Position numbers and translations under genes: made by a program. Below are positions 1 through 64,000 of a stretch of DNA of 64,000 bases, piece after piece. The DNA lies in assembly GCF_000802385.1 (NCBI RefSeq), contig NZ_JTDN01000001.1, positions 1,247,501 to 1,311,500 of the forward strand, given 5' to 3'. Position 1 is the stretch's first letter; every line of letters begins with the position of its first letter. The DNA comes from Croceibacterium mercuriale. Its GTDB lineage: Bacteria > Pseudomonadota > Alphaproteobacteria > Sphingomonadales > Sphingomonadaceae. The notes under the pieces were generated by a model. It saw only the letters and a program-made list of their open reading frames with translations. It made no database searches and had not been told where the DNA came from.

Positions 1-1116
1 GGCGTGCAGATGGGTGATCAGGTCAGGGCGCTGGATGAAGGCGTCGACGTACTGATCGCGACGCCAGGCCGGCTGATGGATTTGTTCGAACGCGGCAAGA
101 TCCTGCTGACCGGGTGCGAGCTGCTGGTGATCGACGAGGCGGACCGGATGCTCGACATGGGGTTCATCCCCGATATTGAATTCATCTGCGAGAAACTGCC
201 GACCACGCGGCAGACGCTGCTGTTCTCGGCCACCATGCCCGGGCCGATCAAGAAGCTGGCCGACCGTTTCCTGACCAGCCCAAAATATATCGAGGTTGCG
301 CGTCCGGCGACCGCCAACATCAACATCACGCAGTTCAAGGTGGCGGTCACCGCGCGCAAGAAGCAGGATGTGCTGCGCAGCCTGCTGCTGAAGGAAGATG
401 TGCAGACCGGCATCATTTTCGCGAACCGCAAGACGACCGTGCGCGACCTGAACAAGAACCTGCGCCGGCTTGGCTTTGCCAGCGGGGAGATCCATGGCGA
501 CATGGACCAGGCGAGCCGCATGGCGGAGCTCGCCCTGTTCAAGGCCGGCAAGATCAATCTGCTGGTCGCCAGCGACGTCGCCGCGCGCGGGCTGGACATC
601 AAGGGTGTCAGCCATGTGTTCAACTACGACACGCCATGGCACCCGGACGATTACATCCACCGCATCGGCCGCACCGGTCGCGCTGGCGCCACGGGTCGTG
701 CCTTTACCTTCGTCGCTGGCGAGGATGCGGAAGCGATCGCCAACGTCGAGAAGCTGACCGGCCTGAAGATCCCGGTCTTCACGCTGGACGACGCGGCGGA
801 ACAGGTCGAGACAGCCCCTGCCCTGCCGGCGGCGCCTGCCGAGGTCGAGAAGCCCGCCCGCGAGGACCGCCCGCGCAGGAGCGAGGGACGGACGCGCCGG
901 GGCGAACAGCGCCGCGACCAGCCCCGGAAGGCGGAAGCCGCAGCCGAGGAACGCATCCGGCCGGAGCCGCCGCAAGAAGCGCCACGTGCCCCTGCCCCGG
1001 AACGCAGCCAGCGGGTGGAACCGGCCCCGCGCCGCCATTACCCGGCCGACCCGCCGAGCCTGCCGGGCGAGTGGAACGGACCGGTGCCTGGATTTCTGGG
1101 CATATCTGCTCTCTGA
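1..1116 (+). CDS. DEAD-box ATP-dependent RNA helicase (3' part, 5' end outside window)
   Basis: The open frame enters from the left edge, so the N-terminus (Q motif and Walker A/motif I) is missing. Visible helicase motifs in order are TPGRL (Ib), the Walker B DEAD box in VIDEADRMLDMGF, SAT in LFSATMP (III), then the second RecA-like domain with IIFANRK, SDVAARGLDI (V) and YIHRIGRTGRAG (VI). After about residue 265 a low-complexity Arg/Pro/Glu-rich tail of about 105 residues follows, typical of RhlE-type helicases that use basic tails for RNA binding. By family it unwinds short RNA duplexes in ribosome assembly or mRNA decay. It converges on the PcrA gene with a perfect hairpin between them. 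The exact paralogue (RhlE, DbpA, CsdA) cannot be settled without the N-terminus. Confidence 0.93.
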   Translation, partial: GVQMGDQVRALDEGVDVLIATPGRLMDLFERGKILLTGCELLVIDEADRMLDMGFIPDIEFICEKLPTTRQTLLFSATMPGPIKKLADRFLTSPKYIEVARPATANINITQFKVAVTARKKQDVLRSLLLKEDVQTGIIFANRKTTVRDLNKNLRRLGFASGEIHGDMDQASRMAELALFKAGKINLLVASDVAARGLDIKGVSHVFNYDTPWHPDDYIHRIGRTGRAGATGRAFTFVAGEDAEAIANVEKLTGLKIPVFTLDDAAEQVETAPALPAAPAEVEKPAREDRPRRSEGRTRRGEQRRDQPRKAEAAAEERIRPEPPQEAPRAPAPERSQRVEPAPRRHYPADPPSLPGEWNGPVPGFLGISAL

Positions 1117-1129
1117 TTGTCAGGGCGTC

Positions 1130-1156
1130 CTGATCGGCAGTGATGCTGCCGATCAG
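1130..1156. terminator. Perfect 11-bp hairpin between convergent genes
   Basis: CTGATCGGCAG, a 5-base loop TGATG, then CTGCCGATCAG: the arms are perfect complements. It lies 13 bases after the RNA helicase stop and 17 bases from the PcrA stop, as expected for a bidirectional terminator, although no T-run follows on either strand. Confidence 0.6.
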
Positions 1157-1173
1157 CCATCGCCACGCCGAGA

Positions 1174-3465
1174 TCAGGCCAGCTTCAGGAAGCTGTCGAT
1201 CACCCGCTTGCGCCCGCTGGTCTCGAACTCGATCTCCAGCTTGTTGCCGTCCTGCGACAGCACGGCGCCATAGCCGAACTTGTCATGGAACACGCGGGCA
1301 CCCACCGCCATGTCGGTGCGCGGTTTGGCCGCAAAGCTGGCGGCCGAGCGGGTAGCTTCGCGCACGCGCGTGGGTGCGGTCTCATATCCGGTGGCCAGTG
1401 CCCGCTGCCACCCCGGACCGCGCTGCTGCGCACGATCGGGCGCGGCATTCGCCAGATGGGCGAAAGGATCCTCCGTCTCCGTCCAGTTCGCGCGCCACAG
1501 ACTGGCGCCGCCGGTCATCGTCGTCTCGACGGCAACATGCGCGGCGGGCAGCTCCCCCACGAAGCGGCTGGGGATCGAGCTGGTCCACTGGCCATAGATG
1601 CGACGGTTGGCAGCGTGCATGATGGTGCACCGCCGCCGCGCACGGGTGATCGCGACATAGGCCAGCCGCCGCTCCTCCTCCAGGCTGGCAAGGCCGCCTT
1701 CATCCAGCGCGCGCTGGCTGGGGAACACGCCTTCCTCCCAGCCGGGCAGGAACACATTGTCGAATTCCAGACCCTTGGCCGCATGGATGGTCATGATGGT
1801 GACCTTCTCCGTGTCATCCGCCTTGTCGTTGTCCATCACCAGGCTGACATGTTCCAGGAAGTCGCCGAGCGTCTCGTATTCCTCCATGGCGCGGGCCAGC
1901 TCCGTCAGGTTCTCCGCCCGCTGCCCGCTCTCCACCGACTTGTCGGCTTTCAGCATCGTATCATAGCCCGACTGGTCCAGCACGACGCGCAGCAGTTCCG
2001 ATGGGGTGACCGCCTCCGCCATTTCCCGCCAGCGCAGGAAGTCACGCATCATTCCGGCAATCGTACCGGCCGCACGCGCCGGCAGCTCGTCACTGTCGGC
2101 CAGCTGCAGCGTCGCCGCCGCCAGCGGCAGGCCGGTGGCCCGCGCGTGGCTGTGCATCTTCTCTAGTGTCTTGGCGCCGATGCCACGCTTGGGCTGGTTG
2201 TGGATCCGCTCGAACGCAAGGTCGTCGCTGGGTTGGGCGATCACCCGCAGATACGCCAGCGCATCGCGGATCTCGGCCCGATCGTAGAACCGGAACCCGC
2301 CGACGATGCGGTAGTTCAGCCCGATCTGGACGAAGCGGTCCTCGAACTCGCGAGTCTGGTATTGCGCGCGCACCAGTATCGCGACCTTGTTCAGCGGGGC
2401 ACCCTCGCGCTCCAGCCGCTCGATCTCCTCGCCGACGCGGCGGGCCTCCTCGGCTGCGTCCCACACCCCGATCACCCGGACCTTGTCCCCGCCACCAGCC
2501 TCGGTCCACAAGGTCTTGCCCAGCCGCTCGCTGTTGGCGGCGATCAGGCCGGACGCTGCCGCCAGAATCTCGGGCGTGGAGCGATAGTTCTGTTCCAGCC
2601 GGATCACTGTCGCGCCCGGAAAGTCCTTCTCGAAACGCAGGATGTTGGCGACCTCGGCACCGCGCCAGGAATAGATCGACTGATCGTCGTCACCCACCAC
2701 GCAGATATTGCGCCGCTCCTGCGCCAGCAGCCGCAGCCACAGGTACTGGACGGCGTTGGTGTCCTGGTACTCGTCCACCATCACATATTTGAAACGGCGC
2801 TGATACTGCTCCAGCACGTCACGATGGGTGCGCAGGATGTTGAGCATGTGCAGCAGCAGATCACCGAAGTCGCACGCATTCAGCGTCCGCAGCCGGGCCT
2901 GGTACAGGGTGTAGAACTGTGTGCCCTTCCCGTTGACCCACGCCTCGTTCTCCAGCGCGTCGAGCTGGTCCGGATTGAGGCCGCGGTTCTTCCAGCGATC
3001 GATCAGGCCCGCCAGCTGCCGGGCGGGCCAGCGCTTCTCATCCACGCCGTGTTCGACGATCAGCTGCTTCAGTAGGCGCAACTGATCGTCCGTGTCGATG
3101 ATCGTGAAGTTCGGCTGCAACCCCACGACCTCGGCATGACGCCGCAGCATCCGCGCGCAGATCGAGTGAAAGGTGCCGAGCCAGGGCATACCTTCCACCG
3201 CATCGCCGATCAGCGCGCCGACACGATGGCGCATCTCGCGCGCCGCCTTGTTGGTGAAGGTCACGCACAGGATTTCTGACGGCCAGGCCCGCCGGGTACC
3301 CACCAGCCAGGCAAGGCGCGCAGTCAGCGCGGCGGTCTTGCCGGTGCCGGCGCCGGCCAGCATCAGCACCGGTCCCTCGGTGGCGAGTACGGCTTCACGC
3401 TGTGGAGCGTTCAATCTCGCCAGCCAAGGAGGGACATTCTGATCGGGGACGACTTCGCTGCTCAC
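1174..3465 (-). CDS. uvrD: ATP-dependent DNA helicase PcrA/UvrD family (SF1A)
   Basis: The 763-residue protein has the full SF1A motif set: Walker A AGAGTGKT (residues 37-44), VDEYQDTN (II), VVGDDDQSIYSWRGA (III), QNYRSTPEIL (IV), MTIHAAKGLEFDNVFLPG (V) and YVAITRARR (VI). The C-terminal 45 residues (GARVFHDKFGYGAV onward) form the Tudor-like module of PcrA/UvrD that contacts RNA polymerase. The family translocates 3'-5' on single-stranded DNA in excision repair, mismatch repair and removal of stalled RNA polymerase and RecA. Length and order match full-length PcrA. It is transcribed away from the secreted-protein gene at 3627, sharing a 160-base divergent region. Whether it is named pcrA or uvrD is convention. 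Confidence 0.95.
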   Translation of the reverse strand: MSSEVVPDQNVPPWLARLNAPQREAVLATEGPVLMLAGAGTGKTAALTARLAWLVGTRRAWPSEILCVTFTNKAAREMRHRVGALIGDAVEGMPWLGTFHSICARMLRRHAEVVGLQPNFTIIDTDDQLRLLKQLIVEHGVDEKRWPARQLAGLIDRWKNRGLNPDQLDALENEAWVNGKGTQFYTLYQARLRTLNACDFGDLLLHMLNILRTHRDVLEQYQRRFKYVMVDEYQDTNAVQYLWLRLLAQERRNICVVGDDDQSIYSWRGAEVANILRFEKDFPGATVIRLEQNYRSTPEILAAASGLIAANSERLGKTLWTEAGGGDKVRVIGVWDAAEEARRVGEEIERLEREGAPLNKVAILVRAQYQTREFEDRFVQIGLNYRIVGGFRFYDRAEIRDALAYLRVIAQPSDDLAFERIHNQPKRGIGAKTLEKMHSHARATGLPLAAATLQLADSDELPARAAGTIAGMMRDFLRWREMAEAVTPSELLRVVLDQSGYDTMLKADKSVESGQRAENLTELARAMEEYETLGDFLEHVSLVMDNDKADDTEKVTIMTIHAAKGLEFDNVFLPGWEEGVFPSQRALDEGGLASLEEERRLAYVAITRARRRCTIMHAANRRIYGQWTSSIPSRFVGELPAAHVAVETTMTGGASLWRANWTETEDPFAHLANAAPDRAQQRGPGWQRALATGYETAPTRVREATRSAASFAAKPRTDMAVGARVFHDKFGYGAVLSQDGNKLEIEFETSGRKRVIDSFLKLA

Positions 3466-3573
3466 AGCGAACAGTTAGGGAACATCATGGCGGGTGGCAA
3501 GGCTGGCACGTGCATCCACCATTTACCTGCAAACCGTGTAAATAGTGCGACCAGCGCCGGACCCATTACCAAT

Positions 3574-3587
3574 GGAGAACGTTCTCC
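3574..3587. promoter_or_regulatory. Perfect 14-bp palindrome, candidate operator
   Basis: GGAGAACGTTCTCC is fully self-complementary. It lies 40 bases before the start of the secreted Pro-rich protein and about 110 bases upstream of pcrA. The AACGTT centre with symmetric flanks resembles LacI/GalR-family operators; that resemblance is inference and no regulator is encoded nearby. Confidence 0.4.
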
Positions 3588-3626
3588 CGCCACATTCACC
3601 AAGTTATACGCTTCGGGAGAAGAATA

Positions 3627-4265
3627 ATGAGAAACATAGTTTTTGCCAGCATTGGTGCCGTCGCAATCGCCATGGCCCCCGGTATTGCCGGTGCGCAGCA
3701 GGGTACGTCGGGTAGCATGCCGGGCCAGACCACCATGGGCTCCGGAACGGGTACGACAACGACCATGCCGCCGCGCACCGGAACCGGGCCGCAGACTACC
3801 ACCCCGCGTCCGACCACCCCGCCGACCACCGGCACTCCGCCGCGCGGTAGCGGGACGGGCGCCACCACGGCGCCCGCGGGGACCCCTCCCCCGCCGTCCG
3901 GCACGACCGCGCCACGCCAGGGCACCATGCCCCCGGCAGCAGGCACGACCGCACCGCGGCCCGGTGCGACGCCGCCCGCCCCCGGCGGCGCCATGGGCGC
4001 CCCGCCGCGCCCCGCGGCCCCGGGAATGGGTTCAGGCATGGGCACGACCCCGCCGGCAGGTAGCGCGATGGGCGCGGGCATGGGTGGCTCGGCCACAGGT
4101 GCCGCAGCGCGGCCGATGGGCGCGCCGGCCGGATCCACTGCTGGACAGCCGCAGTTCACCAGCAACCAGATGGTACAGGCGACTCCGGGCCACACCACGC
4201 CGGCACAATATCCGACGTGCAGCCGCACTGTGACCGACGGCTGCGTCAATCGCGGCGCACGCTAA
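3627..4265 (+). CDS. Secreted Pro/Thr/Gly/Met-rich low-complexity protein
   Basis: The 212-residue protein starts with a Sec signal peptide (basic MRN, hydrophobic core, cleavage near GIAGAQQ at residues 18-23). The mature part is almost entirely Pro, Thr, Gly, Ala and Met in loose repeats such as GTTAPRPG and MGSGMGT. A more ordinary C-terminal segment (about residues 170-212) contains two cysteines, CSRTVTDGC, which could form a disulfide. The ATG is preceded by GGGAGAAG. No enzymatic motif is visible. Such proteins are usually periplasmic or cell-surface and intrinsically disordered; function unknown. The opposite strand is also open here because of GC bias and is not a gene. A terminator follows directly. 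Confidence 0.7.
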   Translation: MRNIVFASIGAVAIAMAPGIAGAQQGTSGSMPGQTTMGSGTGTTTTMPPRTGTGPQTTTPRPTTPPTTGTPPRGSGTGATTAPAGTPPPPSGTTAPRQGTMPPAAGTTAPRPGATPPAPGGAMGAPPRPAAPGMGSGMGTTPPAGSAMGAGMGGSATGAAARPMGAPAGSTAGQPQFTSNQMVQATPGHTTPAQYPTCSRTVTDGCVNRGAR

Positions 4266-4283
4266 GGTCTGACGTCAATGCGC

Positions 4284-4316
4284 AGGGTCGCCCGGCAACG
4301 GGCGGCCCTGTCGCGT
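4284..4316 (+). terminator. Intrinsic terminator with GCAA tetraloop
   Basis: AGGGTCGCCCG / GCAA loop / CGGGCGGCCCT forms an 11-bp stem with one G-T wobble, followed by GTCGCGTTTT. It ends the transcript of the secreted Pro-rich protein and sits against the 3' end of the convergent rsmD. Confidence 0.75.
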
Positions 4317-4317
4317 T

Positions 4318-4863
4318 TTACTCGGACGGTCGTGCCACGACCAGCCGAGCCGATCCAACCTTGCGCTCCGTATCGATCGTGAAGGCGGGCAGACGTACCT
4401 CTTCCCTGGCGGCAACCTCCAGCGCCACCCAGCTTGACGGTCCGATCCAGCCAAGCCGCGCCATCCGGTCCAGCGCAACGCCACCGGCGCCGCTGCCATA
4501 AGGCGGATCCAGCAGCACCAGGTCCAGCATCTGCCGCGGCGCTCCGATCTGCGTCGCCGATCCGGCGTGCACGATGGCTCTAGTCTGCGCTCGCAAGGCG
4601 GCAATGTTCGCTCGCAATACTCGCAAGGCCTCGGCATCCTGCTCCACGAACAGGCACGACGCTGCCCCGCGAGACAGCGCCTCCAGTCCAAGCGCGCCCG
4701 ATCCGGCGAACAGATCGGCCACCACCAATCCTTCAAACGTGCCGAGCCGGCTCGCCAGCATGGAGAACAAGGTCTCCCGCGTGCGATCGCCGGAGGGGCG
4801 GGTCACCTCCCCACTGGGTGCGCGCAAGGGATGACGGCGCCATTCGCCGGCAATGATCCTCAT
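4318..4863 (-). CDS. rsmD: 16S rRNA (guanine(966)-N(2))-methyltransferase RsmD
   Basis: The 181-residue protein begins MRIIAGEWRR, the usual RsmD start. The SAM-binding loop DLFAGSGALGLEALSRG (residues 50-66) and the catalytic LLDPPYGSG (DPPY at 119-122) are present. RsmD methylates G966 of 16S rRNA on the 30S particle during assembly. The start overlaps the stop of rluB by 4 bases, so the two rRNA-modifying enzymes are translationally coupled. Length is normal for the family. Confidence 0.95.
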   Translation of the reverse strand: MRIIAGEWRRHPLRAPSGEVTRPSGDRTRETLFSMLASRLGTFEGLVVADLFAGSGALGLEALSRGAASCLFVEQDAEALRVLRANIAALRAQTRAIVHAGSATQIGAPRQMLDLVLLDPPYGSGAGGVALDRMARLGWIGPSSWVALEVAAREEVRLPAFTIDTERKVGSARLVVARPSE

Positions 4864-5771
4864 GCCGGCTTCCCGCGACGGCTCACAGGGGCACGGCGCC
4901 CGCGATCGCCACTCTCACCACCACCGGGACCGGATCGGCGTGGCGGCCGCGAACTTGGCGGACGTGGGCTGTGCTGAGGACCGGTGCCCGCCGGTTTCAC
5001 CGCCTGCTTGCCCGCTGCCTTGCGCAGGCTGGCGGCGAAGCGATCGGTCATCTCGCGGGGGATCTCGTCCGCCGCCCCTCGTGGCAGGTCGCCCAGCGGG
5101 AACGGGCCATATGCGGTGCGCAGCAGCCGGCTGACCTGCAGGCCAAGATGCTCCAGCACGCGCCGCACTTCCCGGTTCTTGCCCTCGCTCAGCGTCAGCT
5201 CGATCCACTGGTTGTGCCCGGTGCTGCGTTCCAGATTGGCATCGATCCGGCCATAGCGGATGCCTTCCACCGTGATGCCCTCGATCAGCTCCTCCAGCTG
5301 GGCCTGGCTGATGTCCCCGAAGGTTCGCGCGCGATAGGTGCGCGGTACGCCATTTGCCGGCAGCTCCAGCAGCCGCTTGAACTCGCCGTCATTCGTCATC
5401 AGCAGCAGGCCCTCGGTGTTGAGGTCGAGCCGGCCGATCGGCATCAGCCTTCCCGTCCCCGCCGGAACGGCGTTGCGCAACGCGTTGTAGATGGTCGGGC
5501 GGCCGGCCGGGTCCCGCTCGGCCGTGAGCAGGCCGGCCGGCTTGTGGAACCGGAACAGCCTGGTGCGTTCGGGCTCGGCCACGGGCTGACCATCGACCGT
5601 GATCCCCCGCAGGTCCGGCAGGATCGTGGCCGGCGTGTCGATGATGACGCCGTTCAGCGCGATCCGGCGATCGGCGATCATCCGCTCGATCTCCCGCCGG
5701 CTGGCGACGCCGGCGCGCGCCAGCAGCTTGGCGATCCGTTCGCCCGTGCGATCCTGTTCCGGTTCAATCAT
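4860..5771 (-). CDS. rluB: rRNA large subunit pseudouridine synthase B-type (RluB/RsuA family)
   Basis: With ATG at 5771 the protein has 303 residues. It has an N-terminal S4 RNA-binding domain (ERIAKLLARAGVASRREIERMI, about residues 11-32) and a pseudouridine synthase domain with catalytic Asp116 in GRLDLNTEGLL. The frame stays open 31 codons upstream to 5864, but that part is basic, family-atypical and precedes the S4 domain, so the shorter start is preferred. The C-terminal 60 residues are a disordered Arg/Pro/Ser/Gly tail, common in alphaproteobacterial RluB. The family isomerises U2605 of 23S rRNA. It lies head to head with the KefB-type antiporter gene and is coupled to rsmD. Confidence 0.92.
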   Translation of the reverse strand: MIEPEQDRTGERIAKLLARAGVASRREIERMIADRRIALNGVIIDTPATILPDLRGITVDGQPVAEPERTRLFRFHKPAGLLTAERDPAGRPTIYNALRNAVPAGTGRLMPIGRLDLNTEGLLLMTNDGEFKRLLELPANGVPRTYRARTFGDISQAQLEELIEGITVEGIRYGRIDANLERSTGHNQWIELTLSEGKNREVRRVLEHLGLQVSRLLRTAYGPFPLGDLPRGAADEIPREMTDRFAASLRKAAGKQAVKPAGTGPQHSPRPPSSRPPRRSGPGGGESGDRGRRAPVSRRGKPA

Positions 5772-5912
5772 TTTCGCCGCATAGCGATGATGCGGCGCAG
5801 CGCCAATCGTCTTGCCGCGCCGATGGGATGTTCTGGCCCGCGGCGCGGAACGACCCGGGCGCAAAGTTCAGAAACGTTGTGTTACCGTCATCCAGGCACG
5901 ATAGTGCGCGCC

Positions 5913-7673
5913 ATGCACGCAATGCACATCTCCCCTACCCTGTCCGATGCCCTTGTCATTCTCGTCGCAGCGGGCATCGTCATTCCGGTCTTTGCCCGGT
6001 TTCGCATCACCCCGATCATCGGCTTCATCCTGGTCGGCCTGCTGGTCGGCCCCTTTGGTCTTGGCCGCATGGTGCCCCAGCAGCCCTGGCTGACCTGGAT
6101 CACGATCACCGATCCGGAAGGCCTCGCCCCGTTTGCCGAGTTCGGCATTGTGCTGCTGCTGTTCACCATCGGGCTGGAGCTCAGCTTCAATCGCCTGTGG
6201 GCCATGCGGCGGCTGGTCTTCGGCCTGGGCGCGCTGGAGCTGCTGATCAACGCTTCGCTGCTGGCCGGTCTGCTGGTCCTGCTGGGGCAGTACTGGACCG
6301 GCGCATTGGGTCTCGGCCTGGCGCTGGCGCTGTCCTCCACGGCGCTGGTGCTCCCGATGGCGGGCACGCACACGCCGGTCGGTCGCGCGGCCTTGGCCAT
6401 GCTGCTGTTCGAGGATATCGCCATCGTGCCGATCATCTTCCTGCTCGGCGCATTGGCGCCTGTCGCCGGCAGCAACGGGGTGGACGGTCTGCTCGACACG
6501 CTGCTGCTGGGTGTGCTGGTCGTCGGTGGCATGATGGTGATCGGCCGCTATGCGTTGCCATACCTGTTTGCGCAGGCGGCCCGGACCAAGAGCCCGGAGC
6601 TGTTCCTGGCCGCCAGCCTGCTGGTCGTGATCGGTGCCAGTCTCGCCACCGGCCTGATCGGCCTGTCACCGATCTTCGGCGCGCTGATCGCCGGGCTCCT
6701 GATCGCCGAGACCGAGTACCATGTCGAGGTCGAGGGGATCATGGAGCCGTTCAAGGGCCTGGCGCTCGGCGTGTTCCTGATCACGGTCGGCATGGGCATC
6801 GACCTGGTACAGCTCTGGAGCAATCTGGGCCCGATCGCACTGGCCGTCGTCAGCGTGCTGACGCTGAAGGCGGTGGTCACCGGCGTGCTGCTGCGGCTGA
6901 TGGGGGCCCGTCTCGGCACCGCGACGGAGACGGGTATCCTCATGGCCAGCCCGTCCGAAACCACGCTGATCGTGCTGGCGACCGCCGCCACCGCACAGCT
7001 GATCCAGCCGGGCACCGCTCAGTTCTGGCAGATGGTGACCGCCATCGGCCTCACCATCACGCCGCTGCTGGCGGCCCTGGGCCGGCTGATCGGCCGGCGG
7101 ATGGATCCCGTCCCCGCCCTCCCCGATGCTGCCGAGGACGGCGACGAGCCGCGCGCCATCATCATCGGCTGCGGCCGGGTGGGACGGCTTGTGGCCGACA
7201 TGCTGCGCTATCACGGCAAGCCCTACATCGCGATCGATGCCGATGCCGACACGGCGGAGCGCAGCCGGCGGGAGGGCTACAATGCCGTGTTCGCCAACGG
7301 CGCCCGGATCGAGGCGCTGGAACGGCTGGGCGTGGCAAACTCACCGGCGGTGATCCTGACCATGGACGAGCCTGTGCTCGCCCAGCGGATCACCCGCAAA
7401 CTGCGCTCCGCCTATCCCGGGCTGCCGATCATCGCCCGCGCCCGTGATCCGCAGCATGCCGGTGACCTGTACCGCAGCGGCGCGACGACCGCCGTGCCGG
7501 AGACACTGGAAAGCAGCCTGCAACTATCGGAAGCGGTGCTGGTCGATCTGGGAGTCGCGATGGGCCCGGTGATCGCCTCCATCCACGAGAAGCGCGACGA
7601 GTTCCGCGACGCGATCATGCAAGGGGGCGCGCTGGATCATAAGCCCAAGCTGCGCACCAGCACGGTGGGCTGA
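5913..7673 (+). CDS. KefB/KefC-type monovalent cation/proton antiporter (CPA2) with RCK domain
   Basis: From ATG 5913 the protein has 586 residues (a second in-frame ATG is at 5922). About twelve hydrophobic helices over residues 12-385 form a Na+/H+-exchanger core, including FGIVLLLFTIGLEL and the LSSTALVLP segment usual in CPA2 antiporters. From about residue 412 a Rossmann-type RCK/TrkA-N domain begins (RAIIIGCGRVGRLVADML). It is an inner-membrane K+ (or Na+) efflux antiporter probably gated by a bound nucleotide or glutathione adduct. The frame is open back to 4971, but that part is antisense to rluB and is not coding. No KefF/KefG-type oxidoreductase is adjacent, so glutathione gating cannot be claimed. 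Confidence 0.93.
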   Translation: MHAMHISPTLSDALVILVAAGIVIPVFARFRITPIIGFILVGLLVGPFGLGRMVPQQPWLTWITITDPEGLAPFAEFGIVLLLFTIGLELSFNRLWAMRRLVFGLGALELLINASLLAGLLVLLGQYWTGALGLGLALALSSTALVLPMAGTHTPVGRAALAMLLFEDIAIVPIIFLLGALAPVAGSNGVDGLLDTLLLGVLVVGGMMVIGRYALPYLFAQAARTKSPELFLAASLLVVIGASLATGLIGLSPIFGALIAGLLIAETEYHVEVEGIMEPFKGLALGVFLITVGMGIDLVQLWSNLGPIALAVVSVLTLKAVVTGVLLRLMGARLGTATETGILMASPSETTLIVLATAATAQLIQPGTAQFWQMVTAIGLTITPLLAALGRLIGRRMDPVPALPDAAEDGDEPRAIIIGCGRVGRLVADMLRYHGKPYIAIDADADTAERSRREGYNAVFANGARIEALERLGVANSPAVILTMDEPVLAQRITRKLRSAYPGLPIIARARDPQHAGDLYRSGATTAVPETLESSLQLSEAVLVDLGVAMGPVIASIHEKRDEFRDAIMQGGALDHKPKLRTSTVG

Positions 7674-7742
7674 AACCCGACGGTGAACCAAGTGCGCGCT
7701 CCGGGCGTTCTTCTGTGCAGCGACACTGACAGGAGAGAGACC

Positions 7743-7919
7743 TTGAGCCAGACGAACAACCCGGCCGATCGCCGCGACGATTCCGGTACCAGCCCTGCAC
7801 AGCAGACCGGCGAGAGTGCCGGCAAGGTCGGCGCGGGCCGGTCTGATCGCGACATGAAGCACGATACCGCGCGCGGCTCCGAGCCTGAGCAGCGCGGCGT
7901 CGCCGGCCATCGTGAATAA
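7743..7919 (+). CDS. Small hydrophilic protein, 58 aa, TTG start
   Basis: A strong Shine-Dalgarno AGGAGAGAG (7731-7739) stands just before TTG 7743, which decides the start; the upstream in-frame ATG at 7683 has no such site. The 58-residue product is very polar (many Asp, Arg, Gly, Ser, Gln) with no hydrophobic segment or cysteine, and ends EQRGVAGHRE. Composition suggests an intrinsically disordered, stress-type peptide. I do not recognise a family. It lies 70 bases after the antiporter and is closed by a hairpin at 7926. The ribosome-binding site and terminator favour a real gene. Confidence 0.55.
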   Translation: MSQTNNPADRRDDSGTSPAQQTGESAGKVGAGRSDRDMKHDTARGSEPEQRGVAGHRE

Positions 7920-7925
7920 CTGACG

Positions 7926-7951
7926 AACCGCCTGCCACCGGGCGGGCGGTT
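7926..7951. terminator. 11-bp hairpin between convergent genes
   Basis: AACCGCCTGCC, loop ACCG, GGCGGGCGGTT (one wobble pair). It lies between the small-protein stop and the alaS stop, so it can end transcripts from both sides; no long T-run follows. Confidence 0.55.
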
Positions 7952-7973
7952 CGATACCAGGCCGGTTGGCGGA

Positions 7974-10649
7974 CTAGCCCGCCACCGGCTCGGTCGTGAG
8001 ATGCGCCCGCACGGCATCCAGTGCGGCATGCGCCTGATTGCCGTCCGGACCACCGCCTTGCGCCATGTCCGGGCGTCCACCGCCACCCTTGCCGCCAAGC
8101 GCCTCCACGCCGGCACGCACCAGCTGCACCGCATCGAAGCGGCCAATCAGGTCGTGCGTCACGGCGACCGCAATGGTCGCGCGGCCATCGTTGACCGCGA
8201 CAATCGCCGCCACGCCCGAGCCTAGACGCTGCTTGGCCTGATCCAGCAGGCCGCGCAGATCGCGCGCTTCCAGGCCCGGGATCACCTGACCGGCGAAGCG
8301 AGTGCCGGCGATCTCCTCGTCCGCCGCCGCGCTCGCTGTGTTACCACCGCCGCCGAGTGCCAGCTGCTTCTTCGCCTCGGCCAGCTCGCGCTCCAGCCGA
8401 CGACGTTCCTCCAGCAGCGTTACGACACGGGCCGGCGCCTCCTCGGGCGTTGCCTTGATGGTGGCAGCGATGCTCTTCAGCGCCTCCTCGCGGCCGACCA
8501 CCCAGTTGCGGGCACCCTCACCCGTCAGTGCCTCAATCCGCCGGATGCCCGAGCTGACCGCGCTTTCGCCGATGATGCGGAACAGGCCAATATCGCCCGT
8601 GGCGCTCACATGGACGCCGCCGCATAGTTCGACCGAGTAGGTCCGCCCGCTTGCGTTCCAGTCGGCGCGACCGATGGACAGCACGCGCACTTCCTCGCCA
8701 TACTTCTCGCCGAATAGCGCCATCGCGCCCGCGGCGACCGCATCGTCCGGGCTCATCAGGCGGGTGGTGACCGGCTCGTTGAAGCGGATCTCCGCGTTGA
8801 CCTCTGTCTCCACCGCGGCGAGCTGCGCGGGTGTCAGCGGCTGCGGGTGGGAGAAATCGAAGCGCAGGCGATCAGGCGCCACCAGCGAACCCTTCTGCGT
8901 CACATGGTCACCCAGATGATTGCGCAGCGCAGCATGCAGCAGGTGCGTGGCGGAGTGATTGGCACGGATGGCATCACGCCGCGCGACGTCCACCTGAAGG
9001 TGCAGGTCACTGCCCGTTCGCACCGTACCGGTCACCACCCGGCCGTGCATCGCGTGCAACTTGCCGAGCGGCTTGGCGGTGTCGGTGATCTCGATCAGCA
9101 GGCCGGCATCGCTGGTGGCGGATCCGCTATCGCCCACCTGGCCGCCGCTCTCGCCATAAAACGGCGTCTGATTGGCCAGAACGATGATCTCGTCACCGGC
9201 GGCGGCCTCGGCCACTTCCGCGCCGTCCACGATCAGCGCTACTACCTGACCATCACCCTTGGTGGCGGTATAGCCGGTGAACTCGGTCGCACCGGCGCGT
9301 TCCAGGATGTCGAACCACAACTCGCTGTCCGCAGCCGCGCCCGAGCCCTTCCAGGCAGCGCGGGCCGCCGCCTTCTGCTCCGCCATGGCCGCATCGAACC
9401 CGGCGCGATCGACCGCGATGCCGCGATCGCGCAGCGCGTCCTCGGTCAGGTCATACGGGAACCCGAACGTGTCATACAGGCGGAACGCCGTTGCGCCCGG
9501 CAGGCTGTCACCGCCGGTCAGCCCGCTCGTTGCCTCGTCCAGCAGGCGCAGTCCCTTGTCCAGCGTCTGCCGGAACCGGGTCTCCTCCCGCTCGAGCACT
9601 TCGGTGATCAGTGCCTGCGCGCGGGGCAGTTCGGGGAAGGCCTGACCCATTTCCTGGACCAGTGTCGGCACGATCCGATGCATCAGAGGCTCGCCAGCAC
9701 CCAGCAGATGTGCGTGACGCATGGCGCGTCGCATGATCCGGCGCAGCACATACCCACGACCTTCATTGGCTGGCAGCACGCCGTCCGCGATCAGGAAACT
9801 GGTCGAGCGCAGATGATCGGCGATGATCCGGTGGCTGGCGATGGTCGCATCGTCGGCGCGGGCGCCCACGGCATCCTGGCTGGCGGTGATCAGCGTCCGG
9901 AACGTGTCCGTCTCGAACACATTGTGCACGCCCTGCAGCACGCCCGCGATGCGCTCCAGCCCCATGCCGGTGTCGATGGAGGGACGCGGCAGGTCGGCGA
10001 CGATCTGGTCGGCTTCCTGCAGGTGCTGCATGAACACCAAATTCCAGATCTCGACAAAGCGGTCGCCATCCTCGTCCGGCGATCCTGGGGGACCACCGGC
10101 GATCTCCGGACCGTGATCCCAGAAGATCTCCGAGCACGGGCCACATGGACCATCCGAGCCCATGGCCCAGAAATTGTCCTTGGTGGCGATGCGGATGATG
10201 CGCTCGTCCGGCAGACCGGCGATGCGCCGCCACAGATCGGCCGCCTCGTCATCGGTGTGGTAGACGGTGACGCACAGCCGGTCGGCGGCAAGGCCGAACT
10301 CGCGGGTCACCAGGGCCCAGGCGTGCTCGATCGCCTGTTCCTTGAAGTAGTCGCCGAAGCTGAAATTGCCCAGCATCTCGAACAGGGTCAGGTGCCGCGC
10401 GGTGTAGCCGACATTGTCGAGATCGTTGTGCTTGCCCCCGGCGCGCACGCATTTCTGCGAGGAGGTGGCGCGCGGCGCCGGCGGAGCTTCCAGACCAGTG
10501 AACACGTTCTTGAACGGGACCATGCCCGCATTCACGAACATCAGGCTGGGGTCGTTGTACGGCACCAGCGGAGCCGACGGCACGATCTTGTGATCGTTGC
10601 GCCCGAAGAACTCGAGGAAGGTGCGGCGGATATCGTTGGTGGAGGTCAT
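7974..10649 (-). CDS. alaS: Alanyl-tRNA synthetase
   Basis: The 891-residue protein opens with [24 protein letters not shown], the standard AlaRS N-terminus. The class II aminoacylation core covers about the first 450 residues. The editing domain carries the zinc motif HSATHLLH (near residue 563) and SVELCGGVH (near 675). The C-Ala oligomerisation domain ends with [16 protein letters not shown]. It charges tRNA-Ala and hydrolyses mischarged Ser/Gly-tRNA. Full length for a bacterial enzyme. It lies 106 bases downstream of recA on the same strand, a conserved alphaproteobacterial arrangement. Confidence 0.98.
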
Positions 10650-10755
10650 TGCGCCGCCGGATTAAGCGGCGGAATGGCCGGCGGCAAGCGGGATCAACCT
10701 GCAGGCCGCACCGTGCCGATGCCGCAGGGCGGCACGACACGGCGCGTGAGCTTTC

Positions 10756-11823
10756 TCAGAACTCGGCATCTTCCGCATCGGGGCCGACCATCATCTCCTC
10801 GGCCACCTTGTCGGTCCGGCTGCGGATCGCCGCCTCCAGCTTGTCGCGCAGTTCGGGATTGTCGCGCAGGAAGGTCTTGGCGTTCTCCCGGCCCTGCCCG
10901 ATGCGGACACTGTCATAGGAGAACCAGCTGCCGGACTTCTCCACCAGCCCGGCCTTCACGCCAAGATCCAGGATCTCGCCGATCTTGGACACGCCTTCGC
11001 CGTACATGATGTCAAATTCGACCTGCTTGAACGGAGGGGCAACCTTGTTCTTCACGACCTTCACGCGCGTGGCGTTGCCGACGATCTCGTCACGATCCTT
11101 GATCTGTCCGGTACGGCGGATGTCCAGACGGACCGACGCGTAGAACTTCAGCGCGTTGCCTCCCGTGGTCGTCTCCGGGTTGCCGTACATCACGCCGATC
11201 TTCATGCGCAGCTGGTTGATGAAGATCACCATGCAGCGGCTGCGGCTGATGGAGCCGGTCAGCTTGCGCAGCGACTGCGACATCAATCGTGCCTGCAGGC
11301 CGACATGGCTATCGCCCATCTCGCCCTCGATCTCCGCACGCGGCACCAGGGCGGCGACCGAATCGACCACCAGCACATCGATCGCATTGGATCGCACCAG
11401 CGTATCCACGATCTCCAGCGCCTGCTCGCCCGTATCGGGCTGCGACACGATCAGCTCGTCGATGTTCACGCCCAGCTTCTTGGCATAGACCGGGTCCAGC
11501 GCATGTTCCGCGTCGACGAACGCAGCCGTGCCGCCACCCTTCTGCGCCTCTGCAATGGTGTGCAGGGCCAGCGTCGTCTTGCCGGAGCTTTCCGGGCCAT
11601 AGATCTCGATCACGCGCCCGCGCGGCAAGCCGCCGACGCCTAGCGCGATATCGAGGCCGAGCGAGCCGGTGGAGATCGATTCCACCTGCATCGTTTCCTT
11701 CGAGCCCAGCCGCATGGCCGAGCCCTTGCCGAACGCCCGGTCGATCTGGGCGAGCGCTGCATCCAATGCCTTCTGACGGTCCAAGTTCTTGTCCTTTTCG
11801 ACCAGCTTCAGTTCTGCCGCCAT
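10756..11823 (-). CDS. recA: Recombinase RecA
   Basis: From ATG 11823 the protein has 355 residues, starting [20 protein letters not shown]; the frame is open 23 codons further but that leader is not RecA-like. Walker A is GPESSGKTT (76-84), followed by [10 protein letters not shown], the Walker B strand [21 protein letters not shown], the L2 region with [14 protein letters not shown], and the acidic tail DAEDAEF. RecA polymerises on single-stranded DNA for strand exchange and stimulates LexA self-cleavage. An SOS box 90 bases upstream shows that it is LexA-controlled. alaS follows on the same strand. Confidence 0.99.
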
Positions 11824-11889
11824 CCGTGCCTCCGTCAGAACACCCCGCCATGGCAAGCCCTCTTGCAATAGGCTGTGGATGTTTCTGAC

Positions 11890-11927
11890 CATGTATTCGC
11901 TTTGTTCCTTTGGAACAAGTGGCGAAC
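11890..11927 (-). promoter_or_regulatory. recA promoter with alphaproteobacterial LexA (SOS) box
   Basis: On the minus strand GTTC-N7-GTTC (seen on the plus strand as GAAC AAGTGGC GAAC, 11913-11927) matches the SOS box known from Caulobacter and rhizobia. Its proximal half overlaps a plausible -35, TTGTTC (11918-11913), spaced 17 bases from TACATG (11895-11890) as -10. LexA bound here would block the -35. The start codon is about 70 bases further downstream. Confidence 0.75.
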
Positions 11928-11947
11928 AGATAATTTCCTACCCCGTT

Positions 11948-13546
11948 TCAATCCATGCCGGCCACCGGCCGGACGCTCCAGCGCAGCTGTCGGGTGGCAG
12001 CAGCCGGGACAACCAGTTCGGTCACCGTCATGCCGTCCTTCAACCGGGTGTCCCGCAGACCGGCGACCCGCCCGAGTGATGGTCGGTAAACTTCCAGCCG
12101 CACCTGCACGGGCGTGGTCCCGGCATTGCTGATCGTCGCCGCCATCTGCTGGCTGCGACGCCCGGCGCGAACCTGCTGGCAGGTCAGATATACCTGCGTG
12201 CTGGCCGCCAGTGCCACGCCGACCTGCTGCCCCGCCGCTCGGTCGGGCAGGCTTTCCTCTCCGATCAGCAGGTCACCCGCGGCCGTCGGTTCGAACAGGG
12301 TCAGCCCGCCAGACGGCAAGGCGATCCCCAGTCCATGTTCCTGGTCGTTCACCGTCTCCAGCCGCATGTCGAATGGGCGCGCGGTCTCGCTGCCCCAGTC
12401 CGGCAGGCAGGTTGCCCGGTAGACCAGCGTCGCGGCGATCCCGTCGCGCTGGAGGAAGGCGATCTGCTTCTGCCCCCTGGCGGCCACCGTCACCGGCTCC
12501 GGCACCCGGTAGAGCCGCAGGCCCCCAAGTTCCTCCTCCTGCGCGATCATGGCGATACGCGCGCCGGTGACGGTGATGTTGTCCGCTACCGGGGCCGGTG
12601 GTGGTGGTGGTGGTGGAGGTGGGGGTGGCGCCATCGCCTCCATCATCGGCGCGAAGGCACCGATGTCCAATGCCTCGGTACCTTGGGCCGTGCTGCCCAG
12701 CGGATAGCAGGTGAGATTGAGCGGTCGGGCCTGTGGCGGGCTGGCAAGACGACGGAAATCGCTGGTGATGTTCAGCGTGCCGGCCACCACCTGCAGCTCC
12801 GCACCCGGGAAACTCTGCCCATTGTCGTTCAGCAGGGTCAGCCAGCTGGTCAGCCCCAGCCGCACGTCACCCGGACGGTCCGCGACCCGATCGGGCGCAG
12901 CCAGCAGCGCGACATGATGTGCCTGCCAGTCGAACCCCCAGGACAGGTAGGTCAGCTCCACCTCGTAAGTCCCGCCGACGGCATCGGCCGCCTGGATGGA
13001 GAAGACCGGCTGCGGCGAGAGCCCGTCCGGCACCCGGTCGAAGCTCAGCCGCTCCGGCAGGCCCGAACAGCGCACGGCTTCGAACCCTTGCGCGGTCTGC
13101 ACCACCAGCCCGCCATCGGCGCGGGTGCGGATGATGGCGGGTTCCGCCTGTTCGCGCCCGGTGGCCGGGTTCGTGCGGGTGAGCGTCACGCGATTGCCCA
13201 GCGTACCATCCACCAGCGCCGCAGGACCGAGCAGATCGGCATCGCGGTTCTGCTCGACCGGGCCGCCCGGCAGGCCGGTGACGATGGCGCTGACCGCGAT
13301 CATGCCTTCCGCCACACCGGTGAAGCGGATTGTGGACTGCCCGGGCGGCAACGTCACCTGCCGCCGTTCCGTGATCATGGCAAAGCCGCGGGGCCAGCCG
13401 CGGTTCATGGCCGCATCCGGGCTGCGATCAGGATCGCGGTAGATCGTGACGGCATGGGCCAGCGGGGCCGACGCATCCACCACGCTCTGCGCACTGGCGG
13501 GCGCGGCCATGGCCAGCGCCAGCACTCCTCCGATGATCGCGCGCAT
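11948..13546 (-). CDS. Exported DUF4139-type protein with polyproline run and TonB-box-like motif
   Basis: The 532-residue protein has a signal peptide (MRAIIGGVLALAMAAPASAQ) and the beta-rich body of the DUF4139 family (TYEVELTYLSWGFDWQAHHVALL; C-terminal LRWSVRPV). Near residue 306 there are about eleven consecutive prolines followed by DNITVTGARIA, which looks like the TonB box of outer-membrane receptors although this is not a receptor. It lies 24 bases downstream of a related DUF4139 gene and ends about 125 bases before the recA start. DUF4139 proteins are envelope proteins of unknown function, sometimes called mucoidy-inhibitor-like. Periplasmic location is inferred from the signal peptide. 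Confidence 0.8.
   Translation of the reverse strand: MRAIIGGVLALAMAAPASAQSVVDASAPLAHAVTIYRDPDRSPDAAMNRGWPRGFAMITERRQVTLPPGQSTIRFTGVAEGMIAVSAIVTGLPGGPVEQNRDADLLGPAALVDGTLGNRVTLTRTNPATGREQAEPAIIRTRADGGLVVQTAQGFEAVRCSGLPERLSFDRVPDGLSPQPVFSIQAADAVGGTYEVELTYLSWGFDWQAHHVALLAAPDRVADRPGDVRLGLTSWLTLLNDNGQSFPGAELQVVAGTLNITSDFRRLASPPQARPLNLTCYPLGSTAQGTEALDIGAFAPMMEAMAPPPPPPPPPPPAPVADNITVTGARIAMIAQEEELGGLRLYRVPEPVTVAARGQKQIAFLQRDGIAATLVYRATCLPDWGSETARPFDMRLETVNDQEHGLGIALPSGGLTLFEPTAAGDLLIGEESLPDRAAGQQVGVALAASTQVYLTCQQVRAGRRSQQMAATISNAGTTPVQVRLEVYRPSLGRVAGLRDTRLKDGMTVTELVVPAAATRQLRWSVRPVAGMD
12597..12630. repeat. (GGT)n-type microsatellite encoding polyproline
   Basis: Six perfect GGT units followed by degenerate GGA/GGT/GGG units. 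Read on the minus strand they encode the proline run of the DUF4139 protein. Because the unit is three bases, slippage would change the run length without breaking the frame. Confidence 0.7.
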
Positions 13547-13570
13547 GGCGTGCCCCCCGCGTGCCGCGGA

Positions 13571-15085
13571 TCAGTAGCGGGTTTCGTAGGTGACGGTCAC
13601 ATCCGCCCGCCCGTTCGCGGGCACGGGCACGACATGGAGCCGCCGATCGGCATCGAGCTGCCGCCCCATGACGCTTTCCTGCACCGCACGCGTGTCGTTC
13701 AGCCACCAGTTGTTCGACAGGCCGCTCTGCAGCAGGTCGACCTCCACCGGCTGCGAACGGGCGTTGGTCAGGGTGTAGCGCATCGTCGTGCGCCAGTATT
13801 CCACCGCCTGCTCCACCGTCGCCGTGCTGGTGCTGCCATCATCCTGCGTCACGCGGTACCGGGCGCTGGCCGCGAACTCACCGGCGGAAATCCGCTCCCG
13901 CGCGGTCACCTGCGCCTCGACGGTTATGTCGAACGCCTCTCCGGTGGTCAGGCCCAGCTGGCTGCCGGCCGGGCTGTGGCGGACCTGGTCCTCGCCGATG
14001 AATTGCGGGTTGCCGGCCTGGTCACGCTGGTAGAAGCGTACTGTTCCGGCCGGCAGCGCATCGCCCAGGCCGGTTTCGGGCCCGGCCGCCCCGGTGCTGA
14101 ACTGGATCAGGCTGGTGGCGTTCACGGGCGCCTCGTCACTGGTCAGCCAGGGCACCTCCCGGAAGAAGGCCCGGCGCGCCGGAACACCCTGCACGTCCAG
14201 GAAACTGACCTGCTTGGTCTGGTTGCTGGCGATGGTGGTCGGCTGCGCCAGGGGATAGAGGTAATAATCACCCACCCTCTCCCGCTGGGCACTGCCGGTA
14301 CCCGGCTGGAATGGCGCGACCCCAGCCCTGCGCGTCGGGCCATACTGCGGCTGGCCCGTTCCGGGAGATCCGGCGACCAGCAATGTGCGGGCATTGCTGA
14401 AGGTCGTGCCGGTCTGGTTGTTCAGCGTGATCCAGCCCTGCATCGCCATCGTGCCGGCCGCCTCGTCGAACAGGGCCACATAATCGGCATTCCACGCCAG
14501 CCCTGTGGTGAGATAACGAATAGCGACAGGCCGGCTGCCGGCGGCCGTGCTGTCTACCGTGACCGACAGGGTCGGCCGGGCGCGCAGGTTGGGCGGCACC
14601 TCGTCGAAGATCACCCGCACAGGCAGGCCATCGTCACGCAACACCTCGATCCGCTCGCCGATCTGCACCACCACGCCGCCGGCGGTGGATAGGACCGTCG
14701 CCCGCTCCCGCACCTCCGCGCCGGTGCCCGGATTGGTGCGGATCAGCGTGACCGGACGCCCGACCGCCTTCTCCATCAGGCTGCCGGGCGTCAGCAGGTC
14801 GAAATCGAAATTCTGCTCCACGATCCCGGCATCCGCCGTCGCGAAGCCCAGCGTCTCCGGCCGGATGCGGGCGGACACGTCAGGCAGGACGACCGTGCTG
14901 CGGCCGCGGGGAATCGCGAGCTGGCGAACGTCCTGCACCAGCGCCTGATCGTTGTTGTAGATGGTGACCGAGACATCGCCCTGCGCGCTTGCGCCCAGCG
15001 GCATGGTGGCGTCCTGCGCCTGTACGGGCATGGCCGCGGCGAGCAGCAGGCCGGCACAGGCGATCGATCCCTCACGATGCAGCAT
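13571..15085 (-). CDS. Exported DUF4139-type protein
   Basis: From ATG 15085, preceded by GGGGGA, the protein has 504 residues; an in-frame GTG at 15100 is less likely. It has a signal peptide (MLHREGSIACAGLLLAAAMPVQAQ) and then a beta-rich envelope domain (DVSVTIYNNDQALVQDVR at the mature N-terminus, TTGLAWNADYVALFDEAAGT in the middle, C-terminal GRADVTVTYETRY). This is the ordinary DUF4139 layout, clearly related to the next gene downstream but without its polyproline insert. Function unknown; envelope-associated by signal peptide. It starts 34 bases after the cckA stop and may share that transcript. Confidence 0.82.
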   Translation of the reverse strand: MLHREGSIACAGLLLAAAMPVQAQDATMPLGASAQGDVSVTIYNNDQALVQDVRQLAIPRGRSTVVLPDVSARIRPETLGFATADAGIVEQNFDFDLLTPGSLMEKAVGRPVTLIRTNPGTGAEVRERATVLSTAGGVVVQIGERIEVLRDDGLPVRVIFDEVPPNLRARPTLSVTVDSTAAGSRPVAIRYLTTGLAWNADYVALFDEAAGTMAMQGWITLNNQTGTTFSNARTLLVAGSPGTGQPQYGPTRRAGVAPFQPGTGSAQRERVGDYYLYPLAQPTTIASNQTKQVSFLDVQGVPARRAFFREVPWLTSDEAPVNATSLIQFSTGAAGPETGLGDALPAGTVRFYQRDQAGNPQFIGEDQVRHSPAGSQLGLTTGEAFDITVEAQVTARERISAGEFAASARYRVTQDDGSTSTATVEQAVEYWRTTMRYTLTNARSQPVEVDLLQSGLSNNWWLNDTRAVQESVMGRQLDADRRLHVVPVPANGRADVTVTYETRY

Positions 15086-15119
15086 TCCGGCATCCCCCAC
15101 TGGCGCCGCGCCCGACGAA

Positions 15120-17567
15120 TCAGCGTGCGGCGATCACCTGCCCCACCTTGGCGGCAATCTGCGCAACATTGAAGGGCTTGGCCAGGAAGTGCAGGTCGGG
15201 CTCGTCGATCTCGCTGCGCAGCTGGGCCTCGGCATAGCCGGACATGAACAGGACCGGCATGTCGGGCACCATCGTGCGGATGGCGCGGACCATGGCCGGG
15301 CCATCCATCACCGGCATCACCACGTCGCTCACCACCATGTCGAACGGCTGCCCTGCCGCCAGCGCGTTGCGCAGCTGCTCCAGGCCCTCCTCGCCATCGC
15401 CGGCGGTCACGACCTCATGCCCGGCGCGCAGCAGGGCGCGCTGCGCCACCAGGCGCACCATGTCCTCGTCCTCCACCAGCAGGATGCGCGCGCCGCCCGA
15501 CCAGTCGCCGCTGCCGGCCAGCTCCGGCTCTGGCGGCGGCGCGGCGAGCCGGTCGAGCTCCTCCGCGGTGGCACGGTGCACGGGGAGGAAGATGGTGAAG
15601 CGCGCGCCCTTGGCCGATCCTGGCCCGGTGGCCAGCCCGGCCACATTGTCGGCGAAGATGAACCCGCCGGACTGCTTCACGATGCCATAGACCGTGGACA
15701 GGCCGAGTCCGGTGCCCTTCCCCTGCTCCTTCGTGGTGAAGAACGGCTCGAAGATCTTGGGCAGATGCTGTTCGGGGATGCCGCCGCCATCATCTTCCGC
15801 GATCAGCGCGGTATATTCGCCGGGCGGGATGATCTGGCTGTCCATGCGGGCGATGTCCGCCGCACTGATCCGCCTTGTGGTGAAGCTCAGCGTGCCGCGC
15901 GCCTGATCGCCGCGCCGGGCCTGGATCGCATCGCGCGCGTTCACCGCCAGATTGACGATCACCTGCTCCAGCTGCCGCGGATCTGCGCGCACCACGCCCA
16001 GATCGCGGTCGTGCCGCACCTCCAGCGTGATGTGCACGCCCAGCAGGCGCTTCAGCAGCTGGCTCACCTCGGCCAGCACGTCGGGCAGCTGCAGCACCTG
16101 CGGCTGCAGCGTCTGCTGGCGGGAGAAGGCGAGCAGCTGCCGTGTCAGGGAAGCGGCGCGGTTGGCATCCGCCTTGATCTGCTGGATCTCGCCATAATCG
16201 CTGTCGCCGGGCAGGTGCCGCATCAGCATCAGGTCGCACTGCCCGATGATGGAAGTCAGTACATTGTTGAAATCGTGCGCCACGCCGCCCGCCAGCTGGC
16301 CGATCGCCTGCATCTTGCTGGCCTGCGCCACCTGCCGCTTGAGCCGGCTCTGCTCCGTGCTGTCGATCAGCGACAGCAGCACCGCCGCCTCGCCCAGCCC
16401 GCGGACACCCGCCAGCCCCAGCGTGACCGGTTCCTCGGGCCCGGAGCGCAGGCGTACGGTGATCTCGTCCGACGTGGGGGTGCCCTGCCCATGGCGGCGC
16501 ACCCCGGCGGACAGCTCCGCCTTGTCCTGCCGCACCACCAGGTCGGTAGGATAGGTCGGCAACGGCTGTCCCTGCACACCAGCCGCGCGGGCGAAGGCGG
16601 GATTGGCGAACAGCAGCCGTCCGTCACGGTCCGCCACCGCCAGGCCCAGCGGCAGCGATGCCAGCACCGCCTGCAGCTGCGCTGCCTGATCGGCCGGTTC
16701 CGTGCCCCAGCCGGCAAGCTGCGCGCCGGCATCGACCAGCAGCACCAGCGTTCCGCCGCCGTCGCCCAGCGGCGCGGACACCATCGCCTGCGGGCGGCCG
16801 TCGCGTCCCTCCCGGGCGAAGTAGATCCGCTCCCGCTCGTCGGCGCGCAGCAGGGTGGCGAGTTCCTGCCCTGCCAGATTGGCTTCCGCATCGCCCGCAG
16901 CCCGGGCCGCAAAACCGTGCGTCACGGCGGCAAGGGCACCATCATGTGCCACCAGCGCGGCCTCGATGCCGGCGGTGGACAGCAACTGGCCCATGCCGCC
17001 GGCCAGCTGATCGGCCAGGGCTGCCGCCGGATCGGTCGGTTCGGCCGGATGGAAGCGCCAGATCAGGTGATCCTCGCCCACGCCGGTGCGTCGGACGCTG
17101 GCCGTCCAGCTGCCGTTCCGGCCGGTCACCGCGACAGGGCCGCCGGAACCGTCACGCCATGCCGTGCGGATTGCGGCGCCAAGCGCGTCCACCTGCGCCT
17201 CTTCCAGGGGGACGCGCGGCGGGGCGATCGTGGCGCCGAACGCGGTTACATAGATGGTATTGGCGCAGACCAGCCGATTGGCCCGGTCGGTGATGGCGAT
17301 GGCAGCGCCGCTCTGCGCGCCGTCCACCTCGATCGCGCCCCCCGTGACGGACCAGTCCGGCAGCAGCACTTCGCCCGCGGCCGGCTGGTCCAGCCTTCGG
17401 CGCAGCAGCAGCCAGGCCAGGACGCCCAGCGTCAGCAGGCCGCCGGCATAGGCCGCCAGCAGCAACAGGCTGCCGGTAGCATGGTTCAGCAGGGCGAGGC
17501 TGGCCGCGACAGCCGCCGCGAGCGCCAGCCCTTCGCCGACGGTCAGGCGGGCACGGCCCTCGCTCAA
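15120..17567 (-). CDS. cckA: Hybrid histidine kinase CckA
   Basis: A TTG start at 17567 overlaps the DUF2062 stop by 4 bases (TTGA) and gives 815 residues; the frame is open further to 18020 but only antisense to the DUF2062 gene. Two hydrophobic helices occur in about the first 75 residues, then PAS-like sensing regions (VLASLPLGLAVADRDGRLLF), a HisKA helix with the phospho-His in GVAHDFNNVLTSIIGQ, an HATPase (NLAVNARDAI, FEPFFTTKEQGKGTGLGLS) and a C-terminal receiver (LLVEDEDMVR, phospho-Asp in VVSDVVMPVMDG). In alphaproteobacteria CckA feeds phosphate through ChpT to CtrA and CpdR to control the cell cycle, motility and GTA expression. Start choice is less certain than identity. Confidence 0.9.
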   Translation of the reverse strand: MSEGRARLTVGEGLALAAAVAASLALLNHATGSLLLLAAYAGGLLTLGVLAWLLLRRRLDQPAAGEVLLPDWSVTGGAIEVDGAQSGAAIAITDRANRLVCANTIYVTAFGATIAPPRVPLEEAQVDALGAAIRTAWRDGSGGPVAVTGRNGSWTASVRRTGVGEDHLIWRFHPAEPTDPAAALADQLAGGMGQLLSTAGIEAALVAHDGALAAVTHGFAARAAGDAEANLAGQELATLLRADERERIYFAREGRDGRPQAMVSAPLGDGGGTLVLLVDAGAQLAGWGTEPADQAAQLQAVLASLPLGLAVADRDGRLLFANPAFARAAGVQGQPLPTYPTDLVVRQDKAELSAGVRRHGQGTPTSDEITVRLRSGPEEPVTLGLAGVRGLGEAAVLLSLIDSTEQSRLKRQVAQASKMQAIGQLAGGVAHDFNNVLTSIIGQCDLMLMRHLPGDSDYGEIQQIKADANRAASLTRQLLAFSRQQTLQPQVLQLPDVLAEVSQLLKRLLGVHITLEVRHDRDLGVVRADPRQLEQVIVNLAVNARDAIQARRGDQARGTLSFTTRRISAADIARMDSQIIPPGEYTALIAEDDGGGIPEQHLPKIFEPFFTTKEQGKGTGLGLSTVYGIVKQSGGFIFADNVAGLATGPGSAKGARFTIFLPVHRATAEELDRLAAPPPEPELAGSGDWSGGARILLVEDEDMVRLVAQRALLRAGHEVVTAGDGEEGLEQLRNALAAGQPFDMVVSDVVMPVMDGPAMVRAIRTMVPDMPVLFMSGYAEAQLRSEIDEPDLHFLAKPFNVAQIAAKVGQVIAAR

Positions 17568-18127
17568 GACCCGACCTGGTCCGGTTCGCGGCGCATCCGC
17601 CTGTGGCGACGATTTTTCCAGCGCCGGGCCACGACGAGGCGCCACACCAGCGCGGCCACGGCATAGCCGATGATGGCACTCAGGATCGCCAGGATCAGGT
17701 AACCCAGCGCGGTTGCGCCGGCTGCTTCGACGAACCAGTCCAGCCAGCCCCAGACGCCGCCATCCAGCCGCTCGGGCGCCGTGCCGCCGGTCGCCTGATC
17801 CATGAACAGGGCCCAGTGACCCAGCCGGTTGGCCAGGACCAGGAAGAACGGCAAGGTGAAGGGATTGGTCAGGAAGGTCGCCGCCGCGCCGACAGGCACA
17901 TTGGCACGCAGCGGAAGGGCCAGGAACGCGGCCAGGAAGATCTGCCCCACCGGCACGATGAAGCCGGCGAACAGCCCCAGCGCCACCCCGCGCGGCACCG
18001 AGCGGCGGGTGAAGCGCCACAGTTCAGGGCTGAGGAAACGATGCGCTATGGGAGCGAGCCAACGGTTCTGGCCCATCTCCTCCCGCGTCATCATGCGCGG
18101 CCGCCACCATTTCTCACCTTCAGCCAT
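17564..18127 (-). CDS. DUF2062 family inner-membrane protein
   Basis: The 187-residue protein has the DUF2062 signature: RRSVPRGVALGLFAGF, LPLRANVPVGAAATFLTNPFT, then a helix PFFLVLANRLGHW, and a C-terminal TM helix (LGYLILAILSAIIGYAVAALVWRL) followed by a basic tail. Function is not established for the family. Position between smpB and cckA is conserved in sphingomonads; the stop overlaps the cckA start by 4 bases, so translation is probably coupled. Confidence 0.88.
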   Translation of the reverse strand: MAEGEKWWRPRMMTREEMGQNRWLAPIAHRFLSPELWRFTRRSVPRGVALGLFAGFIVPVGQIFLAAFLALPLRANVPVGAAATFLTNPFTLPFFLVLANRLGHWALFMDQATGGTAPERLDGGVWGWLDWFVEAAGATALGYLILAILSAIIGYAVAALVWRLVVARRWKNRRHRRMRREPDQVGS

Positions 18128-18189
18128 GGCCTGCGCTTTACACCTTTGGCGGGGGAGCGGAAGCAGGCGGGCACACGATCATCGGGCGA

Positions 18190-18672
18190 TCACCCGCGAT
18201 CGCGCATGATCCGCGCCTTGTCCCGTTTCCAGTCGCGATCCTTCACCGTCTGGCGCTTGTCATGCACCTGCTTGCCCTTGGCCAGCGCCAGCTCGACCTT
18301 GGCCCGCCCACGGCTGTTGAAGTAGACCGACAGCGGGATCAGCGTCATGCCCTTGCGCTCCACCGCGCCGATCATCTTCTCGATCTCGCGGTTGTGCAGC
18401 AGCAGCTTGCGCGGCCGCTTGGGCTCGTGATTGTAACGGTTGCCGTGGCTGAACTCCGGCACGTTGGCATTGATCAGCCAGGCCTGTCCGTCATGCACCT
18501 GTGCATAGCTTTCGGCGATCGACCCCTCGCCACCGCGCAGGGACTTCACCTCGGTGCCGCTGAGGGCGATCCCCGCCTCGAACGTTTCCTCGATGAAATA
18601 ATCGAACTTCGCGCGCCGGTTCTCGGCGACGGTCTTCTGCTTGTCGAAGGTGGCGGGTTTGGGTCTGGCCAT
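18190..18672 (-). CDS. smpB: SsrA-binding protein SmpB
   Basis: From ATG 18672 the protein has 160 residues, [21 protein letters not shown]. The beta-barrel carries [24 protein letters not shown] and the C-terminal basic tail reads [22 protein letters not shown]. SmpB binds tmRNA and brings it to stalled ribosomes for trans-translation. The frame is open 8 codons further upstream without family similarity. It lies 63 bases downstream of dapA. No tmRNA gene was recognised in the window. Confidence 0.97.
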
Positions 18673-18735
18673 TGGACCGCGGCATGTAGGACGCAAAGGA
18701 ACCGGCGGGAAGCCCCGGGATGCGCAATGTTCGTC

Positions 18736-19620
18736 CTAGTCGAGCAATTCCAGCCCGGCCAGCGCCGCATCTACCGCCGCCCGCGCACCATCGCTGCAAG
18801 GCACGATGGGGAGGCGCACCTCCTCCGTCAGCCACGGGTGCAATCTTGCCAGCGCGTACTTGGTCGGCGCGGGGCTCGCATCGGCGAACAAGGCTCGGTG
18901 CAACGGGAACAGGCGATCGTTGAGCGATCCTGCCAGCGTCCAGTCACCCGCATCGCAGGCGGCGTGCAACGCGGCGGACAGCGCGGGAGCGACGTTTGCG
19001 GTCACCGACACGCAGCCGGTCTGCCCCAGCACGCGGCCAGCCAGCGCGAGAGGATCGTCACCCGACAGCTGGCACAGCCCCCCGCCCGCAAGCAGCCGGT
19101 GCGTCACTACCCGCGTCAGATCGCCGCTGGCATCCTTCAGCGACACAATCCGGTCCGGGTGCCGCCGGTGCAGCTCGGCCACCGTCTCAGGCAGCAGGTC
19201 CGTCACCGTGCGGCCGGGCACGTTGTACAGCATGATCGGCAGGTCGCACGCCTTGGCCATGGTGGAAAAATGCGCCAGCAGCCCGGCCTGGCTGGGACGG
19301 TTGTAGTAGGGCGCAACGCACAGCGCGGCACTGGCGCCCAGCTTCTGCGCCTCTTCCAGATGCCACAATGCGGTGCGGGTATCATTGCTGCCGCAGCCGG
19401 CAATCACCGGCACACGGCCCTGGGCGAACTCCACCACCAGACCGATGACGCGGTGATGCTCCTGATTGTCCAGGGTCGATGCCTCCCCAGTCGTGCCACA
19501 GGCGACCAGGGCGGCAGAACCGCTCTCGATCTGCCAGTCCACCAGGCGCCGGAGGGCGTTCTCGTCCACCGCGCCATCGCGGAACGGTGTGACGAGTGCA
19601 GGAATTGAGCCAGAAAACAT
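18736..19620 (-). CDS. dapA: 4-hydroxy-tetrahydrodipicolinate synthase
   Basis: From ATG 19620 the enzyme has 294 residues (MFSGSIPALVTPFRDG), the family length; the same frame is open for another 2.2 kb but only antisense to the lytic transglycosylase and greB. The pyruvate-binding GTTGEAST is at 43-50, Tyr132 in LYNVPGRT and the Schiff-base Lys162 in VSLKDASG. DapA condenses pyruvate with aspartate semialdehyde, the first step to diaminopimelate and lysine. It is the first gene of the dapA-smpB-DUF2062-cckA series. Confidence 0.97.
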   Translation of the reverse strand: MFSGSIPALVTPFRDGAVDENALRRLVDWQIESGSAALVACGTTGEASTLDNQEHHRVIGLVVEFAQGRVPVIAGCGSNDTRTALWHLEEAQKLGASAALCVAPYYNRPSQAGLLAHFSTMAKACDLPIMLYNVPGRTVTDLLPETVAELHRRHPDRIVSLKDASGDLTRVVTHRLLAGGGLCQLSGDDPLALAGRVLGQTGCVSVTANVAPALSAALHAACDAGDWTLAGSLNDRLFPLHRALFADASPAPTKYALARLHPWLTEEVRLPIVPCSDGARAAVDAALAGLELLD

Positions 19621-19719
19621 TGCGCCGCTTTCGCCTTGTCCGTTAACCAGGGGCTCGACACGGCCGTTCGGCCGCATACCCCTGTTCGTTAAGCGCCTGA
19701 TAAGGAGCCGCCCGGCACG

Positions 19720-21675
19720 ATGTCCAGCATGCTTCACACCCGATTTGCCGCGCTGCTGCTGGCCAGCGCGCTCGCTTTCCCGTTCTCCGCCACGGCCCAG
19801 AGCACCGACCCCGCGGCAGTCGCCGCAGAATATGACCGCAATCGTGCGCAGCTTTCCGCGGTGCAGCCGGGGCCGATGGCGGGCGCGATCGCCCGCTGGC
19901 AGGCGCTGAGTGCAGGCGGATCCTTCTCGTTCAACGATTATGCCGGGTTCCTGATGCAATATCCCGGCATGCCGGACGAGACGCGGATGCGCGGTTTCGC
20001 CGAAGGCCGGCTCAGTCAGGAATATGCCGACCCGGGGCAGGTTGTCGCCTTTTTCGACAGCTACCCGCCGCTCGGCAACACGGCCCGTGCGCAATATGCG
20101 CTGGCCTTGATGTCGGTCCGGCCGGATGCGGCGGCGCAGGTCGCGCTGGAGGCATGGCGCGGCGGAGAGATGGCCGACACCGCCTCTGCCGCGATCCTCG
20201 CCAGTTATGGCGGGCAGCTGACGCAGGCCGATCACGATGCGCGCATGGATGCGCTGCTGTGGCAGCGTGACCGGCTGGCGGCGGAACGGCAGATGGTGTG
20301 GACCTCCCCGGCATTGCAGCCGGTCTTCTCGGCCCGGCTCGCCATCCTGCAGGGCGGCGATGGCGCGATCGGCGATCCGACCGCCCGGGCCGATCCGGGC
20401 TGGCTGTACAATCGCAGCCGCGAACTGCGGCAGGAAGATCGCACCGGCGAGGCGGTGATGCTGGCGGCACAGCACCCGCAGCTTTCGCGTCTTCCCTTCG
20501 ACCAGACCCGCTGGGTGGAGGAGCAGCTCGCCGCCGCGCGCGCCGCCGACGCGCGGTCCGCCGTCGCCATCGCCGCCCGCATCGACGAGGCGTTCGAGGC
20601 TGGCGCCGACATCAGCATCAAGCCGTACAAGCTGCGCGACGATTATACGTCGCTCGTGTGGCTGGGCGGTACGCAGGCCCTGTGGCAGCTGGGCGACGCT
20701 GCCAGCGCGGCACCGCTGTTCTACCGGTACGGCAATGCGGCCCGCACGGGGCAGACCCGCTCCAAGGGGTTCTACTGGGCCGGCTTTGCCGCCACACGGG
20801 CCGGCGACGCCGCAGGGGCGCAGCGTTACTATGAGCTGGCCGCAGCCTACCCCGACCGATTCTACGGGCAGATGGCGCTGGCGGCACTCGGCCGCCCGGT
20901 GCCGCCCTTCCCCGACGGACCCGCGGGCGAGCCGACCGCGGAGGAACGCCAGCGGTTCCGGCAATTGCCGATCACCGCTGCCGTGACCGAAGTCGCCCGC
21001 GACGCCCCGTGGCGCGTGGGCATAAGGTTCTATCGCGAACTTGCCGACCAGGCGACAAGTGCCGGCGAGCACATGCTGGTGGCCGAACTGGCGCGGGAGA
21101 TCGGCCGGCGTGACCTGGCGGTCAACCTGCTCGATTCCGCAGTGGCGGATGGTCATACCGGCTTCACCCGCATCGGCTTCCCGACCGTGATCCCGCCGGC
21201 TGGCGCCGACTGGACCATGGTCCACGCCATCGCCCGGCAGGAAAGCCAGTTCGCCCAGAATGCGATAAGCCATGCCGGTGCTACCGGCCTGATGCAGCTG
21301 ATGCCGGGCACCGCGCGGGAGGAGGCGAACAAGGCAGGCTTGGCATATATCCAGTCCAGCCTGATCGACGATGCCGGCTACAACATGACGCTGGGCAACA
21401 ACCACATCCAGCGGCTGTATGCCCGTTACGGCAGCTGGCCGCTGGCGATCGCCGCCTACAATGCGGGACCGGGCAATGTGAACAAGTGGCTCTCCGCCAA
21501 CGGCGACCCGCGCACCGGCTCCGTCAGCTGGATCGACTGGATCGAACGGATCCCGTTTTTCGAGACCAAGAACTACGTCACCCGCGTGATCGAGAATGCC
21601 GTGGTCTACGAACAGCTCTATCCGCAGAACGCCCCCTTCGGCCGGGCACGCGGGGTGGAGGATTTCCTGCGGTAG
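19720..21675 (+). CDS. Soluble lytic murein transglycosylase (Slt70-type)
   Basis: The 651-residue exported protein has a signal peptide (cleavage after SATAQ, about residue 27), a long alpha-helical superhelical region (about 30-480) and a C-terminal SLT domain. The SLT domain shows the catalytic Glu in AIARQESQF, the GLMQLMPGTA motif, and the IAAYNAGPGNV motif. Such enzymes cleave glycan strands of peptidoglycan to 1,6-anhydro products in the periplasm. AAGGAG stands upstream of the start; another ATG nine bases in is possible. It is divergent from dapA, and greB follows after 15 bases. Confidence 0.93.
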   Translation: MSSMLHTRFAALLLASALAFPFSATAQSTDPAAVAAEYDRNRAQLSAVQPGPMAGAIARWQALSAGGSFSFNDYAGFLMQYPGMPDETRMRGFAEGRLSQEYADPGQVVAFFDSYPPLGNTARAQYALALMSVRPDAAAQVALEAWRGGEMADTASAAILASYGGQLTQADHDARMDALLWQRDRLAAERQMVWTSPALQPVFSARLAILQGGDGAIGDPTARADPGWLYNRSRELRQEDRTGEAVMLAAQHPQLSRLPFDQTRWVEEQLAAARAADARSAVAIAARIDEAFEAGADISIKPYKLRDDYTSLVWLGGTQALWQLGDAASAAPLFYRYGNAARTGQTRSKGFYWAGFAATRAGDAAGAQRYYELAAAYPDRFYGQMALAALGRPVPPFPDGPAGEPTAEERQRFRQLPITAAVTEVARDAPWRVGIRFYRELADQATSAGEHMLVAELAREIGRRDLAVNLLDSAVADGHTGFTRIGFPTVIPPAGADWTMVHAIARQESQFAQNAISHAGATGLMQLMPGTAREEANKAGLAYIQSSLIDDAGYNMTLGNNHIQRLYARYGSWPLAIAAYNAGPGNVNKWLSANGDPRTGSVSWIDWIERIPFFETKNYVTRVIENAVVYEQLYPQNAPFGRARGVEDFLR

Positions 21676-21690
21676 GCTAATGCCTGCCGC

Positions 21691-22170
21691 ATGAAGCAGC
21701 ACGACAATCCCATCACCCCGGCAGGGCTGAGCGCGCTGAAGGCCCGCTATGACCACCTGCTGGGGACCGAGCGGCCGGAGATCGTCGCCATTGTCAGCTG
21801 GGCTGCGGGCAATGGCGACCGGTCGGAGAATGGCGATTATCTGTATGGCCGCAAGCGGATGCGGGAGATCGACCGCGAACTGGCGCATCTGGTCCGCCGG
21901 ATGAAGGCCGCGCGGGTGATCGATCCGGCCGCCACGCCCGATCGTGGCCGCGCCTTCTTCGGTGCCACCATCACCATCGCCGACGAGGATGACAACCAGC
22001 GCACGCTGACCCTGGTCGGCGATGACGAGCAGGACGCATCCGCCGACCGCATCGGCTGGAGCGCGCCGATCGCCCGCGCGCTGCGTGGCGCTGCCGTGGG
22101 CGACCTGCGCACCGTGCGCCTGCCCGCGGGCGAGAAGGAGTGGGAAGTGGTCGGGATCAGCTACCCGTAA
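21691..22170 (+). CDS. greB: Transcription elongation factor GreB
   Basis: The 159-residue protein has the N-terminal coiled coil with the acidic tip NGDRSENGDYLYGRKRMREIDREL, whose Asp/Glu pair enters the RNA polymerase secondary channel and activates transcript cleavage. The C-terminal FKBP-like domain (GATITIADEDDNQRTLTLVG; GWSAPIARALRGAAVGD) is complete. The DYLYGRKR pattern is GreB rather than GreA. Its 3' end overlaps the 3' end of the convergent patatin gene by 14 bases. Confidence 0.95.
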   Translation: MKQHDNPITPAGLSALKARYDHLLGTERPEIVAIVSWAAGNGDRSENGDYLYGRKRMREIDRELAHLVRRMKAARVIDPAATPDRGRAFFGATITIADEDDNQRTLTLVGDDEQDASADRIGWSAPIARALRGAAVGDLRTVRLPAGEKEWEVVGISYP

Positions 22171-23311
22171 GCAGCGCCTCGTCGCCGCAGCGCACCTGCG
22201 GCCCGTCGGGGTGGGTCAGGTCGAAGGTGACGATCCCGCGCCGGTAGCGATCACGCGCCTGCCATAGCGGATGCCGCAGCGATTCCGTGCCGTCCGCAAT
22301 GCCCGACTCCCAGTGGCCGTTCACCGTGGCGCGACTGAACTCGTAATCCTTGCTCTGCGTCTCGAACGGCTCGCGGCGGTTGATCAGGTGCAGCACACAT
22401 ACCGCACCCGGCCGTGGCAGGACGGACAATGCCCGGACATCCGGATCATCCTGCAGTTCCGGCGGCAGCTTGGCCACCAGCCGCGCAGCCGCCAGCCGCA
22501 GCTCCTCCAGCTGCTGCTGCAGGTCGGTGTTCATGCGGGTACGGCTGCTGTAGCGGATGTCCTTGTCCCGTTGCAGCACCTCCGAGATATTGGTCGGCAT
22601 GTCGCCCAGGGCATGGAACAGGTCGACCTGGAACACGGTCAGGTCGCCTTGCGCTTCGTCCAGCACATGCTGCAACGGCGTGTTGGACACCAGCCCGCCA
22701 TCCCACCATGCCTCCCCGTCGATCATCACTGGCGGAAAGCCGGGCGGCAGCGCGCCGCTGGCCATCACGTGCTCCGGCCCGATCGTACGTTCCCGGTTGT
22801 CGAAATAGGAGAAGTTGCCGGTCCGCACATTCACCGCCCCCACGCTGACCCGCATGGCGCCATCGTTCAGCCGGTCGAAATCGACCAGTTCCAGCAGCGT
22901 GTCACGCAGCGGCGTGGTGTCGTACACACCCAGCGGCGGCATCTCGCCCGGCAGCAGCCAGTCGACCGGCGGACGCGGGCGGAAGAAGCCGGGCACGCCG
23001 CCCGCCATGATGCCGGCCGCCGCCCATTCGTTGAACCACTGACGCACCGTGCCTTCCGGCACCAGCGGCTGCACAAGCCATTCGGACGAGACGAGATCCC
23101 AGAACTGCCGCAACCGCTCCACCCGACGTTCCGCCGGGTTGCCGGCGATGATCGCGGCGTTGATCGCGCCGATGGAGATGCCGGCGATCCAGTCCGGCTC
23201 GAACCCGGTCTGGTGCAACGCCTCGTACACGCCGGCCTGATATGCGCCCAAGGCACCGCCGCCTTGCAGCACCAGGACATCGGGGCGTGATCGCGAAGGG
23301 CTATGCATCAT
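22157..23311 (-). CDS. Patatin-like phospholipase/acyl hydrolase
   Basis: With ATG 23311 (or 23308) the protein has 384 residues. The patatin fold shows the oxyanion loop VLQGGGALGAYQAGV, the nucleophile Ser46 in GISIG, and the catalytic Asp in WWDGGLVSNTP (near 200). A C-terminal extension of about 120 residues (MNTDLQQQLEELRLA, then FSRATVNGHWESGIADG) is typical of the DUF3734 subgroup. No signal peptide is seen, so it is probably a cytoplasmic or membrane-associated lipid hydrolase. The frame stays open 21 codons upstream of the start chosen. Confidence 0.92.
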   Translation of the reverse strand: MMHSPSRSRPDVLVLQGGGALGAYQAGVYEALHQTGFEPDWIAGISIGAINAAIIAGNPAERRVERLRQFWDLVSSEWLVQPLVPEGTVRQWFNEWAAAGIMAGGVPGFFRPRPPVDWLLPGEMPPLGVYDTTPLRDTLLELVDFDRLNDGAMRVSVGAVNVRTGNFSYFDNRERTIGPEHVMASGALPPGFPPVMIDGEAWWDGGLVSNTPLQHVLDEAQGDLTVFQVDLFHALGDMPTNISEVLQRDKDIRYSSRTRMNTDLQQQLEELRLAAARLVAKLPPELQDDPDVRALSVLPRPGAVCVLHLINRREPFETQSKDYEFSRATVNGHWESGIADGTESLRHPLWQARDRYRRGIVTFDLTHPDGPQVRCGDEALLTGS

Positions 23312-23440
23312 GGTCGCAACATGATGTTCGCCATGCTGCAATGCAACATCCGCAATCGCGAAGGTCGAACGCAAACGGGCGCGAGGGTTGCCCCCCGCGC
23401 CCGCATGGCCGGCCTGGATGGCCGAAGATCGATCAGCCGA

Positions 23441-24100
23441 TCAGAAACGGTAGCCGAGGCCGGCCATGACCTGGTGGCGATCCATGTCGATGTCGAACCG
23501 GTCGCTGCGGATCCCGCCTTCGCCGCGCACTTCGCCGTCGCCGTAGTTCGAGTACCGGTACTCGCCCTTCAGGAACAGGTTGTTGCTCAGGGCATATTCC
23601 GCACCGGCGCCGATGCGGTAGCCATCGAGGTTGATGTCGGTATCGGTCGTGTCACCACCGGCACGCGTCAGCACGTTGTAGCTGGCGTTGGTATAGCCAC
23701 CCTTGACGTACACCAGGGCGCGCGGAGTCGCCAGGATACCGGCACGCAGACCGACATACAGATCCCGGCCGGCTTCGACCGCGCCTACGCCGAAGGTCTC
23801 GACAGCGGCGGTGTCGTAATCGGTTTCCGCGCTGGAACCGGTATACTCGCCCTCGATCCCGAGCAGCGCACCGCCGGCCGCGAAGTCATAGCCCACGCCC
23901 ACGCCGTAGCTGGCGCCTTCCATCGACTGGTCCAGGTCATCGGCGTTGTCGATGTCCTGCGAGCTGCCGGGCTTGTTGATGTCGTAGCCCACCAGCGCTT
24001 CCACGCGCGGGCCGGTGAAGGTCGGGTTCTGCTGCGCGGTGGCAGGCGCGGCGAGCGCGATGGCCGAACCGGCGGCGAGAAGTGCGAGACCCTTGTACAT
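23441..24100 (-). CDS. Outer-membrane beta-barrel (porin-like/OmpA-N-type) protein
   Basis: From ATG 24100, preceded by GGAG, the protein has 219 residues. It has a signal peptide (MYKGLALLAAGSAIALAAPATAQ) and then alternating strands: VEALVGYDIN, YGVGVGYDFA, LLGIEGEYTG, LYVGLRAGI, LVYVKGGYT, YRIGAGAEYA, FLKGEYRYSNY and a terminal GLGYRF with Phe at the C-terminus, the BAM recognition signal. This is the eight-stranded Omp25/opacity family, which anchors or shapes the outer membrane. It diverges from rlmN across 250 bases that contain two hairpins. Confidence 0.9.
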   Translation of the reverse strand: MYKGLALLAAGSAIALAAPATAQQNPTFTGPRVEALVGYDINKPGSSQDIDNADDLDQSMEGASYGVGVGYDFAAGGALLGIEGEYTGSSAETDYDTAAVETFGVGAVEAGRDLYVGLRAGILATPRALVYVKGGYTNASYNVLTRAGGDTTDTDINLDGYRIGAGAEYALSNNLFLKGEYRYSNYGDGEVRGEGGIRSDRFDIDMDRHQVMAGLGYRF

Positions 24101-24192
24101 AATCGTAGCTCCAACTGTCCAAACGCGCAGCCGTTGTTCTCGGCCTGCGGACCCGTTGAATGTCGGACACACCCCTCCGGTTTCATGAACCT

Positions 24193-24258
24193 AATACAAC
24201 GAAAGCAGCGTTGTATTTCAGCAACAGCTTTGTCGATGAACTGCAACACTGCATCGAC
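24193..24258. promoter_or_regulatory. Two adjacent inverted repeats upstream of rlmN
   Basis: AATACAACG / 7-base loop / CGTTGTATT (24193-24217, perfect 9-bp arms), followed by GTCGATG / 13-base loop / CATCGAC (24232-24258). They lie in the divergent region between the outer-membrane protein and rlmN. They could be an operator or a structured leader. No T-run is present, so termination is unlikely. Confidence 0.4.
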
Positions 24259-24351
24259 GAACCGTTGATCCGGCCTTCGGCGGAGCGGGAACCGCAAGCT
24301 TCGCAGCGCAAATTGGCTTTCCGGCCGGATTGGCTTATATGGCGGCGGATC

Positions 24352-25620
24352 ATGCCAGACACTGCCCTGATGCCCATCCCCGGCCCGCTCGATCCGGTGC
24401 CCGTTGCCCGCGAGGTCACGCCGCGTGGCGATGGCCGGATCGATCTCGTCGGTCTGCCGCGCCCGCGTATCGCGGAACTGCTGGAGCAGGCGGGGCTCGA
24501 TCGCAAGCAGGCCAGACTGCGCTCGCGCCAGCTGTTCCACTGGCTGTACCATCGCGGAGTGACCGGGTTCGAGGCGATGACCGACATCGCCAAGACCATG
24601 CGCCCCTGGCTGGCGGAACGCTTCGTCATCGGCCGGCCAGAGGTGGTCGAGGCGCAGCATTCGACCGACGGCACGCGCAAATGGCTGCTGCGTACCTCCG
24701 ACGGCCATGATTTCGAGATGGTGTTCATCCCCGACGCCGATCGCGGCACGCTGTGCGTCTCCAGTCAGGTCGGCTGCACGCTGAACTGCTCCTTCTGTCA
24801 TACCGGCACGATGCGGCTGGTCCGCAACCTGACGCCGGGCGAGATCGTCGGCCAGGTCATGCTGGCGCGTGATGGCCTGGGCGAATGGCCGCGCGGCACC
24901 ATGGTCGGGCTCGATGGCGTGGAGGACGAAGGCGGCTACACCACCGACGGCCGGCTGCTGACCAACATCGTGATGATGGGCATGGGCGAGCCGCTGTACA
25001 ATTTCGACCATGTTCGGGACGCATTGCAGCTGGTGATGGATGGTGACGGGTTGGCCTTGTCCAAGCGCCGGATCACCCTGTCCACCAGCGGCGTGATCCC
25101 GATGATGGAGCGGTGCGGACAGGAGATCGGCGTCAACCTGGCCGTCTCCCTGCATGGCGTGCGCAAGGAAGTGCGCGACGAGTTGGTGCCGCTCAACCGG
25201 AAATACGGGATTGAGGATCTGCTGGCCGCCTGCGCCGCTTATCCTGGTGCATCCAATGCCCGCCGCATCACCTTCGAATATGTCATGCTGAAGGACCGGA
25301 ACGACAGCGACGAGGACGCGCACGAGCTTGTCCGCCTGCTGCGCAAGTACGACCTGCCGGCGAAGGTCAACCTGATCCCGTTCAATCCCTGGCCGGGTTC
25401 CGGCTACGAATGCTCCACTCCGGAACGCATCCGCCGCTTCTCGGACATCGTGTTCGAAGGCGGCATCAGCGCGCCGGTGCGCACCCCGCGCGGGCGCGAC
25501 ATCGACGCGGCCTGCGGTCAGCTGAAGACCGCCGCGGAGAAGCGCAGCCGGGCCGACCGCGACCGCGACCGCGACGCAGCGGCTGCGGCGGCATCAGCGG
25601 AACACCTCGTCCATCCTTGA
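24352..25620 (+). CDS. rlmN: Dual-specificity 23S rRNA/tRNA (adenine-C2)-methyltransferase RlmN
   Basis: From ATG 24352 the protein has 422 residues; the frame is open 64 codons upstream but without family features. The radical-SAM cluster is Cys142-x3-Cys146-x2-Cys149 ([11 protein letters not shown]). [14 protein letters not shown] and LAVSLHG are usual RlmN motifs, and the C-terminal [12 protein letters not shown] carries the methyl-carrying Cys. It methylates C2 of A2503 in 23S rRNA and A37 of some tRNAs. The last 25 residues are a charged, Asp/Arg/Ala-rich tail. Confidence 0.96.
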
Positions 25621-25644
25621 TCACTCCTGCTGCAGGGCCGACCG

Positions 25645-26580
25645 ATGAACCTGACCTTTGCCCGATACCGCCGCCCCTTCGTTGCGAGCGGCGTGTCATG
25701 CGAGGTGACGGTCCGCGCCGACTTTGCCGGCATGCACAGCGAGCTGGCGATGGATGGAGCAGTGGTCGCCCGCGACAGCACGCCCAGCATGGGGGCGGAC
25801 GCGACCCGCAATCACCGGCTCGCCGCCACGCTGCCCGACGGTACGGCGCTGCTGGTGGAGGCGGGTTATATCAACTGGGTCAATGTCGGCATCGCCGTGC
25901 GGGTGGGCGACAGCCTGGTGCACGAGAGCCATCCCGGCCGGCGGATCGCCTATCCCGAAAGTGCCCACAAGATGGCGTCCGACGCCAATGTGGACATGAG
26001 CCGGTACCGCGCCAACAAGGTGCCCCTGCTGGTGGACATCACCCTCGGCATCCTGTTCTACGTGCTCGCCAAGCTGACTGATCTGACTACGGCGGCACTG
26101 GCAGGGGCGGCAATCGGCTTGGCGCTGGTGGTCGTGCAACGCTTCGTGAAGGTGGACCTGCTGGGCGGCCTGGCGATGTTCGGCGTCGTCATGCTGCTGC
26201 TGTCGGCGGCACTGGCGCTGATCTTCCAGGACGACATGGCCGTGAAGATGCGTAGCACCATCCTCGGCCTGATCAGCGCGGGTCTGTTCCTGGGCGATGG
26301 CCTGCTGGGCGGCAATCGCCTGGGCAAGGGGCTGGTGCGGTACCTGCCCTATACCGATGTCGATCCAGGCCGGCTGGCCCTCGGGCTCGGCCTGCTGGGC
26401 CTGGTCATGGCGGGCCTCAACTATCTGGTGGCGCTCTATGCCAGCACCGATGTCTGGCTGTTCTACAGCACCTTCGTGGACTTCGTGCTCGCCGCCAGCC
26501 TGACACTGCTGGTGTTCCGCTACGCCCGGGGGCGGATGTTTGCGCGCAGTCACGAAACTGTCTCACCAATCGCAAAATGA
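25645..26580 (+). CDS. YciB/IspZ-type septation membrane protein with extra N-terminal domain
   Basis: The 311-residue protein has two parts. Residues 1-120 are soluble and beta-rich (VTVRADFAGMHSELAMDG, LVEAGYINWVNVGIAV) and resemble no family I can name. From about residue 126 a polytopic region follows that looks like YciB/IspZ inner-membrane proteins (LLVDITLGILFYVLAKLTDL, YASTDVWLFYSTF), with five or six helices. YciB proteins influence septation and envelope integrity and are normally about 180-200 residues without such a domain. The start lies 24 bases after the rlmN stop, so co-transcription is likely. The fusion assignment is inference. Confidence 0.7.
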   Translation: MNLTFARYRRPFVASGVSCEVTVRADFAGMHSELAMDGAVVARDSTPSMGADATRNHRLAATLPDGTALLVEAGYINWVNVGIAVRVGDSLVHESHPGRRIAYPESAHKMASDANVDMSRYRANKVPLLVDITLGILFYVLAKLTDLTTAALAGAAIGLALVVVQRFVKVDLLGGLAMFGVVMLLLSAALALIFQDDMAVKMRSTILGLISAGLFLGDGLLGGNRLGKGLVRYLPYTDVDPGRLALGLGLLGLVMAGLNYLVALYASTDVWLFYSTFVDFVLAASLTLLVFRYARGRMFARSHETVSPIAK

Positions 26581-26633
26581 TGTAACACTGCGCCGATAGC
26601 GCGACCCCATCAACTTGGACGGGGAAGTGCATC

Positions 26634-29135
26634 ATGGACAACCAGCTCGATCATCGCGGCTACTGGGACGGCGACACCGACACCAACAACATGGGCAGCC
26701 GTTCGCTGGAAAGCATGGCGGCCGAACGGTTCAGCCGCCGCCAGACGATCATGGGCAGCCTGCAGGCTTCCGTTGCGGCATTCCTCGGCACCACGCTGCT
26801 GGCCGCCTGCCGCGATGACGATGACGCGGTTGCGCCGACCGTCAGTGCGGGGCAGGATGCAACCGTCTCCGCCGGGCGCACTGTCACCCTGACCGGCTCT
26901 GCCACGGGTGCGGGCGCGGCGGCATGGGCGCAGACCGGTGGACCGGCGGTGACGCTGAGCGGCACTGGCGAGACCGTCACCTTCCTCTCGCCAGGCGTGG
27001 CGCAGAACACGCCGCTGACCTTTACCTACGGCGCTGCCGGTGGCGGTGTCACCGCGACCGACAGCACGGTGATCACCGTCACCCCGGCGCAGCTTGCCTT
27101 CACCGCCGTGCCCAAGTCGCAGAGCGACGTGGTTGTCGTGCCCGCGGGCTACAACGTGACGGTCCTGACCCGCACCGGCGACCCGATCGCTGCCGGCGTG
27201 CCGGCCTATCGCAACGATGGCACCGACACGAACTTCGCACAGCGTATCGGCGACCATCATGATGCGCTGGCCTATTTCGGCCTGAACGCCGCCGGGAACA
27301 AGGATCTCGCCTCCTCCACCCGCGGGCTGATCGTGCAGAACCACGAGAACATCAACAACCAGTACCTGCACGTCAACGGCTCGACCAACGTGTCCACCGG
27401 ACCGCGTCCCGAAGGCGAGGCGATCAAGGAGATCGAGGCGCATGGCGTCTCCGTCACCGAGATCCGCGACACCGGCAACCGCCAGTGGACCTGGGTGCAG
27501 GACAGCCGCTACAACCGCCGCCTGACGCCCAACACGCCGACGGTGATGCGCGGTCCGGCGCGCGGCAGTGATCTGCTGCGCACCGCCTACTCCCCGGCCG
27601 GAACGGATGGTCGCGGCACGATCAACAATTGCGCCAACGGCGTCAGCGTCTGGTCGACCGTGGTGACCTGCGAAGAAAACTGGGCCGGCTACTTCCGCCG
27701 CCCCAGCAGCGGCGCAGCCAGCGACAACGCCAACCGCTCCGTGGGCGAACAGGTCAGCCTGCGCCGCTACGGCGTGACCAGTTCGACTGGCAGCTATGCC
27801 TGGTCGACGGTGAATTCGCAGAACTCGATCTTCCGCAAGTGGGACGCGCGCGCCACGGCCGCCGATGCCACGCAGGATTACCGGAACGAGCCCAACCAGT
27901 ATGGCTGGGTCGTCGAGTTCGACCAGTACAATCCCGCATCCGCCCCGCGCAAGCGCACCGCGCTGGGCCGGTTCGGCCATGAAGGCGCATGGTTCGGCCT
28001 GCCGGTCGCCGGTCGGCCGATCGCCGTCTACATGGGCGACGATTCCCGCGGCGAGTATCTCTACAAGTTCGTGTCGCGGGAAAACTGGTTGGCGGCCGAT
28101 GCCACTGCCAGCGATCCGCTGGCGATCGGTGACAAGTATCTGGACCAGGGTACGCTGTACGCGGCACGGTTCAATGCGGACGGCACCGGTCAGTGGCTGC
28201 CGCTGGTGTTCGGCCAGACCCCGAACCGCCCGGCCACGGGCGCCGATCCGGAATATGTCTTCGCCAGCCAGGCCGACATCTGCGTCAATGCGCGGCTTGC
28301 CGGAGATGCAGTGCGTGCGACCCCGATGGATCGCCCGGAATGGACCGGCGTCAATCCGGCGAACGGGGAGATCTATCTCACCCTGACCAACTCCAATGCC
28401 ACGCTGCGCCCGATCAGCGGGACAGACGCGGCCAATCCGCGTCACTACAACGATCCGAAGGGCGCGACCGAGCCGGTGCCCGATCCCGCCACCCCGCCGC
28501 AGCCGACCAACCAGTACGGCAATCCCAACGGCCACATCATCCGTCTCCGGGAAACCGACGACAATGGTGCCGGCACCACGTTCCGCTGGGACATATATTT
28601 GTTCGGTGCCGACAATGTGGATGCCGACCCGGTCAACGTGAACATCTCCGGCCTGGATGACAGCAATTCGTTCAGCAGCCCGGATGGCCTGTGGTTCTCC
28701 CGCCCCACCAACCCGGCCGGCCAGGGCCGCCCGCTGATGTGGCTGCAGACCGATGATGGCGCGATCCTGGACCGGACCAACAACCAGATGCTGGCCTGCT
28801 TCCCGGGCCGGGTCGGCGATGGCGGCGCCCGCACCATCACCAATCGCGCGCAGAACGGAACCACGCGGCAGCAGGCCACCATCGTGGGTGCGAATGCTAC
28901 GCCGGCGACCGTCAAGCGCTTCCTGGTCGGGCCGCAGGAATGCGAACTGACCGGCGTGGACAGCACACCGGACGGGCGCACGCTGTTTGCGGGCATCCAG
29001 CATCCCGGCGAGGCGGGCGATGCGACCCGGCCGACCAGCAACTGGCCGCAGAGCCAGGCCGGCACTAATTCCGGCCGTCCCCGCTCCGGCCTGGTGGCCA
29101 TTACCAAGGCCGATGGCGGCATCGTAGGTATCTGA
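26634..29135 (+). CDS. PhoX-type (DUF839) phosphatase, Tat/lipoprotein signal, extra beta domain
   Basis: The 833-residue protein has a twin-arginine motif SRRQTIMGS (Arg35-Arg36) and a hydrophobic stretch ending LLAAC (Cys59), so it could be a Tat-exported lipoprotein. Residues about 67-155 form an Ig/PKD-like beta domain (VSAGQDATVSAGRTVTLTGS). The PhoX body follows, with the acidic and His metal-ligand motifs IVQNHENINN, VVTCEENWAGYF, GHEGAWFG and YMGDDSRGEYLYKF. PhoX enzymes are periplasmic Ca2+/Fe3+ alkaline phosphatases. GGGGAAG precedes the ATG and a strong terminator follows. No Pho-box was identified. Confidence 0.87.
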   Translation: MDNQLDHRGYWDGDTDTNNMGSRSLESMAAERFSRRQTIMGSLQASVAAFLGTTLLAACRDDDDAVAPTVSAGQDATVSAGRTVTLTGSATGAGAAAWAQTGGPAVTLSGTGETVTFLSPGVAQNTPLTFTYGAAGGGVTATDSTVITVTPAQLAFTAVPKSQSDVVVVPAGYNVTVLTRTGDPIAAGVPAYRNDGTDTNFAQRIGDHHDALAYFGLNAAGNKDLASSTRGLIVQNHENINNQYLHVNGSTNVSTGPRPEGEAIKEIEAHGVSVTEIRDTGNRQWTWVQDSRYNRRLTPNTPTVMRGPARGSDLLRTAYSPAGTDGRGTINNCANGVSVWSTVVTCEENWAGYFRRPSSGAASDNANRSVGEQVSLRRYGVTSSTGSYAWSTVNSQNSIFRKWDARATAADATQDYRNEPNQYGWVVEFDQYNPASAPRKRTALGRFGHEGAWFGLPVAGRPIAVYMGDDSRGEYLYKFVSRENWLAADATASDPLAIGDKYLDQGTLYAARFNADGTGQWLPLVFGQTPNRPATGADPEYVFASQADICVNARLAGDAVRATPMDRPEWTGVNPANGEIYLTLTNSNATLRPISGTDAANPRHYNDPKGATEPVPDPATPPQPTNQYGNPNGHIIRLRETDDNGAGTTFRWDIYLFGADNVDADPVNVNISGLDDSNSFSSPDGLWFSRPTNPAGQGRPLMWLQTDDGAILDRTNNQMLACFPGRVGDGGARTITNRAQNGTTRQQATIVGANATPATVKRFLVGPQECELTGVDSTPDGRTLFAGIQHPGEAGDATRPTSNWPQSQAGTNSGRPRSGLVAITKADGGIVGI

Positions 29136-29160
29136 TCCCGGCCATTGGGTACAAGGAATG

Positions 29161-29193
29161 CGGCCGGTCCTCTCTGCGAGGGCCGGCCGTTTT
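29161..29193 (+). terminator. Intrinsic terminator after the PhoX-like gene
   Basis: CGGCCGGTCCTC, loop TCTGC, GAGGGCCGGCCG (12-bp stem with one wobble pair) followed directly by TTTT. It is oriented to end the PhoX-like transcript. Confidence 0.85.
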
Positions 29194-29257
29194 CTGTCTC
29201 TCTGGTGATGAAACTGACGGGGGACCTACAGCCCCGAACCTTCGCGGAGGATGTGCG

Positions 29258-30268
29258 TCAGTAGCCGCGGCTGACGGCGAAGCGCGCGGCGTCGATCATG
29301 GCCGCCCGGGCCTTGCTCTCCGGGAAGATCGACAGGGCATCGCAGGCGCGTTCCGCGAAGTGGCGGGCCCGTTCGCGGGTGGCGTCGATGGCGTCGTGGC
29401 GGCGGATCAGCGTCACCGCATGCGCCAGATCCTCGTCCTCCGTGCGGAAGCCGGCGATGGCGTCGCGCCAGAACTGCCGTTCCTCGTCGGAACCCCGGGC
29501 ATAGGCGAGGATCACCGGCAGGGTCATCTTGCCCTCCCGGAAATCGTCACCCTTGTCCTTGCCCATCTCCGCGGCCGTGCTGTCGTAATCGATCGCATCG
29601 TCGACCAGCTGGAAGGCGATGCCCAGGTTGCGGCCATAATCGTCAAGCGCCTGCTCCTCCGCGTCGCCGGTCTCGGCCACGACGGCGGCGATGCGGCTGG
29701 CGGCGGCGAACAGGGCGGCGGTCTTGCTGCCGATGATATGGAGGTAGCGATCCTCGCTCGTCTCGATCCGGCGCTGCGCGACCAGCTGGTCCACCTCGCC
29801 CTGCGCGATGATCGCACTGGCGGAGCTCAGGATCTTCAGCACGCGCAGGCTGCCATCCTCCACCATCAGTTCGAAGGCGCGGGCGAACAGGAAGTCGCCC
29901 ACCAGCACGGCAGCCGGATTGCCGAACACGATATTGGCGGTAGACTGGCCACGGCGCGTTTCCGACCCGTCCACCACATCGTCATGCAGCAGGGTGGAGG
30001 TATGGATGAACTCCACCGCGGCGGCCAGCCGGTGATGACGCGTGCCCTGGTAACCGCACACCGCGGCACCCGCCAGCGTCAGCATCGGCCGCATGCGCTT
30101 GCCCCCGCCGGCGATCAGGTGACCGGCCAGCGCCGGGATCAGCGGGATCTCGCTCTGCATCCGGTCCAGGATGATCTGGTTGACCGCATTCATCGACGTC
30201 TGCGTCAGCGACAGAATGGGGCCAAGCGACGGTGCTCTGGCGGGCAGCGGTACAACCTCGGCGCTCAT
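29258..30268 (-). CDS. ispB: Trans-polyprenyl (octa/decaprenyl) diphosphate synthase
   Basis: From ATG 30268 the enzyme has 336 residues; 12 more codons are open upstream. The first Asp-rich motif is DDVVD (96-100) in LLHDDVVDGSETRRG and the second is in QLVDDAIDYDS (near 224), with GGGKRMRP before them. It makes the C40-C50 side chain of ubiquinone (decaprenyl in most sphingomonads, which cannot be told from the sequence by eye). A monocistronic gene, divergent from chorismate mutase with only about 90 bases between starts. Confidence 0.94.
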   Translation of the reverse strand: MSAEVVPLPARAPSLGPILSLTQTSMNAVNQIILDRMQSEIPLIPALAGHLIAGGGKRMRPMLTLAGAAVCGYQGTRHHRLAAAVEFIHTSTLLHDDVVDGSETRRGQSTANIVFGNPAAVLVGDFLFARAFELMVEDGSLRVLKILSSASAIIAQGEVDQLVAQRRIETSEDRYLHIIGSKTAALFAAASRIAAVVAETGDAEEQALDDYGRNLGIAFQLVDDAIDYDSTAAEMGKDKGDDFREGKMTLPVILAYARGSDEERQFWRDAIAGFRTEDEDLAHAVTLIRRHDAIDATRERARHFAERACDALSIFPESKARAAMIDAARFAVSRGY

Positions 30269-30356
30269 GCCCGTGCAGATGGACAAGGTTCCCCTGCTTG
30301 GCAAGCGCGGAATCCCTGTCTAGCAGGTGAGGCACACCAGCAGATCAGGGACGACA

Positions 30357-30686
30357 ATGCAGGCACGGGCAGCCCAACCGGAACAGGCCGGCAATGATGC
30401 GGTGCTGGCCGGCTTTCGCCGGTCCATCGACAACATCGATGCCGCGCTGGTGTGCATGCTGGCCGAACGGTTCCGCATCACGCAGGCAGTCGGCGAATAC
30501 AAGGCGCGCGTCCAGCTGCCGCCGGCCGATCCCGACCGGGAGGCGCGCCAGATCGCACGGTTGCGCAGCCTGGCCGAAGATGCCGACCTCGATCCCGAAT
30601 TCAGCGAGAAGTTCATCCGCTTCGTGATCGAGGAAGTTATCCGGCATCACCAGCGCCACGCCGCGGCGGAGGCGGAAGCGGGCTAG
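30357..30686 (+). CDS. Chorismate mutase (AroQ class, monofunctional)
   Basis: The 109-residue protein starts at ATG 30357 (the frame is open 10 codons upstream). It is the all-helical AroQ mutase: FRRSIDNIDAALVCMLAERFRITQAVGEYKA, followed by DPDREARQIARLRSLAEDADLDP and FIRFVIEEVIRHHQ. Arg, Lys and Glu positions of the active site are present. It rearranges chorismate to prephenate for Phe and Tyr. Its TAG stop shares the bases CTAG with the stop of the convergent histidine kinase. Confidence 0.92.
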   Translation: MQARAAQPEQAGNDAVLAGFRRSIDNIDAALVCMLAERFRITQAVGEYKARVQLPPADPDREARQIARLRSLAEDADLDPEFSEKFIRFVIEEVIRHHQRHAAAEAEAG

Positions 30687-32164
30687 ACCGGCAGCCCGGC
30701 ACGCGGCAGGTGCAGGCGCACCAGCACGCCGCCCAGATCCTCGCTTTCGTCCAGGTCCACCGTCCCGCCATAGATGCCGACGACATCGCGGACGATCGCC
30801 AGGCCCAGGCCGGTGCCGGGCTTGCCGGTGTCCAGCCGCGCCCCGCGCCCGAACATGCCGTCGCGCTGCTGCTCCGGGATGCCGAGCCCGTCATCCTCCA
30901 CCCAGATGGTGCAGTTCGGCCCACCCGGCTCCGCATCCACGGTCAGGAACACGCTGCCCCCGCCATATTTGGCAGCATTCTCCAGCAGGTTGCCCAGCAC
31001 CTCGTCCAGATCCTGCCGCTCGATCGCGACCTCCGCCGCGGGTGAGCCGGCAATGTCGAACCGCACCGCCGGATAGAGCCGCGCCACGGCCCGCTCCACC
31101 GCGCGCGCGCTGTCCATCACATTGGTCCGGGACAGGCCGATCGCCCGCCGCCCTAGCGCACGGGCGCGGGCGAGATGGTGGTCGACATGCCGCCGCATCG
31201 TCGCCACCTCGCGCAGCACGGCTTCGTTCAGGTCGGGTGCCCCGGCGCTGGCCGCATTGGTCAGCACGGTCAGTGGCGTCTTCAGCGCATGGGCCAGGTT
31301 GCCGGCGTGGGTACGCGCCTCCTCTGCCTGCCGGTCGGTATGCGCCAGCAGGGCGTTCAGCTCCTCCACCATCGGCTGTACTTCCTGCGGCAGGGGATCC
31401 GTCACGCGATTGGCCCCGGTCGTGCGGATGCGGGCAATCGCCTTGCGCACCCGGCGCAGCGGCACCAGCCCGTACCAGGTCTGCAACGCCACCATGCAGA
31501 ACAGGCCCACGCCCAGAACCACGAAACTCCACACCAGGATGGCGCGGCTGTCGGCAATCTGAGCATCCAGCTCGCCCCGGGCAGCCGCGACGGCAAACTG
31601 CCACTCGGTATTGCTGCCGGGCAGGCGCAGGGTTCGCTCCACCACCCGCAGCGGCTCTTCCTCGAACTGTTCCGTGTTGTAATAGCGCGGGCGATAATCA
31701 TGCCGCTCGCCAGACAGCTCCAGCGTGCGATCCCACAGCGACCGGGACGGCCAGCTTTCGTGCCCGTCCCCGCTGATCTGCCAGTACAGCCCGCTATTGG
31801 GCTCGAGAAACCGCTGGTCCCCGAGCGCGCGGTTGAAATAGACCTCGCCCTCCGGCCCGATCTCGGCCGAACCGATCATGCTGGTCAGCACATATTCCAG
31901 CTGTTCGTCGAACTGGTCGGTCAGCAGGGAATTGATCGTGCGATCCAGCGCCACCCCGCCCAGCAGCAGCAGCACGCCGATCCACGCGGCCGCGATCAGC
32001 AGCATGCGCCGGGCGAGGCTGCCCGTCTGTGGCTGCGCGCCGCCCTCCGTGGCTGTCACCGCCGGCGCGGCACCGCTGTCCGGCGCCACGCCCGGCGGAT
32101 CATCCGCGCGGGGCGTCGGGATCGTCGAGGCTGTAGCCAAGGCCGCGGATGGTGGTGATGACAT
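30683..32164 (-). CDS. Sensor histidine kinase (PhoQ-like)
   Basis: About 493 residues. TM1 is MLLIAAAWIGVLLLLGG, then a periplasmic sensor domain of about 150 residues (FDEQLEYVLTSMIG, WQISGDGHESW), TM2 ILVWSFVVLGVGLFCMVAL, a linker, and a HisKA with the phospho-His in LAHALKTPLTVL (near 291). The HATPase follows with NLLENAAKYG, VEDDGLGIPE and GTGLGLAIV. It would phosphorylate the response regulator encoded just upstream, whose stop it overlaps. The start is uncertain: ATG 32164 lies inside the regulator gene; GTG 32089, just after its stop, is an alternative. The first 50 residues are low-complexity. Confidence 0.88.
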   Translation of the reverse strand: MSSPPSAALATASTIPTPRADDPPGVAPDSGAAPAVTATEGGAQPQTGSLARRMLLIAAAWIGVLLLLGGVALDRTINSLLTDQFDEQLEYVLTSMIGSAEIGPEGEVYFNRALGDQRFLEPNSGLYWQISGDGHESWPSRSLWDRTLELSGERHDYRPRYYNTEQFEEEPLRVVERTLRLPGSNTEWQFAVAAARGELDAQIADSRAILVWSFVVLGVGLFCMVALQTWYGLVPLRRVRKAIARIRTTGANRVTDPLPQEVQPMVEELNALLAHTDRQAEEARTHAGNLAHALKTPLTVLTNAASAGAPDLNEAVLREVATMRRHVDHHLARARALGRRAIGLSRTNVMDSARAVERAVARLYPAVRFDIAGSPAAEVAIERQDLDEVLGNLLENAAKYGGGSVFLTVDAEPGGPNCTIWVEDDGLGIPEQQRDGMFGRGARLDTGKPGTGLGLAIVRDVVGIYGGTVDLDESEDLGGVLVRLHLPRAGLPV

Positions 32165-32774
32165 CGGCACCCAGCTTCTTGCGGATGCGCGTCACGAACA
32201 CCTCGATCGTATTGGAATCCCGGTCGAAATCCTGATCGTAGATATGCTCGATCAGCTCGGTGCGGCTGACCACCTTGCCCTTGTGGTGCATCAGGTAGCT
32301 CAGCAGCTTGTATTCCTGCGCGGTCAGCTTGACCGGCTCGCCCGATAGGGTGACGCGTCCGCTCCGCGTGTCCAGCCGCACGCCGCCGGCGATCAGCTCG
32401 CTGCTGGCATTGCCCGTGGCGCGGCGGATCAGTGCGCGCAGGCGGGCGATCAGCTCCTCCGTCTGGAACGGCTTGGCCAGATAGTCGTCAGCACCGGCAT
32501 CCAGCCCCGCGACCTTGTCGCTCCAGCTGTCGCGCGCGGTCAGCACCAGCACGGGGAACTTGCGCCCCTCCCGCCGCCACATGCCCAGCACGGTCAGTCC
32601 GTCGATCTCGGGCAGGCCGAGATCCAGGATCACGGCGTCATATTCCTCGGTCGAGCCCAGGAAATGCCCGTCCTCGCCATCGACGGACAGATCCACCGCA
32701 TAGCCGGTCTGCTCCAGCGTGGTCTTCAGCTGTTGCCCCAGCGTCGGTTCGTCCTCGACGATCAGGATGCGCAT
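32100..32774 (-). CDS. OmpR/PhoP-family response regulator
   Basis: From ATG 32774 the protein has 224 residues. The receiver contains Glu7-Asp8, phospho-Asp51 in VILDLGLPEIDG, LTAR and Lys101 in DDYLAKPF, so it is a complete receiver. The winged-helix DNA-binding domain ends VFVTRIRKKLGADVITTIRGLGYSL. It lies between the PepSY gene and the sensor kinase in one minus-strand operon. Targets are unknown; the PepSY neighbour suggests an envelope-stress or divalent-cation circuit like PhoPQ (inference). Confidence 0.94.
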   Translation of the reverse strand: MRILIVEDEPTLGQQLKTTLEQTGYAVDLSVDGEDGHFLGSTEEYDAVILDLGLPEIDGLTVLGMWRREGRKFPVLVLTARDSWSDKVAGLDAGADDYLAKPFQTEELIARLRALIRRATGNASSELIAGGVRLDTRSGRVTLSGEPVKLTAQEYKLLSYLMHHKGKVVSRTELIEHIYDQDFDRDSNTIEVFVTRIRKKLGADVITTIRGLGYSLDDPDAPRG

Positions 32775-32870
32775 GTAAGTTTCCCTGCGGTTGACCCCGG
32801 AACTGCTCTGGGCTTTGGAGGGGAACGCGTCAACAACCCGGCTGTTTCCCGCTGGCAACTAAGGCCCGCC

Positions 32871-33179
32871 TCAGCGGGACACGCGCAGCACCCGGGCGGT
32901 GCGCGCATCCACGTCCACCCACACGACCTGCCCGTCCTTGATGAACTTCAGGCGATAGGCCGTGGCAACCCCGTCATATTCGAAGCCGAGATATTCGTTG
33001 CCGCGCATCTGCGGAATGATCCGGCGCTCGATCTCGCGCACGGACATGACCCGGCCGGCCTGCATGTGCGTGCGCACGTTCTGCTGGTCCTCCCGCGACT
33101 GGGCGGAGGCAGCGACCGGGATCACCGGCAGCAGGGTAATGGCAGCGGCTGCAAGAAGCGAGGCGGGGCAAGTTCGCAT
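32871..33179 (-). CDS. Periplasmic PepSY-domain protein
   Basis: The 102-residue protein has a signal peptide (cleavage after VAASAQ, about residue 27) and one PepSY-like domain: VMSVREIERRIIPQM, YLGFEYDGVATAYRLKFIKDGQVVWVDVDARTARVL. PepSY domains are thought to inhibit proteases or sense the periplasm. It is the first gene of the set with the response regulator and sensor kinase, a pairing seen repeatedly in alphaproteobacteria. It probably acts as an accessory input to the kinase (inference). Confidence 0.83.
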   Translation of the reverse strand: MRTCPASLLAAAAITLLPVIPVAASAQSREDQQNVRTHMQAGRVMSVREIERRIIPQMRGNEYLGFEYDGVATAYRLKFIKDGQVVWVDVDARTARVLRVSR

Positions 33180-33235
33180 GACCCGATAGTGACTGGACGC
33201 AGGCCATTGAACAAGAACTGAATGTTTCCGACAGA

Positions 33236-33254
33236 CCGGCCTCAGAAAGGCCGG
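33236..33254. terminator. Small GC-rich hairpin between SIMPL and PepSY genes
   Basis: CCGGCCT, loop CAGAA, AGGCCGG (7 bp, perfect) just downstream of the SIMPL gene stop on the minus strand. A weak terminator candidate; there is no clear T-run. Confidence 0.4.
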
Positions 33255-33269
33255 CCTGCCTGTGTTGCA

Positions 33270-34007
33270 TCAGCGTGTCAGTTCGAACGTGGTGACGATC
33301 GTGACACCGGCCTGCACCAGGCCCGGCTGGACCGGCGGCGCGGCCTTGGCGGAGACCGCCTGCACATCCATCGCGCGCATCAACGGCTGCGGCATGCCCG
33401 GCGCGATCCCTTCTTCCAGCTTCAGCAATCGGACGTCGGAATAACCCGCCATGCGCGCATATTCCTTCGCCTGCGCCATCGCTGTCTGCATCGCTGCCTG
33501 CCGTGCCTGCGCCCGGGCGGCCGTATCGTCCGCGATGGTGAAGTCCGGCCCGGACAGGTCGGTGGCACCGGCGGCGACCAGCGCATCCAGCACTTCGCCG
33601 ACACGATCGACCCCGTCCAGCTTCACGCTCACCCGGTTTGACGCAGAATAGCCGCGGAATACCTGTCGCTGCGCTGTCTGGTCGTAATCATAGCGTGCGC
33701 CCAGGCTGATGCCGGCGGTCTGGATGTTGTTCGCCGGCACGCGCAGCTGCCGCAACCGGGCGATCACCTGCTCCATCTGCGCCGAATTGCCGCGCAAGGC
33801 TTCCACCGCCGTCGGCGCCTCGCTGGTCACGCCGGCACCGATGGTCACCTCGTCGGGCTCGGCCTCGACATTCTCCGTCACCGTCAGCTCCACCACCGGG
33901 CCGCTCGCGGCGATCTGCACCTCCGCTGCCTGCACCGGCGCGTTGGTTATTGCGGCGGCGGCCATGGCGCTCGCCATGAACCCTGCGGCGGGTATGAACA
34001 TCTTCAT
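33270..34007 (-). CDS. Periplasmic SIMPL-domain protein (DUF541)
   Basis: From ATG 34007, preceded by AAAGGAG, the protein has 245 residues. A signal peptide (MKMFIPAAGFMASAMAAAAITNAPVQAA) precedes the SIMPL/DUF541 fold: LTVTENVEAEPDEVTIGAGV, NNIQTAGISLGARYDYD, GYSASNRVSVKL and the helix QARQAAMQTAMAQAKEYARMAG. Related proteins (E. coli YggE) reduce oxidative damage by an unknown route. It is divergent from the ABC-F gene with about 140 bases between starts. Confidence 0.9.
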   Translation of the reverse strand: MKMFIPAAGFMASAMAAAAITNAPVQAAEVQIAASGPVVELTVTENVEAEPDEVTIGAGVTSEAPTAVEALRGNSAQMEQVIARLRQLRVPANNIQTAGISLGARYDYDQTAQRQVFRGYSASNRVSVKLDGVDRVGEVLDALVAAGATDLSGPDFTIADDTAARAQARQAAMQTAMAQAKEYARMAGYSDVRLLKLEEGIAPGMPQPLMRAMDVQAVSAKAAPPVQPGLVQAGVTIVTTFELTR

Positions 34008-34148
34008 CGCGAAACACTCCTTTGTCATTGCTGCACGTCTGCTGCCGCCCGGCGGATGAGCGGGTCATGAACTCGGTACGGCCATGGCGGCCGCCCCTGT
34101 GCACGGCTTGTCTACGCCAGACGGAACCCTTAGGTGCCCGCCTTGAAC

Positions 34149-35936
34149 ATGGCAGATGCACCAATCCTTTCCTGGGAAAACCTTTCCCTGCAGCAGGGCG
34201 GCCGCTGGCTGTTCACCGACCTCGGCCTGCATGTGGGGCCACGCGACAAGCTGGCGCTGATCGGCCGCAACGGCGCGGGCAAGACCACGCTGCTGAAACT
34301 CGTCGCCGACCGGATCGAGGCCGACAAAGGGACGCGATCGGTACAGCCGGGTACGCGCATCGTGATGCTGGAGCAGGAGCCGGACCTCAGCGGCTACGAC
34401 ACGCTGATGGACTTCGCACTCGGCGGCGACGACGCACCGCCCCGGTTCGAGGTGGATGCGATCGCCGGGCAGCTCGGCATCGACCTGTCACGCAGCGCCG
34501 CCACGGCGAGCGGGGGCGAGCGGCGCCGGGCGGCGATCGCGCGTGCCCTGGCCATGGAGCCCGACCTGCTGTTGCTGGACGAGCCGACGAACCACCTGGA
34601 CCTTGCCGCGATCGACTGGCTGGAAAGCTGGCTGCAACGCTATCGCGGGGCGTTCATCGCCATCAGCCATGACCGGACCTTCCTGAAGCGGCTGACCAAT
34701 GCAACGCTGTGGCTTGATCGCGGATCGATGCGGCGCAAGGATATCGGCTTTGGCGGCTACGAGGCATGGGAAGAACAGGTCTATGCCGAGGAAGCGCGCG
34801 CGGCCGAGCGGCTGGACGCCCGGCTGAAGCTGGAGGCGCACTGGCTGGAACGTGGCGTCACCGCCCGGCGCAAGCGCAACCAGGGCCGGCTGGAGGCGCT
34901 GTACAAGATGCGCGCCACCCGTGCAGCGATGATCAATCCCGCCGGCACCGCCAAGCTGGGCCTCGCCACCGATGAAGAGGTGCGGACCAAATCGGTGATC
35001 GTGGCGGAGGAAGTCGGCAAGATCTACGGCGCCCGCACTGTGATCCGTGACTTCACCCTGCGCATTCAGCGCGGTGATCGCATCGGCGTCGTCGGGTCGA
35101 ACGGGGCTGGCAAGACCACCCTGCTGAAGCTGCTGACGGGCGAGATCGAGCCGGATACCGGCAAGATCACGCTGGCCAAAACGCTGAACGGCGTGATGAT
35201 CGATCAGCAGCGTGCGCTGATGCAGGGCGATCGCACCGTGCGGCAGATCCTGGCCGAAGGCGGCGACTGGATCGACGTGCGCGGCGTGCGCAAGCATGTG
35301 CAGGGCTACCTCAAGGAGTTCCTGTTCGATCCGGGCATTGTCGACATGAAGGTCGGCGTACTGTCGGGCGGGGAGCGCAGCCGCCTGCTGCTGGCGCGTG
35401 AATTCGCCAAGGCATCAAACCTGCTGGTGCTGGACGAACCGACCAACGATCTCGACCTGGAGACGCTCGACCTGCTGCAGGAGGTCATCGCCGACTATGA
35501 AGGAACCGTGCTGATCGTCAGCCACGATCGTGACTTCCTGGATCGCACAGTCACCGTCACCCTGGGGCTGGATGGCAGCGGGGATGTCGACATCGTGGCC
35601 GGCGGCTACGAGGACTGGGAGGCTAAGCGCAAGGTGCGCCAGCCGGCCGGCGGCAAGGCCAAGGCGACCGCGCAGGCCGCGCCCCCGCCACCGCCGCCTC
35701 CCCGGGCCACCAAGCTGACCTACAAGGACCAGCGTGACTATGACCTGCTGCCCGGCCGGATCGAGGAACTGGACGGGTTGATCGCCAAGGGCGAGGCCGC
35801 GCTGGCCGATCCGGCATTGTACAGCAGCGATCCGGCCAGGTTCTCCCGCATCTCCGCCGCGCTGGATCAGACGCGGGCCGAAAAGGATGCGGCGGAGGAA
35901 CGCTGGCTGGCGCTGGCGGAGCAGGTGGAGGGCTGA
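34149..35936 (+). CDS. uup: ABC-F family ATPase (Uup-type)
   Basis: From ATG 34149 the protein has 595 residues (GTG at 34134 is an alternative). There are two ABC domains and no membrane helix: the first has GRNGAGKTT, SGGERRR and LLLDEPTNHLD; the second has GSNGAGKTT, LSGGERSR and LVLDEPTNDLD. A linker of about 80 charged residues separates them, and the C-terminus has a Pro-rich hinge and a coiled coil (ELDGLIAKGEAALADP to the end), as in Uup. ABC-F proteins act at the ribosome; Uup also affects branched DNA intermediates. Single gene, divergent from the SIMPL gene. Confidence 0.92.
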   Translation: MADAPILSWENLSLQQGGRWLFTDLGLHVGPRDKLALIGRNGAGKTTLLKLVADRIEADKGTRSVQPGTRIVMLEQEPDLSGYDTLMDFALGGDDAPPRFEVDAIAGQLGIDLSRSAATASGGERRRAAIARALAMEPDLLLLDEPTNHLDLAAIDWLESWLQRYRGAFIAISHDRTFLKRLTNATLWLDRGSMRRKDIGFGGYEAWEEQVYAEEARAAERLDARLKLEAHWLERGVTARRKRNQGRLEALYKMRATRAAMINPAGTAKLGLATDEEVRTKSVIVAEEVGKIYGARTVIRDFTLRIQRGDRIGVVGSNGAGKTTLLKLLTGEIEPDTGKITLAKTLNGVMIDQQRALMQGDRTVRQILAEGGDWIDVRGVRKHVQGYLKEFLFDPGIVDMKVGVLSGGERSRLLLAREFAKASNLLVLDEPTNDLDLETLDLLQEVIADYEGTVLIVSHDRDFLDRTVTVTLGLDGSGDVDIVAGGYEDWEAKRKVRQPAGGKAKATAQAAPPPPPPPRATKLTYKDQRDYDLLPGRIEELDGLIAKGEAALADPALYSSDPARFSRISAALDQTRAEKDAAEERWLALAEQVEG

Positions 35937-35961
35937 ACGCCCTTCCCCTGCTCCAGCGCTC

Positions 35962-36453
35962 TCACCTGATCCGGTAGTAATCGGCCACCCGCTCCAGCGC
36001 GAGCTTCAGCACCAGCTTGCCGCTGCGTGCCGGCCATTCCAGTGCCTTCTCTGCGATTGGCAACGTCTCGCCGCTGCAGACCACGCGCCACAGGATGTCC
36101 TGCAGCCCCTTGCCGGCGCTGTCGCAGGCTTCGCCGAACCGGCGCTTGGCAGCGATCTGCCGCTCCGTCGCGGACAGGCCGGCATCGCCCGTGCCGCGGA
36201 TCCGCACCACGTCCCAGCTCATCGTGATGTTCGGGCCAAGCTGGGCCCGCTCCCAATCCGCCCGCAACCGCTCGCCCGCCTCGTACAGCCGGTCTTCCAG
36301 GTGGCCATGCGCGTGCAGCCAGGTGAGCGGCGATTCTGCGATGTTGACGGTGACGCTGCGCTTCTTCGTGCCCGCGCCCCGCGCGCCGACCTTGCGGCCG
36401 CGCACCGGGCCTTCGCTGGTCATCTCGCGCGTCACCAGTTCCTGCTGCATCAT
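35962..36453 (-). CDS. DUF6456-type protein
   Basis: From ATG 36453 (with GGGGAG upstream) the protein has 163 residues. The segment SPLTWLHAHGHLEDRLYEAGERLRADWERAQLGPNITMSWD and the helical TERQIAAKRRFGEACDSAGKGLQDILWRVVC match the alphaproteobacterial DUF6456 pattern, sometimes fused to helix-turn-helix domains. Its N-terminal 40 residues are basic (RGRKVGARGAGTKKRS). It is probably a nucleic-acid-associated or replication-linked protein; function not established. It is divergent from a HTH regulator. Confidence 0.75.
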   Translation of the reverse strand: MMQQELVTREMTSEGPVRGRKVGARGAGTKKRSVTVNIAESPLTWLHAHGHLEDRLYEAGERLRADWERAQLGPNITMSWDVVRIRGTGDAGLSATERQIAAKRRFGEACDSAGKGLQDILWRVVCSGETLPIAEKALEWPARSGKLVLKLALERVADYYRIR

Positions 36454-36516
36454 GGACTGCGACTCCCCTGTCGTTCGATGCGACCGGGTTGCCAAATGCG
36501 TTGGCCTGTAGGAAAA

Positions 36517-36545
36517 CGGAAAACCAATCAGGTTAGCATTTTCCG
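36517..36545. promoter_or_regulatory. Candidate operator for the HTH regulator
   Basis: CGGAAAA-N15-TTTTCCG is a perfect dyad ending 9 bases before the start of the HTH gene. Just at its left edge a tandem GGAAAAC GGAAAAC (36511-36524) occurs. The position between divergent genes suits an autoregulatory site (inference). Confidence 0.4.
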
Positions 36546-36554
36546 GGACGAGAT

Positions 36555-37130
36555 ATGATCAACCGCATCCGCGACATCCGGAAGGAGAAGGCCCTGACGC
36601 TGGCCCAGGTGGCTGCGGCGTGCGACCCGCCGACCACCGCGCAGACGATCGGCCGGCTGGAAACGGGCACGCGCAAGCTCAGCCTGGACTGGATGAACAC
36701 GATCGCGGCTGCGCTGGACGTGGAACCGAACCTGCTGGTGCGCGGCAGCGCCGCGGCGGAACAGCCGCAGATCGTGGCCCGGTTGACGGAGAACGGCGCG
36801 GAGGCTCTGGGCAAGCCGCGCGATGCGATCCTGCCGACTGCGCTTGGCGGGGAAGCGCCGCTGATCTGCCTGGCGATCGAGGCGACACAGGGCGAGTACC
36901 GCGCCGGCGATCAGGTTTGGCTGCGCCAGCACAAGCCCGAGGATGCGGGACGGCTCGTCAATCGCGACGTGCTGTGCCCGCGCTCCGGCGGGCGCTTCGC
37001 CTTCGGGCGGCTGATCAACCGGGAAGGCAGCAAGATCGGCCTGCTGCCTCCCTTCGCCGGTCAGTTGCAGGTCGTCGTCGACAACCCGCCCTGGATCGCG
37101 GTGGCGGAGATGCTCGTCCGCCGCCTGTGA
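36555..37130 (+). CDS. XRE-type HTH regulator with S24-like C-terminal domain
   Basis: The 191-residue protein has an N-terminal helix-turn-helix (MINRIRDIRKEKALTLAQVAAAC, TIGRLETGTRKLSLDWMNTIAAALDV). From about residue 100 a C-terminal domain resembles the LexA/CI S24 fold (GEYRAGDQVWLRQ, NRDVLCPRSGGRFAFGRLINREG). I see no convincing catalytic Ser-Lys dyad, so self-cleavage is doubtful. It may be a phage-type or stress regulator. It is divergent from the DUF6456 gene and its end lies 14 bases from the convergent secF. Confidence 0.82.
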   Translation: MINRIRDIRKEKALTLAQVAAACDPPTTAQTIGRLETGTRKLSLDWMNTIAAALDVEPNLLVRGSAAAEQPQIVARLTENGAEALGKPRDAILPTALGGEAPLICLAIEATQGEYRAGDQVWLRQHKPEDAGRLVNRDVLCPRSGGRFAFGRLINREGSKIGLLPPFAGQLQVVVDNPPWIAVAEMLVRRL

Positions 37131-37144
37131 CCCTCAGGCGACGG

Positions 37145-38128
37145 TCAGGGCTCGGCCCTGCCCATCGCCTTGCGCGCCTGCCGGTCGGCCGCGCTTTCCT
37201 TCGGCACGAAGCTGTCCGACGTCACGCCCAGCCAGATCAGGAACGGCGCCGACATGAAGATGGACGAATAGACCCCGATGAAGATGCCCAGCGTGATCGC
37301 GGCAGTGAAGCCGAAGATCACGTCCGGCCCAAGCACCAGCAGCGCAACCAGCGTGATCAGCAGCGACAGCGACGTGACGATGGTGCGCGAGAGGGTTTCA
37401 TTAACGGACAGGTCGAGCAGCTCGGGCAGCGGCATCCGGCGATACTTCTTCAGGTTCTCGCGAATGCGATCATAGACCACGATCTTGTCGTTCAGCGAAT
37501 AGCCGATCAGCGTCAGCAGCGCGGCCACGATGTTGAGGTCGAACTCCCACTGCGTCAGCGAGAACATGCCGACAGTCAGCAGCACGTCCTGCACCAGCGC
37601 GAACAATGCGCCGACACCGAATTGCCACTCGAACCGCACCCAGATGTAGATCGAGATGGCGATGGAGGCGAGCACCAGCGCCAGGATGCTGGTCTCGAAC
37701 AGTTCGCCGGACACGCGGCCCGACACCGCATCGACGCCGTCGATCCGTGCATCCGGATGATTGGCCCGGATCACCGCCGTCACGGCGTTGGTCATCTGCG
37801 CCGACAGTTCCGGCTGCGTGTCCGCCCCGTCGGGCAGGCGCATGCGGATGGAGATCTCGTTCGGCTCGCCAAAGGCCTGGATCACCGGCTCCCCGAAGCC
37901 GAGTGCGTCGATCTCCTCGCGCAGCTCGGTGACGGGTGCTTCCGCGCTCTGGGTGAAGGTCGTGCGGATCATCTGGCCGCCGACGAAATCGATCCCCAGG
38001 TTCAGCCCGTTGGTGAACAGCAGCGCCGCCGCGCCCAGCATCGCCAGCACGTTGACGATGAAGAACGGCCATTGCCACCGCAGGAAGTGGATGTTGGTAT
38101 TGTCGGGGACTAGCTTCAGCAGTTTCAT
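37145..38128 (-). CDS. secF: Protein translocase subunit SecF
   Basis: From ATG 38128 the protein has 327 residues. It starts MKLLKLVPDNTNIHFLRWQW, has TM1, then the periplasmic domain with GIDFVGGQMIRTTF, and five further helices including YSLNDKIVVYDRIRENL and the conserved LSRTIVTSLSLLITL. SecF works with SecD and YajC to drive late steps of Sec translocation with the proton gradient. It is 11 bases downstream of secD. The frame is open 21 codons further upstream but that overlaps secD. Confidence 0.97.
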   Translation of the reverse strand: MKLLKLVPDNTNIHFLRWQWPFFIVNVLAMLGAAALLFTNGLNLGIDFVGGQMIRTTFTQSAEAPVTELREEIDALGFGEPVIQAFGEPNEISIRMRLPDGADTQPELSAQMTNAVTAVIRANHPDARIDGVDAVSGRVSGELFETSILALVLASIAISIYIWVRFEWQFGVGALFALVQDVLLTVGMFSLTQWEFDLNIVAALLTLIGYSLNDKIVVYDRIRENLKKYRRMPLPELLDLSVNETLSRTIVTSLSLLITLVALLVLGPDVIFGFTAAITLGIFIGVYSSIFMSAPFLIWLGVTSDSFVPKESAADRQARKAMGRAEP

Positions 38129-38139
38129 CGCGGGCCGCC

Positions 38140-39744
38140 TTACAGCACGAGATCGGTCGGCCGCGCACGGCGCAGCCAGCCGGCGACCCACATGCGGGTC
38201 AGGGTCACGGCGGTGAATACGGAGGTGATGATGCCGATCACCAGCACGACGGCGAAGCCCTTCACCGGCCCGCTGCCGAACAGGAACAGCAGCACGGCAG
38301 CGATCACGTTGGTGATGTTCGCATCGAAGATCGCGCGGCTTGCCTCGCGATAGCCGCTTTCCACAGCCTGCACCGGCCTGCGACCGCGAGCCCGTTCCTC
38401 CCGGATGCGTTCGTTGATCAACACGTTGGCATCCACCGCCGCACCGATCGTCAGCACGAAGCCTGCGATGCCTGGCAGCGTCAGTGTAGCACCCATCACC
38501 GCCATGATACCCAGGATGATCAGGACGTTGATGACGACTGCGGCATTGGCATACAGGCCGAAACGCGGGCCGTAGGTGGCGAAGATGAACAGCACGAGCG
38601 CGATGGTGCCCACCGCGATGGCGATAGCCCCCTTGCCGATCGAATCAGCCCCCAGCTCTGCGCGAACGGTCCGCTCCTCCACTACCGTCAGTTCGACCGG
38701 CAACGCGCCCGAGTTCAGCGAGATCGCCAGCTGGTTGGCGCTCTCGGTCGTGAAGTTGCCGGAGATCTGCGCCGTGCCGCCCAGGATCGGTTCGTTGATC
38801 GTCGGGGCAGACAGGATCTCACCATCGAGCACGATGGCGAACTGTCGATTGACGTTTTCCGTGGTCAGTCGCGCGAAGCGTTGGGCGCCCTGCGGATCGA
38901 AGGAGATACTGACAACCGGCGTGTTGTTCTGCGGATCGAAGGTCTGCTGTGCGTTGGTCAACGAGTCGCCGCGGATACCGCCCAGCCGCCGCAGCGCCAG
39001 ACCGCCGGCGGTCTGCGAATCTGCGGCATAGGGCACGATCTCGCTGCCCGGAGGCGCAATGCCCTGGGCAACGTCGGACGGCAGGGCCGTGGTATCGACA
39101 AGCCTGAACTCGAGGTTCGCAGTCTGCCCCAGCAATTCCTTCAGCGCTTCGGGATCTTCCAGGCCAGGAACCTGCACCACGATGCGGTTCGCGCCTTGGC
39201 GGATGATCGTCGGCTCGCGCGTCCCAAGCGCGTCGATGCGCTTGCGCACCACTTCCGTGGCGCTGTCCATCGCCTGCGATGTTGCGACCTCCAGGCCGGC
39301 CTTCGTCTGGGTCAACACGAAGCGGGTGCCGTCAACGACCTCTATGGTCCAGTCGCGCTGGCCGGTCAGGCCTGCGCCTGTGGTCAGCGGTTCCAGCAGG
39401 CCGCGCGCGGCATCGACCTGGCCGGGATCCTCCAGCATGAAGGTCAGCCGTCCGCCACTGGTGGAGATGTCGCCATGACGGATGCGCGGGGTCGCCTGCC
39501 GCAGCGTGTCGCGGACGCTTTCCTCCATGGTCTGGAGCCGTTGCGCCGCCACCTGGCTGGCTTCGGCCTCCAGCATGATGTGCGACCCGCCGGCGAGATC
39601 CAGTCCCAGATTGACCGTTCGGCTGGGCATCCATGCGGGCAGGCTGCCGCCGGCCAGTGCCACAAGGCTGGGCACGGCGCATAGCAGGCCAAGCACGGTG
39701 AGGCTCCACAGCCAGGCGCGCTTCCAAGGCGGAAAGTCGAGCAT
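38140..39744 (-). CDS. secD: Protein translocase subunit SecD
   Basis: The 534-residue protein has TM1 (WLWSLTVLGLLCAVPSLVALAG), the LGLDLAGGSHIMLE motif, the periplasmic P1 domain (IVVQVPGLEDPEALK; VSISFDPQGAQRFA) and the C-terminal RND-like bundle with the SecD motif GAAVDANVLINERIREE. Partner of SecF, encoded next. Order in transcription is yajC, secD, secF with 16 and 11 bases between genes, clearly one operon. Confidence 0.97.
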   Translation of the reverse strand: MLDFPPWKRAWLWSLTVLGLLCAVPSLVALAGGSLPAWMPSRTVNLGLDLAGGSHIMLEAEASQVAAQRLQTMEESVRDTLRQATPRIRHGDISTSGGRLTFMLEDPGQVDAARGLLEPLTTGAGLTGQRDWTIEVVDGTRFVLTQTKAGLEVATSQAMDSATEVVRKRIDALGTREPTIIRQGANRIVVQVPGLEDPEALKELLGQTANLEFRLVDTTALPSDVAQGIAPPGSEIVPYAADSQTAGGLALRRLGGIRGDSLTNAQQTFDPQNNTPVVSISFDPQGAQRFARLTTENVNRQFAIVLDGEILSAPTINEPILGGTAQISGNFTTESANQLAISLNSGALPVELTVVEERTVRAELGADSIGKGAIAIAVGTIALVLFIFATYGPRFGLYANAAVVINVLIILGIMAVMGATLTLPGIAGFVLTIGAAVDANVLINERIREERARGRRPVQAVESGYREASRAIFDANITNVIAAVLLFLFGSGPVKGFAVVLVIGIITSVFTAVTLTRMWVAGWLRRARPTDLVL

Positions 39745-39760
39745 CAGTGTTCCGTCCGGT

Positions 39761-40081
39761 TCAATCGTTCGCCGGCTTGCCGCCCGGCGCCATGATGTCG
39801 CCGATCGTTGCCTTCACCACACGGACGCGCACCCCTTGCGCGATCTCGACCTCGGCTGCGTCGTCTTCCACGCGGATGACCTTGCCGATGATCCCGCCGG
39901 CGGTGACGATCTGGTCGCCGCGCTTCACGGATGCGATCTTGGTCTGGTGATCCTTCTGCCGCTTCATCTGCGGGCGGATGATCAGGAACCAGAAGATCGC
40001 GACCATGCCGATGATCGGCAAGAACTGAAGCCATCCCGGCGGCACCGAACCGCCCGCACCGGCGGCAAGTAGGTCAAGCAT
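39761..40081 (-). CDS. yajC: Preprotein translocase subunit YajC
   Basis: From ATG 40081 the protein has 106 residues; the frame is open upstream but only into the tRNA promoter region. One TM helix ([22 protein letters not shown]) with the IRPQxKR signature, then a small cytoplasmic domain ([23 protein letters not shown]). YajC is an accessory of SecDF. First gene of the yajC-secD-secF operon. Starts about 210 bases from the tRNA-Pro gene, which points the other way. Confidence 0.96.
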
Positions 40082-40246
40082 CGTATGTTCGATCCATTTG
40101 CGATTGTGGCGGCACCAAGGTGCCGGACGTCGGGCAAAGACCTGCCGGCCTGCGCCCGATAAGTGGCCGCGGCGCGTAGCAGCAATGCATCTGACGTGCA
40201 ATGAACGGGGAAAGCGGCGGAGTTGCAGGTGGCTGTCCGCCCGCAC

Positions 40247-40275
40247 TTGCCACATCCAAAAGCCGCGCCTATACG
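40247..40275 (+). promoter_or_regulatory. Sigma-70-type promoter of tRNA-Pro(GGG)
   Basis: TTGCCA (40247-40252), a 17-base spacer, then TATACG (40270-40275). The -10 ends 16 bases before the mature 5' end of the tRNA, the normal position for a short 5' leader removed by RNase P. Confidence 0.65.
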
Positions 40276-40291
40276 CCCGCTTCCACTGGAT

Positions 40292-40368
40292 CGGGACGTA
40301 GCGCAGCCTGGTAGCGCATCACACTGGGGGTGTGGGGGTCGGAGGTTCGAATCCTCTCGTCCCGACCA
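40292..40368 (+). tRNA. tRNA-Pro (anticodon GGG)
   Basis: 77 bases including CCA. The acceptor stem CGGGACG pairs with CGTCCCG; the D arm is GCGC...GCGC; the anticodon stem TCACA/TGTGG encloses the loop CTGGGGG with anticodon GGG; the T arm GGAGG-TTCGAAT-CCTCT follows; the CCA is encoded. A promoter lies directly upstream. Confidence 0.96.
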
Positions 40369-40504
40369 GTGGCAACCCCCCTCTCTTTGCCGATCGATGC
40401 GCGCCAGCCATGCGGCGCGATGTGCGTCGGCGCGGCAAAGCACCTTTCCTACACAAACCAATCTGGTTCATTCGGCAGCTCCGACTCACATCCGGAGCAA
40501 GTGC

Positions 40505-40918
40505 ATGGCTGTTTTCGAAGCCCTCATCTCGCCGATCGCCTCGCTGATCGACAAGATCATCCCAGACAAGGAGGCGCAGGCGCGCGCCAAGCTGGAACTG
40601 CTGAAGCTGGAAGGTACCCAAGAGCTGGAGGCGATCCGCTCGCGCCTTTCGGCCATCGTGGCCGAGGCCGAGTCCCGGGATCCCTGGACCAGCCGGGCCC
40701 GTCCGTCCTTCCTCTATGTCATGTACATCATGATCCTGATGGCGATCCCGATGGGGGTCCTGTCCGCCTTTCGCCCCGACATGGCGGACGGCATCGCCCG
40801 TGGCATGAACACCTATCTGAACGGCTTGCCGGAAGAGCTTTACGTCCTGTTCGGCACCGGCTACCTCGGCTACACCGCGGCCCGCCAGTGGGGCAAGGCC
40901 AAGGGTCCCGCGCAATGA
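40505..40918 (+). CDS. Gene-transfer-agent/phage-type holin (3TM holin family)
   Basis: From ATG 40505 (CGGAGC upstream) the protein has 137 residues. An amphipathic N-terminal region (SLIDKIIPDKEAQARAKLELLKLEGTQELEAI) precedes a hydrophobic helix at about 63-85 (FLYVMYIMILMAIPMGVLSAF) and a second near 108-126 (LYVLFGTGYLGYTAARQW). This is the layout of the GTA holin 3TM family, which releases gene transfer agents or phages by forming inner-membrane pores. No other GTA or phage gene is in the window. It follows tRNA-Pro by 136 bases; aroQ comes next after about 80 bases. The frame is open upstream through the tRNA, which is meaningless. Confidence 0.75.
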   Translation: MAVFEALISPIASLIDKIIPDKEAQARAKLELLKLEGTQELEAIRSRLSAIVAEAESRDPWTSRARPSFLYVMYIMILMAIPMGVLSAFRPDMADGIARGMNTYLNGLPEELYVLFGTGYLGYTAARQWGKAKGPAQ

Positions 40919-40998
40919 GCCGGCGCGCTTAGCCTTACCCTTCCTCCTCCCCGGCGCTATGGCGATCATTGTTGCCAGACATGCCGGGGAGTTGCTGC

Positions 40999-41433
40999 TT
41001 GAGCCAGATCGTTTTTGTCCTGAACGGGCCCAACCTCAACCTGCTCGGTACGCGGGAGCCGGACATCTATGGCTCCGACACGCTCGACGACATCGCCGGC
41101 CGGCTTGACGACCTCGCCCGGCCGCTCGGGCTCACCGTCGATCTGCGCCAGTCCAATCATGAAGGCCATCTGATCGATTGGCTACACGAGGCGCAGGCCC
41201 GTGAGGCCAGGGGCGTGATCCTGAATGCCGGCGCGCTGACCCATACCAGCATCGGACTGCACGATGCGATAAAGGCTGTGCGCACCCCCGTCGTGGAGGT
41301 GCACCTGTCCAACCCCCACACCCGTGAGGCCTTCCGCCACCGCAGCTATGTCGGGATGGCGTGCAAGGGAACGATCGCCGGCCTGGGAGCGCTAGGCTAC
41401 GAACTGGCGCTGCAGGCAATCAGCCGCTGGTAA
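40999..41433 (+). CDS. aroQ: 3-dehydroquinate dehydratase, type II
   Basis: TTG 40999 follows GGGGAG by seven bases and gives 144 residues starting SQIVFVLNGPNLNLLGTREPD, the family N-terminus; ATG 40981 would add six atypical residues. The catalytic Tyr is in DIYGSDTLDDI, then RQSNHEGHLIDWLHEA, ILNAGALTHTSIGLHDAI and VEVHLSNPHTREAFRHRSY. It dehydrates 3-dehydroquinate in the shikimate pathway. The gene order aroQ-accB-accC on one strand is common in alphaproteobacteria. Confidence 0.95.
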   Translation: MSQIVFVLNGPNLNLLGTREPDIYGSDTLDDIAGRLDDLARPLGLTVDLRQSNHEGHLIDWLHEAQAREARGVILNAGALTHTSIGLHDAIKAVRTPVVEVHLSNPHTREAFRHRSYVGMACKGTIAGLGALGYELALQAISRW

Positions 41434-41528
41434 GGCGAAGGGCGTGTCTCCCGGGGCTGCCGACCCTTGCTTTGCCGGATGGCTGATCCCATAGGGCGCC
41501 GTTTATGAGTTTGAAGCTTGGAGGACCC

Positions 41529-42026
41529 ATGGTGGCAGATAGCAGCGGTGACACTGCCGGCCCCGCGATGAAGATCGACAGCACGCTGGTGCGCGAACTG
41601 GCGGAGTTGCTGGTCGATACCGGCCTGACCGAAATCGAGGTTGAAGAAGGTGCGCGGCGCATCCGCGTCGTACGCCAGAACATGATGGCCGCAGCGCCGA
41701 TGCAGGTTGCATCTGCGGCCCCGTCCTATGTGGCCCCGGCCCTGACCGGTGCGCCGGCAGGCACGGCACCGGCTGAGGCAGCGCCCGACATGTCCAATGC
41801 CTTGCGCTCCCCGATGGTAGGCACCGCCTATCTGTCGCCGGAGCCGGGTTCGGAACAGTTCGTGAAGGTCGGTGACACGGTCAAGCCGGGCGACACGCTG
41901 CTCATCGTGGAGGCGATGAAGGTGATGAACCCGATTACCGCCACAAAGGAAGGTGTTGTACGCGAGATCCTGATCACCAATGCCCAGCCGATCGAATTCG
42001 ATCAGCCGCTGATGGTGATCGGCTGA
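41529..42026 (+). CDS. accB: Biotin carboxyl carrier protein of acetyl-CoA carboxylase
   Basis: ATG 41529 has GGAGG five bases before it; the in-frame ATG at 41505 does not. The protein has 165 residues: an N-terminal helical segment ([22 protein letters not shown]), an Ala/Pro-rich flexible linker (about 55-90), and the biotinyl domain with Lys131 in [10 protein letters not shown]. It carries CO2 between AccC and the carboxyltransferase in fatty-acid synthesis. accC starts 4 bases after its stop. Confidence 0.97.
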
Positions 42027-42030
42027 ACAG

Positions 42031-43380
42031 ATGGCCATTTCCCGCATCCTGATCGCCAACCGCGGAGAGATCGCGTTGCGCATCCACCGCGCCGCGCACG
42101 AGATGGGCATCGAGACCGTGGCGGTGCATTCAACCGCCGATGCGGAGGCGATGCATGTTCGCCTGGCCGATCACGCCGTCTGCATCGGACCGCCCTCCGC
42201 CACCGAGAGTTACCTGAACACGGCAGCGATCATCGCCGCGGCCGAGATCACCGGCGCGGACGCGATCCATCCGGGGTACGGCTTCCTGTCCGAGAATGCG
42301 CAGTTTGCGGAGATCGTGGAAGCGCACGGCCTCGCCTGGATCGGGCCCAAGCCCGAGCATATCCGCACCATGGGCGACAAGGTGGAAGCCAAGCGTACCG
42401 CCGGTGCGCTCGGCCTGCCACTGGTGCCAGGTTCTGCCGGCGCGGTCGAGACGGTCGAGGAGGCAGCGCGCGTTGCCGAGGAGATCGGCTATCCCGTACT
42501 GGTGAAGGCGGCGAGCGGCGGCGGAGGCCGTGGCATGAAGGTCGTGCCTGGCCCGGACATGCTGGAAAGCCTGATCCGTCAGGCCAAGAACGAGGCCAAG
42601 TCCGCGTTCGGTGATGACACCGTCTATCTCGAGAAATATCTCGGCAACCCGCGGCACATCGAGTTTCAGGTATTCGGCGACGGCAAGGGCAACGCGATCC
42701 ACCTGGGCGAGCGTGACTGTTCGTTGCAGCGGCGGCACCAGAAGGTGCTGGAGGAGGCGCCCTCCCCCATCCTGTCCGAAGAGGATCGCTCCCGCATGGG
42801 CGGGATCGTCGCCAAGGCGATGGCCGATATGGGCTATCGCGGTGCGGGCACGATCGAGTTTCTGTGGGAGAACGGCGAGTTCTACTTCATCGAGATGAAC
42901 ACGCGCCTGCAGGTGGAGCATCCCGTGACGGAGGCAATCACCGGCGTCGACCTGGTGCGGGAGCAGATCCGGGTCGCGGAAGGCAAGCCGCTGTCAGTGA
43001 CGCAGGACGAGATCACCTTCACCGGCCATGCGATCGAGTGCCGGATCAATGCCGAGGATCCGTTCACCTTCGCCCCGTCACCGGGCAAGGTGACCGCCTA
43101 TCATGCAGCGGGCGGCATGCATGTGCGCGTGGATAGCGGGCTGTATGCCGGCTATTCCATTCCGCCCTACTATGACAGCATGATCGCCAAGCTGATCGTG
43201 TACGGCCGGACACGCGAAGGTTGCATCATGCGCTTGCGGCGCGCGCTCGAGGAAATGGTGATCGAGGGGGTGAAGACCAACATCCCCCTCCACAACGCCT
43301 TGCTGCACGAAGATGACGTGCTGAGCGGCAACTACTCGATCAAGTGGCTGGAAGACTGGCTCGCCCGGCGCGATCGCTGA
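42031..43380 (+). CDS. accC: Biotin carboxylase subunit of acetyl-CoA carboxylase
   Basis: The 449-residue enzyme starts [18 protein letters not shown]. It has the ATP-grasp glycine loop [12 protein letters not shown], the Lys/Glu/His active-site region, [22 protein letters not shown], and the C-terminal [16 protein letters not shown]. It carboxylates biotin on AccB with ATP and bicarbonate. Full family length. It converges on the Lrp-type regulator with 21 bases between stops. Confidence 0.98.
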
Positions 43381-43401
43381 CAGGTACGACCGGGCGGCCC
43401 T

Positions 43402-43866
43402 TCAATCGAAAGGTACGCCCGGCTCGTTCTTGGCGGTGCGGATGGTCAGCGAGGTCTTGACGCTGGCGACGTTGGGCGCCGGCGTCAGCTTGCTGGTCAG
43501 GAATTCCTGGAAGCTCTGCAGATCGTGGCTGACGATCTTCAGGATGAAATCGATCTCGCCATTCAGCATGTGGCACTCGCGCACTTCCGGCAGCAGCCGG
43601 ATGTGATCCTCGAACGCGCGCAGATCTTCCTCCGCCTGGCTCTTCAGGCTAACCATGGCAAAGACCGTGATGGCGAAGCCCAGCTTGGAGGCATCGAGAT
43701 CGGCATGGTAGCCGCGGATGACCCCTGCAAGTTCCAGCCCGCGCACACGGCGCAGGCAGGGCGGGGCAGTCAGGCCGACACGCTTCGCCAGGTCGACATT
43801 GGTCACTCTGCCTTCTGCCTGCAATTCAGCAAGCAGCTTGCGATCGATCGAATCGAGCGTCGCCAT
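43402..43866 (-). CDS. Lrp/AsnC-family transcriptional regulator
   Basis: From ATG 43866 (GAGAGAGGGA upstream) the protein has 154 residues, the usual size. The winged HTH is DSIDRKLLAELQAEGRVTNVDLAKRVGLTAPPCLRRVRGLELAGVI, followed by the RAM ligand-binding domain (ITVFAMVSLKSQAEEDLRAFEDHI, VRECHMLNGEIDFILKIVSHD). Such regulators form octamers that respond to amino acids. Closest in look to global Lrp rather than AsnC. The target is not apparent from neighbours. Confidence 0.94.
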   Translation of the reverse strand: MATLDSIDRKLLAELQAEGRVTNVDLAKRVGLTAPPCLRRVRGLELAGVIRGYHADLDASKLGFAITVFAMVSLKSQAEEDLRAFEDHIRLLPEVRECHMLNGEIDFILKIVSHDLQSFQEFLTSKLTPAPNVASVKTSLTIRTAKNEPGVPFD

Positions 43867-44022
43867 CAGTCCCTCTCTCAGCCTCGCAACCATGTCGGAT
43901 TGGAAGTTAACACGCGTCTGCACATGGGTGCGGGTAACAAAGTTGTCCATGCCCGCAACCGAAGGCGATTGCAACAGGAGCCCGGCGGCTGGTGACAAAG
44001 CTGGTCGGACAGCAGACGCAGC

Positions 44023-44051
44023 TTGCCTGCGGGGCCTACCCAAGCTAGGCG
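44023..44051 (+). promoter_or_regulatory. Possible promoter of tRNA(CAT)
   Basis: TTGCCT, 17-base spacer, TAGGCG, ending 24 bases before the mature tRNA. The -10 is poor, so this is tentative. Confidence 0.35.
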
Positions 44052-44075
44052 CACCGGCAGCACATGCGGTGCACT

Positions 44076-44151
44076 GGGCCTGTAGCTCAGCGGTTAGAGC
44101 TGGCCGCTCATAACGGCTAGGTCGCGGGTTCGAATCCTGCCAGGCCTACCA
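44076..44151 (+). tRNA. tRNA with CAT anticodon (Ile2 or elongator Met)
   Basis: 76 bases including encoded CCA. Acceptor GGGCCTG/CAGGCCT (terminal G-T), D arm GCTC...GAGC, anticodon stem GGCCG/CGGCT with loop CTCATAA, T arm GCGGG-TTCGAAT-CCTGC. The variable-loop pattern AGGTCGC is closer to tRNA-Ile2, whose C34 TilS converts to lysidine, than to elongator Met; initiator Met is excluded because the three G-C pairs of its anticodon stem are missing. Confidence 0.9.
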
Positions 44152-44183
44152 CCATCGCATATGCCGTGGCCTGACGGGCCGGT

Positions 44184-44262
<79 letters not shown>

Positions 44263-44292
44263 CCGTCTCAGGCCACGGACAAACCGGCAGCG

Positions 44293-45633
44293 TCAGGTCT
44301 CGGTGCGGCTTCGCCAGGCAGGATAGGCGTCGAGCACGCGCTGCGGCGTATTCACCCACCAGGCATAGCCGTTGCGGCGCCCTTCCGAGATGCCGTTCAC
44401 GTCATCATGGATGCTCTTGTCACGATCGCCGAAGATCGGCTGCCCGCTCACCACATCATAGTTGCGGGACCAGATCGGGCCGGCGCCCGGATGCGGGATC
44501 AGCTTGCGCCCTTCCCCCTCCACCCTGGTGAAGGCGACATCGTGCGTGGCCTTGCTGCGCAGCCAGGCGATCCCGCCCTCGATCGCGGTGCGCACCTCGG
44601 CTGCCGGGCGCGGCTCGCGCATCAGGAACAGCAGGATGTCCGTTGTTTCTCCACTCGCAATCGATCGTGGCTCGTAATTGCGGGCGGAAATCGGCTCCAG
44701 CGTCAGAGGGTCCACCTGCTGCGGCCAGCCGGTGCGTTGTCCGTCGACCCGGACCTGAGCCTGCAGGATCACGGCGGTCCCGCGCTCCACCGCTGCGCCA
44801 GCCTGGCTGCGCATGTCTCCGGGCACGAAGGCGAATCGCGGGTCTGTCGCCACATCGTGCAGCAGCATCATGACCTCGGCCATGCCATTATCGTTGAAGG
44901 TGATCCCGTCATGATAGCCGCCTTGCAGCGGCCACACCTGCGGCCAGCCGCCATTCGGGTATTGCGCCGCCAGCAGATAGCGGATCCCGCTGACGAAGCT
45001 GGCCCGGTAGGCGTCACCTTCCTGCCCCGGCACCGCTGCGGCGACGCGCGCCAGGTAGCGCAGTTCACCGGTGGTGGCGCCATTGTCGATCGTGCCGACA
45101 TAGATCCAGCGGCGATCATCCGGCTGGTCGAAATTGGTGGGATCAGGCACGGCCGGGCCACCATCGCTGCCATAGCGCTGCCCCGGCAGGCGCGGCGAAC
45201 CGGCCCGATCCAGGTTCTTGCTCCAACCCCCGGCAGGCGTCTGGAAGCTTGCGACGTTGTCGGCGATGCGCCTGGCGTCGGCACCGGCATACCAAACTGG
45301 ATCCTGATCCATGGGCATCGACTTGATCCCGGCGCCATGCGGTGCAGGCGATGGTGGCTGGCTCGCACCCGCAGGCAGCTCGGCTTGCAGCGACGCGCGG
45401 TCTGCACGCATCTGCGTGGCGGAACGCTGCAGATAGTCCAGCCAGCCCTGCCGCTGGGTAGCCGGCAGAGTTCCGATCCGCTCCGCATCGAGCGGCGGCG
45501 CCGGTACGTTGGTGCCGATCACCCTGGCTTCACCCGGCGAGATCGTAATGACGCCGCACGATGCGCCGATTGCCAGAAGAATGCCGGCGGTGCCTGTGCC
45601 GAACCGCCGCGCCCGCTTGTGTGATGCTCGCAT
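44293..45633 (-). CDS. Secreted pectate lyase, polysaccharide lyase family 10-like
   Basis: The 446-residue protein has an N-terminal export signal ([20 protein letters not shown]). The body shows PL10 pectate lyase hallmarks: [75 protein letters not shown], and the C-terminal [40 protein letters not shown]10 enzymes cleave polygalacturonate by calcium-assisted beta-elimination. It diverges from a TonB receptor; the 200-base promoter region holds a candidate GntR operator close to its start. Confidence 0.9.
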
Positions 45634-45676
45634 GGTGCCTCTCCCTGCCGGTCACAGGCGATCCTGTGAGCCTGGT

Positions 45677-45689
45677 CTTGTCATACAAG
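45677..45689. promoter_or_regulatory. GntR/FadR-type palindrome CTTGTCATACAAG
   Basis: CTTG-TCATA-CAAG is a palindrome fitting TNGTNNNACNA, the FadR-subfamily GntR operator pattern. It lies 44 bases upstream of the pectate lyase start and is repeated in part near the TonB receptor gene. Confidence 0.5.
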
Positions 45690-45783
45690 AAATGATTGAC
45701 TTAATCGCTTGGCACAGCGCTGAAAGCCGCCGTCATTGGCAAAGTCACTTTTACCAATAATCCCCGTTGCCATAGAGGAAAGG

Positions 45784-45793
45784 TTGTCATACA
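45784..45793. promoter_or_regulatory. Second copy of TTGTCATACA
   Basis: The same ten bases as 45678-45687, in the same orientation, 106 bases apart and 46 bases before the chosen TonB receptor start. The right half-site is weaker (ATC instead of AAG). Confidence 0.4.
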
Positions 45794-45838
45794 TCTTTGC
45801 TCAGCCGGCGCAACAGACCGGATCATGAGGAGCGGATG

Positions 45839-48800
45839 ATGCACGAGGGGCTTGGTGCGCGCGCAGGGACGCGTATCCTGAAGAGTGGCGGCACAATGCA
45901 GGCGCAAGGTGGATCGATGCTGCGCAAGGCGCGGACGCGGTCAGCCATTTCGTTGCTGGCCGTGGCGATCGCAGGCGGCGGAACGGCCGTGCACGCGCAG
46001 GACGCGGTGCAGCAGCAGGGCACGCGGGCTGACAGCCGCACTCCTCCGTCCACGGGCGGCAGCACGCCCACCGCGCAGACCTCGGCCGTTGCCGGCCCCG
46101 GCATTGCCAACAGCACGGTTCCTTCGAACGAGACCATCTCCGGCCCCGCACCGCAGGACGGCAACCAGCCGGTCGATCGCGCCGCCGCCGAAGGTGACGA
46201 GATCCTCGTGACCGGCGTTCGCCAGGCGGAGCAGTCCGCCATCGCCCGCAAGCGTACCGCCCGCACCGCGCAGGACTCGATCGTGGCGGACGATGTCGGC
46301 CAGTTCCCCGACAAGAACGCAGCCGAAGCCATTTCGCGTATCGCCGGTGTTGCGCTGGACGTCGGCGATTCCGGCGAACAGGGTGGTTTCACCATTCGCG
46401 GCCAGTCCGCCGACCTGATCCGCATCGAGGTGGACGGCATGACCACGCTGCCCTCTGGCGGCGGCACCGGCGGTCGCGCAGCGACAGTCGGCGAGCTGTC
46501 ATCCGACCTCATCAAGAGCGTGGACGTCATCAAGGGTCAGACGGCCGACATGACACCGGGCGGCGTCGGCGGCACGGTCAAGATCGAGCAGCGGACCGGT
46601 CTGGACTTCAAGGACCCGCTGTATCGCCTGAACGTCCAGGCCGCGTACCAGACGCTGAGCGAGGACTTCAACCCGCGCATCAACGCGATCGCCACCCAGA
46701 AGTTCTTCGACGATCGCGTCGGCCTGATCATCAACGGCACGTACGAAAAGCAGTCGATCGGCACTGATTACTCGCGCGTATCGCGCGCGCAGCAGGGCTA
46801 TATCCCGCTGGGCGATCTCGACAATTCGCCGGAAAAGACCTTCACGACTCCCTTCGATCCAGCTGCGGCAGCGGTCACGAGCAAGGCGGGCTGCGCCGCG
46901 CTGACCACCACCGGCATCAACAGCCGCCTAAACTGCTATGCCCAGTGGGAGGATCTGGTCCCGTCCTACGTTCGGCCAGGCCGGCAGATCCGCGGCGAAG
47001 AACGGTTTTCACTGCAGGCGCGGGTAGACTGGGAGATCAATGACGATCTGGTCGCCTTCGTCTCGTACAATCCGAACATCCGGAAGGTAAATTCGCAGGA
47101 CTACAACTACAGCGTTGCCATCCCTGTCGGCACCACCGGCACGAACGGTCTGCTTGCCACGTCGAACATCCGCAATGTGGTGGTCAACGAGAACCACTAT
47201 GTGACGTCGTTTGACATGGTCAACCGGCCGGCGAACGTTGCCGCCACGGTCCCGGGCTACATCAACAATAATCGGCTTACGACAGAGAACCGCGACATTC
47301 GCCGCGATGCCGAGCAGTACTACACCCAGGGCGGATTGGACTTCATTTCTGGGCCATGGGTGATCAAGGGGCGTGTTCAGTACAGCCTCTCCAAGTTCCA
47401 GCGGCAGGATATCGCTGTCCGCGCCTTTGCGCCGTTGGATACGGCCAGCTTCGCGCTGCAACCGGACAGCGGCTTGTGGACAATCGAAGCGCCGGGCGTC
47501 GATCAGACCAACCCGGCCTCCTACTACCCGGTCATCGGCACGACGGGGTTCAGCGGCAATGCGCAGATCGACGTCATTCCTGAAGCGAACCGCAACAGCG
47601 AATGGAACTACCAGCTCGATGCCGAACACTTCTTCGAAGATTTCGGGCCGCTGACTCGTATCAAGGCGGGCGTCCAGCACCGCACCCGCAAGAACGACAC
47701 CTATAACGAAACCGGCTACATCATCACGCCGGGAACCGTGCTGTCGCGTGCCCGCAGCATCGACCAGGTTCGCGCCTGCGATCCGACGCGCACCACGGCT
47801 GCCGCCCCTTGCGTGTTCGGCTCCGCACCAGCATCGATTACGCCGGCCAACGTCAACACCACGACCGACCGGCTCAACAAGCTGCACACCCTCACGGTCG
47901 AGCAGTACCAGAACATCCTGAACGCATCGCTCCTCACCCTGCCGGGTGCTGGTCGCGACGATGGAACGATCAACTGGGGCGCGCTCGACGCTCAGGTATT
48001 CGCCCGTGAACTCGGCAAGTACGCTGATCTCAGCAGCTGGAACCTCGACTGTCTGTACGAATGCATCGCGTCCGACGGCCAGACCTACGAGCGGCCGCCT
48101 TATCATACGGACGAGATCACCTCGTCGGCCTACATCATGGCCGATTTCGCGGTGCGGCCGTTCGGCGTGTTGTTAGAGGGCAATGCCGGCGTCCGGTACC
48201 AGCGCATCAAGGTGGATGCCGCGCCGGTCATCGACTTCAGCAATCGCACCGCCACACCGGGCGTTGGTGACAACGGGTTGCCGACCTACAATGTCGCGAA
48301 TGTCCTGATCCGCCGCGACGTTGGCTCCATCCAGCGCACCAGCGAGGACTGGCTGCCCAGCTTCAACCTGGCGGCCTGGCCGGTGGAAGATGTGCTGGGC
48401 CTGCGCTATTCCATCGCCAAGCAGCGCGCGCGTCCCAGCCTTGCCCAGCTCACCGGCGCTGCCGTCTCCAACTGCGGCATTGTGGCCCCCGGATTGCGGG
48501 AGCAGCTGGAGCAGTTCCTGGCGCAGAACCCCGGCGCCATCCAGGATGACGATCCGAACACGGATGACGATGCGGAGGCAGGGAACATCCTCGACTCCTT
48601 CGTCAATCGGTGCAACGGCCGGATCGGCAACCCCGAACTCGCCGGCTATGGCGCGACCACGCAGAACCTGTCGCTGGAATGGTACCCCAACGCGGATACG
48701 CAGTTGACCGGCGCGATCTACCAGATTGCGGTGAAGACCGGCCGGCCGGAGAACGTCTCGACCGACGGCTACGTGCTTGCCGGAAACAACTATGCAGTCG

Positions 48801-49387
48801 ACACCTACCGTGACGGCCCTGGCGGACTGAAGCAGCGCGGGTTCGAGATCGCCGGTCGCACCGCCTTCACCTTCCTGCCTGGACCGCTGCAGTATCTGGG
48901 TGGCGGCTTCAACTACTCCTATACGGAGTCGAATGAAGAGACGAGCGAGGTCGATCTGTTCACGGGCATTGCCCTGCCGCCGCGGTCGCAGTCGAAGTAC
49001 TACTACAATGTCAATCTGTGGTACGATGATGGCAAGCTCAATGCCCGTGTCGCCTACCAGCGTCGTGCGATGTTCTACGATCGCACTGACCCTGATGCGG
49101 AAAACCGCATCCCCGCCAGCGCCGGCCTCGATGGCTCTACGGCTACCAGCTACTTCAAGACCGTTCCGCCGGTCTACAAGACAGGATCAGAGAACCTCGA
49201 TGCGCGCGCATCGTACCAGCTATTCCCCAAGCTGCAGCTGTTCGTGGAAGGCAAGAACCTGCTGAACACCTCGATCGGCAAGTATACGCCTAACGAGTTC
49301 CGCACGATCGGCGGAGACACTCCGTACATGTTCGACGAGGTGTTCGTCGGTCGCACCTTCTACTTCGGCATCATCGCCGATCTTTAA
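45839..49387 (+). CDS. TonB-dependent receptor, carbohydrate (TonB-Xanth-Caul) type
   Basis: AGGAG stands six bases before ATG 45839, giving 1182 residues; ATG 45917 at the start of the signal peptide (MLRKARTRSAISLLAVAIAG, cleavage after VHAQ) is an alternative. A Thr/Pro/Gly-rich linker leads to the TonB box DEILVTGVR, the plug (DDVGQFPDKNAAEAISRIAGV) and a 22-strand barrel ending in a short hydrophobic strand. The FPDKN pattern is that of the Xanthomonas/Caulobacter oligosaccharide receptors. With pectate lyase on one side and a six-hairpin protein on the other, it probably imports pectin oligosaccharides (inference). Followed by a strong terminator-like hairpin. Confidence 0.93.
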   Translation: MHEGLGARAGTRILKSGGTMQAQGGSMLRKARTRSAISLLAVAIAGGGTAVHAQDAVQQQGTRADSRTPPSTGGSTPTAQTSAVAGPGIANSTVPSNETISGPAPQDGNQPVDRAAAEGDEILVTGVRQAEQSAIARKRTARTAQDSIVADDVGQFPDKNAAEAISRIAGVALDVGDSGEQGGFTIRGQSADLIRIEVDGMTTLPSGGGTGGRAATVGELSSDLIKSVDVIKGQTADMTPGGVGGTVKIEQRTGLDFKDPLYRLNVQAAYQTLSEDFNPRINAIATQKFFDDRVGLIINGTYEKQSIGTDYSRVSRAQQGYIPLGDLDNSPEKTFTTPFDPAAAAVTSKAGCAALTTTGINSRLNCYAQWEDLVPSYVRPGRQIRGEERFSLQARVDWEINDDLVAFVSYNPNIRKVNSQDYNYSVAIPVGTTGTNGLLATSNIRNVVVNENHYVTSFDMVNRPANVAATVPGYINNNRLTTENRDIRRDAEQYYTQGGLDFISGPWVIKGRVQYSLSKFQRQDIAVRAFAPLDTASFALQPDSGLWTIEAPGVDQTNPASYYPVIGTTGFSGNAQIDVIPEANRNSEWNYQLDAEHFFEDFGPLTRIKAGVQHRTRKNDTYNETGYIITPGTVLSRARSIDQVRACDPTRTTAAAPCVFGSAPASITPANVNTTTDRLNKLHTLTVEQYQNILNASLLTLPGAGRDDGTINWGALDAQVFARELGKYADLSSWNLDCLYECIASDGQTYERPPYHTDEITSSAYIMADFAVRPFGVLLEGNAGVRYQRIKVDAAPVIDFSNRTATPGVGDNGLPTYNVANVLIRRDVGSIQRTSEDWLPSFNLAAWPVEDVLGLRYSIAKQRARPSLAQLTGAAVSNCGIVAPGLREQLEQFLAQNPGAIQDDDPNTDDDAEAGNILDSFVNRCNGRIGNPELAGYGATTQNLSLEWYPNADTQLTGAIYQIAVKTGRPENVSTDGYVLAGNNYAVDTYRDGPGGLKQRGFEIAGRTAFTFLPGPLQYLGGGFNYSYTESNEETSEVDLFTGIALPPRSQSKYYYNVNLWYDDGKLNARVAYQRRAMFYDRTDPDAENRIPASAGLDGSTATSYFKTVPPVYKTGSENLDARASYQLFPKLQLFVEGKNLLNTSIGKYTPNEFRTIGGDTPYMFDEVFVGRTFYFGIIADL

Positions 49388-49410
49388 ATCCTCCTCCCCA
49401 GAGGACCCTC

Positions 49411-49446
49411 GCCCGGCTTCCATTCGTGGAAGCCGGGCGTTCTTTT
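49411..49446 (+). terminator. Very stable hairpin with TTCG tetraloop
   Basis: GCCCGGCTTCCA, loop TTCG, TGGAAGCCGGGC: twelve perfect pairs closing a UUCG tetraloop, then GTTCTTTT. It lies between the TonB receptor and the downstream gene, ending just before the latter's ribosome-binding site (GAGGAA). Confidence 0.85.
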
Positions 49447-49461
49447 CAGAGGAATGCGGAT

Positions 49462-52400
49462 ATGCCCCGCCCGTTCATCTTGCTGGCAAGCGCGCTGGCG
49501 CTGACGACCGCCCTGACCCAGCCGATGCTGGCGCAGACGCTGGTCGCCACAGGCGGCGTCGCGCCCAACCGTGAAGGTGAGCTGGCCCGCCCGGTCCGCT
49601 ACACGCCCGATGGCGACGCCTTCCGGATCGAGAACGGGACCGAGCGCTACAACCGTCCGCTTTACGGCGGCAACACGGCCTTCCGGGTCGATGGCGGCGA
49701 CCGGCCGGAGTTCGTGCTCTATCTGCCGGGGCGCGGCGGAAACCTGCGCTTCGCCGTGCGGCTGGCGGACGGCACGTACTGGTGGCTGCACGAGGCCGAG
49801 GCCATCACCACCCATTATCGCCCGGGTGAACTGACCTACCGCATCACTGATCGACGCCTCGGGACGGGCGCGATCGAGCTGGTCGCGGTCGCCCTGGCCG
49901 ACACCGAAGGTCTGGCGATCCATGCCGGGGGCGACGGCCTCCCGCCCGATACACAGCTGGCCTGGGCGTTTGGCGGTGTGAATGGCCAGCGGGGTACGCG
50001 CGATGGCGACATCGGCACGGAAAAGGTGCCGATCAGCGAATGGTTCGGGTTCCAGCCGGCCTTCGCTCAGGACAACATCGTGGAGCCGCTGGATGACGGT
50101 TTCAGCGTGAGCGGCAAGCCCGGCATGATCACCGGCACGTTGCGGAACGGCGGTGTCACCGGCACCGCACCCGGGGAAGCATGGAACAGTCCGGCGGATC
50201 TGTTTGCCGGCCCGGCCACCAACGTCGCTCCGGAGCGGCCGGTGATGACCGGCAGCCTGCAGCTGGACGGCGACGGTGGCTTCCTGGTGCTGCAGCGCAC
50301 CGCCTATGCGCCGGCCGCCAATACCGATCTGTCGACCTATGCCGCGGTCAGTGCCGATCGCCGGGCGCCCCCGCCTTTGCCGCCGCTGGCGCCGCCCTAC
50401 CCCAGCGATGCGCTGCCGCAGGTATTCGCCGACGCCCGGGCGCACTTTGCGGAACTGCGCGGCCGGGTGCGGATCGTTACCCCGGACCCGTGGCTGAACG
50501 CCGCGGCCGCCTCCCTGAACGTCGCTGCCGATGCTGTATGGGACGGCCCGCAGGCCGCCATCATGCATGGTGCGGTCGCATGGCGCACCAAGCTGGTCGG
50601 CTGGCGTGGACCCTATGCGCTCGACGCGCTCGGCTGGCACGATCGTGCCCGCGCCAATTTCCGCGCCTGGCTGCCACGCCAGAACACCGATCCGATCCCC
50701 GCGACGATCCCGCCGGCGGATACCGACAGCAACCTTGCCCGCAACGAAAGTGCGCTGCACTCCAACGGTGACCTGGCGAACGCGCATTACGACATGAACG
50801 CCGTGTTCGTGGACGCGCTGTTCCGGCATATCGCGTGGACCGGCGACCTCGATTTCGCGCGCGAGGCTTGGCCGGCGATCCAGCGTCACCTCGCATGGGA
50901 GCAGCGGCTGTTCCGCCGCCCGTTCGGATCCGACGGCCTGCCGCTGTACGAGGCCTATGCGCAGATCTGGGCCAGCGACGATGTCGGGTACAATGGCGGC
51001 GGCGTCGCCTATGCCTCCGCCTACAACCTGTTCCACAATCGGCAGGCCGCCAGCCTCGCCCGCGCGCTAGGCGAGGATGCCACGCCGTTCGAGGCCGAGG
51101 CGGAGGCGATCGGTCGGGCCATGCGCGCGCATCTGTGGCTGCCGGAACGCGGCCACTTTGCCGAGTACCGCGACTTCCTGGGCGAACAGGCCACGCACCC
51201 GGCCGCCGGTCTGTGGAGTTTCTACCATGTGCTGGATTCCGGTGTGCCGGACCGGCAGGAAGCGTGGCGGATGGCGGATGCCGTCGCCAGCACCATGCCC
51301 ATGCTGCCGGTCGAAGGGCCGGGTGTGCCCGGTGAACGGCAGCATGGCGTCTATGCCAGCAGCAACTGGATGCCCTACACCTGGTCCGTCAACAATGTGG
51401 TGATGGGGGAAAACCTGCACACCGCGCTCGGCCTGTGGCAGGCCGGCCGGGCGGAGGACGCCTACACGCTCGCGCGTAGCGCCCTGCTCGCCAGCATGTT
51501 CATGGGCATCAGCCCGGGCAATGTCGGCTCCATGAACTATCTCGACGTCTACCGACGGGAGGCGCAGCGCGACTTCGCCGATGGCTCAGGCGTCATGGCC
51601 CGCACGCTGGTGGAGGGTCTGTTCGGTGTAAGACCCGATGCACTGGCCCGCAGCCTGACCGTACAGCCCGGTCTGCCCGCCGCGTGGGACCATGCCGAGC
51701 TGCACCATCCCGACCTGTCGCTCAGCTTCCGCCGCGATGGCGCGGAAGACCGCTGGACCCTGCGCCAGACAGGCGATCGCTTCGCCCGCTTGCATCTGCG
51801 CCTGCCGGCCCGGCGGGATCAGGTTGCCGCCGTCACCGTCGCCGGTCAGCCGGCAGAATGGCAGGTGGATGAAACCGCGGTCGGTGCCCCGGCGATCCTG
51901 ATCGCCGCCCCCCTTGGCGCGGAGGCCGAGGTGGTGGTGCGCTGGGCCGGCGACGCGATCGCGCCAGCGACCGGCGCCGGCAGTCGCTTCGCAGCCCGGC
52001 AGCAGGGCGCCATGCGCTGGTGGGTGCCGACCGGCCCTGTCGCCGAACAGCCGGTCACACCGATCGTGACGGACTCGGCTCCGACCGGTGCGCAACGCAC
52101 AGTGGATCTTGCCCCCTTCTTCAACGACGCGGTTACCGCGATCTTCGCGTCAGGCAAGTATGTCAGCCCGCGCTCGCCCTTTGCCTCGCTGGCGCTGCCG
52201 TCACAGGGACTCGGCGCCTGGGCCGGGCACGTCAACGCCACCGCCACCATCGACGATGCGGGGCTGCGGCAGGCGGTGCAGGCCGGCGGCGGCTGGTTCA
52301 CCCTGCCCGATGGCGGGCGGTTCGCCATGCCGGCGAGCGGCAAGAACGCGCTGTTCGTGTCGAAGTGGGATAATTACCCGGACGAGGTCACCCTGCCCCT

Positions 52401-52815
52401 GTCCGGCAGCGGCCGCTTCCTGCGCCTGCTGATGGCCGGCACCACCAATGCCATGCAGAGCCGGATCGACAATGGCGAGGTGATCGTCACCTACACCGAT
52501 GGCACCACCGCCCGACTGGCGCTGCACAATCCCACCACCTGGTGGCCGATCGAGCGAGACTACCTGCCCGACGATTACCAGTTCCGTATCCCGGGTCCGC
52601 GCCCCTTGCGTGTCGACTTGGCCACCGCGCGGGTTCGGCAGGGCGGCGAAGCGGGTGCGGGTACCGGACCGGAGTCACGCATCGAGGGCGGCTCGGCCAC
52701 CGTGCTCGGCCTGCAGCTCGATCCGGCGCGCCAGCTGCAATCCCTGACTGTCCGTGCCCGCGCGAACGAGGTGGTCATCGGCCTGCTCGCCGCCACGATC
52801 GATGGCGGAGCGTAA
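49462..52815 (+). CDS. Secreted six-hairpin (DUF4450-like) putative glycoside hydrolase
   Basis: From ATG 49462 (GAGGAA upstream) the protein has 1117 residues with a signal peptide ending PMLAQ. An N-terminal beta-sandwich (NRPLYGGNTAFRVDGGDRPEFVLYLPGRGG) is followed by an alpha/alpha barrel region (about 340-750): WDGPQAAIMHGAVAWRTKLVGWRGPYALDALGWHDRAR, NAHYDMNAVFVDALFRHIAWTGD, YASSNWMPYTWSVNNVVMGEN. The C-terminal 350 residues are beta-rich. The layout resembles DUF4450 proteins of Bacteroidetes pectin loci; catalytic residues are not assigned. Position after a TonB receptor and near a pectate lyase suggests a role on pectin side chains (inference). Confidence 0.75.
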   Translation: MPRPFILLASALALTTALTQPMLAQTLVATGGVAPNREGELARPVRYTPDGDAFRIENGTERYNRPLYGGNTAFRVDGGDRPEFVLYLPGRGGNLRFAVRLADGTYWWLHEAEAITTHYRPGELTYRITDRRLGTGAIELVAVALADTEGLAIHAGGDGLPPDTQLAWAFGGVNGQRGTRDGDIGTEKVPISEWFGFQPAFAQDNIVEPLDDGFSVSGKPGMITGTLRNGGVTGTAPGEAWNSPADLFAGPATNVAPERPVMTGSLQLDGDGGFLVLQRTAYAPAANTDLSTYAAVSADRRAPPPLPPLAPPYPSDALPQVFADARAHFAELRGRVRIVTPDPWLNAAAASLNVAADAVWDGPQAAIMHGAVAWRTKLVGWRGPYALDALGWHDRARANFRAWLPRQNTDPIPATIPPADTDSNLARNESALHSNGDLANAHYDMNAVFVDALFRHIAWTGDLDFAREAWPAIQRHLAWEQRLFRRPFGSDGLPLYEAYAQIWASDDVGYNGGGVAYASAYNLFHNRQAASLARALGEDATPFEAEAEAIGRAMRAHLWLPERGHFAEYRDFLGEQATHPAAGLWSFYHVLDSGVPDRQEAWRMADAVASTMPMLPVEGPGVPGERQHGVYASSNWMPYTWSVNNVVMGENLHTALGLWQAGRAEDAYTLARSALLASMFMGISPGNVGSMNYLDVYRREAQRDFADGSGVMARTLVEGLFGVRPDALARSLTVQPGLPAAWDHAELHHPDLSLSFRRDGAEDRWTLRQTGDRFARLHLRLPARRDQVAAVTVAGQPAEWQVDETAVGAPAILIAAPLGAEAEVVVRWAGDAIAPATGAGSRFAARQQGAMRWWVPTGPVAEQPVTPIVTDSAPTGAQRTVDLAPFFNDAVTAIFASGKYVSPRSPFASLALPSQGLGAWAGHVNATATIDDAGLRQAVQAGGGWFTLPDGGRFAMPASGKNALFVSKWDNYPDEVTLPLSGSGRFLRLLMAGTTNAMQSRIDNGEVIVTYTDGTTARLALHNPTTWWPIERDYLPDDYQFRIPGPRPLRVDLATARVRQGGEAGAGTGPESRIEGGSATVLGLQLDPARQLQSLTVRARANEVVIGLLAATIDGGA

Positions 52816-52823
52816 GGTCGACC

Positions 52824-54002
52824 TCAGCTCAGCCGGTTGCGAAAATCCTCGTACTCGAACCGCTTGATGCATTCGAGCGCATCCGTCTCGCTGTCCCACA
52901 GCCAGATGGAGGGGAGCGGCACGCCGTTGAAGGTGGTGGTCTTCACCATCGAATAATGCGCCTGATCCAGGAAGGCGAAGCGCGCGCCGGGCTGAGCGGG
53001 CACCGGCAGGCGATAGTCGCCGATCACGTCCCCCGCCAGGCAGGACGGACCACCCAGCCTGACAGGTTCGCCCTGCACATCGCTGTCCTCGCCCAGCATG
53101 GCCGGGCGATACGGCGCCTCGATCACGTCGGGCATGTGGCAGGTCGCCGAAATGTCCGTGATCGCCAGCGGCATGGCGTTCCAGTGCGTGTCCAGCACCG
53201 TGCCCACCAGAATGCCGGCATCCAGCGCCACGGCCTCGCCCGGCTCCAGGTAGATCTCGGCACCGGTATCCTCGGCCACGTCGCGCAGGAATTCTACCAG
53301 TTCGTCGCGCTGGTAATCGGCGCGGGTGATGTGATGCCCACCGCCGAAGTTCAGCCATTTGATCTGCCCGAAATAGGGCTCCAGATGATCGAACAGCTTG
53401 TCCCAGGTCCGCTTCAGCGGCTCCAGATCCTGCTCGCACAAGGTATGCAGGTGAATGCCATCCACCATCGCCATGTGTTCTTCGGTCAGCTGGTCGATCG
53501 GCCAGCCCAGCCGGCTGTGCGGCGCACACGGATCGTAGCGGGGCACCTCGCCTTCGGCATGCAGCGGGTTCACGCGCAGGCCGATGTCGAAGTTGCCGCC
53601 ACGTACCCGGGCATCATCCAGGATCAGACTGGCGCGTTCGAGCTGCGCCGGTGAGTTGAAGATCACGTGGTCGGACAGACGGCAGATCTCGGGCAGGTCC
53701 TCCGGCTTGTAGGCCGCGCAATAGGTCGCGATCTCGCCGTCATAGAACTCGGATGCCAGCCGCGCCTCCCACAGACCGGAGGTGCATACGCCGTCCAGGT
53801 ACTCGCCGATGATCGGCGCGACCGACCACATGGAGAACGCCTTCAGCGCCGCCAGCACCTTGATGCCCGCAGCATCGCGCACATCCGCCAGGATCTGCAG
53901 GTTGGCGCGCAGCTTCGCCGCGTCGATGACGAATGCCGGGCTGTCCACCCGGCTCAGGTCGAATTGGGCGAAGGCGCCCGGATCACCGGCTCTGGTTTCC
54001 AT
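52824..54002 (-). CDS. nspC: Carboxynorspermidine decarboxylase
   Basis: The 392-residue enzyme belongs to the alanine-racemase-fold decarboxylases. The PLP Lys is in KVLAALKAFSMW (Lys54); GWPIDQLTEEHM, the glycine loop WLNFGGGHHITR and EIYLEPGEAVALDAG follow, with the intersubunit GGPSCLAGDVIGDY. It decarboxylates carboxy(nor)spermidine in the aspartate-semialdehyde route to (nor)spermidine. It is last in the operon; its ATG overlaps the stop of the lipoprotein gene (TGATG). Confidence 0.94.
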   Translation of the reverse strand: METRAGDPGAFAQFDLSRVDSPAFVIDAAKLRANLQILADVRDAAGIKVLAALKAFSMWSVAPIIGEYLDGVCTSGLWEARLASEFYDGEIATYCAAYKPEDLPEICRLSDHVIFNSPAQLERASLILDDARVRGGNFDIGLRVNPLHAEGEVPRYDPCAPHSRLGWPIDQLTEEHMAMVDGIHLHTLCEQDLEPLKRTWDKLFDHLEPYFGQIKWLNFGGGHHITRADYQRDELVEFLRDVAEDTGAEIYLEPGEAVALDAGILVGTVLDTHWNAMPLAITDISATCHMPDVIEAPYRPAMLGEDSDVQGEPVRLGGPSCLAGDVIGDYRLPVPAQPGARFAFLDQAHYSMVKTTTFNGVPLPSIWLWDSETDALECIKRFEYEDFRNRLS

Positions 54003-54370
54003 CAGTCGATACAGATCCCGCCGGTCGCCCGGCCATCTTCCACCTTGGCGAAGCAGCCGAACGGCCGGTCATCCGCCTGGCACTGCCCGCTGACCTGTGT
54101 GCCACCCTGTTGCGCTGCCTCGGTGATGCAGTCGCCCGCGCACTGGTCGCCATCGGTGCAGGTCTTTCCCGCATCGGCGAAGGGCTGCACGCACAGCTCC
54201 GCCTGCATGCGCCCGCGCCGCTGCACCAGGCCGCCGCCCGCACGGCAGGCCGCTGCCGCGCTGACGGCCATGGTGGAGTTCGGGCCGACCGGAGTCGGCT
54301 CTTCCTGCGATACGGGGGCGCACGCGGCCAGGACCGCGAGGCCCGCCACGATGAGGCTGTGGCGCAGCAT
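54002..54370 (-). CDS. Small cysteine-rich lipoprotein in polyamine operon
   Basis: From ATG 54370 the protein has 122 residues. A lipoprotein signal MLRHSLIVAGLAVLAAC puts the lipid-modified Cys at residue 17. The mature part has eight further cysteines (ACRAGGG, LCVQPF, TCTDGDQCAGDC, QCQADD, FGCFAK, GICID), an even number that could make four disulfides. No known domain is recognised. Its ATG overlaps the stop of the carboxynorspermidine synthase by one base (TGATG), and nspC overlaps its own stop the same way, so all three are translationally coupled. The frame remains open upstream but only inside the previous gene. Confidence 0.75.
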   Translation of the reverse strand: MLRHSLIVAGLAVLAACAPVSQEEPTPVGPNSTMAVSAAAACRAGGGLVQRRGRMQAELCVQPFADAGKTCTDGDQCAGDCITEAAQQGGTQVSGQCQADDRPFGCFAKVEDGRATGGICID

Positions 54371-55581
54371 CAGAACTCCACCGGGCCGGCCAGCTGTTCC
54401 ACGGTCCAGGGCAGGCCCTGGCTGTTCAGCATGTCCATGAACGGATCGGGATCGAACTCCTCGATGTTGAACACGCCATCGCCCTGCCATGCGCCGGTCA
54501 GCACCATCGCGCTGCCGATCATCGCCGGCACGCCGGTGGTGTAGCTGACCGCCTGGTTGCCGGTCTCGGCAAAGGCGTCCTCATGGTCACAGATGTTCTT
54601 GATGTAGAAGGTCTGCTCGCCGGAGCCGTCCAGCGCCTCGCCGGTGGCAATCACGCCGATATTGGTCTTGCCCTTGGTCGTGGACCCCAGGCTGGAAGGC
54701 TCCGGCAGCACGGCCTTCAGGAACTGGAGCGGCACGATCGGACGCCCTTCGTACATGACTGGATCGATCCGCGTCATGCCGACATTCTGCAGAACCGTCA
54801 GATGCTTGATGTACTCGTCCCCGAAGGTCATCCAGAACCGCGCGCGCTCCAGCTCCGGCACGAACCTGGCGAGGCTTTCCAGCTCCTCATGGTACATCAG
54901 GTACATGTTCCTGGGGCCCACGCCCTCGAAATCGAAGCCCTGCTTCACGCTCATCGCAGGCGTCTCGACCCACTGGCCGTTCTCCCAGTGGCGGGCCGGC
55001 GCGGTCACTTCGCGGATGTTGATTTCGGGATTGAAGTTGGTGGCGAAGCTCTGGCCGTGGTCGCCACCGTTGCAGTCCAGGATGTCCAGCCGGCGGATGG
55101 TCTTCAGCTTGTGCTTCTTCAGCCACATGGTGAACACGCTGGTGACGCCGGGGTCGAACCCGCTGCCCAGCAGCGCCATGATCGCGGCATCCTTGAAGCG
55201 GTCGTGATAGGCCCACTGCCAGTGATATTCGAACTTGGCCTGATCCTTGGGCTCGTAATTGGCCGTGTCCAGGTAATCGACGCCCGCTTCCAGGCAGGCA
55301 TCCATGATCGGCAGGTCCTGGTACGGGAGCGCCAGATTGACGACCAGCTTCGGCTGCACGCGGCGGATCAGATTGACCATCGCCGGCACTTCTTCCGCAT
55401 CGATCTCGTACGTGGCGACATTCTGCCCTGTGCGTTCCTGCACGCTGGCAGCGATGGCATCACACTTGGACTTCGTGCGGCTGGCCAGATGGATGTCGCC
55501 GAAGATGGCCGGGTTCATCGCCATCTTGTGGACCGCGACCGAACTCACCCCACCCGCGCCGATCACCAGGATAGTGGACAT
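54370..55581 (-). CDS. Carboxynorspermidine synthase (saccharopine dehydrogenase family)
   Basis: ATG 55581 has GGGAG five bases before it and gives 403 residues starting MSTILVIGAGGVSSVAVHKM, an NAD(P)-binding Rossmann loop. ALPYQDLPIMDACLEAGVDYLDTANYEP, LLGSGFDPGVTSVF and LDCNGGDHGQSFATNFNPEINIREV match carboxynorspermidine dehydrogenase. It reductively condenses aspartate semialdehyde with a diamine to carboxy(nor)spermidine, the substrate of NspC encoded in the same operon. First gene of the coupled trio. Confidence 0.93.
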   Translation of the reverse strand: MSTILVIGAGGVSSVAVHKMAMNPAIFGDIHLASRTKSKCDAIAASVQERTGQNVATYEIDAEEVPAMVNLIRRVQPKLVVNLALPYQDLPIMDACLEAGVDYLDTANYEPKDQAKFEYHWQWAYHDRFKDAAIMALLGSGFDPGVTSVFTMWLKKHKLKTIRRLDILDCNGGDHGQSFATNFNPEINIREVTAPARHWENGQWVETPAMSVKQGFDFEGVGPRNMYLMYHEELESLARFVPELERARFWMTFGDEYIKHLTVLQNVGMTRIDPVMYEGRPIVPLQFLKAVLPEPSSLGSTTKGKTNIGVIATGEALDGSGEQTFYIKNICDHEDAFAETGNQAVSYTTGVPAMIGSAMVLTGAWQGDGVFNIEEFDPDPFMDMLNSQGLPWTVEQLAGPVEF

Positions 55582-55690
55582 GGAAACTCCCATCTCGAAA
55601 ATGCATGTTCACGCGCCTAACGCTTGTGCCGGGTTGCCGGTGCCAGCGCGCTGATGGCGCCCGTTTAGGGAAAAGCGCAGGAGGAGCAAG

Positions 55691-56662
55691 ATGAGTGTCG
55701 CGCCGGTCAGAACTCCGACACGGGACGGCGTGCTGCGCGCGGCACGCAAGATCGCGGCGATCCTGCCGCCCACCCCGCTGCTGCCCGTCACCATCCATGG
55801 CCATCAGGTCTGGGCCAAGGCGGAATGCCTTCAGCCGATCGGCGTGTTCAAGATCCGCGGTGCGTGGCATCGCCTGTCCGACCTGAGCGAGGAGGAACGC
55901 GCGCGCGGCGTCGTGGGCGTGTCCAGCGGCAACCATGCGCAGGGCGTCGCCTGGGCGGCCCGGCGACTGGGCATGCAGGCGGCGATCGTCATGCCGGCCG
56001 ATGCGCCACGGGTGAAGCTGGCCCGCGTGGCGGAGCTTGGCGCCGAGGTCGTCACCTATGACCGCGCATCCCAGGATCGGGACACCATCTCGCAGGCACT
56101 GGCGGCGAAGCGGGGCGCAACGCTGGTCCATGCCTTCGGCGATCCCTGGGTGATCGAAGGTCAGGGCAGCGCCGGCGTGGAACTCGACGCGCAGATGGCG
56201 GCGCTGGCCGGCGGCGCACCGACCCGGATCATCACGCCCAGCGGCGGTGGCGGTCTGGCGGCAGGATTGGCACTGGCCTGTCCGGCGGCGGAGATCGTGG
56301 CGGTGGAGCCGGCCGGCTGGGACGATGTCGGGCGCAGCCTTGCGACTGGCACGATCCAGCGTGTCGCTGCGGATGCGCCGCAGACCGCCTGCGATGCGCT
56401 GCAAACGCCGGCGACCTGGCCGGTCAACTTTGCCGTGCTGCATGGCCGGGTGAGTGCCGTGACGGTCAGCGAGGAAGAGGTGCGCACCGCACAGCGGTTC
56501 GCCTTCGCGGAGTTGCGACTGGTGCTGGAACCCGGCGGTGCCGTCGCGCTGGCCGCGGCGCTGGCCGGCCGGGTGCCGCTGGACGGCCACACTGCCCTGA
56601 TCCTGTCAGGCGGCAACACCGATGCAGTCAGCTTCGCGCAGGTCCTGACTGATGGAGAGTGA
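55691..56662 (+). CDS. PLP-dependent threonine/serine dehydratase
   Basis: The 323-residue protein has AGGAGGAGC before its ATG. Lys54 in GVFKIRGAWH binds PLP, SGNHAQGVAWAARRLG follows, the phosphate loop is PSGGGGLAAG (near 181) and LILSGGN is near the end. This is the catabolic-type threonine dehydratase fold without a C-terminal ACT regulatory domain, so it is probably not the feedback-controlled IlvA. It could also be a serine racemase. It is divergent from the polyamine operon by about 110 bases and converges on otsA with 6 bases between stops. Confidence 0.92.
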   Translation: MSVAPVRTPTRDGVLRAARKIAAILPPTPLLPVTIHGHQVWAKAECLQPIGVFKIRGAWHRLSDLSEEERARGVVGVSSGNHAQGVAWAARRLGMQAAIVMPADAPRVKLARVAELGAEVVTYDRASQDRDTISQALAAKRGATLVHAFGDPWVIEGQGSAGVELDAQMAALAGGAPTRIITPSGGGGLAAGLALACPAAEIVAVEPAGWDDVGRSLATGTIQRVAADAPQTACDALQTPATWPVNFAVLHGRVSAVTVSEEEVRTAQRFAFAELRLVLEPGGAVALAAALAGRVPLDGHTALILSGGNTDAVSFAQVLTDGE

Positions 56663-56668
56663 CGAGGA

Positions 56669-58066
56669 TCAGCCTACGGCAGGTTCAGTCGTCCCTTCCA
56701 GGTCGGTGATGAAATTGTCGGTCCAGCGCAGCACATTGTCATCGCGGACGGTGACGATCAGCTGTTCCCATCTGGCCTTGCGCTCCGCCAGTGACATGTC
56801 GAGCGCCAGACGGATATTGTGCGCCACATCGTCGGGACTGTACGGGTTGACCAGCAGCGCCTCGCCCATCTGCAACGCCGCACCGGCAAAGCGGGACAGC
56901 ACCAGCACACCCGGATCTTCCGGATCCTGCGCGGCGACATATTCCTTCGCCACCAGGTTCATGCCGTCACGCAGGGGCGTCACCAGCCCGATCTTGGCGG
57001 CGCGGTAGAACCCGAACAGCTCCGCCATGCTGTAACCACGGTTGACGTAGCGGATGGGCACCAGGTCGACATCGCTGCGCGCACCGTTGATCTGCCCGGT
57101 CTTCTGTTCAAGCATCGTGCGGATCTTCTGGTAGGATCCGATATCTTCCCGGCTCGGCGGCGCGATCTGGATGAACAGCAGGTCCTTCACCCGGTCAGGG
57201 TAGGTGTCGAAGAACCGGCCGATCCCGTCCATCCGCTCCGGCAGGCCCTTGGAATAATCCAGCCGGTCCACGCCGATCATCGCTGTCCGGGTGCGGGAAC
57301 TGTCGCACAGGCGGCGGTAGGCGGTCTTGGCCGCGATGGTCTGCCCTTGCGCGACGAAGTGGTCGTAGTCGACTCCGATGGGGTAGGCCTTGGCCACTGT
57401 CTTCCGCCCGTCCAGCTCCACCACGCAATCTTCGTGGTCGACGGTCGCGCCCAGCTCCCGCTCGCAATAATGCAGGAAGCTTTCCAGCCATTCCGTGGTC
57501 TGGAAACCGATCAGGTCATAATGCAGCATCGCCCGGACCAGCCGCTGGTGGAACGGCAGGGAGACGAACAGGCGGGTTGGCGGCCAGGGGATATGCAGGA
57601 AGAAACCGATCCGGTTCTTCACCCCGCGCGACCGCAGCCGCTCCCCCAGCGGCATCAGGTGGTAATCATGCACCCACACCGTGTCTTCGGGCTCGATCAG
57701 CGGCAGCACGCTCTGGGCGAAGCGCTCGTTTACCCGCTCGTAGCCCCGGCCGAATTCCTGTTCGTATTCGGTCAGGTCGATGCGGTAATGGAACAGCGGC
57801 CACAGCGTCGAATTGGCGTAGCCGTTATAGTACTCCTCGACATCCGCCTGCTCCAGATCGATCGTGGCGGTGGTGACGCCTTCCGACCGCTGCACGTTGA
57901 TGTTGCCGGTGAAGGTGTCCGTCTCCTGGCCGGACCAGCCGAACCAGATGCCACCGTTCTGCTTAAGCGCAGAATTCAGCGCGCCGGCCAGTCCGCCCTG
58001 CGCCCCGGCCGCCCCCCGTGCCTTGGGGACTGCGACGCGGTTCGAAATGACGACAAGACGGCTCAA
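56669..58066 (-). CDS. otsA: Alpha,alpha-trehalose-phosphate synthase (GT20)
   Basis: TTG 58066 overlaps the GH15 stop by 4 bases (TTGA) and gives 465 residues starting MSRLVVISNRV, exactly the OtsA N-terminus; the frame is open further upstream only inside the GH15 gene. GGLAGALNSAL, WVHDYHLMPLGERLR, GFFLHIPWPP, IGVDRLDYSKGLPERM and TPLRDGMNLVAKEY are GT20 motifs. It joins UDP-glucose and glucose-6-phosphate to trehalose-6-phosphate. In transcription order the operon is otsB, GH15, otsA. Confidence 0.96.
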   Translation of the reverse strand: MSRLVVISNRVAVPKARGAAGAQGGLAGALNSALKQNGGIWFGWSGQETDTFTGNINVQRSEGVTTATIDLEQADVEEYYNGYANSTLWPLFHYRIDLTEYEQEFGRGYERVNERFAQSVLPLIEPEDTVWVHDYHLMPLGERLRSRGVKNRIGFFLHIPWPPTRLFVSLPFHQRLVRAMLHYDLIGFQTTEWLESFLHYCERELGATVDHEDCVVELDGRKTVAKAYPIGVDYDHFVAQGQTIAAKTAYRRLCDSSRTRTAMIGVDRLDYSKGLPERMDGIGRFFDTYPDRVKDLLFIQIAPPSREDIGSYQKIRTMLEQKTGQINGARSDVDLVPIRYVNRGYSMAELFGFYRAAKIGLVTPLRDGMNLVAKEYVAAQDPEDPGVLVLSRFAGAALQMGEALLVNPYSPDDVAHNIRLALDMSLAERKARWEQLIVTVRDDNVLRWTDNFITDLEGTTEPAVG

Positions 58067-59868
58067 CGGACAGTGTTCCAGTTCTTTGATAACAGACCAG
58101 CACAATTGATCACTCCGACCAGCGAATAGGTCTGCGGGAAGTTCCCCCACAGCTCCCCGGTCACGAAGTCCATATCTTCGGACAGCAGCCCCGACCTGGT
58201 GCGATGACCCAGCATGGCGACGAACAGCTCCCGCGCCTCCTGGTGCCGACCCATCCGCGCCAGCGCATCGATCAGCCAGAAGGTACAGATGTTGAAGGCA
58301 GTCTCGGGCGGGCCGAAATCGTCCTCCTTCTGGTACCGCAGCATGTGCTCGCCCCGGCGCAGGTCGCGCTCCACCGCGTCGATCGTGCTGGCGAAGCGCG
58401 GATCGTCCGGTTCCAGGAAGCGCAGCTCCAGCATCTGCAGCAGGCTGGCGTCCAGGTACTCGCTCTCGAAGCTGGCCTTGTAGAAACCATCCCGCTCGTC
58501 CGTGTCGGGAACCCAGGCATCGCGGTCGATCCGCGCACGGACGGCATCCGCCCGGTCATGCCAGAACCCGGCTCGATCCGGCTTGCCCAGCCGCTCCGCC
58601 ACATTGCGCAGGCGATCACAGGCGGCCCAGCACATCACGGCGGAGTAGGTGTGAACCTCCTCCCGGGTGCGGAACTCCCACAGGCCGGCATCGGGCTGGT
58701 CATGCATCCGCCACGCCATCTCGCCCACCTGCTCCAGCCGGGCAAAGTCGCGCTCGTCCGCCATGCGCAGCAATCGCCGGTCGAAGAACGCCTGCACCGT
58801 GGGCAGCACGATCTGGCCGTAGCAATCGTGCTGCACCTGCCGGAAGGCGGCATTGCCGATCCGCACCGGCCCCATCCCACGATAGCCCGACAGGTCCGGC
58901 GCGATGCTCTCCGTCAGCTCGGCCGCGCCCATCACCGAATACAGCGGCTGGATCCGCCCGCCCTGCGCATCGTCCACGATGTTGCGCAGATAGCCGAGAT
59001 ACTTCTCCAGCACGTCCAGCGCGCCCAGCCGGTTAAGCGCTTGCACCGTGTAGTAGGAATCGCGGATCCAGCAGAACCGGTAGTCCCAGTTGCGCTGCGA
59101 TCCCGGTGCCTCCGGGATGGAGGTGGTCAGCGCGGCGACGATCGCGCCGGTCTCCTCGTGCTGGCACAGCTTCAGCGTGATGGCACAGCGGATGACCTCG
59201 TCCTGCCATTCGAGCGGGGTGGCCAGCCCGCGCACCCACAGGCGCCAGTACTTGCGCGTCAGTTCTTCCATGTTGCGCAACTCGGCGCGCAGATTGCCGA
59301 CGAACGGCTCGTCAGGCCCCAGGAAGAAGTGCTGGTCGCTTTCCACGCGGTACGTCTTGCCCGCCAGTACATAGCCAATCGGCGCGTCGGTCGACAGCCG
59401 CATGGCCTCGTCACCCAGCAGATACCGGATATGATTGCTGCCATTGGTGGTGCGTGGTTCTGCCGACCCGTGGCTGTGCAGCGGCGCCAGCTTGATCTTC
59501 AACCGCGGCACGCCCGCGACCGGCCGCACGATGCGGGTGAAGGCGACCGGGCGATACATGCGCCCGGACCGTTCGAACCGCGGGCAAAAGTCGGTGATCT
59601 CTACCGCGCTGCCATCCGCCGCCTCCAGCCGGGTGACCAGGATGGGGGTGTTGCGCTCGTAGCTCTGGCTGGCGCGCACCTGCCCTTCCAGCTCGAACCG
59701 CCAGACGCCCTGGTCCGGCCTGTCGCCGTGCAGCAGCGCGCAGAACACCGGGTCGCCGTCGACGCGCGGAATGCAGCCCCATACCAGGCCGGCCCGCTCG
59801 TCGATCATGCCGGACACCTGGCAATTGCCGACCGGCCATAATTCAAGGTTCGCGCCGCTGTCGCTCAC
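58063..59868 (-). CDS. Glycoside hydrolase family 15 protein (glucoamylase/trehalase-like)
   Basis: The 601-residue protein has the GH15 layout: an N-terminal beta-sandwich (GLVWGCIPRVDGDPVFCALLHG) and an alpha/alpha barrel with NWDYRFCWIRDSYYTVQAL, the conserved LPTVQAFFDRRLL, and the C-terminal SEDMDFVTGELWGNFPQTYSLVGVINCA. No signal peptide, so it is cytoplasmic. GH15 enzymes release glucose from alpha-glucans or, in some actinobacteria and others, from trehalose. Being encoded between otsB and otsA with 4-base overlaps on both sides, it probably hydrolyses trehalose or a related glucan. Confidence 0.92.
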   Translation of the reverse strand: MSDSGANLELWPVGNCQVSGMIDERAGLVWGCIPRVDGDPVFCALLHGDRPDQGVWRFELEGQVRASQSYERNTPILVTRLEAADGSAVEITDFCPRFERSGRMYRPVAFTRIVRPVAGVPRLKIKLAPLHSHGSAEPRTTNGSNHIRYLLGDEAMRLSTDAPIGYVLAGKTYRVESDQHFFLGPDEPFVGNLRAELRNMEELTRKYWRLWVRGLATPLEWQDEVIRCAITLKLCQHEETGAIVAALTTSIPEAPGSQRNWDYRFCWIRDSYYTVQALNRLGALDVLEKYLGYLRNIVDDAQGGRIQPLYSVMGAAELTESIAPDLSGYRGMGPVRIGNAAFRQVQHDCYGQIVLPTVQAFFDRRLLRMADERDFARLEQVGEMAWRMHDQPDAGLWEFRTREEVHTYSAVMCWAACDRLRNVAERLGKPDRAGFWHDRADAVRARIDRDAWVPDTDERDGFYKASFESEYLDASLLQMLELRFLEPDDPRFASTIDAVERDLRRGEHMLRYQKEDDFGPPETAFNICTFWLIDALARMGRHQEARELFVAMLGHRTRSGLLSEDMDFVTGELWGNFPQTYSLVGVINCAGLLSKNWNTVR

Positions 59869-60608
59869 AGGCCGAGCCAGTCGTGCACGGCGGCCGCATC
59901 GGGCAACTGGTAGCGGGCCCGGGTCGGGGTGCGATCGCCGACCAGGATGCCGAAGCCGCCCAGTTCATCCGCGGCGCGGAAGCCATCCTCGTCGGTGACG
60001 TCGTCGCCAACGAAGATCGGCATGGCCCCGGCGAACGGCGCCACCTGCATGAAGGCGCGCACCGCCCCTTCCTTGCTGACGCCGGGCCGCACCAGCTCGA
60101 TCACGCTCTTGCCGCGCTTAACCTCCAGCTGGTGCCGGCCGGCCAGATCCTGCGCAAAGGCGAGGCCCGCCGGCTCAAGCGAAGGATCGCTGCGGTAATG
60201 CAGTGCGGCGCCATGGGGCTTCTGCTCCAGCGCGAAGCCACCGGCGGCGGCGAAATCGCGCAAGGCCTGCGTCGCATCGTCCGGCAAGGGCGCCGGCACT
60301 TCGCCCAGCAGCGATCCGTCGGCCAGTTCGCGCGCGATGCCGTGCGATCCGGCACGCGCCACGCGCAAGGAGCCGAGATGCCGCTGCAGGTCCGGGATCG
60401 CCCGCCCGCTGACAAGCGCCACGCGGTGATCCAGGCGCTCGCTCAGCGTGGCAAGATCGTCGGCCAGAGTCGTGCCCACGCTGATGCTGTCGGGCGTTGG
60501 CGCCAGGTCGACCAGCGTGCCGTCGAAATCCAGGAACAGCGCGAACGGCCCTTCCTGGCTCAGGTCAGGCAGGCGGGGCGGCGGCGGCAGGGTGGCATGT
60601 TCGAACAT
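59865..60608 (-). CDS. otsB: Trehalose-6-phosphate phosphatase
   Basis: The 247-residue HAD-type enzyme has the nucleophile and general acid in FLDFDGTLVD (Asp27, Asp29), then VALVSGRAIPDLQ, AGSHGIARE, ELVRPGVSKEGAVRAFM and IFVGDDVTDEDGFRA. It dephosphorylates trehalose-6-phosphate to trehalose. First gene of the operon; its stop overlaps the GH15 start (ATGA). Trehalose serves as osmoprotectant; no regulator site was recognised in the 110 bases to the divergent regulator gene. Confidence 0.96.
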   Translation of the reverse strand: MFEHATLPPPPRLPDLSQEGPFALFLDFDGTLVDLAPTPDSISVGTTLADDLATLSERLDHRVALVSGRAIPDLQRHLGSLRVARAGSHGIARELADGSLLGEVPAPLPDDATQALRDFAAAGGFALEQKPHGAALHYRSDPSLEPAGLAFAQDLAGRHQLEVKRGKSVIELVRPGVSKEGAVRAFMQVAPFAGAMPIFVGDDVTDEDGFRAADELGGFGILVGDRTPTRARYQLPDAAAVHDWLGL

Positions 60609-60721
60609 AATGATTGTGTAGACACGCTTGGCCCGGGGTCAACCGCAGCGCCGCAGGGGTGGCGTCACAGACCGGTCACACCACTGCTGCAACGAAGCCA
60701 CGATCCAGCGACGGGGCACCC

Positions 60722-61396
60722 ATGGGCAGACAGGTCAGCATCTTCAGCACAGATACCGCAAGCGCGGGCTATCCGCCCTTCGCGCACGGGGAAACGACCT
60801 ACCGCTTCCACGCGCTCGGCTCGACCGCGCCGGCCGGGCTGATCGACGGCACGGTATGGCTGTTCGTCGACTGGCTGCTGCCCGACCTGTCCGGCCTGGA
60901 ACTGTGCCGGCGATTGCGGGCCGATCCGCGCCTGCAGACGGCGCATGTCACGATGCTGCTGGAAGAGGACAGCCTGGAGGACCGGCGTCGCGCGCTGGCG
61001 GCGGGGGCGGACGATTACGCCGTGGGACCGCTGGGCCGTCAGGCCATGCTGGACCGGGTGCTCGCGCTCCAGACCGGGCCGGCGGCGATCCCGCAGCAGC
61101 AGCTCAGCCTGGGCGACCTGCAGATCAACGTCGCCGGGCAGCAGGCCACCTGGCAGGGCCGGCTGATCCCGTTGCGACCGAACGAGTTCCGCGTCCTGCG
61201 CTTCATGGTCGAACACCCGAACCGTGTTCTCGCGCGGGAGGAACTGGTGACCGCACTGGGCAAGGCCGGGGACCCCGATTACCTGCGCACCGTCGATGTC
61301 TGGATCAAGCGCCTGCGGTTCGGTCTGAAGGTCGCCGGCGCGCAAAGCCTGCTGCGCACCGTCCACGGCCGCGGCTACGTGCTCGACCTGATCTGA
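60722..61396 (+). CDS. OmpR-family response regulator with degenerate receiver
   Basis: From ATG 60722 the protein has 224 residues; the open frame extends to 60614 without family features. In the receiver the phospho-Asp position is kept (Asp50 in LFVDWLLPDLSG), but the N-terminal acidic pair is absent (VSIFSTDTASAGY), the Thr/Ser switch is Leu (MLLEEDS) and the conserved Lys is Gly (DDYAVGPLG). The winged helix is intact (LRPNEFRVLRFMVEHPN, VDVWIKRLR, LRTVHGRGYVLDLI). It is thus probably an atypical, phosphorylation-independent regulator. No kinase is adjacent. It is divergent from the trehalose operon. Confidence 0.85.
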   Translation: MGRQVSIFSTDTASAGYPPFAHGETTYRFHALGSTAPAGLIDGTVWLFVDWLLPDLSGLELCRRLRADPRLQTAHVTMLLEEDSLEDRRRALAAGADDYAVGPLGRQAMLDRVLALQTGPAAIPQQQLSLGDLQINVAGQQATWQGRLIPLRPNEFRVLRFMVEHPNRVLAREELVTALGKAGDPDYLRTVDVWIKRLRFGLKVAGAQSLLRTVHGRGYVLDLI

Positions 61397-61445
61397 CGAA
61401 CAGCCGCACCCGGCTCATGCAGAGCGCGGCGCGGCCGGGACAGTC

Positions 61446-61469
61446 GGCATGCCGGTCACCCGGCATGCC
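61446..61469. terminator. Perfect 10-bp hairpin between convergent genes
   Basis: GGCATGCCGG, loop TCAC, CCGGCATGCC between the regulator and the TonB receptor stops. It can act on both strands; there is no T-run on either side. Confidence 0.6.
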
Positions 61470-61474
61470 TGACA

Positions 61475-64000
61475 TCAGAAGGTGAAGGACAGCGACCCGC
61501 CGAAGCTGGTGCCGATGTCATAGGTGTTGATCTCGATCCGCCGGGTTCCATTGTCCTGGAACTCCTGATGGCTCTGACCGAAGAGGTTGCGCGCCTCCAG
61601 CTTCAGTTCGGCATCCACGCCGCCCAGGTCGATGCCCTGGCGGAACACGATGTCGAACCGCGCGCCGGGCTCCTCGATGATATCCGGCAGATCGCTGAAG
61701 CCGCGGCTGACCACGCGCTCGCTGCCGTAGGACAGCAGGAAGGTCAGCTGCTGCAGCCGCTCCGTATCTTCCAGCCCCAGCTGCAGATTGACCAGGTGAT
61801 CCGACTGGCCGGTCAGCGGCACGTCGGGGCGGAAGAACAGCGTCGCATCGTCGGTACCGAAGCCGAACACCGCGGTGGTATCGCCTTCCTGCACCTTGAT
61901 GGACGATTGCGTGTAGGTGTAGTTCGCGACGACCAGCAGCTGCTTGGTGGTGAACAGGCTGCCCAGCGCCTCCAGGTCGTAACGATACTCGAACTCCGCC
62001 TCGCCGCCATACAGCTCGGCCGAAGGGGCGTTGGCGAAGCTGGTCACGACGCGGCCATCCTCGAACGTCGCGAAGGCTTCGATCGGCCGATCGATCTTCT
62101 TGTAGAAACCGGCCAGCAGCGCGCGCGTCCCACCACCGGGGTAGTATTCCAGCCGGGCTTCCAGGTTCAGCAGCTCGCTGTCGGTCAGCAGCGGGTTGCC
62201 GCGGAAGGTGCGGGTGGTCTCCGGATCCTGGTACGGCTGGAAGATCAGCTCGCGGAACTGCGGACGGGCAATCGTCTTCGAGGCGCTGAGACGGGCCTGC
62301 AGACCGGCGTCGATCTCGTAGGTCAGCGTCGCCGCCGGCAGGAAGTAGTCGTTGTTCAGCGCAGTGGACGCGCCGATATCCGGCGGCGGGCTGGCGTACA
62401 CGCCGAGGTCCGGCTCGACCGTCTGCCGCGCATCCTCGTACCGGACACCCACGTCGAAGGTCAGCGCATCGAACAGGTTGCCGCGTGCCATCAGGTAGCC
62501 GGCATGGACCTCCAGCTCGGCGTTGAAGGCCGGGGCGGCGCTGGTCGTCTCGTCCAGCAGCAGCTGGTAGCGCATGGCGGGATCGGTGTTCTGGGCAGAC
62601 TCACCGAAGTCGATCACGTCATCGCTCAGCAGGCCACCCGGCTGCAGCAGGCTGAAAGCCGCCGGGAAGGAACCGTTGGCGCGGATGCGGAACTCGCGCC
62701 GGGAGGACGCCCGGTCCGTCTTGGTGTAGGCGTAACCACCCGTGACGGTGATGCCGTCCAGCACCGGATAGGACAGGTCCAGCCCGCCGTGGTAGACATT
62801 TTCCGTCAGGTCGGAGAACACCACCGAGGCGTTGCTGCGCTGCCCGTCCAGCGTGTTCTGCCACAGGCCTTCGTACAGGTTGTTCTCGTCCTGGCTCATG
62901 AAGTACTGGATCGAGTATTCGAACGGCGCCTCGCGCTGTGTCTGCGCATAGCCTGCGCGGACATCCACCTCGAAGTCCCCGAACTCCATCTCGCCGACGA
63001 ACTGGGAGTCGAACAGCTGGCGTTCGAACCACGACGTGTCGTTGTCGATCTCGCGGTTGCCGCTGTCGAAGTTGGTGCCGAAGCCCAGCACCGTCTGCTT
63101 CAGGGTGTCGCGGATGAACAGGTTGGTGAAGCGGAACCGGTGATCGCCGATCTCCAGCCCCAGGCCCAGCAGGCCGTTCACCAGCACGCGGTTGTCGGTG
63201 GTGTAGTTGAGCGACGTGCTGTTCAGCACCAGATCGCCGCTACCGGAAGCGTCGCTCTGGATCAGTCGGTTGCGCCAGCGATTGCTGATGCCGGCCGTCG
63301 CGATGATGCCCAGGCGACCATCGCCGACATCGATGCCGGTGCCGGCCGTGAGGGTGCCGGAGAAATTGACCGGCAGCCGATCCAGCCGCTGAATGGTCAT
63401 CATCTGAGGGTTCGTGATATCCTTGATGATGTCACGCACCGCGCCCCGGTCGGTGATGCTTTCCAGCTGCTGGCCACCGTCGAAGAACGCCTGCAAGGCC
63501 GGCGGCACGTCACGCGTGCCATCATCGAACCCGGTCCAGTCGCTGTCCGCACCAAAATACGAATAGCCGACCTGGCCGGTCGTCTCGGTATCGCCGCTGA
63601 TCCCGGTGCCGACGGTGATGAAGGTCCGGTCGGGCACGGCGGAAGTGGTGAGATTGATCACGCCGCCACCGAACTCGCCCGGGAAGTTGGCGGAATAGGT
63701 CTTCTGCACCAGCGAGGATGCGACCACGCTGGTCGGGAAGATGTCCAGCGGCACCACGCGGCTGAGCGGTTCCGGGCTCGGCAGCGGCAGCCCGTTGAGC
63801 AGCGCGAGGGAGTAACGGTCGCCCAGGCCACGCACGAATACCAGGCCATTGCCCTGCACGGACAGGCCGGTGACGCGGCCGAGCGCGCCGGCGATGTCGC
63901 CCTCACCCGTCCGCGCAATCTGTTCGGCCGACAGGACCGACAGCACCTGCGTGGCGTTGCGCTGCGGATCGCGGCTGACACGGCCGGTCACGATGATCTC
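61475..64000 (-). CDS. TonB-dependent outer-membrane receptor (3' part, N-terminus outside window)
   Basis: The frame runs off the right edge; the last visible codons read EIIVTGRVSR, the TonB box, so only the signal peptide and linker are missing. The plug (VLSVLSAEQIARTGEGDIAGALGRVTGL, VFVRGLGDRYSLALLNGLPLP, FPGEFGGGVINLTT) and a complete barrel ending FGGSLSFTF follow, with C-terminal Phe for BAM recognition. The RGLGDRY pattern belongs to a subgroup different from the FPDKN receptor at 45.8-49.4 kb. The substrate is not known. Confidence 0.93.
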   Translation of the reverse strand, partial: EIIVTGRVSRDPQRNATQVLSVLSAEQIARTGEGDIAGALGRVTGLSVQGNGLVFVRGLGDRYSLALLNGLPLPSPEPLSRVVPLDIFPTSVVASSLVQKTYSANFPGEFGGGVINLTTSAVPDRTFITVGTGISGDTETTGQVGYSYFGADSDWTGFDDGTRDVPPALQAFFDGGQQLESITDRGAVRDIIKDITNPQMMTIQRLDRLPVNFSGTLTAGTGIDVGDGRLGIIATAGISNRWRNRLIQSDASGSGDLVLNSTSLNYTTDNRVLVNGLLGLGLEIGDHRFRFTNLFIRDTLKQTVLGFGTNFDSGNREIDNDTSWFERQLFDSQFVGEMEFGDFEVDVRAGYAQTQREAPFEYSIQYFMSQDENNLYEGLWQNTLDGQRSNASVVFSDLTENVYHGGLDLSYPVLDGITVTGGYAYTKTDRASSRREFRIRANGSFPAAFSLLQPGGLLSDDVIDFGESAQNTDPAMRYQLLLDETTSAAPAFNAELEVHAGYLMARGNLFDALTFDVGVRYEDARQTVEPDLGVYASPPPDIGASTALNNDYFLPAATLTYEIDAGLQARLSASKTIARPQFRELIFQPYQDPETTRTFRGNPLLTDSELLNLEARLEYYPGGGTRALLAGFYKKIDRPIEAFATFEDGRVVTSFANAPSAELYGGEAEFEYRYDLEALGSLFTTKQLLVVANYTYTQSSIKVQEGDTTAVFGFGTDDATLFFRPDVPLTGQSDHLVNLQLGLEDTERLQQLTFLLSYGSERVVSRGFSDLPDIIEEPGARFDIVFRQGIDLGGVDAELKLEARNLFGQSHQEFQDNGTRRIEINTYDIGTSFGGSLSFTF

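Follow-up and report, generated by a model that had tools for sequence, protein, structure and literature searches.

A small cysteine-rich lipoprotein gene as a probable guest between two polyamine genes of sphingomonads

In Croceibacterium mercuriale the gene for a cysteine-rich lipoprotein (LP) is locked by stop-start overlaps between two genes of polyamine synthesis. We propose, with a probability of about 0.7, that LP is a general outer-membrane, disulfide-stabilised small lipoprotein that lives as a guest between these genes. The LP family has other homes and the interval between the two polyamine genes holds varied contents in other genomes, which makes a general envelope guest likelier than a part of polyamine chemistry; a polyamine-specific role is less likely.

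The lipoprotein gene and its overlaps

The analysed stretch of 64,000 nucleotides is referred to as the window. The following features are relevant here, where CANS and CANSDC denote the two polyamine enzymes:

52824..54002, minus strand: CANSDC, carboxy(nor)spermidine decarboxylase-like (nspC-like), 392 aa; assigned by PF00278, with TIGR01047 below cut-off
54000..54004, minus strand: TGATG overlap of the LP stop and the CANSDC start, read from the sequence
54002..54370, minus strand: LP, eight-cysteine lipoprotein, 122 aa; assigned by sequence, family alignments and AF2 models
54368..54372, minus strand: TGATG overlap of the CANS stop and the LP start, read from the sequence
54370..55593, minus strand: CANS, carboxy(nor)spermidine dehydrogenase/synthase-like, 407 aa; assigned by PF03435 and PF16653, with NF043000 below cut-off
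Layout of LP: a predicted signal peptide whose lipobox is LAAC17, then a linker up to about residue 36, then the cysteine-rich core (37-122)

The initial annotation described TGATG overlaps of LP with both CANS and CANSDC and a lipoprotein with eight extra cysteines, and both are present in the window. LP starts with ATG and shares one base with each neighbour. Its lipobox is L14-A-A-C17, and eight more cysteines stand at positions 42, 60, 71, 77, 81, 97, 106 and 120; with a predicted signal peptide and a lipobox cysteine it has the hallmarks of a putative bacterial lipoprotein. TGATG-type overlaps are possible in 5 of the 28 adjacent co-directional ORF pairs of the window, as counted with a crude ORF caller, and two of these five are the LP junctions. 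The double TGATG is not constant within the genus: one genome (G002) has it at the 3' junction of LP only, and another (G001) at the 5' junction only, with the LP stop 13 nt before the TGATG at the CANSDC end.

CANS is saccharopine-dehydrogenase-like, and its best NCBIfam match is carboxynorspermidine synthase (NF043000) with 383.6 bits, under the equivalog cut-off of 800. CANSDC belongs to a family of PLP decarboxylases (Orn_DAP_Arg_deC), and its best match, nspC, reaches 381.7 bits where the equivalog cut-off is 409.05. Since both fall under these cut-offs, the assignment stays at carboxy(nor)spermidine-like and does not fix the exact amine. Both genes that flank LP thus resemble the carboxy(nor)spermidine dehydrogenase/decarboxylase pathway, which differs here by the extra gene between the pair and by the unreached equivalog scores. 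Elsewhere in the window, positions 55691-60608 encode a PALP enzyme and a GT20 trehalose-6-phosphate synthase (Pfam), followed by glucoamylase-like and phosphatase-like ORFs (by eye), perhaps a trehalose cluster.

Conservation and predicted structure of LP

The claim that LP has no known domain holds within the libraries searched: neither the window protein nor its homologs matched a family above cut-off in Pfam, NCBIfam, PHROG or the PDB sequences. The Pfam family DUF7317 was rejected, as its match (E 0.0075, 16.5 bits against a cut-off of 27) spans residues 1-43 and includes the signal peptide. All 61 aligned homologs have seven of the core cysteines, and the eighth, Cys77, is present in 60. 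The eight cysteines are retained across hosts and gene contexts, as befits a conserved unit, and the lipobox pattern was found in 76 of 80 loci (the best 80 of 146 relatives). Short divergent variants in three genomes (G081, G188 and G236) are without Cys42 and Cys60 together, which suggests that these two probably form one disulfide pair. Values of dN/dS of 0.14-0.27, for the three pairs among three genomes of the genus, indicate purifying selection. From its sequences, LP is a well conserved and uncatalogued family of predicted eight-cysteine lipoproteins of Alpha- and Gammaproteobacteria. No description of it was found in the literature searched, which largely excluded subscription papers.

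AF2 modelled the full-length protein with a mean pLDDT of 85.4 and the core (residues 37-122) with 89.0, the latter predicted as one short helix and six strands. Foldseek gave 43 matches of the full-length model to the PDB up to E 10 and none up to 0.001, and no match of the core model to viral models up to E 0.001. The lack of structural matches to these models is no proof of a new fold. VIA-align returned one chain only, Draxin (5z5k_B), with Z 2.0 and 2.1 at its reporting floor; the alignment at Z 2.1 covers 35 of the 86 core residues with an rmsd of 2.6, too weak for kinship. Among the homologs, the Pfam families Toxin_11 (best E 0.0019, in 4 of 61), colipase (0.033, in 2 of 61) and squash (0.32, in 2 of 61) all stayed below cut-off. 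We take the Draxin domain to be of the Dickkopf/colipase-like cysteine-knot kind, and the spacing G-x-C-x5-C-x3-C...G-x-C of LP presumably resembles that of such knots. The likeness consists of the cysteine spacing and the Draxin alignment; against it stand the Z score at the floor, the partial coverage of the core and the lack of a sequence match above cut-off. NspS is a protein of PotD-like size, and no substrate-binding-protein match (PotD/NspS) was found with Pfam in the window protein or in sets of 27 or 61 homologs.

Contents of the CANS-CANSDC junction

CANSDC was found in 157 of the 298 genomes of the sphingomonad family, and the junction with CANS was resolved in 137 of them, from 48 genera; the other 20 include those where CANS lay beyond the retrieved flank. 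The 137 junctions range from -1 to 4,664 nt: at most 3 nt in 17 operons, 4-60 in 15, 61-200 in 19, 201-700 in 48, 701-1500 in 21 and longer in 17. More than 200 nt separate the genes in 86 of them. The three-gene order of the window recurs, with LP in 20 of the 137 junctions and nine of the 48 genera; in the slots of the other 39 genera LP was undetected. Nine other clusters of guests were counted by tblastn, with these assignments:

DUF486/DMT_6: 18 junctions (Pfam)
Macro domain: 11 junctions (Pfam)
Beta-propeller: 11 junctions (by eye)
PDDEXK_3 (nuclease): 7 junctions (Pfam)
S41/PDZ peptidase: 5 junctions (Pfam)
Peptidase-like alpha/beta hydrolase: 5 junctions (by eye)
GNAT: 3 junctions (Pfam)
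Abhydrolase (other alpha/beta hydrolase): 3 junctions (Pfam)
Glyoxalase (VOC): 1 junction, in G004 (L038), of the same genus as the window (Pfam)

The two clusters of hydrolases may be distantly related. Of the 86 long junctions, 15 contain at least two recognised guests and 25 contain none; the latter may in part be non-coding. All nine clusters are co-directional with the operon, as are 27 of 27 ORFs of the LP cluster. Other ORFs of the slot run against the operon, among them a large serine-hydrolase-like cluster of eight and a transporter-like cluster of five (by eye), and for these chance insertion fits better than operon guests. Genes in the slot were called with a crude ORF caller. The TGATG of CANS holds the start of an ORF of at least 60 aa in 17 of the 86 long junctions, namely LP in eight and other genes in nine. 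As this amounts to 8 of 20 junctions with LP and 9 of 66 other long junctions, tight coupling is commoner with LP, though not exclusive to it. TGATG occurs at the CANSDC start in 22 of the 86 and at both ends in 7, counts that refer to the motif and not to the guest's own stop. The 309-nt junction of G003 (L037) has no recognised gene, and its translation contains repeated RHCEEPQATRQSS- and DCFATLAMTK-like units. Some of the Croceicoccus-type slots (L017-L019) have a second small lipoprotein-like ORF after LP; the one in L018 gave no Pfam match.

Comparison with trpB-trpA

As a control we used the trpB-trpA junction in the sphingomonad family. It was resolved in 89 of the 90 genomes taken from 105 with matches; 30 of these were the best-scoring ones and had a flank of 1.5 kb only. 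The genomes partly differ from those of the slot sample, and trpA starts were extrapolated from alignments. The junction exceeds 200 nt in 26 of the 89 loci, compared to 86 of 137 for the CANS slot. This higher filling may leave room for something special at the CANS slot. In gaps of at least 150 nt, a small ORF overlaps both neighbours by 4-5 nt in 9 of 37 cases, and in the window's own genome (L326, C1:742142-746592) a 60-aa ORF, membrane-protein-like by eye, overlaps both trpB and trpA. The trp guests are small genes, many of them membrane-protein-like and several DUF559-like by eye, with one DUF559 confirmed by Pfam; they gave no blastp match to ORFs of the CANS slot at E 1e-4 and no match to the LP profile. 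Such guests indicate that it is not rare here for a small gene to be joined to both neighbours by stop-start overlaps. ATGA and TGATG overlaps are described as common among prokaryotes (PMC6728339); the LP junctions resemble the overlapping pairs with termination-reinitiation treated there, and differ in that the middle gene varies by lineage.

Distribution of LP

A profile built from four homologs matches 32 of the 298 genomes and 19 of the 96 genera of the sphingomonad family. LP lies in the CANS-CANSDC interval in 20 of these 32 genomes, which makes this its commonest home in the family; the genera are Croceibacterium, Altericroceibacterium, Novosphingobium, Croceicoccus, Qipengyuania, Erythrobacter, Sphingobium and others. 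Direct contact with both genes is not universal, and in G201 the interval with LP is several kb long. Among the other 12 genomes, seven have CANSDC elsewhere and five are without a CANSDC match (E 1e-60); in G081 the LP match lies outside the interval, and the slot holds an additional LP, short and divergent. Among the 289 genomes of a class sample, 5 have LP and 12 have CANSDC; one genome besides the window's own has both, on separate contigs. The initial annotation would have given up its functional link if LP were missing from the operon in the closest relatives or widespread away from polyamine genes. The former applies in part, since two of the five genomes searched in the genus gave no LP match (G003, 77% complete, and G004, 90% complete), and the latter is what we find.

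Named genomes were scanned as well and gave 146 confirmed relatives, which come from sphingomonads, Caulobacter, Brevundimonas, Hyphomonadaceae, Parvularculaceae, Xanthomonas, Stenotrophomonas and further bins. The counts that follow concern the best 80 of these 146, and since they came from an operon-derived alignment, the operon-linked share is biased upward. CANS lies upstream of LP in 36 of the 80 loci, with CANSDC present too, and one further locus, ended by a contig edge, has CANSDC alone; all of these are from sphingomonads except two bins titled Alphaproteobacteria (L177 and L242). Neither gene was found within flanks of up to 6 kb at the loci of Caulobacter, Brevundimonas, Hyphomonas and Xanthomonadaceae. 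PurL is upstream in 14 loci and HmgA in 5 (neighbours identified with NCBIfam on one example each), with LP after purL in Caulobacter and after hmgA in Brevundimonas. In Xanthomonadaceae, LP has an RmuC-like gene upstream and a glutathione peroxidase gene downstream in 16 of 16 loci. The remaining 9 of the 80, one of them ended by a contig edge, showed no CANS, PurL, HmgA or RmuC/Gpx neighbours. Where CANS is not the upstream gene (44 loci), a crude gene caller places a same-strand gene upstream in 39. A second sphingomonad lineage of LP (L007, L011, L020 and L022) forms one starred clade on the tree; in L020 the gene stands after a biotin carboxylase-type gene and faces a convergent aroB-like gene (the latter by eye).

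Age of the linkage

On the LP tree the slot labels require 3-4 changes, compared to about 26 in shuffles. The tree has 79 rows, namely 93 context rows less 31, plus 17 from the genome search; the 31 were near-duplicates, copies of loci already included, the partial L209, and L032. A test on 132 columns, with 24 open forks and L033 omitted, does not reject one clade for the slot LPs (p-AU 0.267), so a single origin is neither shown nor rejected by these sequences. Distances of LP and CANSDC are correlated (Mantel r 0.66, n=39, permutation maximum 0.25), based on 43 slot rows less four, of which one had an unresolved slot and three had short stretches of CANSDC. Mean identity is 45% for LP and 76% for CANSDC, so LP evolves much faster. 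The unrejected clade and the correlated distances point to a long-lasting linkage. An arrangement that looks old, co-divergence and low dN/dS are expected if an inserted gene was long inherited together with its neighbours, and equally if a functional bond ties them.

Possible roles of LP

According to the Lol sorting rule, Ala at +2 directs a lipoprotein to the outer membrane. As a general envelope guest, LP would be exported, lipidated on Cys17 and, with Ala at +2, sorted to the outer membrane, and its eight cysteines would pair in the periplasm to form a compact module that may bind a ligand. The operon would supply transcription, and termination-reinitiation at TGATG would tie the translation level of LP to that of CANS. 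The polyamine enzymes would then be hosts of LP and not functional partners.

The initial annotation read the tight coupling as a functional link between polyamines and the envelope. The arrangement itself is no isolated case: it recurs, LP and CANSDC co-diverge, and LP is under purifying selection. A polyamine function derived from coupling alone is set aside in view of the varied contents of the slot and of the trpB-trpA comparison. The idea that such a link is undescribed does not stand, since one is reported for NspS-MbaA, which senses polyamines in Vibrio cholerae and Sinorhizobium meliloti (PMC5646818, PMC8079147, PMC9993111). NspS-MbaA shares with the proposed link that polyamines outside the cytoplasm are connected to the cell surface (PMC5646818, PMC9993111), but NspS is a periplasmic binding protein there, whereas the 122-aa LP is without a match to a binding-protein family. 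If LP was recruited in sphingomonads to bind, sense or export a spermidine-type amine at the envelope, with the operon keeping the stoichiometry, this would agree with a gene order that spans many sphingomonad genera, with the unrejected single origin (p-AU 0.267) and co-divergence with CANSDC, with the dN/dS of 0.14-0.27 in three within-genus pairs, and with the preference of LP for the TGATG of CANS (8/20 against 9/66). We nevertheless consider this recruitment unlikely, as LP is undetected in the slot in 39 of 48 genera, also sits beside purL, hmgA and gpx, and occurs outside the interval in five genomes without a CANSDC match, while other genes use the same slot.

The range of junction lengths and contents over 137 operons, the filling above that of trpB-trpA and the opposite-strand clusters of eight and five ORFs could also come from an insertion or recombination hot spot that placed LP there by that mechanism alone, with no benefit of position. 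This is improbable given that many guests are co-directional, including all 27 LP-cluster ORFs, that LP is under purifying selection and that the control junction varies as well. There is a similarly small chance that the junction is a preferred docking slot, in which LP, whose fold has so far found no match, stays in tight coupling because the outer membrane profits from its co-expression with the synthesis of spermidine-type polyamines. LP might also be a periplasmic lipoprotein of the inhibitor or immunity type, directed against proteases, lysozyme-like enzymes or the toxins of rivals, which is compatible with a guest. Its small cysteine-rich core and its sole, weak resemblances to small cysteine-rich proteins (Draxin, Toxin_11, colipase, squash) would suit this role, but these resemblances are at or under the floor of reliability and no toxin is among the neighbours that family searches or inspection by eye identified, and we give it little credence.

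Whichever ligand a general envelope guest may have, the LP family, for which neither name, structure nor function was found in the searched libraries, is now delimited and open to study in harmless laboratory strains. Its case is a warning against inferring function from stop-start overlaps: in sphingomonads, differing small genes occupy conserved operon gaps with the same kind of junction.
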